From assembly GCA_015068305.1 (NCBI GenBank), contig SVKV01000005.1, positions 27,637 through 91,636 on the forward strand: DNA of 64,000 nt. Reading direction: 5' to 3'. The notes under the pieces were generated by a model that searched no databases, was not told the DNA's origin, and saw only the letters and a list, made by a program, of their open reading frames with translations. Shown piece by piece: positions 1 through 64,000 of this stretch (position 1 is its first letter; each line of letters begins with the position of its first letter). Position numbers and translations under genes: made by a program. This DNA is from Oscillospiraceae bacterium. GTDB lineage: Bacteria > Bacillota > Clostridia > Oscillospirales > Oscillospiraceae.

Positions 1-2098
1 TGGGCGCTTTTTCCTTGTAGGGGTTGTCATTTTCCAGCAGGTAAATCTCATCAGCCTTGGCATTCATCTTCAGAATACCGGCCTGGAGCTGATAGGTGCC
101 GTCCTTATTGATGGCGATAACCGATGCCTTTGTACCCAGTTTCAGCAGCTCCACCGTATCACCGACAAGGATGCCCCGCTTGGGCTCCGGTCTGTGGATC
201 TTGGGCTGAGAAGAACGGATCTGAGCTTCCATCTCATTGAGGCTCCGGCGGACCTCCGCCTGCCGCTGGTTGATTCCGGAAGCATCCGCGCTGTCCTGGA
301 GCTGTTTTCTGAGGGCTTTCAGTTCCTCGGAAGCAAGGTTTGCAGCAGTCCGGGCATCATCAATGATCTTCTGAGCCTCCCGGCGGGCGGACTCCATGGC
401 CTTATCCTTCTCTTTCTGAAGCTGGACCGCATATTCCTCGCTCTGCTGCTTGATCTTTGCGGTTTCTGCCTTCAGCCGTTCCGCCTCATGGCGGGCAGAT
501 TCCATCTGCTGCCGCTGGGCTTCCAGCTGTGAGAGCACATCTTCAAAATCCTTGTCGGATTTATCAACCAAATCATCCGCTTCCTTCAGAATCTCCTCGG
601 AAAGTCCCAGCTTTCGGGAGATGGCAAAGGCATTGGATTTGCCGGGGATGCCGATGAGCAGCTTGTAGGTGGGCCGCAGGGTTTCCACATCAAATTCGCA
701 GGAGGCATTGATGACCCCCTGGGTGCGCATGGCATAGAGCTTCAGCTCAGCATAATGGGTAGTAGCCACCACCCGGCTGCCCATCTTCCGGCAGAATTCA
801 ATAATGGCTGTTGCCAAAGCTGCGCCTTCTGCCGGGTCCGTACCGGCGCCCAGCTCGTCAAAGAGCACCAGAGTCCGGTCGTCGCACTCTGCAACCACAT
901 CCACAATGGTCCGCATATGGCTGGAAAAAGTAGACAGACTCTGGGCAATGGACTGTTCGTCACCGATGTCGGCTAGGATGGCATCGAAGGTCGAAAGTTC
1001 GCTGCCATCCCCTGCCGGAATATGCAGGCCGCACTCCGCCATCAGCGTCAGCAGACCGATGGTTTTCAGGGTAACGGTCTTACCGCCGGTATTGGGGCCG
1101 GTGATGATCATGGAATCGAAGTCCTTGCCCAGATGAACGGAAATCGGCACCACAACCTTAGGATCGATCAGCGGGTGGCGGGCTTTGCGCAGGTCCACTC
1201 TGCCCTGGTCATTCATAATGGGCGCCCAGGCCCGCATCCGGTAGGCAAGCTTTGCTTTTGCAAAGATCACATCCAGCTGCACCAGCATCCGGAAGTTCAG
1301 GTCGATTGCTTCCCGGTAGCCGGCAGCTTCTGCTGACAGCTCTGCCAGGATCCGTTCGATTTCCTTTTTCTCCTTGATTTCCAGCTCTCTGAGGGCATTG
1401 TTGGCGTTCACAGCGGACATGGGCTCCACGAAGAACGTAGAACCGGTGGAGGAAACATCGTGAACCAGACCCGGCACATCGCCCCGGTGCTCGCTCTTAA
1501 CGGGAACCACGTAGCGGCCCTGGCGGATGGTGATGATGGGTTCTCTCAGATATTTGGCATAGGCGGGAGAAGAAATGATCTTCTGGAGGGTATCCCGGAT
1601 CTTACCCGCCTGCAAACGCATGTGCCGGCGGATGTCAGCAAGGGCCGGTGATGCATTATCGGCCAGTTCCTCTTCCGAGAGAATGGCACCAAAGATCTTA
1701 TCTTCCAGATATTTGTTGGGAGTCAGTGCTTTGAAATAGACATCCAGGCAGGTTGCCGGATCGTCCTCAGACACATAACCCTTGATGGTTCGGGCGCAAC
1801 GGAGTACAGATGCAATATGCATCAACTCCACGATCTGCAGCGTACCGCCCCGGTCAGCCCGCTCCAGAGAGGCGGAAACATCCCGCACCTCACCGAAGCC
1901 GGGGTTGCCCTTTTTGGTGCAAAGATCGGAAGCAGCGGTGGTCTGCTCCAGCATCATTTGCACATCTTCAAGATCAGATGTGGGCCGCAGGTTCCGACAG
2001 GCGGCTTTGCCCTCCTGGGAACCTGCGCACTCTGCCAAAAGCTCCAGAACCTGGTCCAGTTCCAGCTTGTGCAGAGATTTTTCGTATAATTCAGACAT
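1..2098 (-). CDS. mutS2: Endonuclease MutS2 (3' end runs off the window)
   Basis: Minus-strand translation from 2098 begins MSELYEKSLHKLELDQVLELLAECAGS and contains the MutS Walker A region DSMIITGPNTGGKTVTLKTIGLL and LVLFDELGAGTDPAEGAALA; no stop before the window edge. Confidence 0.95.
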   Translation of the reverse strand, partial: MSELYEKSLHKLELDQVLELLAECAGSQEGKAACRNLRPTSDLEDVQMMLEQTTAASDLCTKKGNPGFGEVRDVSASLERADRGGTLQIVELMHIASVLRCARTIKGYVSEDDPATCLDVYFKALTPNKYLEDKIFGAILSEEELADNASPALADIRRHMRLQAGKIRDTLQKIISSPAYAKYLREPIITIRQGRYVVPVKSEHRGDVPGLVHDVSSTGSTFFVEPMSAVNANNALRELEIKEKKEIERILAELSAEAAGYREAIDLNFRMLVQLDVIFAKAKLAYRMRAWAPIMNDQGRVDLRKARHPLIDPKVVVPISVHLGKDFDSMIITGPNTGGKTVTLKTIGLLTLMAECGLHIPAGDGSELSTFDAILADIGDEQSIAQSLSTFSSHMRTIVDVVAECDDRTLVLFDELGAGTDPAEGAALATAIIEFCRKMGSRVVATTHYAELKLYAMRTQGVINASCEFDVETLRPTYKLLIGIPGKSNAFAISRKLGLSEEILKEADDLVDKSDKDFEDVLSQLEAQRQQMESARHEAERLKAETAKIKQQSEEYAVQLQKEKDKAMESARREAQKIIDDARTAANLASEELKALRKQLQDSADASGINQRQAEVRRSLNEMEAQIRSSQPKIHRPEPKRGILVGDTVELLKLGTKASVIAINKDGTYQLQAGILKMNAKADEIYLLENDNPYKEKAP

Positions 2099-2108
2099 GG
2101 TATTTCTC

Positions 2109-2849
2109 CTATATCATCAGAGACTTGTAAAAATCCAGCGTGGAGAATCCGCGCTCCAGCTGTGTGGTTAAGTAGGCTTCGGTCAGATTGCAGAGCTTTT
2201 CCAGGTTTTCCTGGCCGATCTGAAAGGAAAGCAGCTTTTTCGGGTCGCATAGGCATATGTAGCGCATGGCTTCCAGCACACCCTGCGTCACCGGCATCCG
2301 GATTCCGCCGCCCAATGCGCGGCAGCAGGTACATTCCAGAAGTCCCTCGGAAATATCGAATTTATCCGGAGTCTGGCTGCCGCAGACGTGGCAGCCAAAA
2401 AGGTCCGGCATATAACCGCCCAGAGAAGCTGCCCGGAGTTCAAATACCGCCTTGACCTTCCGTTCCTGCTCGTTCAGACGGGACAGCGCAAAAAGACAAT
2501 TGAGCAGCAGGGACTGCAGCTCCGGGTTTGGCATATCCTCCTGGCTCAGCACATCGGCCACCTGGGCAAAATAAGTACCGAGGCTCAGTTTACCCAGGTC
2601 CCGGCGCAGGGGCTGAAAGAGCTCAATGGAGTGGGCCTCATTGACCGTATACTGGCCTCTGTATTCAAATAAGGTAAATTCCCCATAGGCCAGAAGCTGG
2701 CAGGGCGCGATCAGCGGGCTGTTTTTCCGCCGAAGCCCCCGGGCCTTTACCGTCAGTTTTCCGTGATCACGGCTCAAGACTGTCAGCAGAGCATCCCGGT
2801 CATTGTAGTCCGTGACCCGAAGCACGATGGCCTGGATCGTTAAATACAT
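2109..2849 (-). CDS. recO: DNA repair protein RecO
   Basis: 246 aa, MYLTIQAIVLRVTDYNDRDALLTVLSRDHGKLTVKARGLRR; Cys zinc-binding motif; adjacent to era as in many Firmicutes. Confidence 0.93.
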   Translation of the reverse strand: MYLTIQAIVLRVTDYNDRDALLTVLSRDHGKLTVKARGLRRKNSPLIAPCQLLAYGEFTLFEYRGQYTVNEAHSIELFQPLRRDLGKLSLGTYFAQVADVLSQEDMPNPELQSLLLNCLFALSRLNEQERKVKAVFELRAASLGGYMPDLFGCHVCGSQTPDKFDISEGLLECTCCRALGGGIRMPVTQGVLEAMRYICLCDPKKLLSFQIGQENLEKLCNLTEAYLTTQLERGFSTLDFYKSLMI

Positions 2850-2943
2850 GGTTAGCCTCCATTTTCAAGGCTCTTTGGTAAAGCAGGTAGTATTCCGGCG
2901 CACCGGTCTCCACAAAGAAATTCCAGTAATCTGCTGCATTCAC
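2800..2943 (-). CDS. yqzL: YqzL-like small protein (47 aa, GTG start)
   Basis: Not in ORF track. Minus strand GTG at 2943 preceded by AGGGAGG SD: VNAADYWNFFVETGAPEYYLLYQRALKMEANHVFNDPGHRASGHGLQ*. Resembles YqzL (W..F..TG....YLLY) in size and lies at the conserved era-yqzL-recO position; overlaps the recO start. Confidence 0.72.
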   Translation of the reverse strand: MNAADYWNFFVETGAPEYYLLYQRALKMEANHVFNDPGHRASGHGLQ

Positions 2944-3015
2944 GGATCATCCCTCCCTGGCCTTATTGTTTGCAGGGAGCGTTCAAATCACTCTGGGAAA
3001 TAGCGGTAACCGGAA

Positions 3016-3231
3016 TCAATCCTCTTTTTCATCCGGATCTTCCTGTTTCTGATTCTTGGCCCGGTTTGCATTGTCAATGGCGGAACCAAAGCACAAACCA
3101 ATGCCCAGGCCCATGCACATGCCAACGGAAATATTATCCATGGCAGCGCCGACGGCCATGCCGATGGACAGTCCCAGGCACATGCCGATGGGCATGTACT
3201 GGATCTGGTTTTCGGAGTCGTTCTTTTTCAT
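3016..3231 (-). CDS. Small glycine-zipper membrane protein (71 aa), hypothetical
   Basis: Two near-repeat Gly-rich segments MPIGMCLGLSIGMAVGAAMDN / ISVGMCMGLGIGLCFGSAIDN followed by a charged tail. Confidence 0.65.
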   Translation of the reverse strand: MKKNDSENQIQYMPIGMCLGLSIGMAVGAAMDNISVGMCMGLGIGLCFGSAIDNANRAKNQKQEDPDEKED

Positions 3232-3244
3232 GGTCTATCTCCCA

Positions 3245-4135
3245 TTACTTGTCGTTGTAGCCGAAGTTTCGGACCAGGAAATCCGAATCCCGCCAGTTTT
3301 CCTTGACTTTCACCCAGGTGGTCAGGTAGACCTTGGTACCCATGAACTTCTCGCAGTCATGGCGGGCCTGGGTGGAGATCTTCTTCAGCATGGCGCCCTG
3401 TTTTCCGATGATGATGCCCTTATGGGATGCCTTTTCGCAGTAAATGGTGGCATCCAGATCAATCACACCGCTGTCCCGCTCGGAAAACCGGGTGATTTCA
3501 ACAGCAGTACCGTGGGGAATTTCCTTATCCAGATTCCACAGGATCTTTTCCCGGATGATCTCGGCCATCACCTGCCGCTCCGGCTGGTCGGTGGTCAAAT
3601 CTTCATCAAAAAGGAAGGGAGATTCCTGGGCATATCCTGCGCAGACTTTCAGCAGTTCCTCCACACCGTCGCCGGACTTGGCGGAAATGGGGATGATGGC
3701 ATCAAAGGCGGCAGATTCGGAGTAGGCCGCAATGACTTCCAGCAGCTTATCCTTCTCAACGGTATCAATTTTATTGATGGCCAGAATGGCGGGGCAGTGG
3801 CTACCCTTGATCTTCTCAATCAGATCAGATTCCTGGCCGCCCACGGAAGCAATGGGCTCCACCACCAGAATGGTGGCATCCACATCGGCGATGGATTCCC
3901 GGACCGTATTGACCATATAGTCGCCCAGCTTGGTACGGGCCCGGTGATAGCCGGGGGTATCCACGAACACGAACTGGGTATCCTCCCGGGTGACGATGCC
4001 GCAGATCCGGTTGCGGGTGGTCTGGGGCTTATTGGAAACGATGGCGATCTTTTCGCCGACGAGATAGTTGGTCAGGGTGGACTTACCCACATTGGGCCGT
4101 CCGGCAATGGTGATCATCGCAGTCTTTGTCTTCAT
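3245..4135 (-). CDS. era: GTPase Era
   Basis: GRPNVGKSTLTN, DTPGYH, NKID motifs plus KH domain IIGKQGAMLKKI. Confidence 0.97.
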   Translation of the reverse strand: MKTKTAMITIAGRPNVGKSTLTNYLVGEKIAIVSNKPQTTRNRICGIVTREDTQFVFVDTPGYHRARTKLGDYMVNTVRESIADVDATILVVEPIASVGGQESDLIEKIKGSHCPAILAINKIDTVEKDKLLEVIAAYSESAAFDAIIPISAKSGDGVEELLKVCAGYAQESPFLFDEDLTTDQPERQVMAEIIREKILWNLDKEIPHGTAVEITRFSERDSGVIDLDATIYCEKASHKGIIIGKQGAMLKKISTQARHDCEKFMGTKVYLTTWVKVKENWRDSDFLVRNFGYNDK

Positions 4136-4154
4136 AAATCTAATCTCCTGTATC

Positions 4155-4658
4155 TTAGTCCCGGCTCATTCCGGGGATCATGGAGGCAATAGCCTCTTCC
4201 CTTGCGCGCATCTGCCGCTTCATTTCGCCCTCATCCAGATGGTCATAACCCAGCAGATGGAGCATGGAGTGGATGGTTAAGTAGCCCACTTCCCTTTTGA
4301 CGCTGTGGCCGAATTCCTTTGCCTGGAGCATAGCCCGCTCCAGAGAAATGCACATATCCCCCAGAGGGCACATGCCGGTCTCCGGATCCAGATAATCTTC
4401 CCAACCCTCCGGAGGATTACCGGGCTCCAGCTCAAACATGGGAAAGCTCAGCACATCTGTGGGACGGTCGATCTGGCGGCTGGCCAGATTGATGGCATGG
4501 ATTCCCCTGTCGTTGGTAACCATCACATTGATCTCACAGGGTACGGAAATATTTTCAGCACCCAGGGTGGTCTCAATGCACTTGGTAATGATATTGGAAA
4601 TGATGGGCTGACGCCAGGTAAGGCAATCAAAAGTCATATTGATCTTTACGTTTTTCAT
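4155..4658 (-). CDS. ybeY: Endoribonuclease YbeY (start at MKNVKINMTF)
   Basis: HSMLHLLGYDH metal-binding motif; neighbours phoH and era. Confidence 0.95.
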   Translation of the reverse strand: MKNVKINMTFDCLTWRQPIISNIITKCIETTLGAENISVPCEINVMVTNDRGIHAINLASRQIDRPTDVLSFPMFELEPGNPPEGWEDYLDPETGMCPLGDMCISLERAMLQAKEFGHSVKREVGYLTIHSMLHLLGYDHLDEGEMKRQMRAREEAIASMIPGMSRD

Positions 4659-4659
4659 A

Positions 4660-5685
4660 TCAGTTCTTCCTCTGGTAACGTCCCTTAAAATCGGGATTCG
4701 GTTTCTTAAAGTCGGGCTTGGCTGCCTTCTCATAGGCATTGATGATCTCCTGGACCAGTGCATGGCGTACAACGTCAGCGGAGGTCAGACGGCAAATGGC
4801 AATATCGTTGATACCCTCCAGCACCCGGACCGCATCCTTAAGGCCCGAGGTCTTATCATCCGGCAGGTCGATCTGGGTGATGTCGCCGGTGATGACGATC
4901 TTGGACCCGAATCCCAATCGGGTCAGGAACATCTTCATCTGTTCCTTGGTGGTATTCTGAGCTTCATCGAGGATGATAAAGCTGTCGTCCAGGGTGCGGC
5001 CTCTCATATAGGCCAGAGGCGCCACTTCGATGGAACCCCGCTCCTGGTACTTCTGGAAGGTTTCGGCGCCCAGCATGTCATAGAGGGCATCATACAGGGG
5101 CCGCAGATAGGGATCCACCTTGTTCTGCAGGTCACCGGGCAGAAAGCCCAGACGCTCGCCGGCTTCCACTGCAGGACGGGTCAGAATGATCCGGTTCACC
5201 GTTCGCTCCCGGAATGCTGCAACAGCAGCAGCCACCGCAAGATAAGTCTTGCCGGTACCGGCAGGGCCCACGCCAATGGTGATGGTGTTTTTCTGGATGG
5301 CTTTCATGTATTTCTGCTGACCGACGGTTTTGGCCTTGATGGGCTTACCCTTGGCAGTAATACAGACCACATCCTTGGCCATCTGGGCGATGCTGTCATC
5401 ATTGCCCTCCCGGACCAGGGTGATCAGATAGCGGACCCGCTGCTCATCGATATTCTCACCCTTGGCAGCCAGAGCCAGCAGACCTTCCAGAGTCCGCACG
5501 GCCTTGTCCACGTTTTCCTCATCACCGGATACCTTCATATCGGTACCCCGGTTGATGATGTGCACATCCAGTGCTTCCTCGATGCGCTTGATATTTTCAT
5601 CAAAAGAACCGAATACTGCGATCAGATCATCCACCCGATCCGCGTTCACGATCCGTTCCGTTGTCTTTCCCATGGTATTCTCCAA
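4660..5685 (-). CDS. phoH: PhoH family protein
   Basis: GPAGTGKTYLAVA Walker A, FIILDEAQNTT Walker B. Confidence 0.95.
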   Translation of the reverse strand: MENTMGKTTERIVNADRVDDLIAVFGSFDENIKRIEEALDVHIINRGTDMKVSGDEENVDKAVRTLEGLLALAAKGENIDEQRVRYLITLVREGNDDSIAQMAKDVVCITAKGKPIKAKTVGQQKYMKAIQKNTITIGVGPAGTGKTYLAVAAAVAAFRERTVNRIILTRPAVEAGERLGFLPGDLQNKVDPYLRPLYDALYDMLGAETFQKYQERGSIEVAPLAYMRGRTLDDSFIILDEAQNTTKEQMKMFLTRLGFGSKIVITGDITQIDLPDDKTSGLKDAVRVLEGINDIAICRLTSADVVRHALVQEIINAYEKAAKPDFKKPNPDFKGRYQRKN

Positions 5686-6853
5686 TCATCTCTTCCTGTC
5701 TTCTGCCGATCATCTCGGTGCAGGCATATATACCCTCCAGCCGGTAGCAGCCGGATTCCGTAACAACCGATTCTTCCCGCTGTGTAACGATACCGGCGAT
5801 CATGATCTGCTTCAGCTGTTTTTCCGCAAAGGACGACAACTGCACTGCGGCAGTTTCCTCCGTTACTGCAATATCAGCAAGAACCGAGTCGGTAATTGTT
5901 TCCCGGATCAAAGCAACCGGCAGACAAAATCCTCCCGGCAGCGACAGGACATACTTCGAATACATTTTAACACAACCTGCACCGGAAATTCCACTACCTT
6001 TATAGAAATTTATGCGTTTTTTTCCGATGAGAAGGCTATATTTTGTCTGGGTACCGTGGTTTTCTCTTCTTGCTGACTGAAATGCGGGTGTGACAGCCTG
6101 GATATTTCTCCTGGTGACGGCAAAAATCTCACCCTGGGCATGGGTTGCCGATACACTCAGGCCTCTGTCTGCATAGCCGGATATCAGAACCTGTCCCTCC
6201 TTCACCGCCTGTCCCGGGACACAAAGCGGGGTTCCCTCCGTAACATTGCAGGAAAGAATCACCCCGTCCCGATGGGCAACCAAGCTGCTGATCCCCGGCA
6301 TTGTTGCTGTTTGCTCCGTCAAAGTTCGCTCCCGGACCGTAATTACAGCGGTGCAGCCGTAGGTGTTGACACCCGCCCATTGAAGCTCCGGCAGCTGGGC
6401 AAGCAGTTCATTTTTCATGACCTCGCTTCTAACCTGCCGTCGTACTGCACCGAAGCGGATCCCGCTTTCTTTTGCCGCTTCCAATATCAGCCGGTCCGGA
6501 ATCTGAGCATTCCCCTCCACGCTAACAAACAGAATGCGGCCCGACAGCAGCCCGGTCATCAGAAAAAGCAGCAAAAATCCCCCGGTCAGCATTGGCCGCC
6601 GCAGCATTCTTTTGACCGTCCAATAGGCACCCCGGCGGCCTACGGTTGTCAGCCGGTCACCGCGCCGCTGCGCAATTTCTTTTACCTTCCGGTAATTTTT
6701 CCGGGATACGGTGAGATCCGCTTCCAATTCTCCGTTCATCGTCACATTCCATACCGGGATTTGGGCAGCGTTGATGAGCAGCAGACTTTTTGGAATGTCG
6801 GCACCGATCAGTCTGAGTCTGACCTCACCCGCCAGCGACCTGTACAGTCCCAT
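5627..6853 (-). CDS. yqfD: Sporulation protein YqfD
   Basis: MGLYRSLAGEVRLRLIGADIPKSLLLINAAQIPVWNV; yqfC-yqfD-phoH order. Confidence 0.88.
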   Translation of the reverse strand: MGLYRSLAGEVRLRLIGADIPKSLLLINAAQIPVWNVTMNGELEADLTVSRKNYRKVKEIAQRRGDRLTTVGRRGAYWTVKRMLRRPMLTGGFLLLFLMTGLLSGRILFVSVEGNAQIPDRLILEAAKESGIRFGAVRRQVRSEVMKNELLAQLPELQWAGVNTYGCTAVITVRERTLTEQTATMPGISSLVAHRDGVILSCNVTEGTPLCVPGQAVKEGQVLISGYADRGLSVSATHAQGEIFAVTRRNIQAVTPAFQSARRENHGTQTKYSLLIGKKRINFYKGSGISGAGCVKMYSKYVLSLPGGFCLPVALIRETITDSVLADIAVTEETAAVQLSSFAEKQLKQIMIAGIVTQREESVVTESGCYRLEGIYACTEMIGRRQEEMIGEYHGKDNGTDRERGSGG

Positions 6854-7137
6854 TATCTGCACCTCCGCTGAAGCTGCACACAATCAATCCTTCCGGAAAT
6901 GACCAGCTGTTCCCGGGTCATTCTGGTTAATTCCAGAGCGCAGCCGCAGATACACACCGTACCGAAGCGCACCTTCACACCGATCCGTTCCCTGCTGTAT
7001 TCCGTCACACCTCCGTGCCGTTCAATCAGTACCCGGCTGTCCCCGGCCAGTTCCACCACGGGAACCCCGGGTAGAGGCTCCCCCTCCAGCTCCGCTCCAT
7101 CTGCCAGATACCGGATCCAATGCTTTTTCTGCACCAT
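6853..7137 (-). CDS. yqfC: Sporulation protein YqfC (YabP/YqfC family)
   Basis: SD GGGAGGTG before ATG at 7137; ELAGDSRVLIERHGGVTEYSRERIGVKVRFGTVCICGCALELTRMTREQLVISGRI. Confidence 0.88.
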   Translation of the reverse strand: MVQKKHWIRYLADGAELEGEPLPGVPVVELAGDSRVLIERHGGVTEYSRERIGVKVRFGTVCICGCALELTRMTREQLVISGRIDCVQLQRRCR

Positions 7138-7222
7138 CTGTGCACCTCCCTTTTGAAAAAGCATATGAGCTTCCGGCAATTATCTTTCCGGAAGATGCAT
7201 AGATTCTTATGAGGTGAAATCC

Positions 7223-8203
7223 ATGCGAACAAGAAATCGGGTAACTCTGATCGGAAGCGCTGCTGCCATGCTTTTGCTGATTCTGGACGGAAAGACGGCA
7301 GTCCGCGGGATTTATGAGGGAATTCAGTTATGCTTGAATTCCTTATTGCCGGCGCTGTTTCCCTTCAGTGTTCTGTCAATTTTAATCACAGGAAGCATCA
7401 TCGGAAAACAGATTCCAATTTTGGCTCCGGTCTGCAGATTCTGCAGTATTCCTGCGGGCTGTGAATCTCTGTTTGCGGTAGGTATATTGGGCGGTTATCC
7501 GGTGGGGGCCCAGAATGTGATGCTAGCATTCCGTGACGGGAAACTTCCGGAGGCTGATGCCCGTCGGATGGCTGTCTTTTGCAACAATGCAGGTCCTTCC
7601 TTCATCTTCGGGATTCTGGGACCCCTGTTCCCGTCACCGGTGTATTTATGGCTTCTGTGGGGAATCCAGATTCTCAGCGGGCTGGTTACAGGCTGGCTGA
7701 TGCCCGGTGGAAACCGAAATCCGCTGATGATGCAGGATCCGAAGGCACCGTCTGTACCGGATGCAATTCTAATTGCCGCCAAAGGGATGTTTCACATCTG
7801 CAGCTGTGTTGTGCTGTTGCGCATGGTGTTGGAATTCCTGTCTCACTGGATTCTCTGGTATTTCCCAACCGTGGTCCAGGTGATGATTTCCGGTTTGCTG
7901 GAGCTTTCCAACGGGTGTTTGATGCTGCATTCTGTCGAAAGCGTGAATCTTCGGTTTGTACTGGCTGCCGTTCTGCTTTCCTTTGGTGGACTCTGTGTCC
8001 GAATGCAGACGGTTTCGGTCTGTGATGGACTTGATCTGAAAAGCTACCTTCCCTGGAAAGGTGTACAGTCTGCCATTGCGGGTATCCTGGCGGCTGCAGC
8101 CGTTACTCTCCCCCGATCCGCCGTATTCCTGGCCGTGCTGCTCCCGGCAGCCGCGGTGATTCGCCTATTGGGAGGATCCCGAAAAAAAGAGGTAGCTTTC
8201 TGA
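7223..8203 (+). CDS. ylbJ: Sporulation integral membrane protein YlbJ-like
   Basis: Multi-TM, SLLPALFPFSVLS, GILGGYPVGAQNV, FCNNAGPSFIFGILG nucleoside-recognition/YlbJ-type motifs. Confidence 0.82.
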   Translation: MRTRNRVTLIGSAAAMLLLILDGKTAVRGIYEGIQLCLNSLLPALFPFSVLSILITGSIIGKQIPILAPVCRFCSIPAGCESLFAVGILGGYPVGAQNVMLAFRDGKLPEADARRMAVFCNNAGPSFIFGILGPLFPSPVYLWLLWGIQILSGLVTGWLMPGGNRNPLMMQDPKAPSVPDAILIAAKGMFHICSCVVLLRMVLEFLSHWILWYFPTVVQVMISGLLELSNGCLMLHSVESVNLRFVLAAVLLSFGGLCVRMQTVSVCDGLDLKSYLPWKGVQSAIAGILAAAAVTLPRSAVFLAVLLPAAAVIRLLGGSRKKEVAF

Positions 8204-8251
8204 ACTGTTTTGATATATAATATAGGGACTATGCATAATGAGGTATATGCC

Positions 8252-8461
8252 ATGCTATTCAGAAAGAAGATCAGCCCCAGCTGCAGTTACTGCATCCATG
8301 GAACGCAACTGGACGATGGCCAGTTTCTCTGCTCCAAAAAAGGATCCGTGTCGGACAAGCAAAAATGTATGGCATTCCGCTACGATCCTGTGAAGCGTAT
8401 CCCAGTGAAAGCAAAAGCTTTGGATTTTAAAAAGTACGAGCAGGAAGACTATTCTCTGTAA
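8252..8461 (+). CDS. Small Cys-rich conserved hypothetical protein (69 aa)
   Basis: MLFRKKISPSCSYCIHGTQLDDGQFLCSKKGSVSDKQKCMAFRYDPVKRIPVKAKALDFKKYEQEDYSL; four Cys in a zinc-ribbon-like pattern. Confidence 0.65.
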   Translation: MLFRKKISPSCSYCIHGTQLDDGQFLCSKKGSVSDKQKCMAFRYDPVKRIPVKAKALDFKKYEQEDYSL

Positions 8462-8480
8462 CCTTCGCGAGGAGCAGATC

Positions 8481-9623
8481 ATGACAACTGGTATGAAACC
8501 CAAATTACTGAAAGGAATGTTGATTTCTTTCACTGCACTTATCTGTATATTTGTGGTGTTCTTGGGAGCACTTACTGTGCTCAGTCTGAAAAACGCCCGG
8601 GAGCAGATACCGGTTTTACCGGAAGCGAACATCATGAACCGGTTTGATTCAATTATTTCTGATACACTTGCAGATGCTGAAGCCGGTGCCCGCTCTGTTA
8701 GAAAACAGTTCTGGCTGGAAGAAAACGTCACAGAAGGTCCGCTTCCTGATCCGGACTGCTACGGTACCTCCGACGACCCGTCCACGCTCGGTTGGCTGCT
8801 GGAAGATGCGTCCTTTATTCTGGAGGGGCAGGATACCCTCTTTTCAACGGACATTGAACTGAAGCCGGGCAGCGAAGTCACATACTATCTGGACGAAAGT
8901 ATCTTTGCTGTTACCTGGCAGCAGCTGATCAACAATTATGTATACACCATTTCCGAGGTAAAGGTTTCACATCCGACTCAGTTCAGACGGCATCTGGCAG
9001 ACGGCATCTATAATTCCAAGAATTGTTACACCGTGGCTTTCATGTCCAAGCAGGTCAATGCGGTTGTAGGCTCCAGCGCTGATCACTACCGGGGTCGAAA
9101 ATTCGGAACGAAGGTTTATGACGGAATCGTCCGGTCAGTCAATCTTCCTCAGGAGTGTGACATATGCTATATTGACCGCAACGGCGATCTTATCCTGTCC
9201 CACCGCGGGGAGCTGATGGATATGGAAAGTGTCCAGAAGTTTGTGGACGAAAATGACATCAGTTTCAGTATTTCCTTCGGCCCGATTCTCATTGAGGACG
9301 GCGTTCGCTGCGATCCTCCCAATTATGCATTGGGTGAGATTAATGACAAATACCCCCGTGCAGCCCTGTGTCAGATGGATAACCTGCACTATCTGGTGGT
9401 CGTCGGAAATTCCGAAAAGAAGTACTTCGGCACACCGACCATCCATGATTTTGCTGAGATAATTGACACCTTTGGCTGTCAGAAAGCCTACGCAATGGAT
9501 GGCGGTAATACGGGCGCCATTTTCATGAACGGAAAAATAATCAACGTTCCCTCCCTGGGGTATGAACGAGACGTGAGTGATATTATTTACTTTTGTACCG
9601 CTGTCCCGGAGAAAACAAAATAG
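8481..9623 (+). CDS. Phosphodiester glycosidase (NAGPA domain) family protein, copy 1
   Basis: N-terminal TM; SFGPILIEDG, YAMDGGNTGAIFMNGKIIN typical of NAGPA-type domains. Confidence 0.8.
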   Translation: MTTGMKPKLLKGMLISFTALICIFVVFLGALTVLSLKNAREQIPVLPEANIMNRFDSIISDTLADAEAGARSVRKQFWLEENVTEGPLPDPDCYGTSDDPSTLGWLLEDASFILEGQDTLFSTDIELKPGSEVTYYLDESIFAVTWQQLINNYVYTISEVKVSHPTQFRRHLADGIYNSKNCYTVAFMSKQVNAVVGSSADHYRGRKFGTKVYDGIVRSVNLPQECDICYIDRNGDLILSHRGELMDMESVQKFVDENDISFSISFGPILIEDGVRCDPPNYALGEINDKYPRAALCQMDNLHYLVVVGNSEKKYFGTPTIHDFAEIIDTFGCQKAYAMDGGNTGAIFMNGKIINVPSLGYERDVSDIIYFCTAVPEKTK

Positions 9624-9653
9624 CGTTTAAAGTTTTTTGAAAAGAGAAATATA

Positions 9654-10781
9654 ATGACGATATTTAAAAAAATCATTTCATTGATTACATGCAGCTTCTG
9701 TATTCTCCTAACATTGGGCTTTTTATTGCTGATTCTAACCGGTAATAACAGTTCTGAAGTATCCGCTTTCGCTGCAGTAAAGAACTACGGAATTTCTGAT
9801 CGCTACGATAATTTCATCTCGAATTCCATCAGTTCTGCTGCTGAAGGTTTTATTAAGATTAAGAAAGTGTATCTGCTCAGTGACAATGACCAGGTTGCAC
9901 CGGAACCGGTTCAAAGCAATTTCGGCAAAGCCGCCGATCCCGCTTCTCTGCAATGGCTGATTGATACTGCACATCTGCAAATGGATGAACAGGAACTGCT
10001 CTTTAGCACAGAAACCCCCATCCTGCGTAATAGCGAGATCAACTATTTTCTGGATGATACAATATTTGCCGTAACCTGGAAGCAAGTAATAGATAATGCG
10101 GTATATACCATTTCTGAAGTCAAAATCGAACACCCTTCCCAGTTCCGCCGTTTTCTTTCGGGTGGTACATTCGGCTATGAACGACAATTCCTAACCAGCC
10201 AAATGGCATCCTCCGTCAATGCAGTAGTTGCTTCAGCGGGCGATTTTTACAAATACCGCGGCAGCGGAATTGTTGTATATAACGGTCAGGTAGAACGTTT
10301 CAATATGAATGATCTTGACACCTGTCTGATTGATGATCAGGGTGACTTTGTTTTTATAAAAGCAAGGGAGTTTCAAACCAAGGAAGACCTCCAGAATTAT
10401 GTCGATGAACATAACATTCGTTTTAGTCTCTGTTTTGGTCCGATTCTGGTACAGGACGGCAAAACCTGTGAACCAAGTCACTATGTTCTTGGAGAAATTA
10501 ATCAAAAATACGCGCGTTCGGCAATCTGCCAGCTTGGTCCACTCCATTATGCTATGATTACCGCAAACGGTGAAGATTATTATTATTCCTTTCCCAATAT
10601 CCATACGTTTGCAAAGGCGATCTCTGAGATGGGTATTGAAACAGCATACACCCTCGACGGTGGTCAGACTGCAACGATTGTAATGAATGATGAAGTTATC
10701 AATCATGTCAGTTACGGTGCAGAACGGTACATCAGCGATATTATCTATTTTGCAACGGCATTGCCTGACATTAATGAATAA
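9654..10781 (+). CDS. Phosphodiester glycosidase (NAGPA domain) family protein, copy 2
   Basis: Clear paralog of the preceding gene (CFGPILVQDGKTCEPSHYVLGEINQKYARSAICQL, YTLDGGQTATIVMNDEVIN). Confidence 0.8.
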   Translation: MTIFKKIISLITCSFCILLTLGFLLLILTGNNSSEVSAFAAVKNYGISDRYDNFISNSISSAAEGFIKIKKVYLLSDNDQVAPEPVQSNFGKAADPASLQWLIDTAHLQMDEQELLFSTETPILRNSEINYFLDDTIFAVTWKQVIDNAVYTISEVKIEHPSQFRRFLSGGTFGYERQFLTSQMASSVNAVVASAGDFYKYRGSGIVVYNGQVERFNMNDLDTCLIDDQGDFVFIKAREFQTKEDLQNYVDEHNIRFSLCFGPILVQDGKTCEPSHYVLGEINQKYARSAICQLGPLHYAMITANGEDYYYSFPNIHTFAKAISEMGIETAYTLDGGQTATIVMNDEVINHVSYGAERYISDIIYFATALPDINE

Positions 10782-10788
10782 ACGTATT

Positions 10789-10826
10789 AACCGGGAAGCA
10801 ACGGATATCGTTGCTTCCCGGTTTTG
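10789..10826. terminator. Bidirectional intrinsic terminator
   Basis: aaccgggaagcaacg-gata-tcgttgcttcccggtttt between convergent genes. Confidence 0.85.
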
Positions 10827-10829
10827 CCG

Positions 10830-13435
<2,606 letters not shown>

Positions 13436-13471
13436 CCCCCCGCTGGAGGATATGCAGCGCAGAAGTGTTTA

Positions 13472-15943
13472 TTACAGTTTTTTCATATGAGCAGAGGCCG
13501 TCTTAGCCATCAGCTTCTTGGTGCCGATATCGTCAAAGGCAATTTCCAGCAGCGCATCGCCGCCCATTTTCATCACCGACAGCACCATGCCTCTGCCGAA
13601 GGCTGCATGGAGCACCATATCGCCCTTGCTCAGTTCCAGATAAGAGGCCTTTGTACTCTGGGATGTAAAGACGGACTGTTCGCTGCGCTTCATGCGCTCC
13701 TTGGCGGCCAGCTCCTGCTGAGTGGGTCTGCGGGCATAATCGCCGCCGACAGAACCGTAGCTGCCGGAGAAGGTCCCGCCGTAGCCGCAGTAGGATCCGG
13801 ATTCGGGGCGGACCTTGGTGCCACCCTTGAAAACCACACATTCTTCGGGAATTTCCCGGAGGAAACGGGATTTCAGCGCAGCATTGGTCCGACCGTAGAG
13901 CATTCTCTGTTTGGCATAGCAGATTGTCAGCGTCTGCTTGGCCCGGGTGATGGCCACATAGCAAAGCCGCCGTTCCTCTTCCATCTCCTCCATATCTCCG
14001 ATGGCCCGCATACCGGGGAACAAGCCGTCCTCAAAGCCAACCAGAAAAACATGGGGAAACTCCAGGCCCTTAGCGGAGTGCATGGTCATCATAACAGCCG
14101 CATCATCGCTGTCGTTATACTCCTCCAGGTCCGTGTACAGGGCGATTTCCTCCAGGAAACCGGCCAGGGTCGGAAGTTCCGCGTTTTCTGCATAGGCGTT
14201 GATGCTGGATTTCAGTTCCCGGACGTTTTCCAGTTTTGTCTTGTTCTCTTCCGTAGGCTTTCCTTCCAGCATGGCTACATAGCCGGTGCGCTGCATCACT
14301 TCGTCGTAGAATTCCGGCAGGCTGATGCCGGTGTCCAGAAGCTCCGCCAGTTCCTCGATCATGGCAGAAAACTGCATCAGCTTCATGGCAGGCTTTTCAA
14401 GAGGGCCGTAGGAATAGGGATCGGAAACCACGCTGTACAGGGGCTTTCCTTCCGCTTCAGCCAGACGGATGGCAGTTTCGATGGTCTTTGCACCCAAACC
14501 TCTGGGAGGATTGTTAATGATCCGCCGCAGCCGCAGATCGTCCGCCCGGTTATTGATGACGCACAGGTAGCTGAGCATATCCTTTATTTCAGCCCGGTCG
14601 AAGAATCGCATACCGCCGATGACCCGGTACGGAATACCATTGCGCTTCAGTGCAAATTCCAGGGCGTTGGACTGGGCATTGGTCCGGTACAAAATGGCAT
14701 AATCCTTGAAGTTTTTGCCTCTGGACCGGGAAATGATCTGACCTGCCACATAGTTTGCTTCCGCCCCTTCGTCGTAGGCTTCATAAACTGTGATGGGATC
14801 GCCGCTGCCGTTGGCTGTCCAGAGCCGTTTGCCCTTGCGCCCAAGATTATGGGCAATCACGGCATTCGCCGCATTCAGGATAGACTGGGTGGAGCGGTAG
14901 TTCTGCTCCAGACGGATAACCCGGGCACCCCGGTACTGCTTTTCAAAGCTCAGAATATTTTCAATGGTGGCGCCCCGGAACCGGTAAATACTCTGGTCGT
15001 CATCACCCACCACGCAGATATTTTCGTAACCGCCGGCCAGGAGGCTCGTCAGCAGGTACTGCACATGGTTGGTATCCTGGTACTCATCCACCAGCACATA
15101 GCGGAATTTCTTCTGGTAATACTGCCGCACATCCTCATGCTCCTGCAGCAGCCGGACGGTGACGCAGATGATGTCATCAAAATCCAGGGCATTATTGTCC
15201 TTAAGCTGCTTCTGATACCGCTGATAGGCCCTGGCGATGTGAAGAATCCGCAGATCATTGGTTTCTTCGGCCCTGCGCAGCAGATCCTCCGGGGTCGTCA
15301 GCTGGTCCTTTTCCTTGCTGATGGCATTCAGGACCACCTTGGCGGGGAAGGTCTTGTCATCCAGGCCCATATCCTTGATGATATCCTTCATGACCCGCTC
15401 AGAATCGGAGGAATCATAGATGGTAAAGCTCTTGTCATAGCCCATCCGCTCAATGTCCCGGCGCAGGATCCGGCAGCAGGCAGAGTGGAAGGTCATGGCC
15501 CAGATGTCCTGGGCTTCGGGACCCAGCATCAGCGACAGACGTTCCTTCAGCTCATTGGCAGCCTTGTTTGTAAAGGTAATGGCAATGATGCTCCAGGGAG
15601 CAGCCGGACGCAGGGCGCAGAGCCAGTCGGCCCGGTGACGGTCAAAATCGGAGGGTTCATCTCCAAGAGTCTCCAGGAAATCCACATCCTCCTGGGTCAC
15701 CGTATCGGGAATTTCATAGCTGTCCGCACCGCAGCCGAAGCGCATCAGATTGGCAATCCGGTTGATCAGCACGGTGGTTTTGCCGCTGCCGGCACCTGCA
15801 AGCAGCAGAAGCGGGCCCTCTGTAGTCAGAACGGCCTCCCGCTGCATGGCATTCAGGTTTGAAAACTGCCGGGCAATGTAGCTGCGCCGGGCAGTCAGAA
15901 ATCTCTGTTCATAGGATTCAGTCATAGTTACACCTGTATACAA
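13472..15943 (-). CDS. pcrA: ATP-dependent DNA helicase PcrA/UvrD
   Basis: LNAMQREAVLTTEGPLLLLAGAGSGKTTVLINRI, VDEYQDTNHVQY, MTMHSAKGLEFPHVF. Confidence 0.97.
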   Translation of the reverse strand: MYTGVTMTESYEQRFLTARRSYIARQFSNLNAMQREAVLTTEGPLLLLAGAGSGKTTVLINRIANLMRFGCGADSYEIPDTVTQEDVDFLETLGDEPSDFDRHRADWLCALRPAAPWSIIAITFTNKAANELKERLSLMLGPEAQDIWAMTFHSACCRILRRDIERMGYDKSFTIYDSSDSERVMKDIIKDMGLDDKTFPAKVVLNAISKEKDQLTTPEDLLRRAEETNDLRILHIARAYQRYQKQLKDNNALDFDDIICVTVRLLQEHEDVRQYYQKKFRYVLVDEYQDTNHVQYLLTSLLAGGYENICVVGDDDQSIYRFRGATIENILSFEKQYRGARVIRLEQNYRSTQSILNAANAVIAHNLGRKGKRLWTANGSGDPITVYEAYDEGAEANYVAGQIISRSRGKNFKDYAILYRTNAQSNALEFALKRNGIPYRVIGGMRFFDRAEIKDMLSYLCVINNRADDLRLRRIINNPPRGLGAKTIETAIRLAEAEGKPLYSVVSDPYSYGPLEKPAMKLMQFSAMIEELAELLDTGISLPEFYDEVMQRTGYVAMLEGKPTEENKTKLENVRELKSSINAYAENAELPTLAGFLEEIALYTDLEEYNDSDDAAVMMTMHSAKGLEFPHVFLVGFEDGLFPGMRAIGDMEEMEEERRLCYVAITRAKQTLTICYAKQRMLYGRTNAALKSRFLREIPEECVVFKGGTKVRPESGSYCGYGGTFSGSYGSVGGDYARRPTQQELAAKERMKRSEQSVFTSQSTKASYLELSKGDMVLHAAFGRGMVLSVMKMGGDALLEIAFDDIGTKKLMAKTASAHMKKL

Positions 15944-15980
15944 TAAGATGCAACTATTTTACCTTATTTGCGGCAAAAAC

Positions 15981-16685
15981 TCAAGATAGAAGTTCTCTCA
16001 GATGGGCCAATGCTTTCTTTTCGATCCGGGAAACCTGTACCTGACTCACATCCAGCACCTTTGCCACCCGCTGCTGGGTCAGCCCGTGATAATACCGCAG
16101 CCGGATCACCATTCCTTCTTTCTCCTGCAGCTTTCCGATTGCCTGACTCAGAGCTATTTTTTCCACCATCCGTTCTTCCGATTCCGTATCGGTAAGAATA
16201 TGCTCCAGAGAGAATCCTTCCTCCCCGGTTTCCCGCTGGATGGATTCGGTGGCGGCAGTTGCATTCTCGGCAATGGCAATGTCTTCCGGAGAGATGCCGG
16301 TTTGCCGGGAGATTTCCAGAACCGTCGGTTCCCTGCCCAATGCAGCGGTCAAGTGATTTCTGGCAATTTTGATGGCAGTTGCCTGTTCCTTGATGCCCCG
16401 GGATACCTTAACCGCCCCGTCATCCCGGAGAAATCTTCGAATTTCCCCGGATATTTTCGGCACCGCATAGGTGGAAAACTGAGTTCCGAAGGCCGGATCA
16501 AAGCCCTCCACTGCCTTCAGAAAGCCCAGACACCCTAACTGATACAGATCCTCCAGATCGGTGCCCCGGCCCACGAAACGCCTGGCAATGGACCAGATCA
16601 GCCCCGCGTTTTCCGTAACAAGATCCTCGGATGCCCGGGGATCCCCCTGTTTTGCCCGGCGCAGAAGCTCCTCCGTGCGGCTCAT
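15981..16685 (-). CDS. sigF: Sporulation RNA polymerase sigma-F factor
   Basis: Sigma-70 regions 2-4; directly downstream of spoIIAB-like and spoIIAA-like genes. Confidence 0.93.
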   Translation of the reverse strand: MSRTEELLRRAKQGDPRASEDLVTENAGLIWSIARRFVGRGTDLEDLYQLGCLGFLKAVEGFDPAFGTQFSTYAVPKISGEIRRFLRDDGAVKVSRGIKEQATAIKIARNHLTAALGREPTVLEISRQTGISPEDIAIAENATAATESIQRETGEEGFSLEHILTDTESEERMVEKIALSQAIGKLQEKEGMVIRLRYYHGLTQQRVAKVLDVSQVQVSRIEKKALAHLRELLS

Positions 16686-17113
16686 TGGCGCTGTTTGATC
16701 TTCCGGCGCATATGTACCGTCGTTCCCTTTCCCGGCTGGGAGGAGACCTCAAAGCTTGTCATAAAGCTTTCCATGATGGTAAAGCCCATGCCGCTGCGGT
16801 CTGCGCCGCCTGTTGTGAAGGCAGGTCTTCTTGCTTCTTCCAGATTGGGAATGCCCACACCCTTATCTTTGATCACGATATCCAGCACATTGTCCTTCAG
16901 CATCCGGCACCGAAGGGTAATGATCCCGAAGCCCTCTGGATAGGCATGGACGATGCAGTTGGTCACAGCCTCAGAAACCGCTGTGCGGATGTCCCCCAGT
17001 TCCTCCAGCGTCGGGTCCATCTGAGCTGCAAAGCATGCCACCGCAGACCGGGCAAAGGCTTCATTTGCAGATTTGCTGGGAAATTCCAGAATCATATAGT
17101 TTTCAAATTTCAT
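16682..17113 (-). CDS. spoIIAB: Anti-sigma F factor / serine kinase SpoIIAB
   Basis: HATPase fold: EAVTNCIVHAYP, DKGVGIPNLEEA, GMGFTIMESFM. Confidence 0.93.
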   Translation of the reverse strand: MKFENYMILEFPSKSANEAFARSAVACFAAQMDPTLEELGDIRTAVSEAVTNCIVHAYPEGFGIITLRCRMLKDNVLDIVIKDKGVGIPNLEEARRPAFTTGGADRSGMGFTIMESFMTSFEVSSQPGKGTTVHMRRKIKQRQ

Positions 17114-17427
17114 GATACGGCCTCCTTGATTTCAACCAGTTTGTCAATTCCCGATGCCCGGAACACCCGCATGGGCTGATTTCCGATGCCGGACAGAATC
17201 AGTTTTCCTTCAATCTGGGTCATATTCCGCAGGGCATTGATCACCACAGCAATTCCGGATGAATCCACAAAAGAAACCTCCCCAAAATCCAGGACACAGA
17301 GCTCCGGGGTGTATGCTTCGATCTTGGCCGCAATTGCCTGAATATAGCCCTTGGCGCAGTGGTGGTCAATTTCTCCTGTCAGCGCCACCGTCAGCTGGCC
17401 ATTTTCAAGATAACTTGTAAAATGCAT
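17110..17427 (-). CDS. spoIIAA: Anti-anti-sigma F factor SpoIIAA
   Basis: STAS domain: LTGEIDHHCAK, LDFGEVSFVDSSGIAVVI. Confidence 0.93.
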   Translation of the reverse strand: MHFTSYLENGQLTVALTGEIDHHCAKGYIQAIAAKIEAYTPELCVLDFGEVSFVDSSGIAVVINALRNMTQIEGKLILSGIGNQPMRVFRASGIDKLVEIKEAVS

Positions 17428-17504
17428 GCAAATTCCTCCTTGTTGTTTTCTGCAGTTCAGTATACAGTTCGGCCGTTAGATTTACAGTCGGAAACGGGAG
17501 TTCG

Positions 17505-17543
17505 CAAAAAGAAAACGGTGCAAACCAAATGGTTTGCACCGTT
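17505..17543 (-). terminator. Intrinsic terminator downstream of valS
   Basis: aacggtgcaaacc-aaat-ggtttgcaccgtt, T-rich run in the minus direction. Confidence 0.8.
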
Positions 17544-17556
17544 AGAGATTATTTCA

Positions 17557-20202
17557 TTAACCCAGCTTTTCCATGGCAGCCAGGCTTTCTTCCAGCTGCG
17601 CGATGAGATCCGCAGTTCTGGCGGCCTTTTCACGCTCGGCGGCCACAACAGCCTCGGGAGCCCGACCAACAAACTTCTCGTTGGAAAGCTTTGCTTCCAG
17701 GGAAGCCAGGAACTTCCGGTTCTTCTCCAGTTCCTTGTTGATCCGCTCCAGCTCCTTGGCAACGTCAACCAGCTGACCCATGGGGATATAGAGCTTGGCA
17801 TCGGCGGTGGTGATGGTCACCATGCCGTCCAGGTTAGCAGGCTCTGCATCCAGGAGCTTCACCTCATCCGCATAAGCCAGCCGCTGCAGGAAGCCTTCGC
17901 CCTCAGTGAAGATCTGGGGCTTGGCCGTCAGAACGAACAGGGCTGCCTTCTTGGAGGGGGGCACGTTCATTTCGGTACGGCGGTTGCGGATGGCCCGGAT
18001 GGCATCCATCACGGACTCCATCATATCAGCCTCAGCCTTGAAGTTCAGTTCATCCTTGTACTCGGGCCACTTGGCAACGATCAGTGCATCGCCCTCGTGA
18101 GGAATGGACTGCCAGATTTCCTCGGTGATGAAGGGCATGAAGGGATGCAGCAGACGCAGCACCTGGTCCAGAACGTAAACCAGAACCTTCAGCGCAGTAT
18201 CCTTGCGGTCGGCATCGTCAGCAAAGAGTCTTGCCTTGGTCATCTCGATATACCAGTCGCAGTAGATATCCCAGATAAAGTCATAGATCTTGGAGATGGC
18301 AACACCCAGTTCATACTTATCCATGTTCTCGGTGACTTCTGCGATGAGGGTATTCAGCTTGCTGAGCACCCACTTATCGGCAATTTCCAGCTTTTCGGCT
18401 GCGGGCAGCTCGTTCTTGGCATCCTCAGGCAGGTTCATCAGCACATAGCGGGATGCGTTCCACAGCTTATTGGCAAAGTTGCGCATGGCTTCGCAGCGCT
18501 CCACATAGAAGCGCATATCGTTGCCGGGGCTGTTGGAAGAAACCATGTTCATGCGCAGGGCATCGCAGCCGTACTTGTCGATCATTTCCAGAGGATCAAT
18601 GCCGTTACCGAGAGACTTACTCATCTTCCGGCCCTGATTGTCACGGACCAGACCGTGAATCAGAACGGTGTGGAAGGGGGTCTTACCGGTATGCTCGCAG
18701 CCGGAGAAGATCATTCTGGCAACCCAGAAGAAAATGATGTCATAGCCGGTGACCAGCACGTCGGTGGGATAGAAATAGTCCAGATCCTCAGTTTTGCCGG
18801 GCCAGCCCAGAGTCTCGAAGGGCCACAGGGCAGAGCTGAACCAGGTATCCAGCACGTCCTCTTCCCGGGTGATCTTGGTGCTGCCGCACTTCTGGCAGGT
18901 GCAAATATCATCACGGGAGACGGAAATATGGCCGCAGTCAGCACAGGTCCAGGCAGGAATCTGATGACCCCACCACAGCTGACGGGAGATGCACCAGTCA
19001 CGGACATTCTCCATCCAGTTCATATAGGTCTTGGAGAAGCGGTCGGGAACAAACTTGGTCTCGCCTTCCTTCACCACACGGATGGCTTCCTCTGCCAGGG
19101 GCTTCATCTTCACGAACCACTGGGCGGAGATAATGGGCTCCACATCCTTGTGGCAGCGGTAGCAGGTACCCACATTGTGGGCGTGGTCTTCGATCTTGAC
19201 CAGGTAGCCCTGCTCTTCCAGATCAGCGACGATGGCCTTACGGGCATCGTAACGGTCCATACCCTCGTACTTGCCGCCAAACTCGTTGACAACACCGTTG
19301 TCGTTCAGCACACGGATGACTTCCAGATTGTGCCGCAGGCCCACTTCAAAGTCGTTGGGGTCATGGGCGGGAGTCATCTTGACGCATCCGGTACCGAATT
19401 CCATCTCGGCATAATCATCGGCAACGACAGGAATTTCCTTGTTCACCAGGGGCAGAATGACCTTCTTACCCACGATGTCCTTATACCGCTCATCGTTGGG
19501 GTTGACGCAGACACCGGTATCGCCCAGCATGGTCTCGGGACGGGTGGTTGCAACCACCACTTCGCCGGAGCCGTCAGCCAGAGGATAACGGATATGCCAC
19601 AGGTGACCGGGCTTATCCACGTACTCAACCTCTGCATCGGACAGTGCGGTAACACAGTTGGGGCACCAGTTGATAATCCGGCTACCCTTGTAAATGAGGC
19701 CCTTCTCATACAGGGAAACGAAGACTTCCCGGACAGCCTTGGAGCAGCCTTCATTCATGGTAAATGCGCTGCGGTCCCAATCGCAGGAGGCACCCAGCTT
19801 CTTCTGCTGTTCCACAATCCGGTTGCCGTACTTGTTCTTCCAGTCCCAGACCCGCTCCAGGAACTTCTCGCGGCCCAGGTCATACCGGCTCAGGCCTTCC
19901 TTCACCCGCAGTTCTTCCTCAACCTTAATCTGGGTTGCAATACCTGCATGGTCAACACCGGGAATCCACAAAGCGTTGTAGCCCTGCATCCGCTTGAAAC
20001 GGATCAGCGTATCCTGCAGCGTTGCGTCCATGGCGTGACCCATGTGCAGCTGGCCGGTGACATTGGGAGGGGGCATGACGATGGTGAAGGGCTTCTTGCT
20101 GCGGTCCACCTCCGCATGGAAGTAGCCGCCTTTCTGCCACATGTCATAGATACGGGACTCCACCTGCTGGGGCTCGTAGATCTTCGGCAGTTCTCTTGCC
20201 AT
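17557..20202 (-). CDS. valS: Valine--tRNA ligase
   Basis: 881 aa; [16 protein letters not shown] (HIGH) and [12 protein letters not shown] (KMSKS) motifs. Confidence 0.97.
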
Positions 20203-20248
20203 AATTTGTTATCTCCTTTTGTTTGAGTATTTTCTGTCAGGACGGAAC

Positions 20249-20477
20249 TAAAAAAGCCCCGAAGCATAGCTTCAGGGCGAAAATTCCGCGGTACCACCTG
20301 ACTTCCCGAATAAACGGGCACTCAAACGCTGTAACGGGCTGACCCGGTCTTCCCTACTATCCTTTCAGAAAAACAGCTCCGGGGCGACAAACCGTTCAAC
20401 CCATTACCGCCTTGCACCGACCGGCGGCTCTCTGAAACAGGTTTTGAGCGGAAACTCCCCTTCTATGCCTTTAACTT
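20249..20477 (-). ncRNA. T-box leader of valS
   Basis: Minus strand: AGAGAGCCGCCGGTCGGTGCAAGGCGG stem I elements, antiterminator TGGTACCGCGG, terminator GCCCTGAAGCTATGCTTCGGGGCTTTTTT; candidate GTC (Val) specifier in GAACGGTTTGTCGCCCCGGAGCTG. Confidence 0.95.
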
Positions 20478-20482
20478 AGGAT

Positions 20483-20511
20483 AAGTTACCATATTTTCTG
20501 AGGAATGTCAA
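20483..20511 (-). promoter_or_regulatory. Promoter of valS T-box leader
   Basis: TTGACA-N17-TAACTT on the minus strand. Confidence 0.65.
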
Positions 20512-20524
20512 CACTTTTTCCGTG

Positions 20525-20553
20525 TTGACGCGGCTCCAAAAAGGGAATATAAT
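20525..20553 (+). promoter_or_regulatory. Promoter of glycosyltransferase gene
   Basis: TTGACG-N17-TATAAT. Confidence 0.75.
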
Positions 20554-20587
20554 ATACTATATTTTCCAAAAACGCGAGGCAATTGTT

Positions 20588-21538
20588 ATGAAGCTATCTC
20601 TGATCGTTCCATGCTACAATGAAGCTGAAAATGTCCAGGCATTTCAGGATGCCGTCATAGATGCATTCTCAGGATGCGGCTATGATTATGAGATCATTTT
20701 TATCAACGACGGCAGCCGGGATGCAACACTTCACAACTTAAAAAAGATCTTCAGAGCACAGAAATGTCCGGTCAAAGTCATCTCCTTCTCCCGGAATTTC
20801 GGCAAGGAGGCAGGCCTCTATGCAGGTTTGGAACACGCCTCCGGCGAGTATATCTCCCTGATCGATGCAGACCTGCAGCAACGGCCGGAAATTGTCCGGG
20901 ATATGGTCCGGATGCTGGACGAAAGTCCCGAAACGGATGTGATCGCAGCCTACCAGGATCGTCGCGGCGAAGGTAAGGTCCTCTCTTTCTTCAAGAAGAG
21001 CTTCTATGCGATCATCAACAAGCTTTCCAAGGTGACATTGCAGCCCGATGCCAGCGATTTCCGCACCTTCCGCCGGTCCGTCCGGGACAGCATGCTGGAA
21101 ATGGCGGAGTATCACCGGTTCTCCAAGGGTATTTTTGCCTGGGTCGGATATGATACCCAGTTCATTCCCTATACGGCCTGCGAACGCCATGCCGGCAGCT
21201 CCAAGTGGAATTTCTGGAAGCTTCTGAACTATGCCATCGAGGGCATCATCGGCTATTCCACCGCTCCCCTGCGCTTTTCTGCCTGTGTCGGTGCCTTTAC
21301 GGCAGTGGCTGCGGTGATTTATCTGATTACGGTGATTCTGCAGAAGCTGATCTGGGGTATCGACGTTCCCGGTTATGCTTCCATCATCGTGCTGATCCTG
21401 TTCTTCGGCTCCATGCAGCTGTTTGGACAGGGCATCATCGGCGAATATGTGGGCCGAACCTTCGAGCAGACAAAAAACCGACCCATCTATATTGCAAAAG
21501 AGATCCTGACCTACGATACGGAGGATTCCCATGAATAA
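20588..21538 (+). CDS. Glycosyltransferase family 2 (GtrB/DPM1-like) with C-terminal TM segments
   Basis: MKLSLIVPCYNEAENVQAFQDAV, SLIDADLQQRPE, FGSMQLFGQGIIGEYVGRTFEQTKNRPIYI. Confidence 0.9.
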   Translation: MKLSLIVPCYNEAENVQAFQDAVIDAFSGCGYDYEIIFINDGSRDATLHNLKKIFRAQKCPVKVISFSRNFGKEAGLYAGLEHASGEYISLIDADLQQRPEIVRDMVRMLDESPETDVIAAYQDRRGEGKVLSFFKKSFYAIINKLSKVTLQPDASDFRTFRRSVRDSMLEMAEYHRFSKGIFAWVGYDTQFIPYTACERHAGSSKWNFWKLLNYAIEGIIGYSTAPLRFSACVGAFTAVAAVIYLITVILQKLIWGIDVPGYASIIVLILFFGSMQLFGQGIIGEYVGRTFEQTKNRPIYIAKEILTYDTEDSHE

Positions 21539-22772
21539 AACTTACTTTACCGGTAACCGCCGGCGGGCCTATGAATCCATGAAGCCCGGCTCCCTGGCCG
21601 TCTTCTTTTCAGGCTGCGAGCTGCGGAAAACCATCGACGAATACTATCCCTTCTTCGCCCAGCGCAACTTTGTCTATCTGACCGGCATCGAGCAGAAGAA
21701 CACCTTCCTTCTGGCCGGTAAGGACTCTGCCGGCAGCACCTGGGAGCGGCTGTATATTCTTCCGCCCGATGCGATGGCGGAGCGCTGGACCGGACGCCGT
21801 GTGAAGCCTGCGGAGGTGGAAGCGGTTTCCGGTGTTGCGGATATCCGTTATGAACAGAATTTCCTTGCAGATTTCCGGGCGCTGACTGTTTCCGGTGCCT
21901 ATGAAAATCTGTATCTGGACCTCTACCGGCAGAATGCGGAGGATCCGGACTCCCCTGCCCACAGCTTCTGCGCGCTGGTCGCCAGGGACTACCCCTTCCT
22001 GAAAATCGAGAATTCCAATCCCATCCTGCGTAAACTCCGCACGGTCAAGCAGCCCTGTGAGATTGAGGCCCTGCGCAAAGCTGAGGAAATCACCAGGTCC
22101 GGTATCATCGCCATGATGAAAGCATCCCGTCCCGGCATGTACGAATATCAGTACAAGGCAGAATTCGACCGGGCGCTGGGCCAGTACGGTCCCCAGGGTC
22201 CCGGCTTCCCGCCCATCATTTCCGCAGGAAACAACAATTTCTGCATCCATTACTATGCCTATACGGGTCAGGCCCATGACGGAGATATGATCCTCAACGA
22301 CGTGGGTGCCAAGTGGAACCACATGATCAATGATGTGTCCCGTGGATTCCCCTGCAACGGTAAGTTTATGGACAAGCAGAAGCTCCTGTACAACTGCGCC
22401 CTGGAAACCTCCAACTACATGTTCTCCATCATCCGTCCTGGCATGAAGATGGCTGATGTGGACAGAACCATCCGGGAGTACAACGCACAGCTGCTTGTTG
22501 ATGCCGGCGTGCTGGATGATGTGGCAAATGTCGGCCGCTATATGTGGCACGGCGGCGCCCACCACATTGGCTATGACGTCCACGATGCCATCGCCACCCC
22601 GGAGATTATCACCCCCAACATGACCTTCTGCGTGGACGTGGGAATCTACCATGAAGACTGGGGCATCGGCTTCCGGGTGGAGGACAACTGCCTGGTTACC
22701 GAATCCGGCTGCGAAAACCTCTCGGCAGGAATCCCCAGAACAATCGAAGAAATTGAAGATATCATGAACTAA
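21531..22772 (+). CDS. Xaa-Pro aminopeptidase (M24B, PepP-like)
   Basis: Creatinase N-terminal domain plus metal-binding NDVGAKWNHMINDVSRGFP, WHGGAHHIGYDVHD, EDNCLVTESG. Confidence 0.9.
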   Translation: MNKTYFTGNRRRAYESMKPGSLAVFFSGCELRKTIDEYYPFFAQRNFVYLTGIEQKNTFLLAGKDSAGSTWERLYILPPDAMAERWTGRRVKPAEVEAVSGVADIRYEQNFLADFRALTVSGAYENLYLDLYRQNAEDPDSPAHSFCALVARDYPFLKIENSNPILRKLRTVKQPCEIEALRKAEEITRSGIIAMMKASRPGMYEYQYKAEFDRALGQYGPQGPGFPPIISAGNNNFCIHYYAYTGQAHDGDMILNDVGAKWNHMINDVSRGFPCNGKFMDKQKLLYNCALETSNYMFSIIRPGMKMADVDRTIREYNAQLLVDAGVLDDVANVGRYMWHGGAHHIGYDVHDAIATPEIITPNMTFCVDVGIYHEDWGIGFRVEDNCLVTESGCENLSAGIPRTIEEIEDIMN

Positions 22773-22775
22773 GAA

Positions 22776-22810
22776 AAGGGCTTCGGAAATTATCCGAAGC
22801 CCTCAGTTTT
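22776..22810 (+). terminator. Intrinsic terminator
   Basis: agggcttcgga-aatta-tccgaagccct followed by cagtttt. Confidence 0.75.
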
Positions 22811-22816
22811 ATGTTC

Positions 22817-23197
22817 TTACTTCTCAGCCTTCTTGGCAGCCTTTGCCTTTGCCTTGGCTTCTTCAGCCTTCTTAGCCTCAGCCTTGGCGTTCTCAGCAGC
22901 AGTCTCGTTGGAAGAGATTGCCCACTTGGCAAACTCAACACGAACCTGATCTGCGGAAGTCTCGATGACAATGTTGTTTTCCTTCACGTCAACAACAGTG
23001 CCGATGATGCCGCCGATGGTGGTGATCTTGTCGCCCTTACGGACGGAAGCGCGCATCTGTTCAGCTTCCTTCTTGCGCTTGTTCTCAGGACGGATCAGCA
23101 TGAAGTAGAAAATGCCGAGCATGGCAACCATCATGATGACGGTGCTCATCATACCGCCGGTAGCAGCGGCATCGGTAGCGGTCAGAAAATTAACCAT
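22817..23197 (-). CDS. yajC: Preprotein translocase subunit YajC
   Basis: MLGIFYFMLIRPENKRKKEAEQMRASVRKGDKITTIGGIIGTVVDVKENNIVIET. Confidence 0.93.
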   Translation of the reverse strand: MVNFLTATDAAATGGMMSTVIMMVAMLGIFYFMLIRPENKRKKEAEQMRASVRKGDKITTIGGIIGTVVDVKENNIVIETSADQVRVEFAKWAISSNETAAENAKAEAKKAEEAKAKAKAAKKAEK

Positions 23198-23267
23198 GGG
23201 TAGAAAACTCCTTCGTGTATAAAATCTTAATTATTATATCATTGATTGGACAAAAAGCAAGCCTATT

Positions 23268-24398
23268 TTAGATTCTTCTTGCCAGTTTTTCGGAATACTC
23301 CCGGCGGAAGGCCTCAAAACTGCCCTCATCCAGGGCATTGCGGATCCGCTCCATCAGTTTGTTGTAGAAATACAGATTGTGCATCACCGCCAGGCGCATG
23401 GCCAGCATTTCATCGGCAATGAACAGGTGGCGGATATAGGCACGGCTGTACCGGCGGCACACCGGGCAGTCACATTGGGGATCGATGGGGTTTTCATCCA
23501 GCTGATACTTGGCGTTTTTCAGATTGATAGCACCCTCCCAGGTGAAGAGCCGGGCGTGGCGGGCATTCCGGGCAGGCATCACGCAGTCAAAGAAATCCAC
23601 ACCCCTGGCAACCGCTTCAATAATATTGGTGGGGGTACCTACACCCATCAGATAGCGGGTCTTATCCTTCGGCATGTGGGGTTCCACAGCTTCGATGATG
23701 TCATACATCTCCTCGGCAGTTTCACCCACTGCCAGACCGCCGATGGCATAGCCGGGCAGGTCCAGATCGGCAATCCGCTTCATGTGGTCAACGCGGATAT
23801 CCGCATAAGTGCCGCCCTGGTTGATGCCCCAGAGCATCTGATGAGGATTGACCGTACCAGGAAGGCTGTTCAGCCGTGCATTTTCTGCCTTGCAGCGAAC
23901 CAGCCAGCGATAGGTTCTGTCCACACTCTGCAGCACATAATCCCGGGGAGCGGGATTTTCGATGCACTCATCAAAGGCCATGCAGATGTCGCTTCCCAGA
24001 TTGGACTGAATCTGCATACTCTCCTCCGGGCCCATGAAGATCTTGCGGCCGTCAATATGGGATGCAAAGGTGACGCCTTCTTCCTTGATCTTTCGCAGAG
24101 AGGACAGGCTGAACACCTGGAATCCGCCGGAGTCCGTAAGAATGGGGCCGTCCCAGGTCATAAATTTATGGAGGCCGCCCATTTCCCGGACAACCTTATC
24201 GGTAGGACGAAGGTGCAGATGGTATGTGTTGGAAAGCTCCACCTGGCAGCCGATGTTTTTCAGATCCTCTGCGCTCAATCCGCCTTTGATGGCAGCCTGG
24301 GTACCCACATTCATAAAAACAGGGGTCTGGACAGTGCCATGGGCGCAGGTAAATTCGCCTCTGCGGGCCTTCCCTTCCGTTTTTTTCAGTTCAAACAT
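23268..24398 (-). CDS. tgt: Queuine tRNA-ribosyltransferase
   Basis: TPVFMNVGTQAAIKG, DSGGFQVFSL, GVGTPTNIIEAVARGVDFFDCVMPARNARHA, CDCPVCRRYSRAYIRHL. Confidence 0.97.
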   Translation of the reverse strand: MFELKKTEGKARRGEFTCAHGTVQTPVFMNVGTQAAIKGGLSAEDLKNIGCQVELSNTYHLHLRPTDKVVREMGGLHKFMTWDGPILTDSGGFQVFSLSSLRKIKEEGVTFASHIDGRKIFMGPEESMQIQSNLGSDICMAFDECIENPAPRDYVLQSVDRTYRWLVRCKAENARLNSLPGTVNPHQMLWGINQGGTYADIRVDHMKRIADLDLPGYAIGGLAVGETAEEMYDIIEAVEPHMPKDKTRYLMGVGTPTNIIEAVARGVDFFDCVMPARNARHARLFTWEGAINLKNAKYQLDENPIDPQCDCPVCRRYSRAYIRHLFIADEMLAMRLAVMHNLYFYNKLMERIRNALDEGSFEAFRREYSEKLARRI

Positions 24399-24426
24399 TG
24401 TTTATCTCCTATCTAAAATGGCAGGA

Positions 24427-25302
24427 TTACATATACTTCTCTGTAAATTCCCGGATGGTATTCTGGTACAGCTGTGTCTGCTTGTACATGCCGTTTCCGT
24501 GATTGCAGCCGGGCAGAATCAAAAGGGTAGTTGGCTGGGGGTTCCGGTCCCGGATCAGGGAAAGAACCTCATCCTGCTGCTCCAGACTGCCAGCAGACAG
24601 CAGAAGCGGGTACTTGCCGGCTCTGATATTCTCACGGCGGTCATAGTCCGCAGCGTCAACAGAAAAGGTCTTGCGGTACCGCTCATGGAGGCAGGCTGCC
24701 AGTTTTTCGTGGTTCATTTTGGAAACGGAACGTGAAACACCTTCAAAGAAGCCGGAAATACTGTAGCTGGGAGCATCAGCCAGGATGCATCTGACATTCA
24801 CCAGGTCCTTCGTCGCAAGGTCCAGGGCGATTCCGCCGCCCATGGACAGTCCGTGAAGCATGATGCTGCCAGGGAATCGTTCATTGACCCGGTCAATCCA
24901 CTTCATAATATCCCGGGATTCCAGGGGGCCAAAGGAAATGTAGTTACCTTCGCTGGGACCATGGGACCGCAGATACGGGATCAGAACGTTATATCCCATG
25001 CTGTGATAAAACAGGCCCGGAAATGCGGATTCCCGCTCCGCATGGCTGGTGTAGCCGTGAATCCAGATGACCGTCTTGTTCGTCGTACCGGGATAGAATA
25101 CTGCCTTCAGAGAAAGGCCGTCGTGGCTGGTGATCTCCCAATCCTCATGGGGAAGCTTCTGAATCTCGGCCAGGGAATTGTGAACGGTGGTGATGGTATC
25201 ATACCAGCTGTCCTCAGGACCCACCATTTTGTAGGCCTTGCTGATATCGTGGCGCTTCATGAGATTTTCAAACAAGACATTTGCGATCCATTTTTCAAAC
25301 AT
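24427..25302 (-). CDS. Alpha/beta hydrolase
   Basis: WIHGYTSHAERES, HGLSMGGGIALDLA, GCNHGNGMY. Confidence 0.85.
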   Translation of the reverse strand: MFEKWIANVLFENLMKRHDISKAYKMVGPEDSWYDTITTVHNSLAEIQKLPHEDWEITSHDGLSLKAVFYPGTTNKTVIWIHGYTSHAERESAFPGLFYHSMGYNVLIPYLRSHGPSEGNYISFGPLESRDIMKWIDRVNERFPGSIMLHGLSMGGGIALDLATKDLVNVRCILADAPSYSISGFFEGVSRSVSKMNHEKLAACLHERYRKTFSVDAADYDRRENIRAGKYPLLLSAGSLEQQDEVLSLIRDRNPQPTTLLILPGCNHGNGMYKQTQLYQNTIREFTEKYM

Positions 25303-25310
25303 AGTCTACC

Positions 25311-25862
25311 TCACTTTTGGGGATTGCGGATGATATAAAGATTGGTCAGTTCTTCCGTTCCGAACTGTGTTGTGTGGGAAATATCCTTCAGATACCGGAA
25401 TCCGCATTTTTCAATGACCCGTCTGGACTGCTCATTCCAGACGAAATGTCCGCAAAGCAGATAATCATAGTTCAGCACTCCAAAGCAGTAACCGATCACG
25501 GCTTTCACAGCCTCCGGAACCAGTCCCCTGCCCCAATAATCCTTGCTGAGCACATAGCCGACCTCACGGCCCAGATATTCAGGCCCCACATGGTCATTGT
25601 CATTTTCGTGGATACCCAGTGAACCGATGACCTTTCCGGATTCCTTCAGTTCCAGGGCAAGGACTTCCCTGCCTTCGACAAAGGAGCGGATAACCTTTCG
25701 GGTATCATCCATGGATTTATGGTGGGGCCAGCCGGCCATTTCTCCTACGCCGGGGACTCTGGCATATTCAAAGCAATCTTCCAGATCTGTCTCCTGCCAG
25801 GGCCGCAGAACTAGCCGGTCCGTTTCGATCCGGATGCCGGTAACATCGATGGGTGCATTCAT
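25311..25862 (-). CDS. GNAT family N-acetyltransferase
   Basis: IETDRLVLRPWQETDLEDCFEYA, GYVLSKDYWGRGLVPEAVKAVIGYCF. Confidence 0.88.
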   Translation of the reverse strand: MNAPIDVTGIRIETDRLVLRPWQETDLEDCFEYARVPGVGEMAGWPHHKSMDDTRKVIRSFVEGREVLALELKESGKVIGSLGIHENDNDHVGPEYLGREVGYVLSKDYWGRGLVPEAVKAVIGYCFGVLNYDYLLCGHFVWNEQSRRVIEKCGFRYLKDISHTTQFGTEELTNLYIIRNPQK

Positions 25863-25872
25863 AGCTTACACC

Positions 25873-26895
25873 CTACAAAATGCACATGGCGTCGCCGAAG
25901 CTGAAGAAACGGTAGCGCTCCCGGACAGCTTCCTCGTAGGCGGCCAGTACATTTTCCCGTCCTGCAAAGGCGGATACCAGCATCACCAGGGTACTCTCCG
26001 GCAGGTGAAAATTGGTGATCAGACCGTCCATAGCCTTAAAGGTATAACCGGGATAGATGAAAATCTCCGTCCATTTGGACTTCTCCTCAAAGGTTCCGTC
26101 CTCATTGACAAGGCTCTCCAGAGTCCGGCAGGAGGTAGTTCCCACGCAGATCACGCGGCCGCCGTTCCTCTTGGTTTCATTCAGAATGTCAGCAGTCTCC
26201 CGGGAGATCATGCAAAGCTCTGCGTGCATATGATGCTCGTGAATATTGTCTGCCTTTACGGGGCGGAAGGTACCAAGTCCCACGTGCAGGGTCACAAAAG
26301 CGGTTTTCACGCCTTTTTCCCGGACCCGGTTCAGCAAATCCTCCGTCCAGTGCAGTCCGGCGGTGGGCGCTGCGGCAGAGCCGACAGATTTGGAATAGAC
26401 TGTCTGATACCGTTCCTGGTCCTGGAGTTCTTCCTTGATGTAGGGCGGCAGAGGCATCTTTCCCAGGCGCTCCAGCACCTCCAGGAAAATACCCTCGTAG
26501 TGGAATTCCACAACCCGGTTTCCGGTTTCCTGGACCTCCACCACCGTGGCGGTCAGTTCTCCGTTTCCGAAGATCACTTCGTTGCCAACCTGCATCTTCC
26601 GGCCGGGTTTGCACAGACATTCCCATTTTTTATCTCCCAGGTCCCGCAGCAGCAACACTTCCACCGCGCCGCCGGTGGGCCGGTGGCCCAGAAGCCGGGC
26701 AGGCAGCACCCGGGAATCGTTCATCACCAGGCAGTCCCCGGGATTCAGGTAATCAATAATATCATAAAAATGATGATGCTCCACCGCACCGGTAACCCGG
26801 TCCAGCTTCAAAAGCCTTGATGTATCCCGCTTTTCCAGAGGTGTCTGGGCAATCAGCTCCTCCGGCAGATCATAGAAAAAATCATGGGTTTTCAT
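25873..26895 (-). CDS. queA: S-adenosylmethionine:tRNA ribosyltransferase-isomerase QueA
   Basis: [59 protein letters not shown]. Confidence 0.97.
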
Positions 26896-26975
26896 GACAA
26901 ACTCCTCCGTTTTCTAAACAGAATCAGTATAGCCGATTTCTCCGGAATTTGCAACAGACAAAATCCTTTCAGATG

Positions 26976-27005
26976 CATAGACTGATACGGAGGGATCAGT
27001 CTATG
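26976..27005 (+). promoter_or_regulatory. Perfect inverted repeat/hairpin spanning the dapA SD and start codon
   Basis: CATAGACTGAT-acggaggg-ATCAGTCTATG; 11-bp perfect arms, SD in the loop, ATG in the 3' arm. Confidence 0.75.
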
Positions 27006-27872
27006 AAAAATGCATTATTTTCGGGTGTCTGCACGGCACTTGTCACACCATTTCTGGATAATCGGGTAAATTACCCCATGCTGGAGCAGCTGCTGCGCCG
27101 ACAGATCGATGCAGGCATTGAAGCGGTTGTGATCTGCGGTACCACCGGTGAGGCACCCACCTTGTCTGACAGCGAGAAAGTGGAGCTTTTCCGCTGCGCG
27201 AAAAACTATGTCGGTGATAGCTGCAAAATCATCGCCGGAACCGGAAGCAATTCCACGGAACATACGCTTCATCTGAGCATTGCAGCCCAGGAATGTGGTG
27301 CGGACGGCTTACTGGTGGTCAGTCCCTACTATAACAAGGCAACTCCTGATGGTCTATATCTGCACTATTCTCTGATTTCGGAGGCAGTTGACCTACCTCT
27401 GATCCTTTACAACGTCCCGTCACGGACCGGTCAGGATATTCCGGTGTCCGTATATCAGCGGCTTAGCCGGATTCCTAACATCGCCGGCGTAAAGGAAGCC
27501 TCAACCGATATTAAAAAAATCACAAGGATCCGATGTGCCTGCAAAGACGATCTTCCGATATGGACCGGAAATGACGAAATGATCACCCCGGTTATTTCTC
27601 TGGGCGGTTTGGGCGTTGTATCAGTGGTTTCCAACATCGCTCCGGTTGAAACCCAGGCGCTGGCAAAGGCAGCTCTGAACGGCGACTTTGATACCGCAGC
27701 TGCACTTCAGGCACAACTGCAGCCGCTGATTGAAGTGCTGTTTTCTGAAGTCAGTCCGATCCCCGTAAAGGAAACCATGAAAATCATCGGCTATGATTGC
27801 GGCAGCTGCCGTCCTCCGCTGACTCCTGCCTGTGCCGAAACCGCAAAGAAACTGAAGCAGATTCTCAAATGA
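27003..27872 (+). CDS. dapA: 4-hydroxy-tetrahydrodipicolinate synthase
   Basis: CGTTGEAPTLSDSEK, VSPYYNKATPDGLYLHY, ILYNVPSRTGQDI, GVKEAS. Confidence 0.94.
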   Translation: MKNALFSGVCTALVTPFLDNRVNYPMLEQLLRRQIDAGIEAVVICGTTGEAPTLSDSEKVELFRCAKNYVGDSCKIIAGTGSNSTEHTLHLSIAAQECGADGLLVVSPYYNKATPDGLYLHYSLISEAVDLPLILYNVPSRTGQDIPVSVYQRLSRIPNIAGVKEASTDIKKITRIRCACKDDLPIWTGNDEMITPVISLGGLGVVSVVSNIAPVETQALAKAALNGDFDTAAALQAQLQPLIEVLFSEVSPIPVKETMKIIGYDCGSCRPPLTPACAETAKKLKQILK

Positions 27873-27899
27873 GAAAGCGGCCTCCTTTGAGGCCGCTTT
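27872..27899 (+). terminator. Intrinsic terminator of dapA
   Basis: gaaagcggcctcctttgaggccgctttc. Confidence 0.8.
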
Positions 27900-27901
27900 C
27901 G

Positions 27902-28369
27902 TTACATGCTTTTCTCGTAGTAGACAATATCCATTCCGTCTTTCAGGTGATCCACTCTGCCGGTCTTTCTGTAACCGATTTTTTCATACAGATAGCAGAG
28001 CTTTTCCTCCTGGGCAATGGTGTCCAGTTCCCACAGTCCGGCTTTCGGATAAAGATCTTCCATCAGCCGGATGGCTTTCTGGGCATAGCCGTTCCCCTGA
28101 AATTCCGGCAGGATACAGATGGGTGATAGTTTGCAGGCTGCACCAAAATCGCAGACTCTGAGGGCTCCGATCACAGATCCGTCCAGCTCGATCAGATAGT
28201 AATCTGTAAAGGACTGATCAAACCGGCGGTAAATATCATCCAGAGACTCTGAAGCAGGATTGCTGTCGTAATCCTGGTATTTTAGAAGAATCGGAGAAAA
28301 CGCCTTGACCTGGATCCGGTGAATGGTTTCACAGTCGGACCGGTCAGCTTTTTTTAAATCAATCATCAA
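27902..28369 (-). CDS. GNAT family N-acetyltransferase
   Basis: PICILPEFQGNGYAQKAIRLMEDLYP, LYEKIGYRKTGR. Confidence 0.85.
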   Translation of the reverse strand: MMIDLKKADRSDCETIHRIQVKAFSPILLKYQDYDSNPASESLDDIYRRFDQSFTDYYLIELDGSVIGALRVCDFGAACKLSPICILPEFQGNGYAQKAIRLMEDLYPKAGLWELDTIAQEEKLCYLYEKIGYRKTGRVDHLKDGMDIVYYEKSM

Positions 28370-28413
28370 AAATTATTGTGCGGATACCGTATACCGGCAG
28401 CATCCGTTTGTCA

Positions 28414-29637
28414 TTAAGCCAGGATGGCCTTGTGGAAGACCTTCTTACCCTTGCGGATCTTAACGCCTTCTTTCAGCATTTCTTCGGTGACCTGGAAGGT
28501 GGGATCAGCCATTTTCTCGTCATTGACGAAGATGCCGCCCTGCTGGACAAGCTGTCTTGCCTGCTTGTTGGAAGGTGCCAGACCGCAGGCAACCATCAGA
28601 TTCAGGAAGCCGATTTTGCCGTCGGTGAGCTTGTCTGCGGATACTTCAGTGGTGGGCATGTTGGCATCGTCGCCGCCGCCGACAAACAGAGCTTTGGCAG
28701 CAGCTTTTGCCTTTTCTGCCTCTTCTTCGCCGTGGACCAGCTTGGTCAGCTCATAAGCCAGAATTTCCTTTGCCTCGTTGATCTTGGCATCCTTCCAGGA
28801 GTCCATCTCGTTGATCTGCTCCAGAGGCAGGAAGGTCAGCATCCGGATGCACTTCATCACGTCTGCATCCTCCACATTTCTCCAGTACTGGAAGAAATCG
28901 TACGGAGAGGTCTTGTTGGGATCCAGCCACACGGCGCCCTTTGCAGTCTTGCCCATCTTCTTGCCCTCAGAGTTGAGCAGGAGGGTGATGGTCATGGCGT
29001 GGGCATCCTTGCCCAGCTTCTTGCGGATCAGCTCGGTGCCGCCCAGCATATTGGACCACTGGTCATTGCCGCCGAACTGCATGTTGCAGCCGTAGTGCTG
29101 GAACAGGTAGTAGAAGTCGTAGGACTGCATGGGCATGTAGTTAAATTCCAGGAAGGACAGGCCCTTTTCCATTCTCTGCTTGAAGCACTCGGCCCGGAGC
29201 ATATTGTTAACGGAGAAGCAGCCGCCGATTTCACGGATGAAATCCACGTAGTTCAGATTCAGCAGCCAGTCAGCATTGTTAACCATCTGGGCCTTGCCTT
29301 CACCGAACTCAATGAACCGCTCCATCTGCTTCTTGAAGCAGTCGCAGTTATGCTGGATGGTCTCCTGGGTCATCATGCTTCTCATATCGGTACGGCCGGA
29401 AGGGTCACCGATCATGGCAGTGCCGCCGCCGATCAGAGCGATGGGGCGGTTGCCGGCCATCTGCAGGCGCTTCATCAGGCACAGGGCCATGAAGTGGCCA
29501 ACGTGCAGGGAGTCAGCGGTGGGGTCAAAGCCAATGTAGAAGGTGGCCTTGCCGTTGTCGATCATTTCACGGATTTCTTCTTCATTGGTAACCTGGGCAA
29601 TCAGGCCGCGGGCTACCAGCTCGTCATAAACTTTCAT
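28414..29637 (-). CDS. tyrS: Tyrosine--tRNA ligase
   Basis: [33 protein letters not shown]-terminal S4 domain. Confidence 0.97.
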
Positions 29638-29651
29638 AATTACTTCCTTTC

Positions 29652-30584
29652 TTATTGGGCTGCGCTGCCGATCAGTTGGATCAGCTTATCGCGCAGAAAA
29701 CTTACATTCTTTTCATCCAGGACCGTATCCTTTTTGGTATGGATCCTGCCGCAGTAAAGACCTGCCCATTTGCTCCTGCGGAAGGCGGCAATACCAACGC
29801 CGGAGGGGAAATTTTTCTGATCGGAGGGATAATAGGCAAAACCCTTTTCCCGAAGCGCCAGACTCTTTCCTTCTCCTTCACCGCAGATGCTTCGCAGCGC
29901 GTCCATCTGCAGGGCATCCTGCTTTGTTTTCTTATTGGGGAACAACATCAGCTCATCGCCGTCGCCGACACAGTCGCAGTTGAGAATGATCTGATCCTTG
30001 ATCTGCTTTTTGTGGGCGCTTGCATAGGATGCAGAGCCGATCAGACCTGCTTCTTCCAGGTCAAACAGGACGAAGCAGACCTGTTCTCTCAGTTCTGCCG
30101 GCAGTGATTTTGCGGTTTCCAGAACCGTCACCACGCCGGAGGTATTGTCATTGGCATTATGCTTATTGGCAGGGCCAACCATCATCAACACAAGAAATAT
30201 CCAGACCGACATATATCCGGACCAATAACCCAGAAAGCTGTCCCGGGTCAGCAGATAAACGGCAGCACCCACTATGCCCACCATTGCAAACATGAACGCG
30301 ACTACAAACAGCTGGTAGGCCATAAATGCCCAGAAATTGCAGGGTGTGATCAGATTGGGAAAAGGCAGCCGGGCCGGGGTGTCATAATGGGCGGTCACCA
30401 GATATTTAGCCGTTTCCGGGTTGCCGATCAGCAGATTCTTTGCACCAAAGCTTCCTTTTTCCACATTCACAGCATATCCAAGTCCTTCGCCATAGGACTG
30501 AACCGCATCCCGGAAGGCCTGTTTCTGTTTCTTATTCTTGCGCACAGGAAATGCATTTAAAACATCCATGGGATTTTCGATCAT
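29652..30584 (-). CDS. Membrane-associated M28 family peptidase
   Basis: [33 protein letters not shown] and several TM segments. Confidence 0.85.
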
Positions 30585-30603
30585 GGTATCTCCTCCTCTC
30601 TGC

Positions 30604-30864
30604 GAAAAAACGCCCCCTGTCCTTTCGGACAGAGGGCGTGAAAATTACGCGGTACCACCTCTGGTTCATCTGCATCTCACAATACAGACCTCACGGCGTC
30701 CAACAACGCCTCTCGCTGTTTCGGGCGACCCCGTCCTCCCCTACTGTCATTTCAGGCAGGCCACTCCGGGAGGTATTTCAGCGGTTTTTCCCACTGCCTT
30801 GCACCAACCGGCAGCTCTCTGGCGGAAAAGGGGTCGCTTACTTCGTCCCTTCGTCGTGTTTACT
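30604..30864 (-). ncRNA. T-box leader upstream of the M28 peptidase-tyrS operon
   Basis: Minus strand: AGAGAGCTGCCGGTTGGTGCAAGGCAG, candidate TAC (Tyr) specifier in TGAAATACCTCCCGGAG, antiterminator TGGTACCGCGT, terminator CGCCCTCTGTCCGAAAGGACAGGGGGCGTTTTTT. Confidence 0.95.
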
Positions 30865-30869
30865 GAAAT

Positions 30870-30898
30870 ATCCTAACAAATATTAGGCACTTTGTCAA
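30870..30898 (-). promoter_or_regulatory. Promoter of Tyr T-box leader
   Basis: TTGACA-N17-TAGGAT on the minus strand. Confidence 0.7.
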
Positions 30899-30902
30899 GC
30901 AT

Positions 30903-31265
30903 TTATCGGATTTTATACTTCCTGAGAATCTTATGATATTTACAAATCAGCCAGCCGATGCCGACGGTGCAGCCAACGCAAAGGAAAACAATAGATACGG
31001 TCATCAGCGATTCTGCCCAGATGCTGCCTAGGGCACAACCGGCACAGAGCCAGAAAGGTATAGAAAACGCCTTCCACATCTTCGAATTTTCAAGATTGTA
31101 GGATGGAACATCTGAGATGGTCTTGGGATCCACGGTTGTTCCGGTGTAAAAGTGCATGGGTTCCTTCCGCTTCTGTGCCCATACACCGATTCCGTAAAAA
31201 ATGCCGGCACACAGAAGGTTCACAAAGGTCATCAGAATAATACCAAAAATCCGTTCTCCGTCCAT
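30903..31265 (-). CDS. Hypothetical membrane protein (120 aa)
   Basis: MDGERIFGIILMTFVNLLCAGIFYGIGVWAQKRKEPMHFYTG... several TM segments; GGGGG SD. Confidence 0.65.
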   Translation of the reverse strand: MDGERIFGIILMTFVNLLCAGIFYGIGVWAQKRKEPMHFYTGTTVDPKTISDVPSYNLENSKMWKAFSIPFWLCAGCALGSIWAESLMTVSIVFLCVGCTVGIGWLICKYHKILRKYKIR

Positions 31266-31310
31266 GAAAAATCCCCCTTTCTGTACATTCATTGTACACA
31301 AAAGGGGGAT
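31266..31310 (-). terminator. Terminator-like hairpin overlapping the RBS of the downstream gene
   Basis: Minus: ATCCCCCTTT..TGTACA-atgaa-TGTACA..AAAGGGGGAT followed by TTTT and ATG. Confidence 0.7.
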
Positions 31311-31319
31311 GATTGTCAA

Positions 31320-31514
31320 TTATGATTCCGATTTTGAAGATTTTGCCTTCATTGCAGCAAGAACTGCGAATTCAATGCACAAAACTGCAATAATCAGATA
31401 AAAGATCACACGGCCGTATTCCATAAACTGAAAGGCCACAATGGTCATTACAAGGCCAAAAACACCGCCGGCGGCACATAGGAAAGCCAGAAGACCCCAA
31501 AGAATTTTAATCAT
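31320..31514 (-). CDS. Small hypothetical membrane protein (64 aa)
   Basis: MIKILWGLLAFLCAAGGVFGLVMTIVAFQFMEYGRVIFYLIIAVLCIEFAVLAAMKAKSSKSES; start overlaps the recN stop. Confidence 0.65.
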   Translation of the reverse strand: MIKILWGLLAFLCAAGGVFGLVMTIVAFQFMEYGRVIFYLIIAVLCIEFAVLAAMKAKSSKSES

Positions 31515-33159
31515 TATGGAGCATCTCCTCCGCACTCTTGAGGGTCGTTTCGGTGATATTGGCACCGCCGATAATCCGGGCAAGCTCCTTCTTTCTGCCT
31601 TCCAGGTCCAGAGGTGTGACAGTTGTATAAGTACGTCCATCCCGCTCGCCCTTGGCGATCAGCAGATGGGTATCACCCATGGCCGCCAGCTGAGGAAGAT
31701 GCGTGACACAAAGAACCTGCTTGGATCGGGCCACACTCTTGAGCTTTTCCGCAACCTTCTGGGCAGCCCGGCCGGAAACACCGGTATCCACCTCATCAAA
31801 GATCAGCGTATCCACCTTATCCTGCTCAGCCAGAACATTCTTCATGGCAAGCATGATCCGGGCCAGCTCACCGCCGGAGGCGACCTTGCTCATGGGCTTT
31901 AATGCTTCGCCCACATTGGCAGACATATAGAAGGCCACCGCATCAGCGCCAAGTGCCGTAAGCTCCAGCTCAGAAAACCGGCAGGCAAACTGAACCTTGG
32001 GCATATCCAACTGGGCAAGCTCCGTCAAAATCCGTTCAGAAAGCCTTTCAGCCGTTTCTTTGCGGTTTTCCCGGAGGATCAAAGCTGCATCCCAGGCTTC
32101 CTTTTCGGCCTTCTTCAGCTTCTTTTTCAGCCGCTCGATATGATCGTCCGCAAATTCAATCTCATCCAGCTCCTGTTTTGCCTTTTCCTGGTATGCCAGA
32201 ATGTCAGCACAGGTGGTGCCGTACTTCCGCCGGAGCTTATGAATTACATCCAGACGGGACTCGATTTCATCCAATTCATCACCGGAATAGGACAGCTCAT
32301 ACTGCACATCCCGGGCCAATTCCGCCGCATCCTGGACCTGGTACATAAGGTCGGCCACTTTTTCATGCAGCTGGGCAATCTGGTCGCTGAATTTGGAAAC
32401 CCGAGCCAAAGCCCGCTCTGCAGTGGCAAGCAACGATGCCGCGCCGTCGGTATCGTCACCGCCGTAGAGATTTTCCACCGCATCATTGAGCCCGTTGGCG
32501 ATTTTTTCGGCATTCTGCAGGAGCTTCCGGCGGGATTCCAGCTCCTCGTCCTCCCCTGCTTCCAGATTGGCTTTCTCAATCTCCCCGATCTGATACTTTA
32601 GCGTTTCCATCCGGCGAAGCTTTTCGCCTTCGTCCATGCTCATGCGGTTGATTTCTTTTCTCAGCTTATCCACCGCAGTATATTTTTCCAGATATTGGGC
32701 CCGCAGTTCCTCATTGGCTGCAAAATCATCCAGGAATGTCAGGTGATTGGCTTCATCAAACAGGGATGCCGAATCATGCTGACCGTGGATATTGATCAGC
32801 TGAATGCCCAGCTTACTCAGAATCGATACGGTCACCAGACTTCCGTTGACCCGGCAGACATTCTTTCCGTCCAGGTGGATTTCCCGCTGGATGATGGTCT
32901 CCGGATCGTACTCCACACCGTTTTCTTCAAACCAGGAAAGTTTGGGAACTCCGGTAAAAACAGCCCGGACGGAAGCCTTGGCGGTTCCGGTCCGGATCAT
33001 ATCCCGGTAAGCCCGCTGACCCAGAATGGCAGAAATCGCATCGATCACAATGGATTTACCTGCACCGGTCTCACCGGTGAGCACATTAAAACCCCGGTCA
33101 AAGGAAATGTCCGCACATTCAATGACCGCAATATTCTCAATATGCAGAAGACTCAGCAC
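31507..33159 (-). CDS. recN: DNA repair protein RecN
   Basis: MLSLLHIENIAVIECADISFDRGFNVLTGETGAGKSIVIDAI; DTLIFDEVDTGVSGRAAQKVAEKL. Confidence 0.97.
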   Translation of the reverse strand: MLSLLHIENIAVIECADISFDRGFNVLTGETGAGKSIVIDAISAILGQRAYRDMIRTGTAKASVRAVFTGVPKLSWFEENGVEYDPETIIQREIHLDGKNVCRVNGSLVTVSILSKLGIQLINIHGQHDSASLFDEANHLTFLDDFAANEELRAQYLEKYTAVDKLRKEINRMSMDEGEKLRRMETLKYQIGEIEKANLEAGEDEELESRRKLLQNAEKIANGLNDAVENLYGGDDTDGAASLLATAERALARVSKFSDQIAQLHEKVADLMYQVQDAAELARDVQYELSYSGDELDEIESRLDVIHKLRRKYGTTCADILAYQEKAKQELDEIEFADDHIERLKKKLKKAEKEAWDAALILRENRKETAERLSERILTELAQLDMPKVQFACRFSELELTALGADAVAFYMSANVGEALKPMSKVASGGELARIMLAMKNVLAEQDKVDTLIFDEVDTGVSGRAAQKVAEKLKSVARSKQVLCVTHLPQLAAMGDTHLLIAKGERDGRTYTTVTPLDLEGRKKELARIIGGANITETTLKSAEEMLHND

Positions 33160-33178
33160 GTCATTTCCCTCCCCGATA

Positions 33179-33637
33179 TTACTTCATCAGATTGCTGACC
33201 TCGCCGCAGAACTGAGCTGCCGCATTGGTATCGCGCATGACGACCATCACAGTATCGTCGCCGGCCAGTGTTCCCACGATCACACTCAGATTCATCGCAT
33301 CAATTGCAGATGCGGCGGCACCGGCAAGGCCGGGCATGGTGTGGATCACCACGATGTTCTGTGCATAATCATAACGGGTAACACACTCTCTGAAAATGGT
33401 ATTCAGACGACCGGAAAAAGTAGAAGGAACTTCCTTGGCAGCAGTGGTGTAGCGGTAGGTTCCCAGAGAAGTCAGTTCCTTGACAATCCGCAGTTCCTTG
33501 ATATCCCGGGAAATGGTTGCCTGGGTGCTGCGCACACCGGCCCGCTCCAGTTCCAGCAGCAGCTGTTCCTGGGTTTCCACATTGATTGTGGAGATGATTT
33601 CCAAAATTTTTGCCTGTCTTTGAGATTTCACTGCCAC
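33179..33637 (-). CDS. argR: Arginine repressor ArgR/AhrC
   Basis: 152 aa; STQATISRDIKELRIVKE winged-helix and VGTLAGDDTVMVV core domain. Confidence 0.93.
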   Translation of the reverse strand: MAVKSQRQAKILEIISTINVETQEQLLLELERAGVRSTQATISRDIKELRIVKELTSLGTYRYTTAAKEVPSTFSGRLNTIFRECVTRYDYAQNIVVIHTMPGLAGAAASAIDAMNLSVIVGTLAGDDTVMVVMRDTNAAAQFCGEVSNLMK

Positions 33638-33645
33638 TCCCTCTT

Positions 33646-34509
33646 TCAGATCTTCTTGAATTTCATATTGACCACATCGTAGAAACTGCGCTCTTTCAGT
33701 CGAATCAGCTTCGTTTCCAGATTACTCTTCTTAACCGTCACCACATCGCCCATGTTCAGCCGCAGAGATTTGCCGCCGTCCACGGACAGATAGGCGTTCC
33801 GGCGGGCATTCTGAACCAGCTCCACCGTAATGGTCCGCTTGTCAGATGCCACGATGCACCGGCTCATCACATCGTGGGCGCAGATGGGGGTGATGAGGAT
33901 ATTTCTTGCCTCCGGCTCCACAATGGGACCGCCGGCAGAAAGGCTGTAGGCTGTGGAACCGGTGGGTGTGGCGATGATCACACCGTCGCCGCCGCACTGC
34001 ATTGCCTCCACGCCGTCGCACTTGACCTGCAGGTAGGCAATCCGGGCAACAGCGCCCTTGGTAATTACCACATCATTCAGACCAATGTCGTGGAAGATAA
34101 TATCCCGGTCCCGCTGCACCACCACATCGATCATCATTCTTTTATCGAGAGTATACTCATCCTTTGCAAGCTTCGCCAGAAGGTTCAGTTCTGTGCTTTC
34201 CAGCTCTGCCATGAAGCCCAATGTGCCGCTGTTAACGCCGAGAATGGGCACATTCTTACGGGTGGCAGTCTTTGCCATGTGCAAAATGGTACCGTCGCCG
34301 CCGAAGCAGATTACCAGCTCAGCATTGTGGATCTCCCGGTCCAGCCGATGGAAGCGGATATCCTTAGGCAGTTCAAAGCTTTTGTCCACATCAAAGGGCA
34401 GGCAAACCTTCGTCTCCACGCCGGCGTCCCGGAGGATGCCCATGGCCGTCCGCACGGTCTGAAAATCCTTGTCCCGATATGGATTTGGTGTTAAAATCAC
34501 ACGTTTCAT
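33646..34509 (-). CDS. nadK: NAD kinase
   Basis: FGGDGTILHMAK, GVNSGTLGFMAE, GDGVIIATPTGSTAYSLSAGGPIV. Confidence 0.96.
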   Translation of the reverse strand: MKRVILTPNPYRDKDFQTVRTAMGILRDAGVETKVCLPFDVDKSFELPKDIRFHRLDREIHNAELVICFGGDGTILHMAKTATRKNVPILGVNSGTLGFMAELESTELNLLAKLAKDEYTLDKRMMIDVVVQRDRDIIFHDIGLNDVVITKGAVARIAYLQVKCDGVEAMQCGGDGVIIATPTGSTAYSLSAGGPIVEPEARNILITPICAHDVMSRCIVASDKRTITVELVQNARRNAYLSVDGGKSLRLNMGDVVTVKKSNLETKLIRLKERSFYDVVNMKFKKI

Positions 34510-34520
34510 GTGTTTCTACC

Positions 34521-35324
34521 TCAATTCAGCGTTTTATGTGCCTGGGCGACCACATCTGCGGTGTCCGGTTCCATTCCCGGCGTATCTGCCAGGGTCAGAT
34601 GTCCCAAAAACTCAATATTGCCCTCGGGCCCCTTAACAGGAGAGAAAGTAAGACCCAGGATTTTAAAGCCCAGTCCCTTCACCAGTGCCACGAAGTTATC
34701 CAGCACCATCTTGTGGATCTTCGGATCCCGGACAACGCCCTTCTTTCCTACATTTTCCTTGCCTGCTTCAAACTGGGGCTTGATCAGACACAGGACCTGG
34801 CCGCTGTCGGGTTTTAAGAGGGTCTTGATAGTAGGAAGAACGATTTCCAGGCCGATGAAGCTGACATCAATCACGGAAAGATCCAGGGGTTCTCCCAGAT
34901 CCTCCGGAGTCACATAGCGGATATTGGTCCGCTCCATGACCACCACCCGCTCGTCGGAGCGGATCTTCCAGTCCAGCTGGCCGTAACCGACGTCGATGGC
35001 AAAAACCTTCTTTGCACCCTGCTGCAGCAGGCAGTCGGTAAAACCGCCGGTGGAGGCACCGGAATCACTGCAAACATAGCCATCGGGCTTCACACCGAAA
35101 TCCCGAAGGGCTTTCTCCAGCTTCAGTCCGCCCCGACTTACATAGGGACAGACAGCGCCCCGGACTTCGATCTCCACTGTTTCTTCAAAGGCTGTGCCGG
35201 GCTTGTCCGCCTTCTGTCCGTTGACATAGACATTGCCGCTCATGATGATGGCCTGAGCTTTGGTGCGGCTGTCCGCATAGAGGCGCTCCACCAGCAGCAC
35301 ATCCAGTCTCTTCTTTATCTTCAA
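34521..35324 (-). CDS. tlyA: TlyA family rRNA (cytidine-2'-O)-methyltransferase
   Basis: S4 domain KKRLDVLLVERLYADSRTKAQAIIMSGNVYVNG plus DSGASTGGFTDCLLQQGAKKVFAIDVGYGQL. Confidence 0.95.
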   Translation of the reverse strand: MKIKKRLDVLLVERLYADSRTKAQAIIMSGNVYVNGQKADKPGTAFEETVEIEVRGAVCPYVSRGGLKLEKALRDFGVKPDGYVCSDSGASTGGFTDCLLQQGAKKVFAIDVGYGQLDWKIRSDERVVVMERTNIRYVTPEDLGEPLDLSVIDVSFIGLEIVLPTIKTLLKPDSGQVLCLIKPQFEAGKENVGKKGVVRDPKIHKMVLDNFVALVKGLGFKILGLTFSPVKGPEGNIEFLGHLTLADTPGMEPDTADVVAQAHKTLN

Positions 35325-37171
35325 GATTTCCGCACCTCCAGGAACCGGTCTGCAATGCCCGCTGCATCCAGACCGTGCTTTTCATAAAGCTTCGCAACTG
35401 TGCCGTGAGTCACATATTCTCTGCCCAGGTCGATTACAGCAGCACTGCTGTCCGGCAGAATCTGATGAATCATACAGGATAGATCGGCACCAAGTCCGCC
35501 GATAGCCTCCTCCGCGATCAGGATAACCTTCTGTCCGGCAAGGGCAGCTTCAAGCCTGCTTGCAGAAATGGGGTTCAGCTTTGTTAAACGGATCACGGAT
35601 ACAGACAGTCCCTGCTGCGCAAGGATATCTGCAGCCTCCAGGGCCTGGTTAATAAGAGTGCCGTAGGTAATGATCGCGCCATCTGTGCCTTGCCGATGGG
35701 ACACAACCCCGGAATCCGCATCCCAGCTAGACCCGGTGACAGCGCCGTCACCGCCCCTGGGATAGCGGACGGCAACAGGTCCGCTGCATTCTAAAACTGC
35801 CCAGCGGAGCATTTCTTTCAGTTCCTCCGTGCAGCAGGGCGCCAGGACCGTCATACCGGGAACCTGGCCCAGGAAGCCCACATCAAATACGCCGTGATGG
35901 GTCTCTCCGTCGTCCCCTACCAGACCCGCCCGGTCAACGGCCAGTACCACATGGAGCTTCAGCATGGAGATATCCTGCAAAATCTGGTCATAGGAGCGCT
36001 GCAGGAATGTGGAATAGATGGCCACCACCGGCACCATTCCCTGCTTTGCTAGTCCGCCTGCCATGGAGACCGCGTGCTCTTCCGCAATACCCACGTCAAA
36101 GAGCCGGTCAGGAAATTCCTTCCGGAAACCCAGCAGACCTGTACCACCAGGCATAGCCGCTGTGATGGCACATACCCGGTCATTTTCTTTCGCAATTTCA
36201 GTCAGTGTCTGACCGAACACGTCAGAAAAACTGACCGATTTTGCACCCAGCGTCTCGCCGGTTGCGGGATCAAACTTACCGATGCCGTGAAATTTGCTGG
36301 GCTGCTTCTCGGCAAACTCGTAGCCGTAGCCCTTCTTGGTCAGCACATGGACCAGAACCGGGGCATTCAGACCTCTTGCAGCCCGCAGAAGATCGATCAG
36401 ATCCGGCAGGTCATGGCCATCCACAGGGCCCAGATAGGTAAAGCCCATGTTTTCAAAAATAGTGGAAGGCAGGATCACTCTCTTAATCCGGTTCTTCAGA
36501 TTGCTGGTAAACCGGTAAAATGCACCGCCGCCGGGCATTTTCTTCAGAAAATTCCGGTAACGGATCTTAAACTTTAAATACTCATCGCTGGAGCGCAGCT
36601 TCGAAAGGTGCCTTGCTATGCCGCCCACGTTAGGATCAATGGACATGGCATTATCGTTGAGAATGATCACCATGGGCTCCTTGCTCACCGCGGCATCGTT
36701 CAGACCCTCATAGGCCATACCGCCGGTGGCGGCACCGTCGCCGATGACAGTTACCACGTTGTAATCCTGCTTCTGCAGCGTTCTGGCCCGGGCCATACCC
36801 AGGGCAATGGAAACAGAGCTGGAGGCATGACCGGCAACAAAAGCATCGCTCTGGCTCTCGTTGGGTTTGGGGAATCCGGAGATTCCGCCGAACTGCCGAA
36901 GATGCTCAAAATCCGCCTGGCGTCCGGTCAGAATCTTATGGACATAAGACTGATGACCCACATCAAATACCAGGCGGTCTTTCATTGTATCAAAAACGGT
37001 CTCGATGGCAACAGAAAGCTCCACAATTCCCAAATTAGAGGCCAGGTGGCCACCCGTCCTGGAAACACTGCTTACCAAAAATTCACGGATTTCTGAACAC
37101 AGCAGGGCTCTTTCTTCATCGTTTAACTTAACAAGATCATCATGACCGCCGATATTCGGTAAAATATGCAC
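35321..37171 (-). CDS. dxs: 1-deoxy-D-xylulose-5-phosphate synthase
   Basis: 616 aa; GHQSYVHKILTGR, IGDGAATGGMAYEGLND, AEEHAVSMAGGLA. Confidence 0.97.
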   Translation of the reverse strand: MHILPNIGGHDDLVKLNDEERALLCSEIREFLVSSVSRTGGHLASNLGIVELSVAIETVFDTMKDRLVFDVGHQSYVHKILTGRQADFEHLRQFGGISGFPKPNESQSDAFVAGHASSSVSIALGMARARTLQKQDYNVVTVIGDGAATGGMAYEGLNDAAVSKEPMVIILNDNAMSIDPNVGGIARHLSKLRSSDEYLKFKIRYRNFLKKMPGGGAFYRFTSNLKNRIKRVILPSTIFENMGFTYLGPVDGHDLPDLIDLLRAARGLNAPVLVHVLTKKGYGYEFAEKQPSKFHGIGKFDPATGETLGAKSVSFSDVFGQTLTEIAKENDRVCAITAAMPGGTGLLGFRKEFPDRLFDVGIAEEHAVSMAGGLAKQGMVPVVAIYSTFLQRSYDQILQDISMLKLHVVLAVDRAGLVGDDGETHHGVFDVGFLGQVPGMTVLAPCCTEELKEMLRWAVLECSGPVAVRYPRGGDGAVTGSSWDADSGVVSHRQGTDGAIITYGTLINQALEAADILAQQGLSVSVIRLTKLNPISASRLEAALAGQKVILIAEEAIGGLGADLSCMIHQILPDSSAAVIDLGREYVTHGTVAKLYEKHGLDAAGIADRFLEVRKS

Positions 37172-37186
37172 GTATCAACACGACCT

Positions 37187-37780
37187 TTATTTCTTAGTTT
37201 TCTTTTTCCGGAACAGATCCGGCACATGGTTCAGCCAGTAAATCAGCTTACCGACGGTGTGAACAATTTCGGTGGCGGAATTCACCGCAAAGGTTTTGCC
37301 GATGGCCTTGCCGCCCACCGTCAGACCGGCACAGAGTGCAGACATCAGCAGAGAAATAATCTGAGGCCATCCGAAATCCATGCTGCGCAGAATCTGGGCA
37401 GCGATGGTTGCAGAAGCAGAGCCGGAAACAACGCCGCAGATATCGCCCACCACGTCATTGCAGATGGAACTGACCCGCTCCGCATTCCGCAGGAGTCTGA
37501 TGGAAGCCTGGGCACCGGGCACTTTCCGGGCAGCCATGGAATGGAAAGGTTTTTCGTCGGCAGTGGCAACAGCCATGCCGATGATATCAAAGATAATACC
37601 CACAAGAATGATGGCCAGCAGGATCAAAAAAGCGGTAACGATACCGCTTTTAGCCATCACTTCGTCAGAAATGAACGAAATGGTACCGGAAATGACAATG
37701 GTAACCAAAAAAATGGTGACGACCCAACGGATCGTCTTGTTCCGCTCCTTTTTTATGGCAGCGGGATCAGACTTAGACAC
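37187..37780 (-). CDS. oapA: OLE-associated protein OapA-like multi-pass membrane protein (197 aa)
   Basis: TM-rich, IISLLMSALCAGLTVGGKAIGK, RNAERVSSICNDVVGDICGVVSGSASATIAAQI; immediately downstream of the putative OLE RNA and upstream of dxs, the arrangement known for OapA. Confidence 0.85.
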   Translation of the reverse strand: MSKSDPAAIKKERNKTIRWVVTIFLVTIVISGTISFISDEVMAKSGIVTAFLILLAIILVGIIFDIIGMAVATADEKPFHSMAARKVPGAQASIRLLRNAERVSSICNDVVGDICGVVSGSASATIAAQILRSMDFGWPQIISLLMSALCAGLTVGGKAIGKTFAVNSATEIVHTVGKLIYWLNHVPDLFRKKKTKK

Positions 37781-37807
37781 GAGAATTACCTCTTTGGATT
37801 TTTTAAT

Positions 37808-38420
37808 GGGAGACGGCAGCAGACAGGATAAATCTTACGGCTTAGGTCGGGTTGTCTTTCACCGCAAAGAACCTGTCGTTGCCGCACAGGCCGTTTCCAT
37901 TTAATCCCTGCGCTCATGCGTCGCCGCCATGAGTACCCGATTGCCACTGAGACCGTACTGTAATCCCCTGTCTGCCCAATTACGACAGCCTAGGTGTTTT
38001 CCACGACAAAGTGATCCATAGTCTTAGCCTCTTTTGCAAGGATGGTTTCCAGAGGCAATGAAGACAGACGCTTGGCCGAGCGTTCAGTCAACTGGTCCTC
38101 TTTCCCCGCATACTCACTCAAGGCAGGCTACACTGCACGTAGCACACGATTCTGTGCACCACTTTGCAGGTTCTTTTCCCGGCCCGTACGCGATGGGATC
38201 CCGCTAGGGACATTTCCCTCGTCGCACAATACCAGGTCTCCACGGAAAACGGGTCGTATGCTCCATGCCATTGGGGCGCGCCCGTAATCCTTAACCCCCA
38301 GCACCCACCCTAAACTGGGCGTAAAAAGCAGGCACCAGGGACTTCATCGATGTGCCCTTCAAAGGATTTTTAGGCCCTTCCTGGAAGATGGTCACCCCGA
38401 CTAGGATACTGCACCGTCGG
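37808..38420 (-). ncRNA. OLE (ornate, large, extremophilic) RNA, ~610 nt
   Basis: ~610-nt noncoding interval with own promoter. Minus strand begins GACGGTGCAGTATCCTAGTCGGGGTGACC and ends ...AAACGGCCTGTGCGGCAACGACAGGTTCTTTGCGGTGAAAGACAACCCGACCTAAGCCGTAAG. Length, many local stems and the ole-oapA-dxs-tlyA synteny match OLE. Confidence 0.88.
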
Positions 38421-38425
38421 AATAA

Positions 38426-38454
38426 ATCATAACACATTCTGAATGAATATACAA
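38426..38454 (-). promoter_or_regulatory. Promoter of the putative OLE RNA
   Basis: Minus strand TTGTAT-N17-TATGAT, ~7 nt before the structured region. Confidence 0.7.
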
Positions 38455-38509
38455 GATGAAATCATGAATATTTTATAAATCTTCCCGCCTGTCCATTCAT
38501 TTCCTGTAT

Positions 38510-38542
38510 ACAAAAGCGCCGCATATCCTGCGGCGCTTCGGT
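38510..38542 (-). terminator. Intrinsic terminator downstream of NUDIX gene
   Basis: agcgccgca-tatcc-tgcggcgct with T-run in the minus direction. Confidence 0.8.
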
Positions 38543-38548
38543 CTTTAT

Positions 38549-39013
38549 TCATCTGTCGAGAAAGCATTCCCGGACAATATCCGTGTGGGTCACCGCAATT
38601 TCCAGATTCTCCACTTCCTCTTTCGTAAAGAACCGGGCTTCCTTGGACTCAGAACTAATCCGGATGGGACGTTCCTCCGGAAGATCCAGTGCGAACACCA
38701 CGATCACCATCCGCCAGATGCTGCCGTCCCGGAATGCGGCGATTCGTCCCGGTTCGCCGTATACTTTGATCTTTTGAAACTGATCTCTCGGGATCCGCCA
38801 GCCCAGTTCCTCCAGCACTTCCCTCTGCATGGCCTGATCCGGCTCCTCCCATTTCTTGCAGCCGCCCCCCACAAGGCCCCAGGTGTTGGAATCCACCCGT
38901 TTTTCCAGCAGGAGCTTACCCTTGCAGGTAATGATACAGTTGGATCCCAGATGGGCCGGCATATTGGGCTTTGGCGCATTGGGATCGTTTAAGTAGAATT
39001 TTACGTAGGCCAT
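38549..39013 (-). CDS. NUDIX hydrolase
   Basis: GGGCKKWEEPDQAMQREVLEELGW NUDIX-box-like motif. Confidence 0.9.
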   Translation of the reverse strand: MAYVKFYLNDPNAPKPNMPAHLGSNCIITCKGKLLLEKRVDSNTWGLVGGGCKKWEEPDQAMQREVLEELGWRIPRDQFQKIKVYGEPGRIAAFRDGSIWRMVIVVFALDLPEERPIRISSESKEARFFTKEEVENLEIAVTHTDIVRECFLDR

Positions 39014-39534
39014 AGGATACCTCCAATTTGTTCCGATACATCATAGCTGTCCCCGATCAGGATCCGGGGAAGATGATATCTGATGCAGGATGCCAGATTT
39101 TTCCGGTTATCCTCCATCAGTCCTTCTCTGGTCAGTCCGCTGTCATCCAGACGCCGCTCCATATCGCAGGCGTGACTGCAAATCTCATCAAAATGCTTTT
39201 CGATGTATTCATCCGTCATGATCAGACAGCAATAGCGTATCTGCTTCAAATAGGATTCTTCGAAGGACTCTGCCCAGTCAAAGGGAATGTAGCAGCCCTC
39301 CACGATCAGATTCTGATGATTTTCGATGGCCGTCTTGATCATTTCCCGGACAATGGGCCAGAGATAATCCGTCAGTTTCTCATCATCGCAGGGTGTCAAA
39401 CAGGTCTGGCCGCTGCGGATCAGTCCCATTTTCAGATGGTCGATGGACAAATATGGATAATGATACCGTTCCAGCAGTTTCTGGGCAAGAACCGTCTTCC
39501 CGGTATGGGAGGCACCGGCAATCAGGATGATCAT
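39001..39534 (-). CDS. P-loop kinase-like protein (AAA/adenylate-kinase-like)
   Basis: MIILIAGASHTGKTVLAQKLLERYHYPYLSIDHLKMGLIRSG. Confidence 0.75.
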   Translation of the reverse strand: MIILIAGASHTGKTVLAQKLLERYHYPYLSIDHLKMGLIRSGQTCLTPCDDEKLTDYLWPIVREMIKTAIENHQNLIVEGCYIPFDWAESFEESYLKQIRYCCLIMTDEYIEKHFDEICSHACDMERRLDDSGLTREGLMEDNRKNLASCIRYHLPRILIGDSYDVSEQIGGILWPT

Positions 39535-39587
39535 AGGCTTCACTTCCTTTGCTTCCATTATAGCGCAGAATAATCCACATTTCCACT

Positions 39588-40865
39588 CTAAAATTCCTTG
39601 GGGACCGGCTTTGTGATACCGGTTCGTCTGGCCTTGTCCAGTCCGCCTGCCATATGGGCCCCGGGAGACTGAGCAAATTTTCCCCGGCGCACCGCATCCT
39701 CCCCATATTTATCCCGGAGCGCATCCACCGTTTCATCCAGTTTGATCTTCTTTTCATACTGCTGGGGTGTCATCCCGGAGAAAAAATCGAATTGCTGATA
39801 GGCTTCCGCCGTCAGTCCGGTCATCTGAACACCCAGCTGCCGCAGAGGTGTCACCCCATCCCAGGCCTCATCAAAGACCCGGCAGGCTTCCCGATAGATC
39901 TCTGCGGTAATATTGGTGGCACCCAGCAGCTTCGATTGATGGGAAAAATGATGAAAGGCATTGGTGCGCAGATGCACTGTCACACAGCTGCCGCATTTAT
40001 CGTCTTTGCGCATCCGGCTGGCCACCGTTTCACAGAGGCTCAGCAGTACCTGGTGGGCCTGTTCCTGGGTAACCACATCCCGGGCAGTGGTGGTGGAATT
40101 GCCGTAGCCCTTATTCTCAGCCGGTTCCGGGGTCACCGCATCTGCATTGCGCCCGTTGGCGAAATGCCAGATGGTTTCCCCGTGCTTGCCCAACCTCTTC
40201 TTCAGCACATGCACATCCGCGTGGGCCAGATCTCCGATGGTGTAGATGCCCAGCATCTTCAGCTTCCGCTCGGTGGCTGCACCCACCAGAAACAGATCCC
40301 GCACCGGCAGGGGCCAGAATTTCTGTTCCACTTCCTCGGGAAAGAGGGTATGGACCTTATTTGGCTTTTCAAAATCTCCGGCCATTTTTGCAAGGAGCTT
40401 ATTGGAAGAAATCCCCACATTGACGGTAAAACCCAGCTCCTCCCAGATCCGCAGGCGCATTTTCTCCGCCGCAAGCCGAGGTGGGCCCCAGAGCCGCTCC
40501 GTTCCGGTCATATCCACCCACGCTTCGTCGATGGAATACTGCTCCACCACCGGGCTGAACTGCCTCAGCATCTCCACAAAATGGCGGCTGGCCTCCACAT
40601 AAAGGCTGTAATCCGGCTGAACCACCACCAGATCCGGGCATTTTTCCAGAGCCTGAAACAGGGGCTCTCCGGTCTGGATGCCGTATTTTTTTGCCGGGGT
40701 ACTCTTGGCCAGAATGATGGAATGGCGGGATTCCTTATCCCCGGCCACCACGGACGGGACCTCCCGGATATCCTGCTCCTCTCCCAGTACTTTTACTTTA
40801 TAGGCTGCCGTCCAGCTTAAAAAGGCAGAGTTGGCATCCACATGAAAGACCACCCGCTGCGCCAT
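39588..40865 (-). CDS. dinB: Y-family DNA polymerase (Pol IV/DinB-like)
   Basis: VFHVDANSAFLSWTAAYK, QYSIDEAWVDMTG, NVGISSNKLLAKMAGDFEKPNKVHTL. Confidence 0.93.
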   Translation of the reverse strand: MAQRVVFHVDANSAFLSWTAAYKVKVLGEEQDIREVPSVVAGDKESRHSIILAKSTPAKKYGIQTGEPLFQALEKCPDLVVVQPDYSLYVEASRHFVEMLRQFSPVVEQYSIDEAWVDMTGTERLWGPPRLAAEKMRLRIWEELGFTVNVGISSNKLLAKMAGDFEKPNKVHTLFPEEVEQKFWPLPVRDLFLVGAATERKLKMLGIYTIGDLAHADVHVLKKRLGKHGETIWHFANGRNADAVTPEPAENKGYGNSTTTARDVVTQEQAHQVLLSLCETVASRMRKDDKCGSCVTVHLRTNAFHHFSHQSKLLGATNITAEIYREACRVFDEAWDGVTPLRQLGVQMTGLTAEAYQQFDFFSGMTPQQYEKKIKLDETVDALRDKYGEDAVRRGKFAQSPGAHMAGGLDKARRTGITKPVPKEF

Positions 40866-40866
40866 C

Positions 40867-41133
40867 TCAATACACCTTCCTCATCAGACACCAGTTATGG
40901 GAGCGGACGGTGTATTTCAGTTCGAATACACTCTCCTTCCCCCGTACCGTGGCCCGGCACAAAAATACATGGGCCTCGATGCCCACATACTGAATTTCCT
41001 TGCTGCTGATGACTTCTTCAATGTCAATCCGCAGAAGCTGATGGGCCTCATCCTCCATCCGCAGCCGCAGCGGTTTGATGGTCCCATCGGCGCTGCACAC
41101 CGAGATCACATCCACCGGAGTGTTGCACTTCAT
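40867..41133 (-). CDS. Hypothetical protein (88 aa) in the dinB operon
   Basis: ATG at 41133 preceded by GGAGGTGATCCC; MKCNTPVDVISVCSADGTIKPLRLRMEDEAHQLLRIDIEEVISSKEI; abuts dinB. Confidence 0.75.
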   Translation of the reverse strand: MKCNTPVDVISVCSADGTIKPLRLRMEDEAHQLLRIDIEEVISSKEIQYVGIEAHVFLCRATVRGKESVFELKYTVRSHNWCLMRKVY

Positions 41134-41148
41134 GGGATCACCTCCGTT

Positions 41149-41177
41149 CGTTTGTTCTATTATAGCACGTTTGTTCG
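41149..41177 (-). promoter_or_regulatory. dinB-operon promoter with repeated GAACAAACG boxes (candidate SOS/LexA-type operator)
   Basis: Minus: CGAACAAACG-TGCTATAATA-GAACAAACG; two 9-bp direct repeats 19 bp apart flanking a TATAAT -10. Confidence 0.55.
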
Positions 41178-41242
41178 AATTTATCAAGAGGAATTTCATG
41201 GTTGCCCAAGTAAATGATTTTTGATATAATTCAGAAAAAGGG

Positions 41243-41587
41243 GTGATTTCCGTGAAATTCAAGCGCATATTCGGCATCGGAGCAAAGAAGATTCTGAGCA
41301 AAAACTGTTCCGTCAAAGGTGTTGTCACCGGTGTGGGAAATTCCTATATCCATGTAGTCAAAAAACCGGTCCGCCTATATGTCAACGACTCCAACACCAT
41401 GTACTCCCACTACATTTTCTTTACCTACACCGTAGACAACATTCCTTACAAGGGAAAACTCTATGTAGACTTAAACTACCGCTGCCCCCAGAAGGGTGAG
41501 ACGGTGGAAGTATTCTACGATCCCGAAAATCCCGCAGATTATGCCTTTTATTCTTTCGGTCCCAATCCCAATCCGCTAGGCTGGTGA
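41243..41587 (+). CDS. DUF3592-like hypothetical protein
   Basis: YIFFTYTVDNIPYKGKLYVDLNYRCPQKGETVEVFYDPENPADY. Confidence 0.65.
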   Translation: MISVKFKRIFGIGAKKILSKNCSVKGVVTGVGNSYIHVVKKPVRLYVNDSNTMYSHYIFFTYTVDNIPYKGKLYVDLNYRCPQKGETVEVFYDPENPADYAFYSFGPNPNPLGW

Positions 41588-41588
41588 A

Positions 41589-42251
41589 ATGATGCTCAAA
41601 TACAAATGTCTTGTGCTGGATCACGATGATACGGTGGTGCAGAGCATGAAAACCTTAAGTTATCCCTTCTGGTGTCTGGAGCTGGAGCAGTTCCGGCCCG
41701 GGGTAACCATGAGTCTGGAAGATTATATTCTGGAATGCCACCGGGTTGGCTTTGCGGAGATGTGCCGGGAAAGATTTCACTTTACGGAAGAAGAGCTGAA
41801 AACCGAGCACAAACAATGGATGGAATACATTCTGCAAAATATCCCGGACCCCTACCCCGGTATTGACCGGATCATCCGCCGTCAGAAAGAAGAAGGAGGA
41901 CTCATCTGCGTAGTGTCCCACTCCCATGCAGACAACATACTCCGGGATTACCGGACCCACTTTGCAGCCGAACCCGATGCCATCTACGGCTGGGAGCTGG
42001 AGCCCCATCAGCGAAAACCCAATCCCTGGCCTCTGGAAGATATTATGAAGAGATTTCATCTGACTGCGGAGGAAATCCTGGTGGTAGACGATATGAAGCT
42101 GGCCTGCCAGATGGCAGCACCCCTGGGTGTCAGAGTTGCCTATGCCGGATGGAGCGGCATGGGTGTAGAATCGCTTTCCGCGGAAATGGAGAAAATCTGC
42201 GATTATTCTTTCGGCACCACACAGGAATTCGAGGATTTTCTGTTTGTCTGA
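41589..42251 (+). CDS. HAD family hydrolase
   Basis: KCLVLDHDDTVVQSM (DxDxT), VVSHSHADN, EILVVDDMKLACQMA. Confidence 0.88.
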   Translation: MMLKYKCLVLDHDDTVVQSMKTLSYPFWCLELEQFRPGVTMSLEDYILECHRVGFAEMCRERFHFTEEELKTEHKQWMEYILQNIPDPYPGIDRIIRRQKEEGGLICVVSHSHADNILRDYRTHFAAEPDAIYGWELEPHQRKPNPWPLEDIMKRFHLTAEEILVVDDMKLACQMAAPLGVRVAYAGWSGMGVESLSAEMEKICDYSFGTTQEFEDFLFV

Positions 42252-42304
42252 CTTGACAGTTATGGTATAATACACATTGGAAATTGCGAAAGGAGGTGCG
42301 CAGA

Positions 42305-42766
42305 TTGGAAAAGGATTCCATCAAGGTTCTGGCCAAAAACCGGGAGGCTTATCACGAATACTTCGTGGAAGAAGAAATGGAAGCCGGCATCGAGCTCAAG
42401 GGCACGGAAGTTAAATCTGTCCGAGCCGGTACGCTGAATCTGAAAGATGCCTGGTGCGGCATCAAGGACGGCGAGATGATCCTCAACCAGATGCACATCT
42501 CCCCCTATGACCACGGAAACCGGTTCAATCCGGATCCCCGCAGGCCCCGGCGGCTGCTGATGCACCGGCGTGAGATCATGCGGCTTTTCGGTAAGGTCAA
42601 ACAGGACGGCTATGCCCTCATTCCCCTTTCCGTCTATCTGAAAGGCAGCCGTGTGAAGGTAAAGGTCGGCCTGTGCAAGGGCAAAAAACTATATGACAAA
42701 AGACAGTCCGCTGCAGAGAGGGACGCAAAGCGTCAGATCGAGCGGGCCATGAAGGAGAGATATTAA
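42305..42766 (+). CDS. smpB: SsrA-binding protein SmpB (TTG start)
   Basis: KVLAKNREAYHEYFVEEEMEAGIELKGTEVKSVRAGTLNLKDA; SD aaaggagg before TTG at 42305. Confidence 0.96.
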   Translation: MEKDSIKVLAKNREAYHEYFVEEEMEAGIELKGTEVKSVRAGTLNLKDAWCGIKDGEMILNQMHISPYDHGNRFNPDPRRPRRLLMHRREIMRLFGKVKQDGYALIPLSVYLKGSRVKVKVGLCKGKKLYDKRQSAAERDAKRQIERAMKERY

Positions 42767-42767
42767 T

Positions 42768-43307
42768 ATGAATCCTACTTTTAAAATCACCATGGAAAAC
42801 GGCGGTGTTATCGAGGGCGAACTGTACCCCGATAAGGCACCCCAGAGCGTTGCAAACTTCGTGGACCTGTGCCAGCATAACTACTATGACGGCCTGATCT
42901 TCCACCGTGTCATCCCCGGCTTCATGATCCAGGGCGGCTGCCCCGAGGGCACCGGCATGGGCGGCCCCGGCTACTGCATCAAGGGCGAGTTCATGTTCAA
43001 CGGCTTCCCCAAGAACGACATCAAGCACAAGCGCGGTGTTCTGTCCATGGCCCGTTCCTCCTCCCCCAACTCTGCCGGCAGCCAGTTCTTCATCATGCAC
43101 CAGGATGCCAAGCACCTGGACAAGCAGTATGCTGCCTTCGGCAAGGTCACTTCCGGCATGGAGGTTGTGGATGCCATCGCTGCCACCAAGACCAATTTCC
43201 AGGACCGTCCTCTGACTGAGCAGAAAATCGCTTCCATCACTGTGGAAGTTAACGGCGCAGAGCTGGCAGAGCTGAAGAAGCTCCCTGATCCCTACGGCAG
43301 ATTCTAA
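42768..43307 (+). CDS. Peptidyl-prolyl cis-trans isomerase (cyclophilin type)
   Basis: YYDGLIFHRVIPGFMIQGG, GVLSMARSSSPNSAGSQFFI. Confidence 0.96.
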   Translation: MNPTFKITMENGGVIEGELYPDKAPQSVANFVDLCQHNYYDGLIFHRVIPGFMIQGGCPEGTGMGGPGYCIKGEFMFNGFPKNDIKHKRGVLSMARSSSPNSAGSQFFIMHQDAKHLDKQYAAFGKVTSGMEVVDAIAATKTNFQDRPLTEQKIASITVEVNGAELAELKKLPDPYGRF

Positions 43308-43322
43308 TTCAGAGTGAAGTAT

Positions 43323-43405
43323 TAAGAGTGGAGTGTGGAGTGATTCTTCCACTCCCGCCCACTCTTGATAACTCCACTCTTCACACTCCAAACTCCACAC
43401 TCTTA
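43323..43405. repeat. GAGTG-rich imperfect inverted repeat abutting the tmRNA 5' end
   Basis: taagagtggagtgtggagtg ... cactccaaactccacactctta. Confidence 0.75.
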
Positions 43406-43406
43406 T

Positions 43407-43754
43407 GGGGCCGTACTGGTTTCGACGGGGGTAGTGAGGCTGGATAAGCGGGCCGCGGCGCCTGACCGCGATAAAACGGGTACCTTTTAAATTTAACTGA
43501 CAACAATACTGTTGCTCTGGCTGCCTAATTAGGCGCCCATCCGCCCCGGAAGGTCCACGAGCCGGGCTCGGGTGTGATTTGAGTGGAGACCGTGCGTATG
43601 CAAAGCTTTGAGCATACCATGCATCATGAAGCTACTGATTCCCGGAGCGTGTCTGTTCACGCCGGGTTGAGGGAATGTAAATAACAGACTGCGCCCGGAG
43701 AAAGTCTTTCCAAGTTATTTTCGGACAGGGGTTCGATTCCCCTCGGCTCCACCA
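43407..43754 (+). ncRNA. ssrA: Transfer-messenger RNA; encoded tag DNNTVALAA (plus Ala from the charged CCA end)
   Basis: GGGGCCGTACTGGTTTCGACGGGG 5' end; GACAGGGGTTCGATTCCCCTCGGCTCCACCA 3' end pairing to GGGGCCG; tag ORF gac aac aat act gtt gct ctg gct gcc taa (43499-43528). Confidence 0.97.
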
Positions 43755-43794
43755 AAAAGAAGGACCACCCTTTATGGGTGGTCCTTCTTTTTGA
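43755..43794 (+). terminator. Intrinsic terminator of ssrA
   Basis: aaaaagaaggaccaccc-tttat-gggtggtccttcttttt. Confidence 0.9.
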
Positions 43795-44170
43795 TCAAGT
43801 AGAAGCTGGGGAATCGAACCGACCAAAATGCGGCGCGGATGAGCGCCGCTGGCGAGGGCATGACCGAGCCACTCCTTAATTTTTGCCCCAGAGGGCAAAA
43901 ATGCAAATCGATTCCCCTCGGTTTCTTTTATCTTTTATACAGTGTCTCTGATAAAGCAATTAATCTATCGAAGAAATCAATCCTTGATCTCAGCAAACTC
44001 AAGTTCCAGCTTCTCGACCTTATACACTTGACCCAGTTACTCTATCAGTATTATAGCAAACAGCAATGCTGATTGCAAATATTGCTATCGGCTTTGCCAA
44101 ACTGAATGCGGATGTGTCAGTTCCTGTCAAATGATCATATACTGGAATACCCACATTACAAGGAGGGGAT

Positions 44171-45112
44171 ATGATGAACAGATACAGATGCTTCCAGGAC
44201 TCAAAAGATGGACCGCAACATGATGACAACACCTGCAAGCGATACCGTCCCACAGAACTCTGCTGTGAAAACAAGGATTATTGCTGTTGCAACCTGTGTC
44301 CACCGGGACCTCGGGGACCTGCCGGGCCACAGGGTCCCATCGGTCCGAGAGGGCCTGCAGGTCCTCAAGGAATTCCGGGTGTCAGAGGACCTGTGGGTCC
44401 CCAAGGCCCCGAAGGAATCGCCGGTCCAGTTGGGCCTCAGGGGCCTGTCGGTGAATCTGGTCCTGTTGGGCCTCAAGGTCCCGGTGGTGTAGCTGGTCCC
44501 GCTGGTCCTCAAGGTCCCATAGGTGAAACCGGACCCATTGGTCCTCAAGGTCCTGTTGGTCCTCAGGGGCCTATCGGTGAAACTGGCCCCGTTGGCCCTC
44601 AGGGGCCCGTCGGTGAAACCGGTCCCATTGGTCCTCAGGGTCCCGTCGGTGAAACCGGTCCTGTTGGTCCTCAGGGCCCGGCCGGAGGCGTCTTGGGCTA
44701 TGCGGATTTCTATGCATTAATGCCTCCCGACAACGCTGCAACCGTAGCACCCGGCACAGATGTCAGTTTCCCTCAGGATGGTCCCAACAGCGGCACCGGC
44801 ATTGCCCGTTCCGGCCCAAGTTCCTTCACCCTGACAGAAATCGGCGCCTATCAGGTGCTGTTCCAGGTGAGTGTAACCGAGCCGGGACAGCTGATTCTGA
44901 CCTTGAACGGTGAAGATTTGGCATATACGGTGGCAGGCCGCGCAACCGGAACCTCCCAAATCGTTGGTATGGCGATTGTGGAAACAACTGCAGTCAACTC
45001 CGTTCTGACGGTGCGAAATCCCGAAGGAACCGCAGAAGCGCTGACGATCACTCCCCTGGCAGGCGGAACCAGACCAGTCTCTGCACACCTGGTGATCACA
45101 CAGATTCAGTAA
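44171..45112 (+). CDS. Collagen-like (Gly-X-Y) protein with BclA/exosporium-type C-terminal domain
   Basis: Cys-rich N-terminus, 42 uninterrupted G-X-Y triplets (44306-44683), C-terminal domain [38 protein letters not shown]... Confidence 0.9.
44306..44683 (+). repeat. Collagen-like [12 protein letters not shown] coding repeat
   Basis: Repeated ggtcctcagggtcccgtcggtgaaaccggtcc-type units. Confidence 0.9.
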
Positions 45113-45149
45113 AGCACGTATACAGAGATGGTATTACAGCCATTATAAA

Positions 45150-45178
45150 AGAGCCTGCATCAAAACGATGCAGGCTCC
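45150..45178. terminator. Bidirectional intrinsic terminator
   Basis: gagcctgcatc-aaaac-gatgcaggctc between convergent genes. Confidence 0.75.
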
Positions 45179-45182
45179 TTCA

Positions 45183-46979
45183 TTAAAAGTCCATGGCCAT
45201 CCGGCTGGATTCCTCTTCGGAAAGCTCCCGGACATTGGTCTCCATGACCCGGTAGACCCGCTGGCACATATTCAGCACGCTGGGCCGGTGGGTGGTGACG
45301 ATGCAGGTCTTATTGGGGTGCTGCTTGATGATGTTGCGAAGCACCTGCCGCTCGGTGGTTACATCCAGGGCCGAAGTTGCCTCGTCCATCAGCAGAATCG
45401 GTGCATCCCGCAAAACTGCCCGGGCGATGGCAATTCGCTGGGCCTGTCCTTCGGAAAGGCCCATGCCCCGTTCACCAACGTTCATCCCAATACCCTGGGG
45501 ATGGCGGCTGACAAAGTCCCAGGCGCAGGCCGTTTTCAGCGCGTCGATGATTTCCTCATCCGTGGCATCTTCCTTGACCATCCGCAGATTTTCTGCAATG
45601 GTACCGGAGAGAATGGTGTTGCCCTGGGGTACATAGGAGAAAAACTGCCGGACATCGGCGCTCATATCCATTTCCCTGCCATCCTTACCGGAAAGGACCA
45701 CACTGCCGTCCTGGGGCGAAATCAATCCCAGGATCAGCCGCAGCATCGTCGTTTTGCCCTCTCCGCTGGGGCCCACCAGTGCGACGATCTCGCCCGGCTG
45801 AGCTACAAAATCGCTGTCCGTGATTACATTCTGTCCTTCCATATAAGAGAAGTCCACGTCCTTCATCCGGACAGTCAAGCCATCATCTTTGACCGCGTCC
45901 AGCTGCTTTGCCGCTTCCGGATTGTGAAACTCCTTGGGAAGCTGAACGATTTCGCGGATACGGTGGGCAGAAATAGAGCTGTTCAGCATACCGGGAATGA
46001 TACCCACAAGGGAATTGAACTGGCTGGTCAGCGCAGAGCGCTGCTGGAGAAACAGCGTCATGGTGCCGTAGGAAATAGCGCCGCTCCACATCCGGAACAG
46101 ACAGTAGCCGAAGGCAACAAAGGTCACTCCCGTGGAAATCAGCTTGGTCAGAATACCGGTCTTGATCTGGAACAAATTGTATTCCAGGCTGTGGTCTTTG
46201 TATTTACCCTGCCATTTTTTCAGTTCACGGCCGTATTTGTCCATGATGCCGAAGCTTTTGATGGTATCGATGTTATAGAATGTCTCCACCTCAAAGCTCA
46301 TGAGCTTACTGTTCATCTGCAGGACCCGTTCCCGGTATTCCTTATTCTTGCGCATGATATACCGGCTCATCAGAAGCAGGAAAGGCGCACTTCCCAATGC
46401 AATGAACGCCATGGTCACATCATAATAAAGAATCACGCAGAAGGTAGCAATGAAATTGTACACAGAAAGAATCAGCGAAGGGCCCCAGCTGACCGCATTG
46501 CCCGCAACGGTGCTGACGTCGCTGTTGAACCGGTTCAGAAGATCGCCATTGGGATACCGATTCAGCTCCAGCCACTTGGCATCAATGATCTGAGAGAAAA
46601 TGTCCGCCTGGATGTCATTGCCCACATCGATGCTGATCTTCAGGGACAGGCGGCCGATGACGCTGGAAAACACCAGACTGAACACCGTGGAAAAGACCAT
46701 CATAAAAACAAGGACCCACAGCTGATCCAGCTTTTTACCCACAATGATATCGATCAGATACTTGCTAACCACAGAGGAAACCAGGCCCAGAGTAGAGCTC
46801 AAAATACCCAGGATCAGATAAAAGGCTATGACCTTCTTGTATCGCTTGCTGTAGGAGAAGATCCACTTCCAGTCGTCAATAAAAGTAGAAAACGTTCCGT
46901 CGTCGATCTTATTCAGCAGCTGCTGCAGCGATTCGGATTTCAGAAACCGGTTCAGACCGGTAAACTTATTCTTTTGCAT
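45183..46979 (-). CDS. ABC transporter, fused permease/ATP-binding protein (exporter type)
   Basis: ALVGPSGEGKTTMLRLILG, MGLSEGQAQRIAIARAVLRDAPILLMDEATSALD. Confidence 0.93.
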   Translation of the reverse strand: MQKNKFTGLNRFLKSESLQQLLNKIDDGTFSTFIDDWKWIFSYSKRYKKVIAFYLILGILSSTLGLVSSVVSKYLIDIIVGKKLDQLWVLVFMMVFSTVFSLVFSSVIGRLSLKISIDVGNDIQADIFSQIIDAKWLELNRYPNGDLLNRFNSDVSTVAGNAVSWGPSLILSVYNFIATFCVILYYDVTMAFIALGSAPFLLLMSRYIMRKNKEYRERVLQMNSKLMSFEVETFYNIDTIKSFGIMDKYGRELKKWQGKYKDHSLEYNLFQIKTGILTKLISTGVTFVAFGYCLFRMWSGAISYGTMTLFLQQRSALTSQFNSLVGIIPGMLNSSISAHRIREIVQLPKEFHNPEAAKQLDAVKDDGLTVRMKDVDFSYMEGQNVITDSDFVAQPGEIVALVGPSGEGKTTMLRLILGLISPQDGSVVLSGKDGREMDMSADVRQFFSYVPQGNTILSGTIAENLRMVKEDATDEEIIDALKTACAWDFVSRHPQGIGMNVGERGMGLSEGQAQRIAIARAVLRDAPILLMDEATSALDVTTERQVLRNIIKQHPNKTCIVTTHRPSVLNMCQRVYRVMETNVRELSEEESSRMAMDF

Positions 46980-46982
46980 CCT

Positions 46983-48368
46983 TTACCTCCTTCTTCCGGA
47001 AGATGCTTCCAGAGGATTCCAGCTGCCTCTGAGATAGGTGGCAGAAAACAGTGCAAACAGCAGCAGATTGTGGCCGATCATGCAGCCCCAGGCTGCAACC
47101 AGGCCCATGCCCAGCAGCTGGGTGCAGATATACGTACCTACAATCCGGACACCCCACATGCCAATGATATTGAACACAAAGGGTGCCTTGGTTTTGCCCA
47201 CACCCTGCATCATGCCTTCGACAATGATGGAAACGCCATAGAAGGGCTCCGAAAGAGCCACCATCCGCAGCACAGTGCTGCCAAGTTCAATGACATCCGG
47301 GCTGTCCGAGAAAATTCCCATCAGCGCCGGTGCCAGCAGGAACAGGGCGCCACCGGAAATCACCATCAAAATTACTTCGATGGGCAAGAACATGGAGGAT
47401 ATATCCTTCATGCGCTTGCTGTCTTTCGCGCCGTAGGCATTGCCCACCAGCGTTGCAGCAGCAGTCTGCATGCCGTAGCCGGGGATATAGAATGCGGATT
47501 CCACGGTATTTGCGATGGTATGGGCAGCGGTAGCCACCTCGCCGATGCTGTTGACCATGGATGCAAAGAACACATAGCCCAAAGAGGTACCGAACCGCTG
47601 GAGCATATTGGGCAGAGCCACCTTCATGCAGGGGGCCAGGATCTCCGGATCCGGCTTTATGGTTTTACCCCGGGGAGAAATATCCGGATGCCGCCAGAGT
47701 ACCACCGTGATGGCGATACCGCCGAAGGTGAAGGCGATGGCGCTGGCAAGAGCCGCACCGATGACGCCCATTCCGGCGCCGGGAACGGTAATGCCCCAAA
47801 GAGTTCTTGTGGGATAGATCAGAAGAAAATTCAGCACAACATTGATCAGATTCACCCCAACACCGATCTTCATGGGTGTTTTGGTGTCCCCTGCCGCCCG
47901 CAGGACCATGCCGAAGATGGTGCTGGCGGTTCTTGGAAGCATGGGCGCATAGAGAATGAAGAAATACTGTCCGGTGAGGATCTGGATTTCCGGGTCCACC
48001 TGCATCCAGACCGGTACAAACTCGCTGATACTGAGGCAAACCGCCGTAAAGACCAGGCCTACCACCAATGTGATCAGCACGGCCTGGGCGGAGGCCCGGG
48101 AAGCCTTCTCCCGATCCCCGGCACCGTGGGACTGGGCAATGTAGGAAAGGAATCCGATACCCAGCGCTGCGGTACTGCTGCCGATGAGCCAGCTGACGGT
48201 GGAGGTAGCACCGACGGCTGCGGTGGCATAGGTACCCAGGGATCCCACCATGGCCGTGTCGATGTACTGGACCGCCGTCTGCATGGCCTGCTCCAGCATG
48301 GTGGGCCATGCAAGGCTCAGGATGGTGGCGACCATTGCCATATTCAGTTTTCTGTTTCTTTGGATCAT
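46983..48368 (-). CDS. MATE family efflux transporter
   Basis: MIQRNRKLNMAMVATILSLAWPTMLEQAMQTAVQYIDTAMVGSLGTYATAAVGAT; ~12 TM. Confidence 0.93.
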   Translation of the reverse strand: MIQRNRKLNMAMVATILSLAWPTMLEQAMQTAVQYIDTAMVGSLGTYATAAVGATSTVSWLIGSSTAALGIGFLSYIAQSHGAGDREKASRASAQAVLITLVVGLVFTAVCLSISEFVPVWMQVDPEIQILTGQYFFILYAPMLPRTASTIFGMVLRAAGDTKTPMKIGVGVNLINVVLNFLLIYPTRTLWGITVPGAGMGVIGAALASAIAFTFGGIAITVVLWRHPDISPRGKTIKPDPEILAPCMKVALPNMLQRFGTSLGYVFFASMVNSIGEVATAAHTIANTVESAFYIPGYGMQTAAATLVGNAYGAKDSKRMKDISSMFLPIEVILMVISGGALFLLAPALMGIFSDSPDVIELGSTVLRMVALSEPFYGVSIIVEGMMQGVGKTKAPFVFNIIGMWGVRIVGTYICTQLLGMGLVAAWGCMIGHNLLLFALFSATYLRGSWNPLEASSGRRR

Positions 48369-48371
48369 GGC

Positions 48372-48399
48372 ATACCTCTGCTTATACATATAGAGGTAT
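48372..48399. promoter_or_regulatory. 8-bp inverted repeat between the -10 and SD of the MATE/ABC operon (candidate operator)
   Basis: ATACCTCT-gcttatacatat-AGAGGTAT; minus promoter TTTACT-N17-TACAAT at 48398-48426. Confidence 0.5.
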
Positions 48400-48432
48400 T
48401 GTAGCAAAGAAATCGGCCAAAGTAAATAGTAA

Positions 48433-48458
48433 AACCCGGCAGGATTTCCTGCCGGGCT
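48433..48458 (-). terminator. Intrinsic terminator downstream of the anti-sigma-like gene
   Basis: cccggcagg-attt-cctgccggg with T-run in the minus direction. Confidence 0.8.
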
Positions 48459-48462
48459 CCGT

Positions 48463-49509
48463 TTAGTTTAGCTCATATTCCGTTTCGTTCACAATGACAG
48501 ACTTGACTGATTCCATATCCACTAGCCTGTTAAATATATATGATGCATCACAATTCTCGTTTATAAGTGCATACTTTGTATTATTGATTACCCTGTCATC
48601 TGCCTCGCTTTTAATGATGTATTCCGAACCATCGATAAAACGCAAAGCAAGGTACTCCAGCTTTACATCATCTACCGGCGGCATATAAGCACCACCCTCA
48701 AAGGTGTATCCTAAGAATTTGAAATATGGTAAATGCAGTTTTATTGCGATCGGTGATACAGAAATCGCCTCCTGATGCTTCTTAGACTTCATTCCACCGC
48801 CGTCCAAAAGTGGTAATTTCAAAGACTGCTCTGTTTCGAAGAAGAACATGATTTCAACTTGTTTGCTTTCAATATCAGCATTGCAATAGTAGGATGCAAC
48901 AGACAGTATCGTGTCCGTCGTTTCTTCTTCTACAATGTAATTCATCCATTGTGCCCCTTTGATGTTTACTAATTCACCTCCGGGCCACCAGACTTCACCC
49001 CAGAACTGGGTATCGTAACCCTTTACTCCATGTTCATTCTCAATGGTGTAGTAGATCACTCCGCAATTTGTTGCAGAGTCATATTGATGCGCATTGACTG
49101 TTAATACATAATCTTCATAACAGATAGACTGCCCAACCGCGGAAATATAGGGAGCTACTTCCTGAGCTACTTCTTGATCCACCGGAACATGTTCAACCGT
49201 TGGTTCAATTATTTCGTACTCCAGATCATAATAAGTTTCAACTCGGATTTTTCCATCGTCCTTAGAATACTCATCAGTGCCAAAGAATGTCCTCAGCATT
49301 TCCATAGGATTCTCATATTGCGTAAATCCTACATATGCGAATACTGTGGTAGCAAGCATCGCAGAAAGTATGGCAGCAACCAGTAATACTCTGCCTGCTC
49401 TTCTGACACCAGAATGCTTATTCTGCGCAGCACACAAAATATTGTCCGCCTCCTGCACATACTTGCTGTGGACATAGCTCATGTCACTGAGCAATTCTTT
49501 TCCGTTCAT
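48463..49509 (-). CDS. Membrane-anchored anti-sigma-like/DUF4179-type protein
   Basis: Single TM after a short cytosolic N-terminus, large extracytoplasmic domain; start overlaps the end of an upstream ECF sigma gene. Confidence 0.65.
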   Translation of the reverse strand: MNGKELLSDMSYVHSKYVQEADNILCAAQNKHSGVRRAGRVLLVAAILSAMLATTVFAYVGFTQYENPMEMLRTFFGTDEYSKDDGKIRVETYYDLEYEIIEPTVEHVPVDQEVAQEVAPYISAVGQSICYEDYVLTVNAHQYDSATNCGVIYYTIENEHGVKGYDTQFWGEVWWPGGELVNIKGAQWMNYIVEEETTDTILSVASYYCNADIESKQVEIMFFFETEQSLKLPLLDGGGMKSKKHQEAISVSPIAIKLHLPYFKFLGYTFEGGAYMPPVDDVKLEYLALRFIDGSEYIIKSEADDRVINNTKYALINENCDASYIFNRLVDMESVKSVIVNETEYELN

Positions 49510-50069
49510 ACTGCAATGCCCTCCTTTGCCAAAAATGCCTTCAGCTTCCCTCTTGTCCGGTGCAGACTGGTTTTAACCTTGCTCTGACCGATGCCGTAGC
49601 GTCTGGAGATTTCCTCTATGGAATCGCAATACCAGTAGCGCCGCAGAAAGATCATTCTGCTCTCCCTGGGCGTCACCGCCAGAAACTCATTAAGAAGATG
49701 TCCGATCTCCTGGCCTTCCAGCCTTCGCTCCCAGCCCCGGTCCGGAATGCACAGCTGCATCTCCTCGGACAGGCTGACAACCTCCGCCTTCCGCTTGGCC
49801 GCATTGTCCCAGTCCAGCTTTCCGAATGCCAGATGACGGCAGATTTTTGCAAGAAATGCAAACAGATACACAGGCCTTTCCGGCGGTATGGTCTGCCAGG
49901 CTTTCAGATACGTATCGTTGACACTTTCCTCCGCATCCTCATACTTCGAAAGGATCCGGAATGCGATTCCCTGGAGCTTCCGGCCATAGGCGAAGGCAGT
50001 ACAGGAAACAGCCTCTTCCTTTCTGGCCCAGTACAGTTCGATGATTTGATCGTCGGTCAAGGCGATCAC
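49506..50069 (-). CDS. ECF-type RNA polymerase sigma factor
   Basis: GRKLQGIAFRILSKYEDAEESVNDTYLKAWQTIPPERP and SIEEISRRYGIGQSKVKTSLHRTRGKLKAFL. Confidence 0.92.
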   Translation of the reverse strand: MIALTDDQIIELYWARKEEAVSCTAFAYGRKLQGIAFRILSKYEDAEESVNDTYLKAWQTIPPERPVYLFAFLAKICRHLAFGKLDWDNAAKRKAEVVSLSEEMQLCIPDRGWERRLEGQEIGHLLNEFLAVTPRESRMIFLRRYWYCDSIEEISRRYGIGQSKVKTSLHRTRGKLKAFLAKEGIAV

Positions 50070-50130
50070 CTCCTATCTTTGTTTCACCTTAACAGAGGGA
50101 TTTTTAATGGCAAAGGTTACAGGACCAATA

Positions 50131-50162
50131 AAAAATCCGGGAAACATTTCTGCTTCCCGGAA
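50131..50162 (-). terminator. Intrinsic terminator of the clpE-like gene
   Basis: tccgggaa...ttcccgga hairpin, T-run in the minus direction. Confidence 0.75.
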
Positions 50163-50166
50163 TGAT

Positions 50167-52470
50167 TTATGCAGTTTCGAGGGTGACCTTGTCATCCGCG
50201 ATGCTGATACGGATGGAAGAAATGGGATCATCGAAGGAATCAATGATCTTCTCAGAGATGGGATCCTCCAGGTCCCGCTGGATGGTGCGGCGCAGATTCC
50301 GGGCGCCATAGACCATGGAGTAGGCCTTCTTCACCAGATACTGCCGCAGAGATTCATCCCAGGAAAGCTCCAGTCCACGGGATGCAAGGCTTTCCTTCAG
50401 TTCCTTCAGCATGATATCCGCAATACCAAGGAAATTGTCCTCCGTCAGATGGTTGAAGGTAATGATCTCATCCACCCGGTTGATAAACTCGGGACGCAGG
50501 AAGCCCTGGAGGGCTTTCATGGTCCGCTCCTTCACCATATCTCCGGAGGTGCGTCCGAAGCCCATACCGCCCACCTGTCCCTCGGAACCTGCGTTGGAGG
50601 TCATGACGATGATGGTATTCTCGAAATTTACCACACGGCCCTGGGCGTCGCTGATCCGGCCGTCGTCCAGAACCTGAAGCAGGACATTCAGCACATCGGG
50701 ATGGGCTTTCTCGATTTCATCAAAGAGCACCACAGAATAGGGTCTGCGGCGGATCTTCTCCGTCAGCTGGCCCGCTTCATCGTAGCCCACATAGCCGGGG
50801 GGCGAACCGATCAGCTTGGAAACTGCGTGCTTTTCCATATACTCGGACATATCCACCCGGATCAGACTGTCCACACTGTCGAACAGGTCATCAGCCAGCC
50901 GCTTGACCAGCTCCGTCTTACCGACGCCGGTAGGACCGACAAAAATGAAGGAAACAGGCCGCTTCTTGGGGCTGATGCCCACCCGGTTGCGGCGGATTGC
51001 ACGGGAGACCGCATCCACAGCCTCATCCTGGCCCACGATATGTTCTTTCAGCCGGTCGGACAGGCCCTTGATCTGCTCATACTCCTGGGCCTTGATCTTG
51101 GATGCAGGAATTTGGGTCCACAGCTCGATGATCCGGGCCAGATTCTCCATGGTCACCGCTGGCTTGGGAAGTTTTTCCAGCTCCTCGATTTTTGCGGCAA
51201 CCTGCATCAGTTTGGTGCGGATATGGGCCAGTCGCTCATAATTGGTATTCTCCGTATCCTCATTGAGCATACGAAGCTCCAGTTCGTAGTCATCCCGCTC
51301 CTTCTTTGCCTCTGCCAGCAGGGAGATCTCCTTGCACCGCAGATTCACATCGGAGCAGGCTTCGTCCAGCAGGTCGATGGCCTTATCGGGTAGGAAACGG
51401 TCGGTAATATAGCGCTCAGAGAGCACCACGCACTGCCGTGCAATCTCCGGGGAGATCACAACGCCGTGGAAATCCGCATAGGCCTTGGCGATTCCCTGCA
51501 TGATCTGGGCAGCCTCCTCCAGAGAGGGCTCTGCCACGGAAACAGGCTGGAAGCGCCGTTCCAGGGCTGCATCCTTTTCGATATACTTGCGATACTCAGC
51601 AAAGGTGGTGGCACCGATGACCTGAATCTCGCCACGGGACAGGGCGGGCTTGAGGATATTGGCTGCATTCATGCTGCCCTCTGCATCGCCGGCACCCACC
51701 AGATTGTGGACTTCGTCAATAACCAGGATGATATTGCCGCACTCCTTGATCTCACCGATCAGGCTCTTCATACGGCTTTCAAACTGGCCTCGGAACTGAG
51801 TACCTGCCACCAGGGCAGTCAGATCCAGGAGGAATACTTCCTTATCCTTCAGCTTGTAAGGCACCTCACCGGAGGCAATCCGCTGGGCAAGGCCCTCCGC
51901 AATGGCGGTCTTACCGACGCCGGGCTCACCGATGAGGCAGGGGTTGTTTTTCTGGCGGCGGTTGAGGATCTGGATCACCCGTTCGGTCTCCACATCCCGG
52001 CCGATCACCTTATCCAGTTTTCCCGCTCTGGCACGGCCGGTCAGATCCATGCAGTAGGAATCCAGGAATTTATGCTTTTGGGACTTTTTCTTGCCCTTCT
52101 CTCCTTCCTCCTGCTTTTCCTCCTTCTTGGGAGGGCGGGGCGCGGGAGGATTGGGCATATTCCCGCCGTTCATGCCGCCGAACAGCTGGTTCAGCAGCGG
52201 AAAAGTGGCGGTCTGGGAGTCCACCTCGTCATCATCATGGCGGTCGGCTTCATCGATCTGACCGAAGAAGCTGCCCATTTCATCGGTGAGCATATCCAGT
52301 TCATCCTCAGAAATACCCATCTGGCGGACTGCCTCATCGATCTGGGGAATTCCCAGACTTCTTGCACATTTCAGGCAGTAACCTTCGTTCATGGATACGC
52401 CGTTTTCAATCTTCGTAATAAAAAGAACCGCCAGGTTCTTCTTGCACTTGATGCACATTTTGGGCTGCAT
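50167..52470 (-). CDS. ATP-dependent Clp protease ATP-binding subunit, ClpE-like
   Basis: N-terminal zinc finger [17 protein letters not shown]...[10 protein letters not shown]; two AAA domains [13 protein letters not shown] and [16 protein letters not shown]. Confidence 0.9.
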
Positions 52471-52497
52471 CGCAAATCTCTCCTTTCACAAGGAAAC

Positions 52498-52540
52498 TTC
52501 CTTTTTGGCACAGTATAGCACACACCGTACCAAAAAGGAA
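52498..52540. promoter_or_regulatory. 14-bp inverted repeat over the clpE-like promoter
   Basis: TTCCTTTTTGGCAC-agtatagcacacacc-GTACCAAAAAGGAA; one mismatch; encloses minus-strand -10 TATACT. Confidence 0.65.
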
Positions 52541-52557
52541 AAACAAAATATGAATTC

Positions 52558-53337
52558 TCAGCGAAGCATCGGAACGCACTCAAATTGTTCGATGCCGTCG
52601 TCATACCACAAATGGGTCATGTAAAGTCCCCCGGGGGGAACTGTGGGACCGGCAGCGGTGCGGTTGCCGGAATCCAGGATTGCACCGATTTCAGAGGGCT
52701 TGATCTTCCCCTCCGCGGCATAAACAACCGTACCGGCCATGGCCCGGGCCATATTGTAGAGGAAGCCATTGGCACAGACCTTCAGTTCGATGATATCCCC
52801 ATGGCGCTCCACATTGTAATAGTATACGGTTCGGACCGTGGATTTCACATCCGTTCCCACACTTCTTACCGCGGCAAAATCATGGGTTCCCACGAACTGG
52901 CTGGCAGCTTCCTGCATGATCTTCTCATCCAGATGCTTGGGATAAAACCAGGCCCGGTTCACATAGAAGGGATCCTTCAGCCGGGAGTTATAAATCAGAT
53001 AGGTATATTCCTTCCGGGCGCAGGATCCGATGGCATTGAAATTCTCATGAACGTCAAAGGCCCGGGTCACCACAATATCACAGGGCAGATGGGTATTCAG
53101 GGCATAGGGAAGCCGGTCCGCCGGAATGGTGGAGGTGGTCCGGAAATTGGCCACATAGCACTTGGCATGGACGCCGGCGTCCGTTCTGCCGCAGCCGGTG
53201 ACATGAACATCATGGCCAACCACCATGGCGATGGCCTTTTCCATGGTCTCCTGGACCGTGGGCAGATTCTTCTGCATCTGCCAGCCATGGTAACCGGTGC
53301 CCAGATAGCTTAAATACAAAACAATATTACGCATCAT
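52558..53337 (-). CDS. truA: tRNA pseudouridine synthase A
   Basis: GCGRTDAGVHAKCYVANF, NGFLYNMARAMAGTVVYAAEGK. Confidence 0.95.
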   Translation of the reverse strand: MMRNIVLYLSYLGTGYHGWQMQKNLPTVQETMEKAIAMVVGHDVHVTGCGRTDAGVHAKCYVANFRTTSTIPADRLPYALNTHLPCDIVVTRAFDVHENFNAIGSCARKEYTYLIYNSRLKDPFYVNRAWFYPKHLDEKIMQEAASQFVGTHDFAAVRSVGTDVKSTVRTVYYYNVERHGDIIELKVCANGFLYNMARAMAGTVVYAAEGKIKPSEIGAILDSGNRTAAGPTVPPGGLYMTHLWYDDGIEQFECVPMLR

Positions 53338-53342
53338 TTACC

Positions 53343-54152
53343 TCACAGACCGAAGGTGCGCAGCACAATGATCAGACCGAGCAGAACCGCACCAATGCCG
53401 AAAGCCTCAAAATCCCACAGATTATAGCGAAGCAGCTTCATCTTGGTACGGCCTTCACCGCCCTGGTAGCAGCGGCATTCCATGGCAGTTGCCAGTTCGT
53501 CGGCCCGTCGGAAGGCACTGATAAAGAGCGGCACCAGAATAGGCACCAAAGCTCTGGCCTTATCCATCAGATTCCCGGATTCAAAGTCAGCACCCCTTGC
53601 CTTCTGGGCAGCCATTATCTTATCCGTTTCCTCGATCAGGGTGGGAATGAAACGCAGGGCAATGCACATCATCATGGAAAGCTCATGGACCGGAACCTTG
53701 ATGGCCTTCAGCGGATTCATGAGGCTCTCCAGACCGTCGGTCAGGGAAATGGGCGAGGTGGTGTAGGTCAGTAGGAAGGTGCCGGAAATCAGCAGCAGGA
53801 TCCGGATGACCATCAAAACAGCCCGCTTGAGGCCGTCGGCATAGACAGTAAAGATCCAGAAATCCACCAGCGGCTCCCCTTCTCCGGCTGTAAAGAACAG
53901 ATTCAGCACAGCGGTGAAGATGAGGATCATCACCAGGGGCTTCATGCCCCGGACGATGGATTTGGGCGGGATGGTGGAAACCTTAATGGCAATGATCAAA
54001 AATGCAGCCATAACGGCATAGGATACCCAGTTGACGGCCAGAAACAGGGCCACAATATAAACCACCAGCAAAATCAGCTTGGTTCTGGGATCCAGGCGGT
54101 GAACCACGGAATTCCCCGGGAAATACTGGCCGAGTGTAATGTCTTTTAACAT
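53343..54152 (-). CDS. ecfT: Energy-coupling factor transporter transmembrane protein EcfT
   Basis: GQYFPGNSVVHRLDPRTKLIL; MAAQKARGADFESGNLMDKARALVPILVPLFISAFRRADELATAMECRCYQ. Confidence 0.95.
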   Translation of the reverse strand: MLKDITLGQYFPGNSVVHRLDPRTKLILLVVYIVALFLAVNWVSYAVMAAFLIIAIKVSTIPPKSIVRGMKPLVMILIFTAVLNLFFTAGEGEPLVDFWIFTVYADGLKRAVLMVIRILLLISGTFLLTYTTSPISLTDGLESLMNPLKAIKVPVHELSMMMCIALRFIPTLIEETDKIMAAQKARGADFESGNLMDKARALVPILVPLFISAFRRADELATAMECRCYQGGEGRTKMKLLRYNLWDFEAFGIGAVLLGLIIVLRTFGL

Positions 54153-55075
54153 TTGGCCGCACCTCCTCTGAGGGTTTTCAGCACCGCAACTGCCTGGTCG
54201 ATGGTATAAACAGGCTCCACATCCAGGCCCATAGCCTTCAGCTCCAGGAACACACGGGTGACCTGTGGAATGTTCAGACCCATCTCAATCAGTTCCTCTG
54301 AGCGTGCAAAAACCTCGGCAGGACTGCCGTCCATCACAAGCCGGGAGCCGTTGAGCACCAGCAGCCGGTCTGTCAGTCTTGCCACATCGTCCATGGAATG
54401 GCTGACCATCATAACGGTTGCATTGTGGGTTCTGCGGTAATCTTCGATGTTTTTGAGAATCTCCTCACGGCCCCTTGGATCAAGTCCTGCAGTGGGTTCA
54501 TCCAGGATCAGAACCTCCGGTTCCATGGCGATGACGCCGGCAATGGCGACTCTCCGCTTCTGTCCGCCGGAAAGATCGAAGGGAGAAACCTGCAGCTGCT
54601 GCTCCGTCAGTCCCACGGTGGCAGCGGCATCCCGTACACGGCGGTCGATTTCCTCGTAGGAAAGGCCCATGTTTTTAGGACCAAATGCAATGTCCTTATA
54701 AACGGTTTCTTCAAACAGCTGATACTCCGGGTACTGAAACACAAGGCCCACACGGAACCGGGCCTGCCGGGTCAGCTTCTTGTCGGACCAGATATCCTTT
54801 CCGTCCAGCAAAATTGTGCCGGAGGTAGGCTTCAAAAGGCCGTTTAGCTGCTGCATCAGCGTGGATTTGCCGGAACCGGTGTGACCGATGATGCCAATAA
54901 ACTCACCCCGACTGACAGAAAACGACACATCCTGCAGCGCCTGATGCTCAAAGGGTGTTCCGGCACTGTATATATAATTAAGATTTTGGACCTGTAAAAT
55001 CGGTTCCAATGGACATTCCTCCAAGGGATTATTTTTGGATTGCTTCAAATAGTGCCTTTGCACATTCTTTTTCAT
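54146..55075 (-). CDS. ecfA2: Energy-coupling factor ATPase EcfA2
   Basis: GIIGHTGSGKSTLMQQLNGLLKPTSGTI, LSGGQKRRVAIAGVIAMEPEVLILDEPTAGLDPRGRE. Confidence 0.93.
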   Translation of the reverse strand: MKKNVQRHYLKQSKNNPLEECPLEPILQVQNLNYIYSAGTPFEHQALQDVSFSVSRGEFIGIIGHTGSGKSTLMQQLNGLLKPTSGTILLDGKDIWSDKKLTRQARFRVGLVFQYPEYQLFEETVYKDIAFGPKNMGLSYEEIDRRVRDAAATVGLTEQQLQVSPFDLSGGQKRRVAIAGVIAMEPEVLILDEPTAGLDPRGREEILKNIEDYRRTHNATVMMVSHSMDDVARLTDRLLVLNGSRLVMDGSPAEVFARSEELIEMGLNIPQVTRVFLELKAMGLDVEPVYTIDQAVAVLKTLRGGAAKC

Positions 55076-55877
55076 TCAACCGGTCCAGCGGAAGATCAAA
55101 GCCTTCCCTGTTCAGCTCATAGCAAAGTTCCACCGATTCAGGAGCCGCCAGACCCAGCCGGTGCAGCAGTTCCACCTGAGAAAAGACTTCTTCGGGCTTG
55201 CCGTCGGCGGCAATTTCACCCCGGTGCATCACCACGACCCGCTGGGCCTGGGCTGCCTCATCCATATGATGGGTGATCAGCACGATGGTGATTCCCTTTT
55301 CCCGGTTCAGCTTTGTTACGGTTTCCATGACCTCCCGGCGGCCCCGGGGATCCAGCATGGCAGTGGGTTCATCCAGGACGATGCATTTGGGCTCCATGGC
55401 AATGATGCCTGCAATGGCGATCCGCTGTTTCTGGCCGCCGGAGAGCAGATGCGGCGCATGCTTTGCATACTTGCTCATGCCCACCTGCTTCAGAGCATGA
55501 TCCACCCGGCGGCGGATCTCTGCGCTGGAGATCCCCAGATTTTCCGGGCCGAAAGCCACATCCTCTTCCACCACATTGGCAACAATCTGATTGTCGGGAT
55601 TCTGAAACACCATGCCCACACTCCGGCGGATGGCGATGAGCTTATTCTCATCGGACGTATCCATGCCGCTGACCCAGACTTTGCCGCCGCAGGGCAAAAG
55701 GATAGAATTAAAATGCTTTGCAAGAGTAGACTTGCCGCAGCCGTTGCCGCCTAAAACAGCCACAAAACTGCCTGCATCCACCCGCAGATTCAAATCTTTA
55801 AATACGGCAACGCCGGGCGTGTCATCCACGCCCGGATAGGTATATGCCAGATGCTCTACATTGATAATCTCGCCCAT
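55029..55877 (-). CDS. ecfA1: Energy-coupling factor ATPase EcfA1
   Basis: AVLGGNGCGKSTLAKHFNSILLP, LLSGGQKQRIAIAGIIAMEPKCIVLDEPTAMLDPRGR. Confidence 0.93.
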   Translation of the reverse strand: MGEIINVEHLAYTYPGVDDTPGVAVFKDLNLRVDAGSFVAVLGGNGCGKSTLAKHFNSILLPCGGKVWVSGMDTSDENKLIAIRRSVGMVFQNPDNQIVANVVEEDVAFGPENLGISSAEIRRRVDHALKQVGMSKYAKHAPHLLSGGQKQRIAIAGIIAMEPKCIVLDEPTAMLDPRGRREVMETVTKLNREKGITIVLITHHMDEAAQAQRVVVMHRGEIAADGKPEEVFSQVELLHRLGLAAPESVELCYELNREGFDLPLDRLNEKECAKALFEAIQK

Positions 55878-55890
55878 AGATGCCTCCCCA

Positions 55891-56763
55891 TCAGGGTGTC
55901 CAGCGGCCTGTGGAGCCGCAGGGCAACATCAGCCCCGAAGCCCTCACCGGAAGGCCAAGCTCTCCCACTTCCGTATGTCCGCCATGGGTTCCGCTGAACA
56001 CAACGTCGGAGGCATAACCGACGGCGGAGGGTGCCAAACCGGTGGTGTAGGAATTGATGATCACAAACAGCGGATCATCGCTGAGCAGCTTGTTCACTTC
56101 CAGCAGGAAGGGATAGAAGCTGGTTTCCATCTTCCAGATCTCACCGCTGGGGCCCCGGCCGTAGCTGGGGGGATCCATGATTATGCCGTCGTACTTCCGG
56201 CCCCGGCGCAGTTCTCTCTGGATGAACTTGCCGCAGTCGTCCACAATCCAGTGGATTGGCTTGTCCGCAAGGCCGGAGGCCTGGGCATTTTCCTTGGCCC
56301 AGGCAACCATATTCTTGGCAGCATCCACATGCCACACCTCTGCCCCACCGGCTGCGGCTGCCAAAGTGGCACCGCCGGAGTAGGCAAAGAGGTTCAGAAC
56401 CCGCACGGGGCGCTGTGCGGAAGCTTCCGCACATTTCTCACGGATGAAATCCCAGTTGGCAGCCTGCTCCGGGAACACGCCCGTGTGCTTGAAGTTCATG
56501 GGCTTGACGTTGAAGGTCAGATAGTCCCGGTACTTAACCTGCCAGCGCTCCGGCAGATGGTGGTCACTCCAGCGGCCGCCGCCGGTATTGGAGCGCAGAT
56601 ACCGGGCATCATACTTCTTCCATTCAGGGGCGGTGTGGGGGGTATTCCAAATCACCTGGGGATCGGGACGGACCAGGATATACTTACCCCAGCGCTCCAG
56701 ACGTTCTCCGTCGGAAGTGTCCAGAACTTCATAATCTTTCCATTGATCAGAAATCCAAATCAT
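55891..56763 (-). CDS. Class I SAM-dependent rRNA methyltransferase (RlmI/RlmK-like)
   Basis: VLNLFAYSGGATLAAAAGGAEVWHVDAAKNMVAWAKENA, IIMDPPSYGRGPSGEIWK. Confidence 0.88.
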   Translation of the reverse strand: MIWISDQWKDYEVLDTSDGERLERWGKYILVRPDPQVIWNTPHTAPEWKKYDARYLRSNTGGGRWSDHHLPERWQVKYRDYLTFNVKPMNFKHTGVFPEQAANWDFIREKCAEASAQRPVRVLNLFAYSGGATLAAAAGGAEVWHVDAAKNMVAWAKENAQASGLADKPIHWIVDDCGKFIQRELRRGRKYDGIIMDPPSYGRGPSGEIWKMETSFYPFLLEVNKLLSDDPLFVIINSYTTGLAPSAVGYASDVVFSGTHGGHTEVGELGLPVRASGLMLPCGSTGRWTP

Positions 56764-56794
56764 TGGCTTTCTCCTTTATCTTTCTGTGATACAA

Positions 56795-59575
56795 TCAGCC
56801 GGAGGTTTCGGGAGCTGCGGTAGGTGTTTCCACCGGTCCTTCCACGGGGGCTTCCGTGGGAGGCTCCGTCTCCAGGGATGCCTCATAGTCGGCCCAGGCT
56901 TGAGCAGTGTGGACCGGGCAGAGCACATAAGGTGCATCAATGCCGTCATTGGCCTTGCCATTGAAGCCGTGCCAGTCCAGAGCGCTGCCATCTTCGGATA
57001 CATAGTAGACATACCGGTTATCCCGGAAATCGCTGCTCAGACCGTGCTTGTAGGCGCTGTTGATCTGCTCCACCTGGGAGGGTGTCAGCTTCAGCAGTGC
57101 CCGGGAGTCGATTTCAACCCGTTCGATATCTGCAAACATATGGCAGTATTCCGTTGCAACACCGCCGCCGGTGGTGCAGAAATCCACCAGAACGTGCTGA
57201 TCGCAGCTGCCGCTGGGGCCGTCACCACTGTAGGCATAGGCGGAAGTCACCCGGTTTCTGCCCAGCAGATAGCGGCGGATATCCTTTTCACAGGCATCCG
57301 TTGCAAGGTCACCGGAATCAAGACAGACGCTGTAACCGCGCATGCCGCTGGTGCTGTACAGAGATTTCCGGGCCAGGCCGCTGTGGATGGGCTGCATGAC
57401 CTTCTTGAAGAGCCGCGCTGCAGGATTCTGAGAGCTGCCAGTAAGGCGGATCTCCTCAGGCTGCTTATAGCCGCACCAGACTGCAGCGGTATAGTAGCCG
57501 GTGTAACCGCAGAACCAGCGGTCACGGTTGCTGGAGGTGGTGCCGGTTTTGCCTGCCACATTGTGACCGGACAGGTCCGCAGCACCGCCGGTACCGCTGG
57601 TGACTGCATTCTGCAGACAGTAATTCATATAGTTGACGGTCTTTTCGCTGAGAATCTGCTCAGAATCCTGGGTATTATCCAAAACAATATTGCCGAGGCT
57701 GTCATAGACCTTCGTATAGGTTCTGGCTTCTCTGCGGATGCCGTTATTGGCAAAGGTGGCATAGGCCGCAGAAACATCCCGGATGGTGGCGCCAACAGTC
57801 AGCGCGCCCATACCCAGAGGAGAGTCGCCCAGGTCGTTCTTGATCTTGCCGGAGGAGGTTTCATAGTGATCCGTCAGGGTGGACAGACCGAACTTATCCT
57901 TACTGAACCGGAAGCTGTAGTCATAGCCGATCATCCGCAGGGTTCTGACGGAAACGGCATTGATGGAGCTGGTGATGCCGCTGAAAACGGTTCTGGAATA
58001 GGAATAGGTCCGGGAATCGTTCTTGGGATAGGCGCCGCCGGAATAGGAAACCGGCAGATCCGGAATCACAGTAGCCGGAGAAATCACACCGGCTTCAAAG
58101 GCAGGAGCATAGACGGACAGGGGCTTCTGGGCAGAACCGGTCTGGAGCTTGGAGTCCGTCGCAATATTCCAGCCGTCATGCTCAGTCTTGGGTCCGACAC
58201 CGCCGGCCATGCCCACAATGTCGCCGGTGCGGTTATCGATGACCACGATACCGGACTGAAGCTGCTGCTTGCTTCGGGTGGTGGGAATCTGACTCAGGTC
58301 CGTATAAACCGCATCGATGGCATTCTGGACCTTCATATCCAGGGTGGAATAAATGTGGAAACCGCCCCGCTGGATGATATTATTCCAGTATTTCTTGCCT
58401 TCCTTGTCCAGGATATCGTAATTAACACCGTTGGAGGCAGCCAGATCCCGGGCCACATCCTCCAGAACCGTATCCACAAAATAGGAATACACTTCCTGGG
58501 ATGCATCCTCGGCCAGAGTGGTGCTGCCGCCGCAGACAGGACAGACATAGGAACTGCCCTGCTGGACAAAGGAGCTGGCAATGCCCTCGTATGCACAGGA
58601 GCTGCGCTCGCAGACGGTCCACTTGTCCGCATCATCGATGCCGCTCTTGAATACCAGTTCCTGTTCCAGAGCCTGCTTGTAGATATCCGGGCCGATGAGG
58701 CCCTCTTCCTTCATGACCCAGAGGGTATTGACCTGCCGGACCCGGTTACGCTCCACACCGGTCATTTCCCGGCGGCCTTCCTCGTCACCGGGGTCCCACT
58801 CGAAGGTGGAGCTGAAGGGATTGAAGATGGAGGGGTTATTGGTGATGCTGATCAGGCTGGCGCACTCGGCAGTGGTCAGCATCTGAATTTCCTTGCCGAA
58901 ATACTCTGCTGCAGCGCTTCGGACGCCGTAGCAGCCACGGCCCAGATAGATGGTATTCAGATACCATTCCATAATGGTATCCTTGTCGTAGGAGCGTTCA
59001 AACTGCTGGGCGCGGAAAATCTCCATGACCTTTCGCTGAACCGTCACAGAGTCTTCGCCGGTCAGATTCTTGATCAGCTGCTGGGTGATGGTGGAGCCGC
59101 CGAAGGTATCGCCGCCGCCAAAGAACATATTGGCGCAGGCCTTTACCGTGGTGATCCAGTCCACACCCTGGTGCTCATAGAATCGCTTGTCCTCGATGGC
59201 AATGGCTGCATTCACCAGGTCCTCGGGAATCTGATCCAGAGATGCCCACTGCCGGTCTGCAGTGGTATAGATCTGCTGCAGCTGCTGAATATTGCCGCCG
59301 GCATCCACATAGTATACAAAGGAAGTCTGATCCAGCGATGCGTTCTCCAGATTGTAGTTTGCTTCCGGGAGAATGTCATCCTGCAGATAATTGCCAAGGA
59401 TTCCCACGAAGACGAACATACACACCAGGGCTATCAGAACAACCGTGGCAACTGCGCCGGCTGCGACCTTCACCGCGGCCACTGCCAGATACCAGATGCC
59501 GTAAAGAATCTTCAGCAGCCAGTGGGGATTCCACTCCTGGCGCTGCTTGTTTTTCCGATTTGAGAATTCAGCCAT
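56795..59575 (-). CDS. Class A penicillin-binding protein (PBP1A-like)
   Basis: Transglycosylase VNAAIAIEDKRFYEHQGVDW, GGSTITQQLIKNL; transpeptidase TGSAQKPLSVYAPA, AGKTGTTSSNRDRWFCGYT. Confidence 0.93.
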   Translation of the reverse strand: MAEFSNRKNKQRQEWNPHWLLKILYGIWYLAVAAVKVAAGAVATVVLIALVCMFVFVGILGNYLQDDILPEANYNLENASLDQTSFVYYVDAGGNIQQLQQIYTTADRQWASLDQIPEDLVNAAIAIEDKRFYEHQGVDWITTVKACANMFFGGGDTFGGSTITQQLIKNLTGEDSVTVQRKVMEIFRAQQFERSYDKDTIMEWYLNTIYLGRGCYGVRSAAAEYFGKEIQMLTTAECASLISITNNPSIFNPFSSTFEWDPGDEEGRREMTGVERNRVRQVNTLWVMKEEGLIGPDIYKQALEQELVFKSGIDDADKWTVCERSSCAYEGIASSFVQQGSSYVCPVCGGSTTLAEDASQEVYSYFVDTVLEDVARDLAASNGVNYDILDKEGKKYWNNIIQRGGFHIYSTLDMKVQNAIDAVYTDLSQIPTTRSKQQLQSGIVVIDNRTGDIVGMAGGVGPKTEHDGWNIATDSKLQTGSAQKPLSVYAPAFEAGVISPATVIPDLPVSYSGGAYPKNDSRTYSYSRTVFSGITSSINAVSVRTLRMIGYDYSFRFSKDKFGLSTLTDHYETSSGKIKNDLGDSPLGMGALTVGATIRDVSAAYATFANNGIRREARTYTKVYDSLGNIVLDNTQDSEQILSEKTVNYMNYCLQNAVTSGTGGAADLSGHNVAGKTGTTSSNRDRWFCGYTGYYTAAVWCGYKQPEEIRLTGSSQNPAARLFKKVMQPIHSGLARKSLYSTSGMRGYSVCLDSGDLATDACEKDIRRYLLGRNRVTSAYAYSGDGPSGSCDQHVLVDFCTTGGGVATEYCHMFADIERVEIDSRALLKLTPSQVEQINSAYKHGLSSDFRDNRYVYYVSEDGSALDWHGFNGKANDGIDAPYVLCPVHTAQAWADYEASLETEPPTEAPVEGPVETPTAAPETSG

Positions 59576-59758
59576 AATATAAACCTCCGCTGCATTGACC
59601 GCATGGGTCTGGTAAGGTAAAACTCAGTTTTATAAGGTGCCGATGGGCATAGCACCACTTCATAGTATTATAGCATACCCCAAAGCAAAACGAAAGCCCC
59701 AAAATATTAATAAAGATTAAATTTGGGGAGATACTACCGGCAGAAGGAGGCGGTAAAC

Positions 59759-59980
59759 ATGAAAATCAGCCACCGGTTACTTTCCGTCTTAATGTCTTTC
59801 TATCTGGGCATCCACGGCGGACAGCTTGCGCTGCTGGAGCCGGGCAATCCCCTGCCCGTTGAAATCTTCCCAATTACGGCGCAAATGCTTCCGGCAGCCG
59901 ACCGGCAGGCCCTGGCGGATGGCATCCGGATCCGGGATAAGCTGCACCTTGCACAGTTACTGGAGGACTATCTTTCGTAA
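59759..59980 (+). CDS. Small hypothetical protein with N-terminal hydrophobic segment (73 aa)
   Basis: SD agaaggagg upstream; MKISHRLLSVLMSFYLGIHGGQLALLEPGNPLPVEIFPITAQMLPAADRQALADGIRIRDKLHLAQLLEDYLS. Confidence 0.6.
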   Translation: MKISHRLLSVLMSFYLGIHGGQLALLEPGNPLPVEIFPITAQMLPAADRQALADGIRIRDKLHLAQLLEDYLS

Positions 59981-60010
59981 GCACCCCCAATCCTCATGCA
60001 ATATTTCCTC

Positions 60011-60039
60011 TTGATTTTGCACGTGGAAACCGATAGAAT
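60011..60039 (+). promoter_or_regulatory. Promoter of DUF1292 gene
   Basis: TTGATT-N17-TAGAAT. Confidence 0.6.
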
Positions 60040-60076
60040 ATAGACAGGAACAATGCTGCACGGAGGATGAGCTTCA

Positions 60077-60358
60077 ATGGATAACAATTACGGTTCTGAT
60101 TTTATGACCATCGTGGATGAGGACGGCACCGAATTCGAACTGGAGATTCTCAGCACCCTGGAATACAACGGCTGCACCTATCTTGCAGTCATTCCCGCAG
60201 GTGCAGAGGATGAGGGGGATCTGGAGGTCAGCATCCTCAAGAGCGTGGAAGAAGACGGTGAACCCATTCTCTGTGCCATCGAGGATGAGGAAGAGCTGCA
60301 GAGCGTATATGATCTGATCATGGATGAGCTCTACGCAGAAGAGGACGAAGAAGAATAA
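60077..60358 (+). CDS. DUF1292 domain protein
   Basis: Acidic 93 aa: FMTIVDEDGTEFELEILSTLEYNGCTYLAVIPAG. Confidence 0.88.
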   Translation: MDNNYGSDFMTIVDEDGTEFELEILSTLEYNGCTYLAVIPAGAEDEGDLEVSILKSVEEDGEPILCAIEDEEELQSVYDLIMDELYAEEDEEE

Positions 60359-60360
60359 TA

Positions 60361-60598
60361 AGACATTTCCTGCTTGGTGCGAGGTGTGTCCTTTTGGACC
60401 CACATTTTATAATCGGGAAGCCTGAAACTTCCTGTCCGGTTTGCAGACCTCCCGCCTGCGCTCAGACGTACGGTGGATGTTGGGAGCAGTAATGGCCAGG
60501 AGAGGCATCCCACCTGCCATTCGTGCAGGTCATAATCGGATGCGCCACGGCTAAAGCGGGGTTTTGGCATGGGGGACTTCGGTCCCCCATGTTTTTTT
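60361..60598 (+). ncRNA. ssrS: 6S RNA candidate with terminator
   Basis: Noncoding ~200 nt; 5' CCTGCTTGGTGCG can pair with 3' TGCGCCA...AAAGCGGGG to form a closing stem; GGACCCACATTTTATAATCGGGAAGCCTGAAAC resembles Firmicute 6S; ends in catgggggacttcggtcccccatgttttttt. Confidence 0.65.
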
Positions 60599-60670
60599 GT
60601 ACATTGATCCATTACGGAAGAAATTCCCCGCATTTTCATGTTACCGGCAGAATTTTCGTTCCCTCCCCTC

Positions 60671-60699
60671 TTGAAACCACAGAAAAAATAGGTTATAAT
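60671..60699 (+). promoter_or_regulatory. Promoter of foldase gene
   Basis: TTGAAA-N17-TATAAT. Confidence 0.7.
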
Positions 60700-60768
60700 A
60701 GCCCGGTCTATCTGCAATTTTTGGATTGCACATATATAAGAATCGCACAAATGAGAGGAAATGATACC

Positions 60769-62394
60769 ATGAGCGCATCCGACAAGAAGAAGCTTCGCGC
60801 TGCAGAGCGTGCCGAAAAGCTGACTGAGAAGCAGCTGGCCGAGCAGAAGGAAGCAAAGAAACTGAAAATTTTGACCACCGTGTTTGTAGTCGCCCTGGCT
60901 CTGATGCTCTGCTTTGCCATTGTCATCACCGCCGTCAAGACTGTGGAGAACAGCGGCATCCGAGAGCGGAACACTGTTGCACTGACTCTGGATGACCGCC
61001 AGATCAACAACGCTGAGCTGAACTACTTCTTCATCGACGGTCTGAATACCTTCCTCAATGAGAACAGCACCATCATCCCCTATCTGGGTCTGGACGCCAC
61101 CAAGCCTCTGGATGAGCAGATCCTGGATGAAGCCACCGGCATGACCTGGGCAGACGACTTTATGACCGGCGCTGTAGAGAACGCCAAGGCTGCCTACGCT
61201 CTGGCCGATGCTGCTGCCGAGGCCGGTTTTGTTCTGACCGAAGAGGACAAGACCAACATCGAAGCAACCATTGCCAACATTGAGCTGTCCGCTATGGTCA
61301 ATTACGGCTACCCCGATCTGAAGACCTATCTGAAGGCCATGTACGGCAACGGTGCGGATGAGGAATCCTTCCGCGCTTACCGGGAGCTGAACTACCTGGC
61401 AGAAAGCTACCAGGTAAAATATGCTGAGGATCTGACCTACGAAGATGCCGACCTGCGGGAGGCTGAAGCAGACAACTATGATGCATATTCCAGCTACACC
61501 TACAATTACTACTATCTGAATGTCAACAGCCTGATCGAGGGCGAAGATACTTCCAATCCCACCAACGAGCAGTATGCCGATGCTGTGGCTCTGGCAGAAG
61601 AATATGCCAAGTCTCTGACCGAGGGCATCACCACTGTAGAGGAGTTTGATGCAGCCGTTGCTGCTCTGCCCATGAATACAGAGGTTGAGAACGCCGCTTC
61701 CAATGCAAGCAAGGATGTTTCCTACGGCGCAGTGAATGCCGTCATCGCTGACTGGGTTACCGACAGCGCCCGGAAGGCCGGCGATATCACCTACATTCCC
61801 GGTATCTCCACCAGCACCGACGAAGCCGGCAACGAGACCTCCAAGATCACCGGTTACTATGCCGTTCTGTTTGGCGGCTGCAACGAGAATAACTTCTCCC
61901 TGCCCAACGTCCGTCATATCCTGGTTGCCTTTGAAGGCGGCACTCTGGACGAAAACGGCTACAAGATCTACTCCGACACCGAAAAGAACACCGCAAAGCT
62001 GGCTGCCGAAAAGCTGCTGAACACCTGGAAGAACGGCGATGCCACCGAAGAGAGCTTTGCAACCCTGGCAAACGAGAATTCCGATGACAGCGACGGCACC
62101 GACGGCGGTCTGTACACCAACATTGTCCCCGGCCAGATGGTCGCCAACTTCAATGACTGGTGCTTCGATGATTCCCGTAAGGTCGGTGACACCGACATCG
62201 TGGAAACCGAATACGGCTACCATGTGATGTATTTCTGCGGCGAAAGCGAGCGGACCTACCGCGACCTCATGATCGAGAACGAACTGAAAGTTGCGGCTGT
62301 GAACGCCTGGTTTGAGGAACTGCTCAGCGGCGTTACCGCTACTGTTGTCGATCCCAAGTACGTCAGCACGGATCTGGTTCTGTCCACCAATTAA
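60769..62394 (+). CDS. PrsA-like foldase / PpiC-type peptidyl-prolyl isomerase
   Basis: N-terminal TM, SurA-like N-domain, C-terminal parvulin-like NVRHILVAFEGG...TDGGLYTNIVPGQMVANFNDWCF...VETEYGYHVMYFCG. Confidence 0.85.
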   Translation: MSASDKKKLRAAERAEKLTEKQLAEQKEAKKLKILTTVFVVALALMLCFAIVITAVKTVENSGIRERNTVALTLDDRQINNAELNYFFIDGLNTFLNENSTIIPYLGLDATKPLDEQILDEATGMTWADDFMTGAVENAKAAYALADAAAEAGFVLTEEDKTNIEATIANIELSAMVNYGYPDLKTYLKAMYGNGADEESFRAYRELNYLAESYQVKYAEDLTYEDADLREAEADNYDAYSSYTYNYYYLNVNSLIEGEDTSNPTNEQYADAVALAEEYAKSLTEGITTVEEFDAAVAALPMNTEVENAASNASKDVSYGAVNAVIADWVTDSARKAGDITYIPGISTSTDEAGNETSKITGYYAVLFGGCNENNFSLPNVRHILVAFEGGTLDENGYKIYSDTEKNTAKLAAEKLLNTWKNGDATEESFATLANENSDDSDGTDGGLYTNIVPGQMVANFNDWCFDDSRKVGDTDIVETEYGYHVMYFCGESERTYRDLMIENELKVAAVNAWFEELLSGVTATVVDPKYVSTDLVLSTN

Positions 62395-62398
62395 TATA

Positions 62399-62430
62399 GA
62401 AAGGAGAGCTGCTTTGCGGCTCTCCTTTTT
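62399..62430 (+). terminator. Intrinsic terminator
   Basis: aaaggagagctgctttgcggctctccttttt. Confidence 0.7.
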
Positions 62431-62477
62431 GCATAAAGAATCCTCCTGTGGAGAAACTTTCCACAGGAGGTGTTTTT

Positions 62478-62834
62478 ATGAAGCATCAAAAATGGGGTAT
62501 GATCCTGGCAGGAATCGGTGCAGGTGCCGTCAACGGTCTTTTCGGCGCCGGCGGCGGTATGGTGCTCATTCCGCTGCTGGGGATGCTGACTTCTCTTGAG
62601 GACCGTCAAATGTTCTCCGGTTCCGTTGCCATCATCCTGCCCATGTGCATCGTCAGTCTGATTGCAACCGGACTGACCGGCACTATCGCCTGGAAGGAGG
62701 CCCTTCCCTACCTCCCCGGCAGCGCCATTGGCGGATACCTTGCATTCCGTTACGGGGGCAAAATCCCGGTAAAATGGCTCCACAGAGGTCTGGGAATACT
62801 GATCATTTGGGGAGGATTGCGATATCTATGCTAG
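62478..62834 (+). CDS. TauE/SafE family half-size membrane protein, N-terminal-type
   Basis: GAGAVNGLFGAGGGMVLIPLLGML; 4 TM. Confidence 0.82.
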   Translation: MKHQKWGMILAGIGAGAVNGLFGAGGGMVLIPLLGMLTSLEDRQMFSGSVAIILPMCIVSLIATGLTGTIAWKEALPYLPGSAIGGYLAFRYGGKIPVKWLHRGLGILIIWGGLRYLC

Positions 62835-63202
62835 AATCACTGCCCGTTATGCTGATTGTGGGTACGGCCCTTGGTTTTCTTTCAGGACTGGGCATCGGCG
62901 GCGGCAGCCTGCTGATCCTCTGGCTGACCGTAGTATTACAAACCGATCCGCAGATTTCAAGAAGCATCAACCTTTTGTTTTTCATTCCTTCTGCCATTGT
63001 CGTCTGCATCCTTCGTATGAAGCAGCAGAAACTGGAGCTCCGCCCGCTTCTGCCTGCCATGGTTGCCGGCTGCTGCGCCGCAGCCCTCTTTTCCTGGATT
63101 TCCACGATTCTGACTGTGGAAATCATGAAAAAGATATTCGGATTTGTTCTTTTGGCTGCCGGTCTGCGGGAAGTCCTTTATCGGGAACGGAAGGCCAGAT
63201 AA
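62828..63202 (+). CDS. TauE/SafE family half-size membrane protein, C-terminal-type
   Basis: ATG overlaps the upstream stop (ATGCTAG); TALGFLSGLGIGGGSLLILWLTVVL; 4 TM. Confidence 0.82.
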   Translation: MLESLPVMLIVGTALGFLSGLGIGGGSLLILWLTVVLQTDPQISRSINLLFFIPSAIVVCILRMKQQKLELRPLLPAMVAGCCAAALFSWISTILTVEIMKKIFGFVLLAAGLREVLYRERKAR

Positions 63203-63591
63203 CCCTCCAGAATCAGGGATGCAGCCACCGCATCCACGGTATTCTTCCGCTTCTGGCCGTGATAATTATGTGCGGAGAGAATATTGTGGGCCTCCACTGT
63301 GGTACGGCGCTCGTCCCACATATGAACCGGAAGGCCGGTAGCTTCCTTTAATTTCTCTGCAAATTCCTTGCACACATCGGCCCGGGGACCCTCGGTGCCA
63401 TTCATGTTCTTCGGCAGGCCCACCACAATCTCCGTCACAGCATTCTGGGCAATCAGTTTCTGGATTTCTGCGATGGTCTTATCATCTCTTCTGCTGTGGA
63501 TCACGGTGGTACTACCCACAATGCTGCACAGCAGGTCACTCATGGCAATGCCCGTTCTGGCATCGCCGTAATCAACGCCCATGATTCTCAT
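63178..63591 (-). CDS. ruvX: Holliday junction resolvase-like protein RuvX/YqgF
   Basis: MRIMGVDYGDARTGIAMSD, VGLPKNMNGTEGPRA, MWDERRTTVEAHNIL. Confidence 0.94.
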   Translation of the reverse strand: MRIMGVDYGDARTGIAMSDLLCSIVGSTTVIHSRRDDKTIAEIQKLIAQNAVTEIVVGLPKNMNGTEGPRADVCKEFAEKLKEATGLPVHMWDERRTTVEAHNILSAHNYHGQKRKNTVDAVAASLILEGYLAFRSR

Positions 63592-63681
63592 TTTGCGTTT
63601 CCGCCTTTCTTCTGTAATTGGCCCTATTTGTAATTGGCCCTATTATAAACCAAAAAAGTCAAAAAATAAAGAAAAATCTTA

Positions 63682-63710
63682 TTGACAACCGCACACCCCC
63701 GTGGTAGAAT
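63682..63710 (+). promoter_or_regulatory. Promoter upstream of rpmG
   Basis: TTGACA-N17-TAGAAT. Confidence 0.75.
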
Positions 63711-63843
63711 GTCTTTACCTGTGAAAAAGAGGGTTATTTTTTTGTGCCCATTTTTCAGCTCCGAGGCGGCAATTGTAGTGGCCGCCGGCTAAATTTTTAC
63801 TGGACGGAGTGATACAGGGAGGCAATTTTAAGGAGGTGCCGTT

Positions 63844-63993
63844 ATGCGCGTTAAAGTCACTTTGAGATGCTCTGAGTGCAAGCAGAGAAACTACAACACC
63901 ATGAAGAACAAGAAGAATGACCCCGACCGTCTCGAAATGAAGAAGTACTGCAGATTCTGCAGAAAGCACACCACTCACAACGAGACCAAGTAA
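63844..63993 (+). CDS. rpmG: 50S ribosomal protein L33
   Basis: [51 protein letters not shown] aaggagg; not in ORF track because short. Confidence 0.96.
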
Positions 63994-64000
63994 GGAGGCC

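Follow-up and report, generated by a model that had tools for sequence, protein, structure and literature searches.

An OapA-family protein encoded directly behind OLE RNA in an Oscillospiraceae bacterium, and its relation to CNNM proteins

OLE RNA ranks, to our knowledge, among the largest of those structured RNAs of bacteria whose biochemical function is not known. Its constant partner is OapA, described as a protein of four transmembrane helices with a cytoplasmic cluster of basic residues. The 64,000-nucleotide stretch of Oscillospiraceae DNA analysed here (the window) carries an OLE RNA followed at once by a gene for a small protein with hydrophobic segments, which raises the question of whether this protein is OapA, as a preliminary description had suggested, or a membrane protein found beside the RNA for some other reason.

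The ole-oapA locus and the identity of its product

The open reading frame lies exactly where the preliminary description placed it and encodes 197 amino acids on the minus strand (Table 1); the gene is found in 42 other genomes of the family sample considered below, and the peptide quoted in the preliminary description (RNAERVSSICNDVVGDICGVVSGSASATIAAQI) is indeed part of its translation. A ribosome-binding-like AAAGAGG lies a few bases 5' of the GTG start. The OLE RNA match spans model positions 1–616 of 616 (446.4 bits, E 8.6e-128 by cmscan, against an Rfam cut-off of 50) and ends 16 nt before the oapA start codon. On the minus strand, dxs begins 15 nt after oapA, and RNA, oapA and dxs share one orientation, as described earlier (names of neighboring genes in the window were assigned by reading translations). 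Promoter and terminator scans around the OLE RNA performed no better than on shuffled sequence, and we therefore make no claim of a separate promoter for OLE. The ortholog in the congener G049 is 74% identical at the protein level, with 42, 25 and 102 nucleotide changes at codon positions 1, 2 and 3, respectively, and with dN ~0.19 and dS ~1.5 (dN/dS ~0.12). Judged from this third-position bias and these rates, oapA is a real gene under purifying selection.

Table 1. Features of the ole-oapA locus (window positions; residues counted with the start Met as 1)
Feature	Position	Strand	Basis or remark
oapA ORF	37187..37780	-	197 aa, GTG start, stop included; ORF call, BLASTP, conserved family, purifying selection
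OLE RNA (RF01071), full length	37797..38433	-	immediately 5' of oapA; cmscan
dxs, gene 3' of oapA	35321..37171	-	ORF
tlyA-like, nadK, argR, recN (remainder of conserved cluster)	31507..35324	-	ORFs; kept order
Conserved core RNAERVSSICNDVVGDICGVVSG (residues 98-120)	37421..37489	-	best-conserved stretch of 42-sequence alignment
DxxxD motif D109-V-V-G-D113	37442..37456	-	both Asp invariant in 42 sequences
Hydrophobic segment 1 (about residues 19-38)	37667..37726	-	Kyte-Doolittle window maximum ~2.3
Hydrophobic segment 2 (about residues 46-69)	37574..37645	-	Kyte-Doolittle window maximum ~3.1
Hydrophobic segment 3, weaker (about residues 110-132)	37385..37453	-	Kyte-Doolittle ~1.5; family average 1.75
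Hydrophobic segment 4, weaker (about residues 137-160)	37301..37372	-	Kyte-Doolittle ~1.6; ends at invariant K158

Elsewhere in the window, a tmRNA gene (43407-43754, plus strand, 150 bits) follows smpB and a gene for a peptidyl-prolyl isomerase, an arrangement kept in two congeners. Two T-box leaders are present on the minus strand (20270-20474 and 30629-30863), and the latter precedes a gene for a peptidase-like membrane protein (29652-30584).

For identification, a protein family was built from genomes related to the window, and its profile was then run on a set of named genomes. A generic KOW-protein sequence, used solely to query the Protein Data Bank, led to OLE-associated protein B (entry 7k9b), the letters of which pointed to the Halalkalibacterium halodurans genome (L114, 99% match) among the named genomes. 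This genome contains a single match to the window-family profile (E 1.1e-58), located directly 3' of the OLE RNA of that species (538.6 bits). In a direct BLASTP comparison, the window protein and this H. halodurans OapA are orthologs, with 39% of residues identical and 64% similar across 188 aligned amino acids (E 2e-49). The preliminary description had called the gene an OapA-like partner directly downstream of the OLE RNA and had named comparison with OapA beforehand as the test by which this could be refuted; the proposal came through that test. The same pairing of OLE RNA and OapA occurs in six further Bacillales genomes of the named set, while Paenibacillus helianthi, in which OapB is present, gave no OapA match with the family profile. 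Across 30 family members, 30 alignment columns are invariant, and these are concentrated in the non-hydrophobic core.

On the window protein, every Pfam and NCBIfam model stays below its cut-off, so that routine annotation would miss this OapA and leave it hypothetical, as had been foreseen; the same libraries return spurious weak matches to many membrane families (E 0.002-1). Among Protein Data Bank sequences, a 42-sequence OapA profile had no match up to E 10 (hmmsearch) and the window protein retrieved nothing by phmmer, and no OapA relative was found in the viral contigs scanned. Based on homology, the window gene is almost certainly oapA, whose product would bind OLE RNA and hold it at the membrane. 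The OapA/OLE ribonucleoprotein is a known system, and the window protein is an additional member of a known family, one that was unnamed in the annotation libraries and now gains a firm identity.

Linkage and strict co-occurrence with OLE RNA

Among 151 genomes drawn from the family of the window organism, 43 carry OapA and 43 carry OLE RNA, and these are the same 43 genomes. In every one of these 43 genomes the RNA lies upstream of oapA on the same contig and strand, with a median gap of 74 nt. The outlier is a gap of 2.5 kb in G029, in which a gene for a 786-amino-acid protein resembling a solute-binding lipoprotein (L217, 1594-3954) splits OLE RNA from oapA, the sole interruption among the 43.

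By contrast, dxs is always present, whether or not OLE RNA and OapA are. In the congener G136 (contig C3, L213), the locus is syntenic from a NUDIX gene to recN without ole-oapA; the interval between the NUDIX gene and dxs measures only 240 nt (L213, 5501-5742) and contains no trace of OLE. Since both are cleanly absent here, gain or loss affects OLE RNA and OapA together, as a single unit.

Most of the gene order oapA-dxs-tlyA-nadK-argR-recN is retained in a set of 20 genomes from the phylum. In two of these (loci L106 and L108, from G187 and G325), tlyA stands directly 3' of oapA with no dxs match between them. A genome of 72% G+C (G459, L097) retains the order ole-oapA-dxs-tlyA-argR-recN, which suggests that this arrangement is old.

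Signature residues, CNNM kinship and alternative readings

In an alignment of 42 OapA sequences drawn phylum-wide, residues D109, D113, A100, G112, G120, K158 and K162 of the window protein are invariant (42/42). The DxxxD motif is distinctive of OapA, the other difference from CNNM domains being that a conserved proline has been lost (Fernando and Breaker, 2024, PMC11332333). This proline is absent here as well: when the profiles are aligned, GKAIGK takes the place of the GEVTPK of CNNM. The Pfam CNNM model (PF01595) is matched at E<=0.01 by 26 of the 42 OapA sequences (best 5e-7), and profile-profile comparison by hhalign gives E 1.6e-5 with a probability of 79%, while the window protein alone scores 12.4 bits (E 0.13) against a cut-off of 28.4. 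As judged from these profiles, the relationship of OapA to the CNNM (DUF21) transmembrane domain is distant but visible. In human CNNM4, N250 and N254 are Mg2+-binding asparagines (table in PMC11855589), and the DxxxD pair may fall near the corresponding region, which is only suggestive as the local alignment is gapped there.

Basic residues are in excess in both tails of the window protein and in the stretch preceding the DxxxD core. The four hydrophobic segments fit, but do not prove, an arrangement of four membrane helices; a single-sequence AlphaFold2 model had unusably low confidence (pLDDT 46.5, pTM 0.27) and did not confirm a CNNM-like fold.

The distant CNNM relationship, together with the anticorrelation of OLE/OapA with full CNNM proteins described below, as if the two shared a job, could be taken to mean that the gene encodes a stand-alone CNNM-type Mg2+ transporter that sits beside OLE RNA by chance and works without it. 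This is very unlikely, since OapA was never found without OLE RNA in the 151 genomes and was always linked to it, and since the CNNM signature GE..PK is changed to GK..GK whereas the OapA-only DxxxD is present. Transporters of the MpfA/CNNM type have a CNNM domain followed by a CBS pair and a CorC domain; the window protein has a CNNM score below cut-off and ends at 197 amino acids, with neither CBS nor CorC. Moreover, OLE loss and OapA loss share phenotypes in H. halodurans (PMC11332333), which also argues against an RNA-independent transporter.

There is still less to be said for an unrelated small membrane protein of the conserved dxs operon whose similarity to OapA merely reflects hydrophobic composition. 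Although low-complexity hydrophobic segments and the weak matches to many membrane families would fit such a protein, the invariant columns lie mostly in the non-hydrophobic core, the match to H. halodurans OapA reaches E 2e-49, and the gene comes and goes with OLE RNA while dxs stays; the alignment has already refuted this explanation. Equally improbable is a degraded or non-functional copy of oapA, a suspicion that the fragmented, 95%-complete assembly and the failure to find OapB and OapC might raise, because the frame is intact, every signature residue is kept, dN/dS against the congener is low (~0.12) and a full-length OLE RNA adjoins the gene.

Proposed role and comparison with known systems

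In H. halodurans, OapA binds OLE RNA cooperatively, with two or more proteins per RNA, and is needed for membrane localization, and loss of the OLE complex makes cells sensitive to cold, alcohols, Mg2+ and poor carbon sources (PMC12265935; PMC11332333); losing either OLE or OapA leads to the same phenotypes (PMC11332333). By orthology, the role in the window organism is most likely the same. We hypothesize that OapA, as a small integral membrane protein and distant kin of the CNNM (DUF21) domain of MpfA/CorB-type magnesium transporters, binds as a dimer to the OLE RNA, whose gene ends 16 nt upstream, and anchors it at the membrane as the core of the OLE ribonucleoprotein, and that the complex may help cells to withstand excess Mg2+, cold, alcohols and poor carbon sources. 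In this model, RNA binding, dimerization, membrane localization and stress tolerance are all carried over from H. halodurans. That OapA might move or sense divalent metal ions is hypothetical, in the literature too. The anchoring of OLE RNA by OapA, which the preliminary description offered as a functional hypothesis, is inherited knowledge, already published for H. halodurans, rather than a new proposal.

Full CNNM proteins, defined as CNNM-domain proteins with E<1e-20, are encoded by 9 of the 43 genomes with OLE RNA and by 100 of the 108 without it (Fisher p 5e-18, without correction for shared ancestry). In the genome that contains the window, the sole CNNM match is weak (E 6.4e-4), and a match of this strength is expected from OapA itself. 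An anticorrelation between OLE/OapA and MpfA at the phylum level has been published earlier (PMC11332333), and the Bacillota-wide pattern is recovered here within a single family and among species that share a genus. Five genera contain both OLE states (g1, g11, g53, g60 and g62), and in each the OLE-negative species encodes a full CNNM protein that an OLE-positive one lacks, although five pairs are few and the OLE-positive G143 is only 67% complete. Within g1, the window's own genome (G000) lacks a full CNNM protein, while the OLE-positive G049 has one. The congener G136 encodes two full CNNM proteins elsewhere in its genome. We tentatively consider it possible, with some doubt, that ole-oapA and full CNNM/MpfA proteins take each other's place in this family, down to species within one genus; if true, an RNA-protein device and an all-protein device would do the same job and be swappable. 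The comparison of close relatives is the novel part, a modest addition, and such same-genus species form natural, closely matched pairs in which to ask whether the work of the OLE complex is taken over by MpfA-type proteins.

The OLE ribonucleoprotein complex comprises OLE RNA, OapA, OapB and OapC. OapB, a KOW protein, is essential in H. halodurans and occurs in about 60% of species with OLE, and OapC, of the L7Ae type, in about 45%. The window resembles this system in its full-length OLE RNA and in the position of oapA near dxs, argR and recN, and differs from it in that OapB and OapC are without a match in an incomplete genome. No OapB match was found in the window's 95%-complete assembly (G000), which appears to lack the ribosomal adk-map-infA operon expected to hold the gene; in the congener G049, OapB (E 5e-9) lies within that operon. 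A Pfam KOW search of the window's genome returned no KOW protein at all and is thus uninformative for OapB. The apparent absence of the operon shows in the best match of this assembly to a same-genus Map query, which is only 27% identical. For OapC, the window's 95%-complete genome has no PF01248 match, for which an assembly gap is a possible cause.

MpfA, CorB and CorC transporters (CNNM, DUF21) resemble OapA distantly, at the profile level, across the membrane domain, and the two occur in a complementary pattern. Unlike these transporters, the window protein is without CBS or CorC domains and without the CNNM proline, carries DxxxD, and is tied to an RNA gene. The closest counterpart is OapA of H. 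halodurans, from which the window protein differs in the lengths of the basic N-terminal tail (longer) and of the loop between hydrophobic segments 3 and 4 (shorter), and with which it shares orthologous sequence, the position directly behind OLE RNA, the DxxxD motif, a similar size and a basic C-terminal tail.
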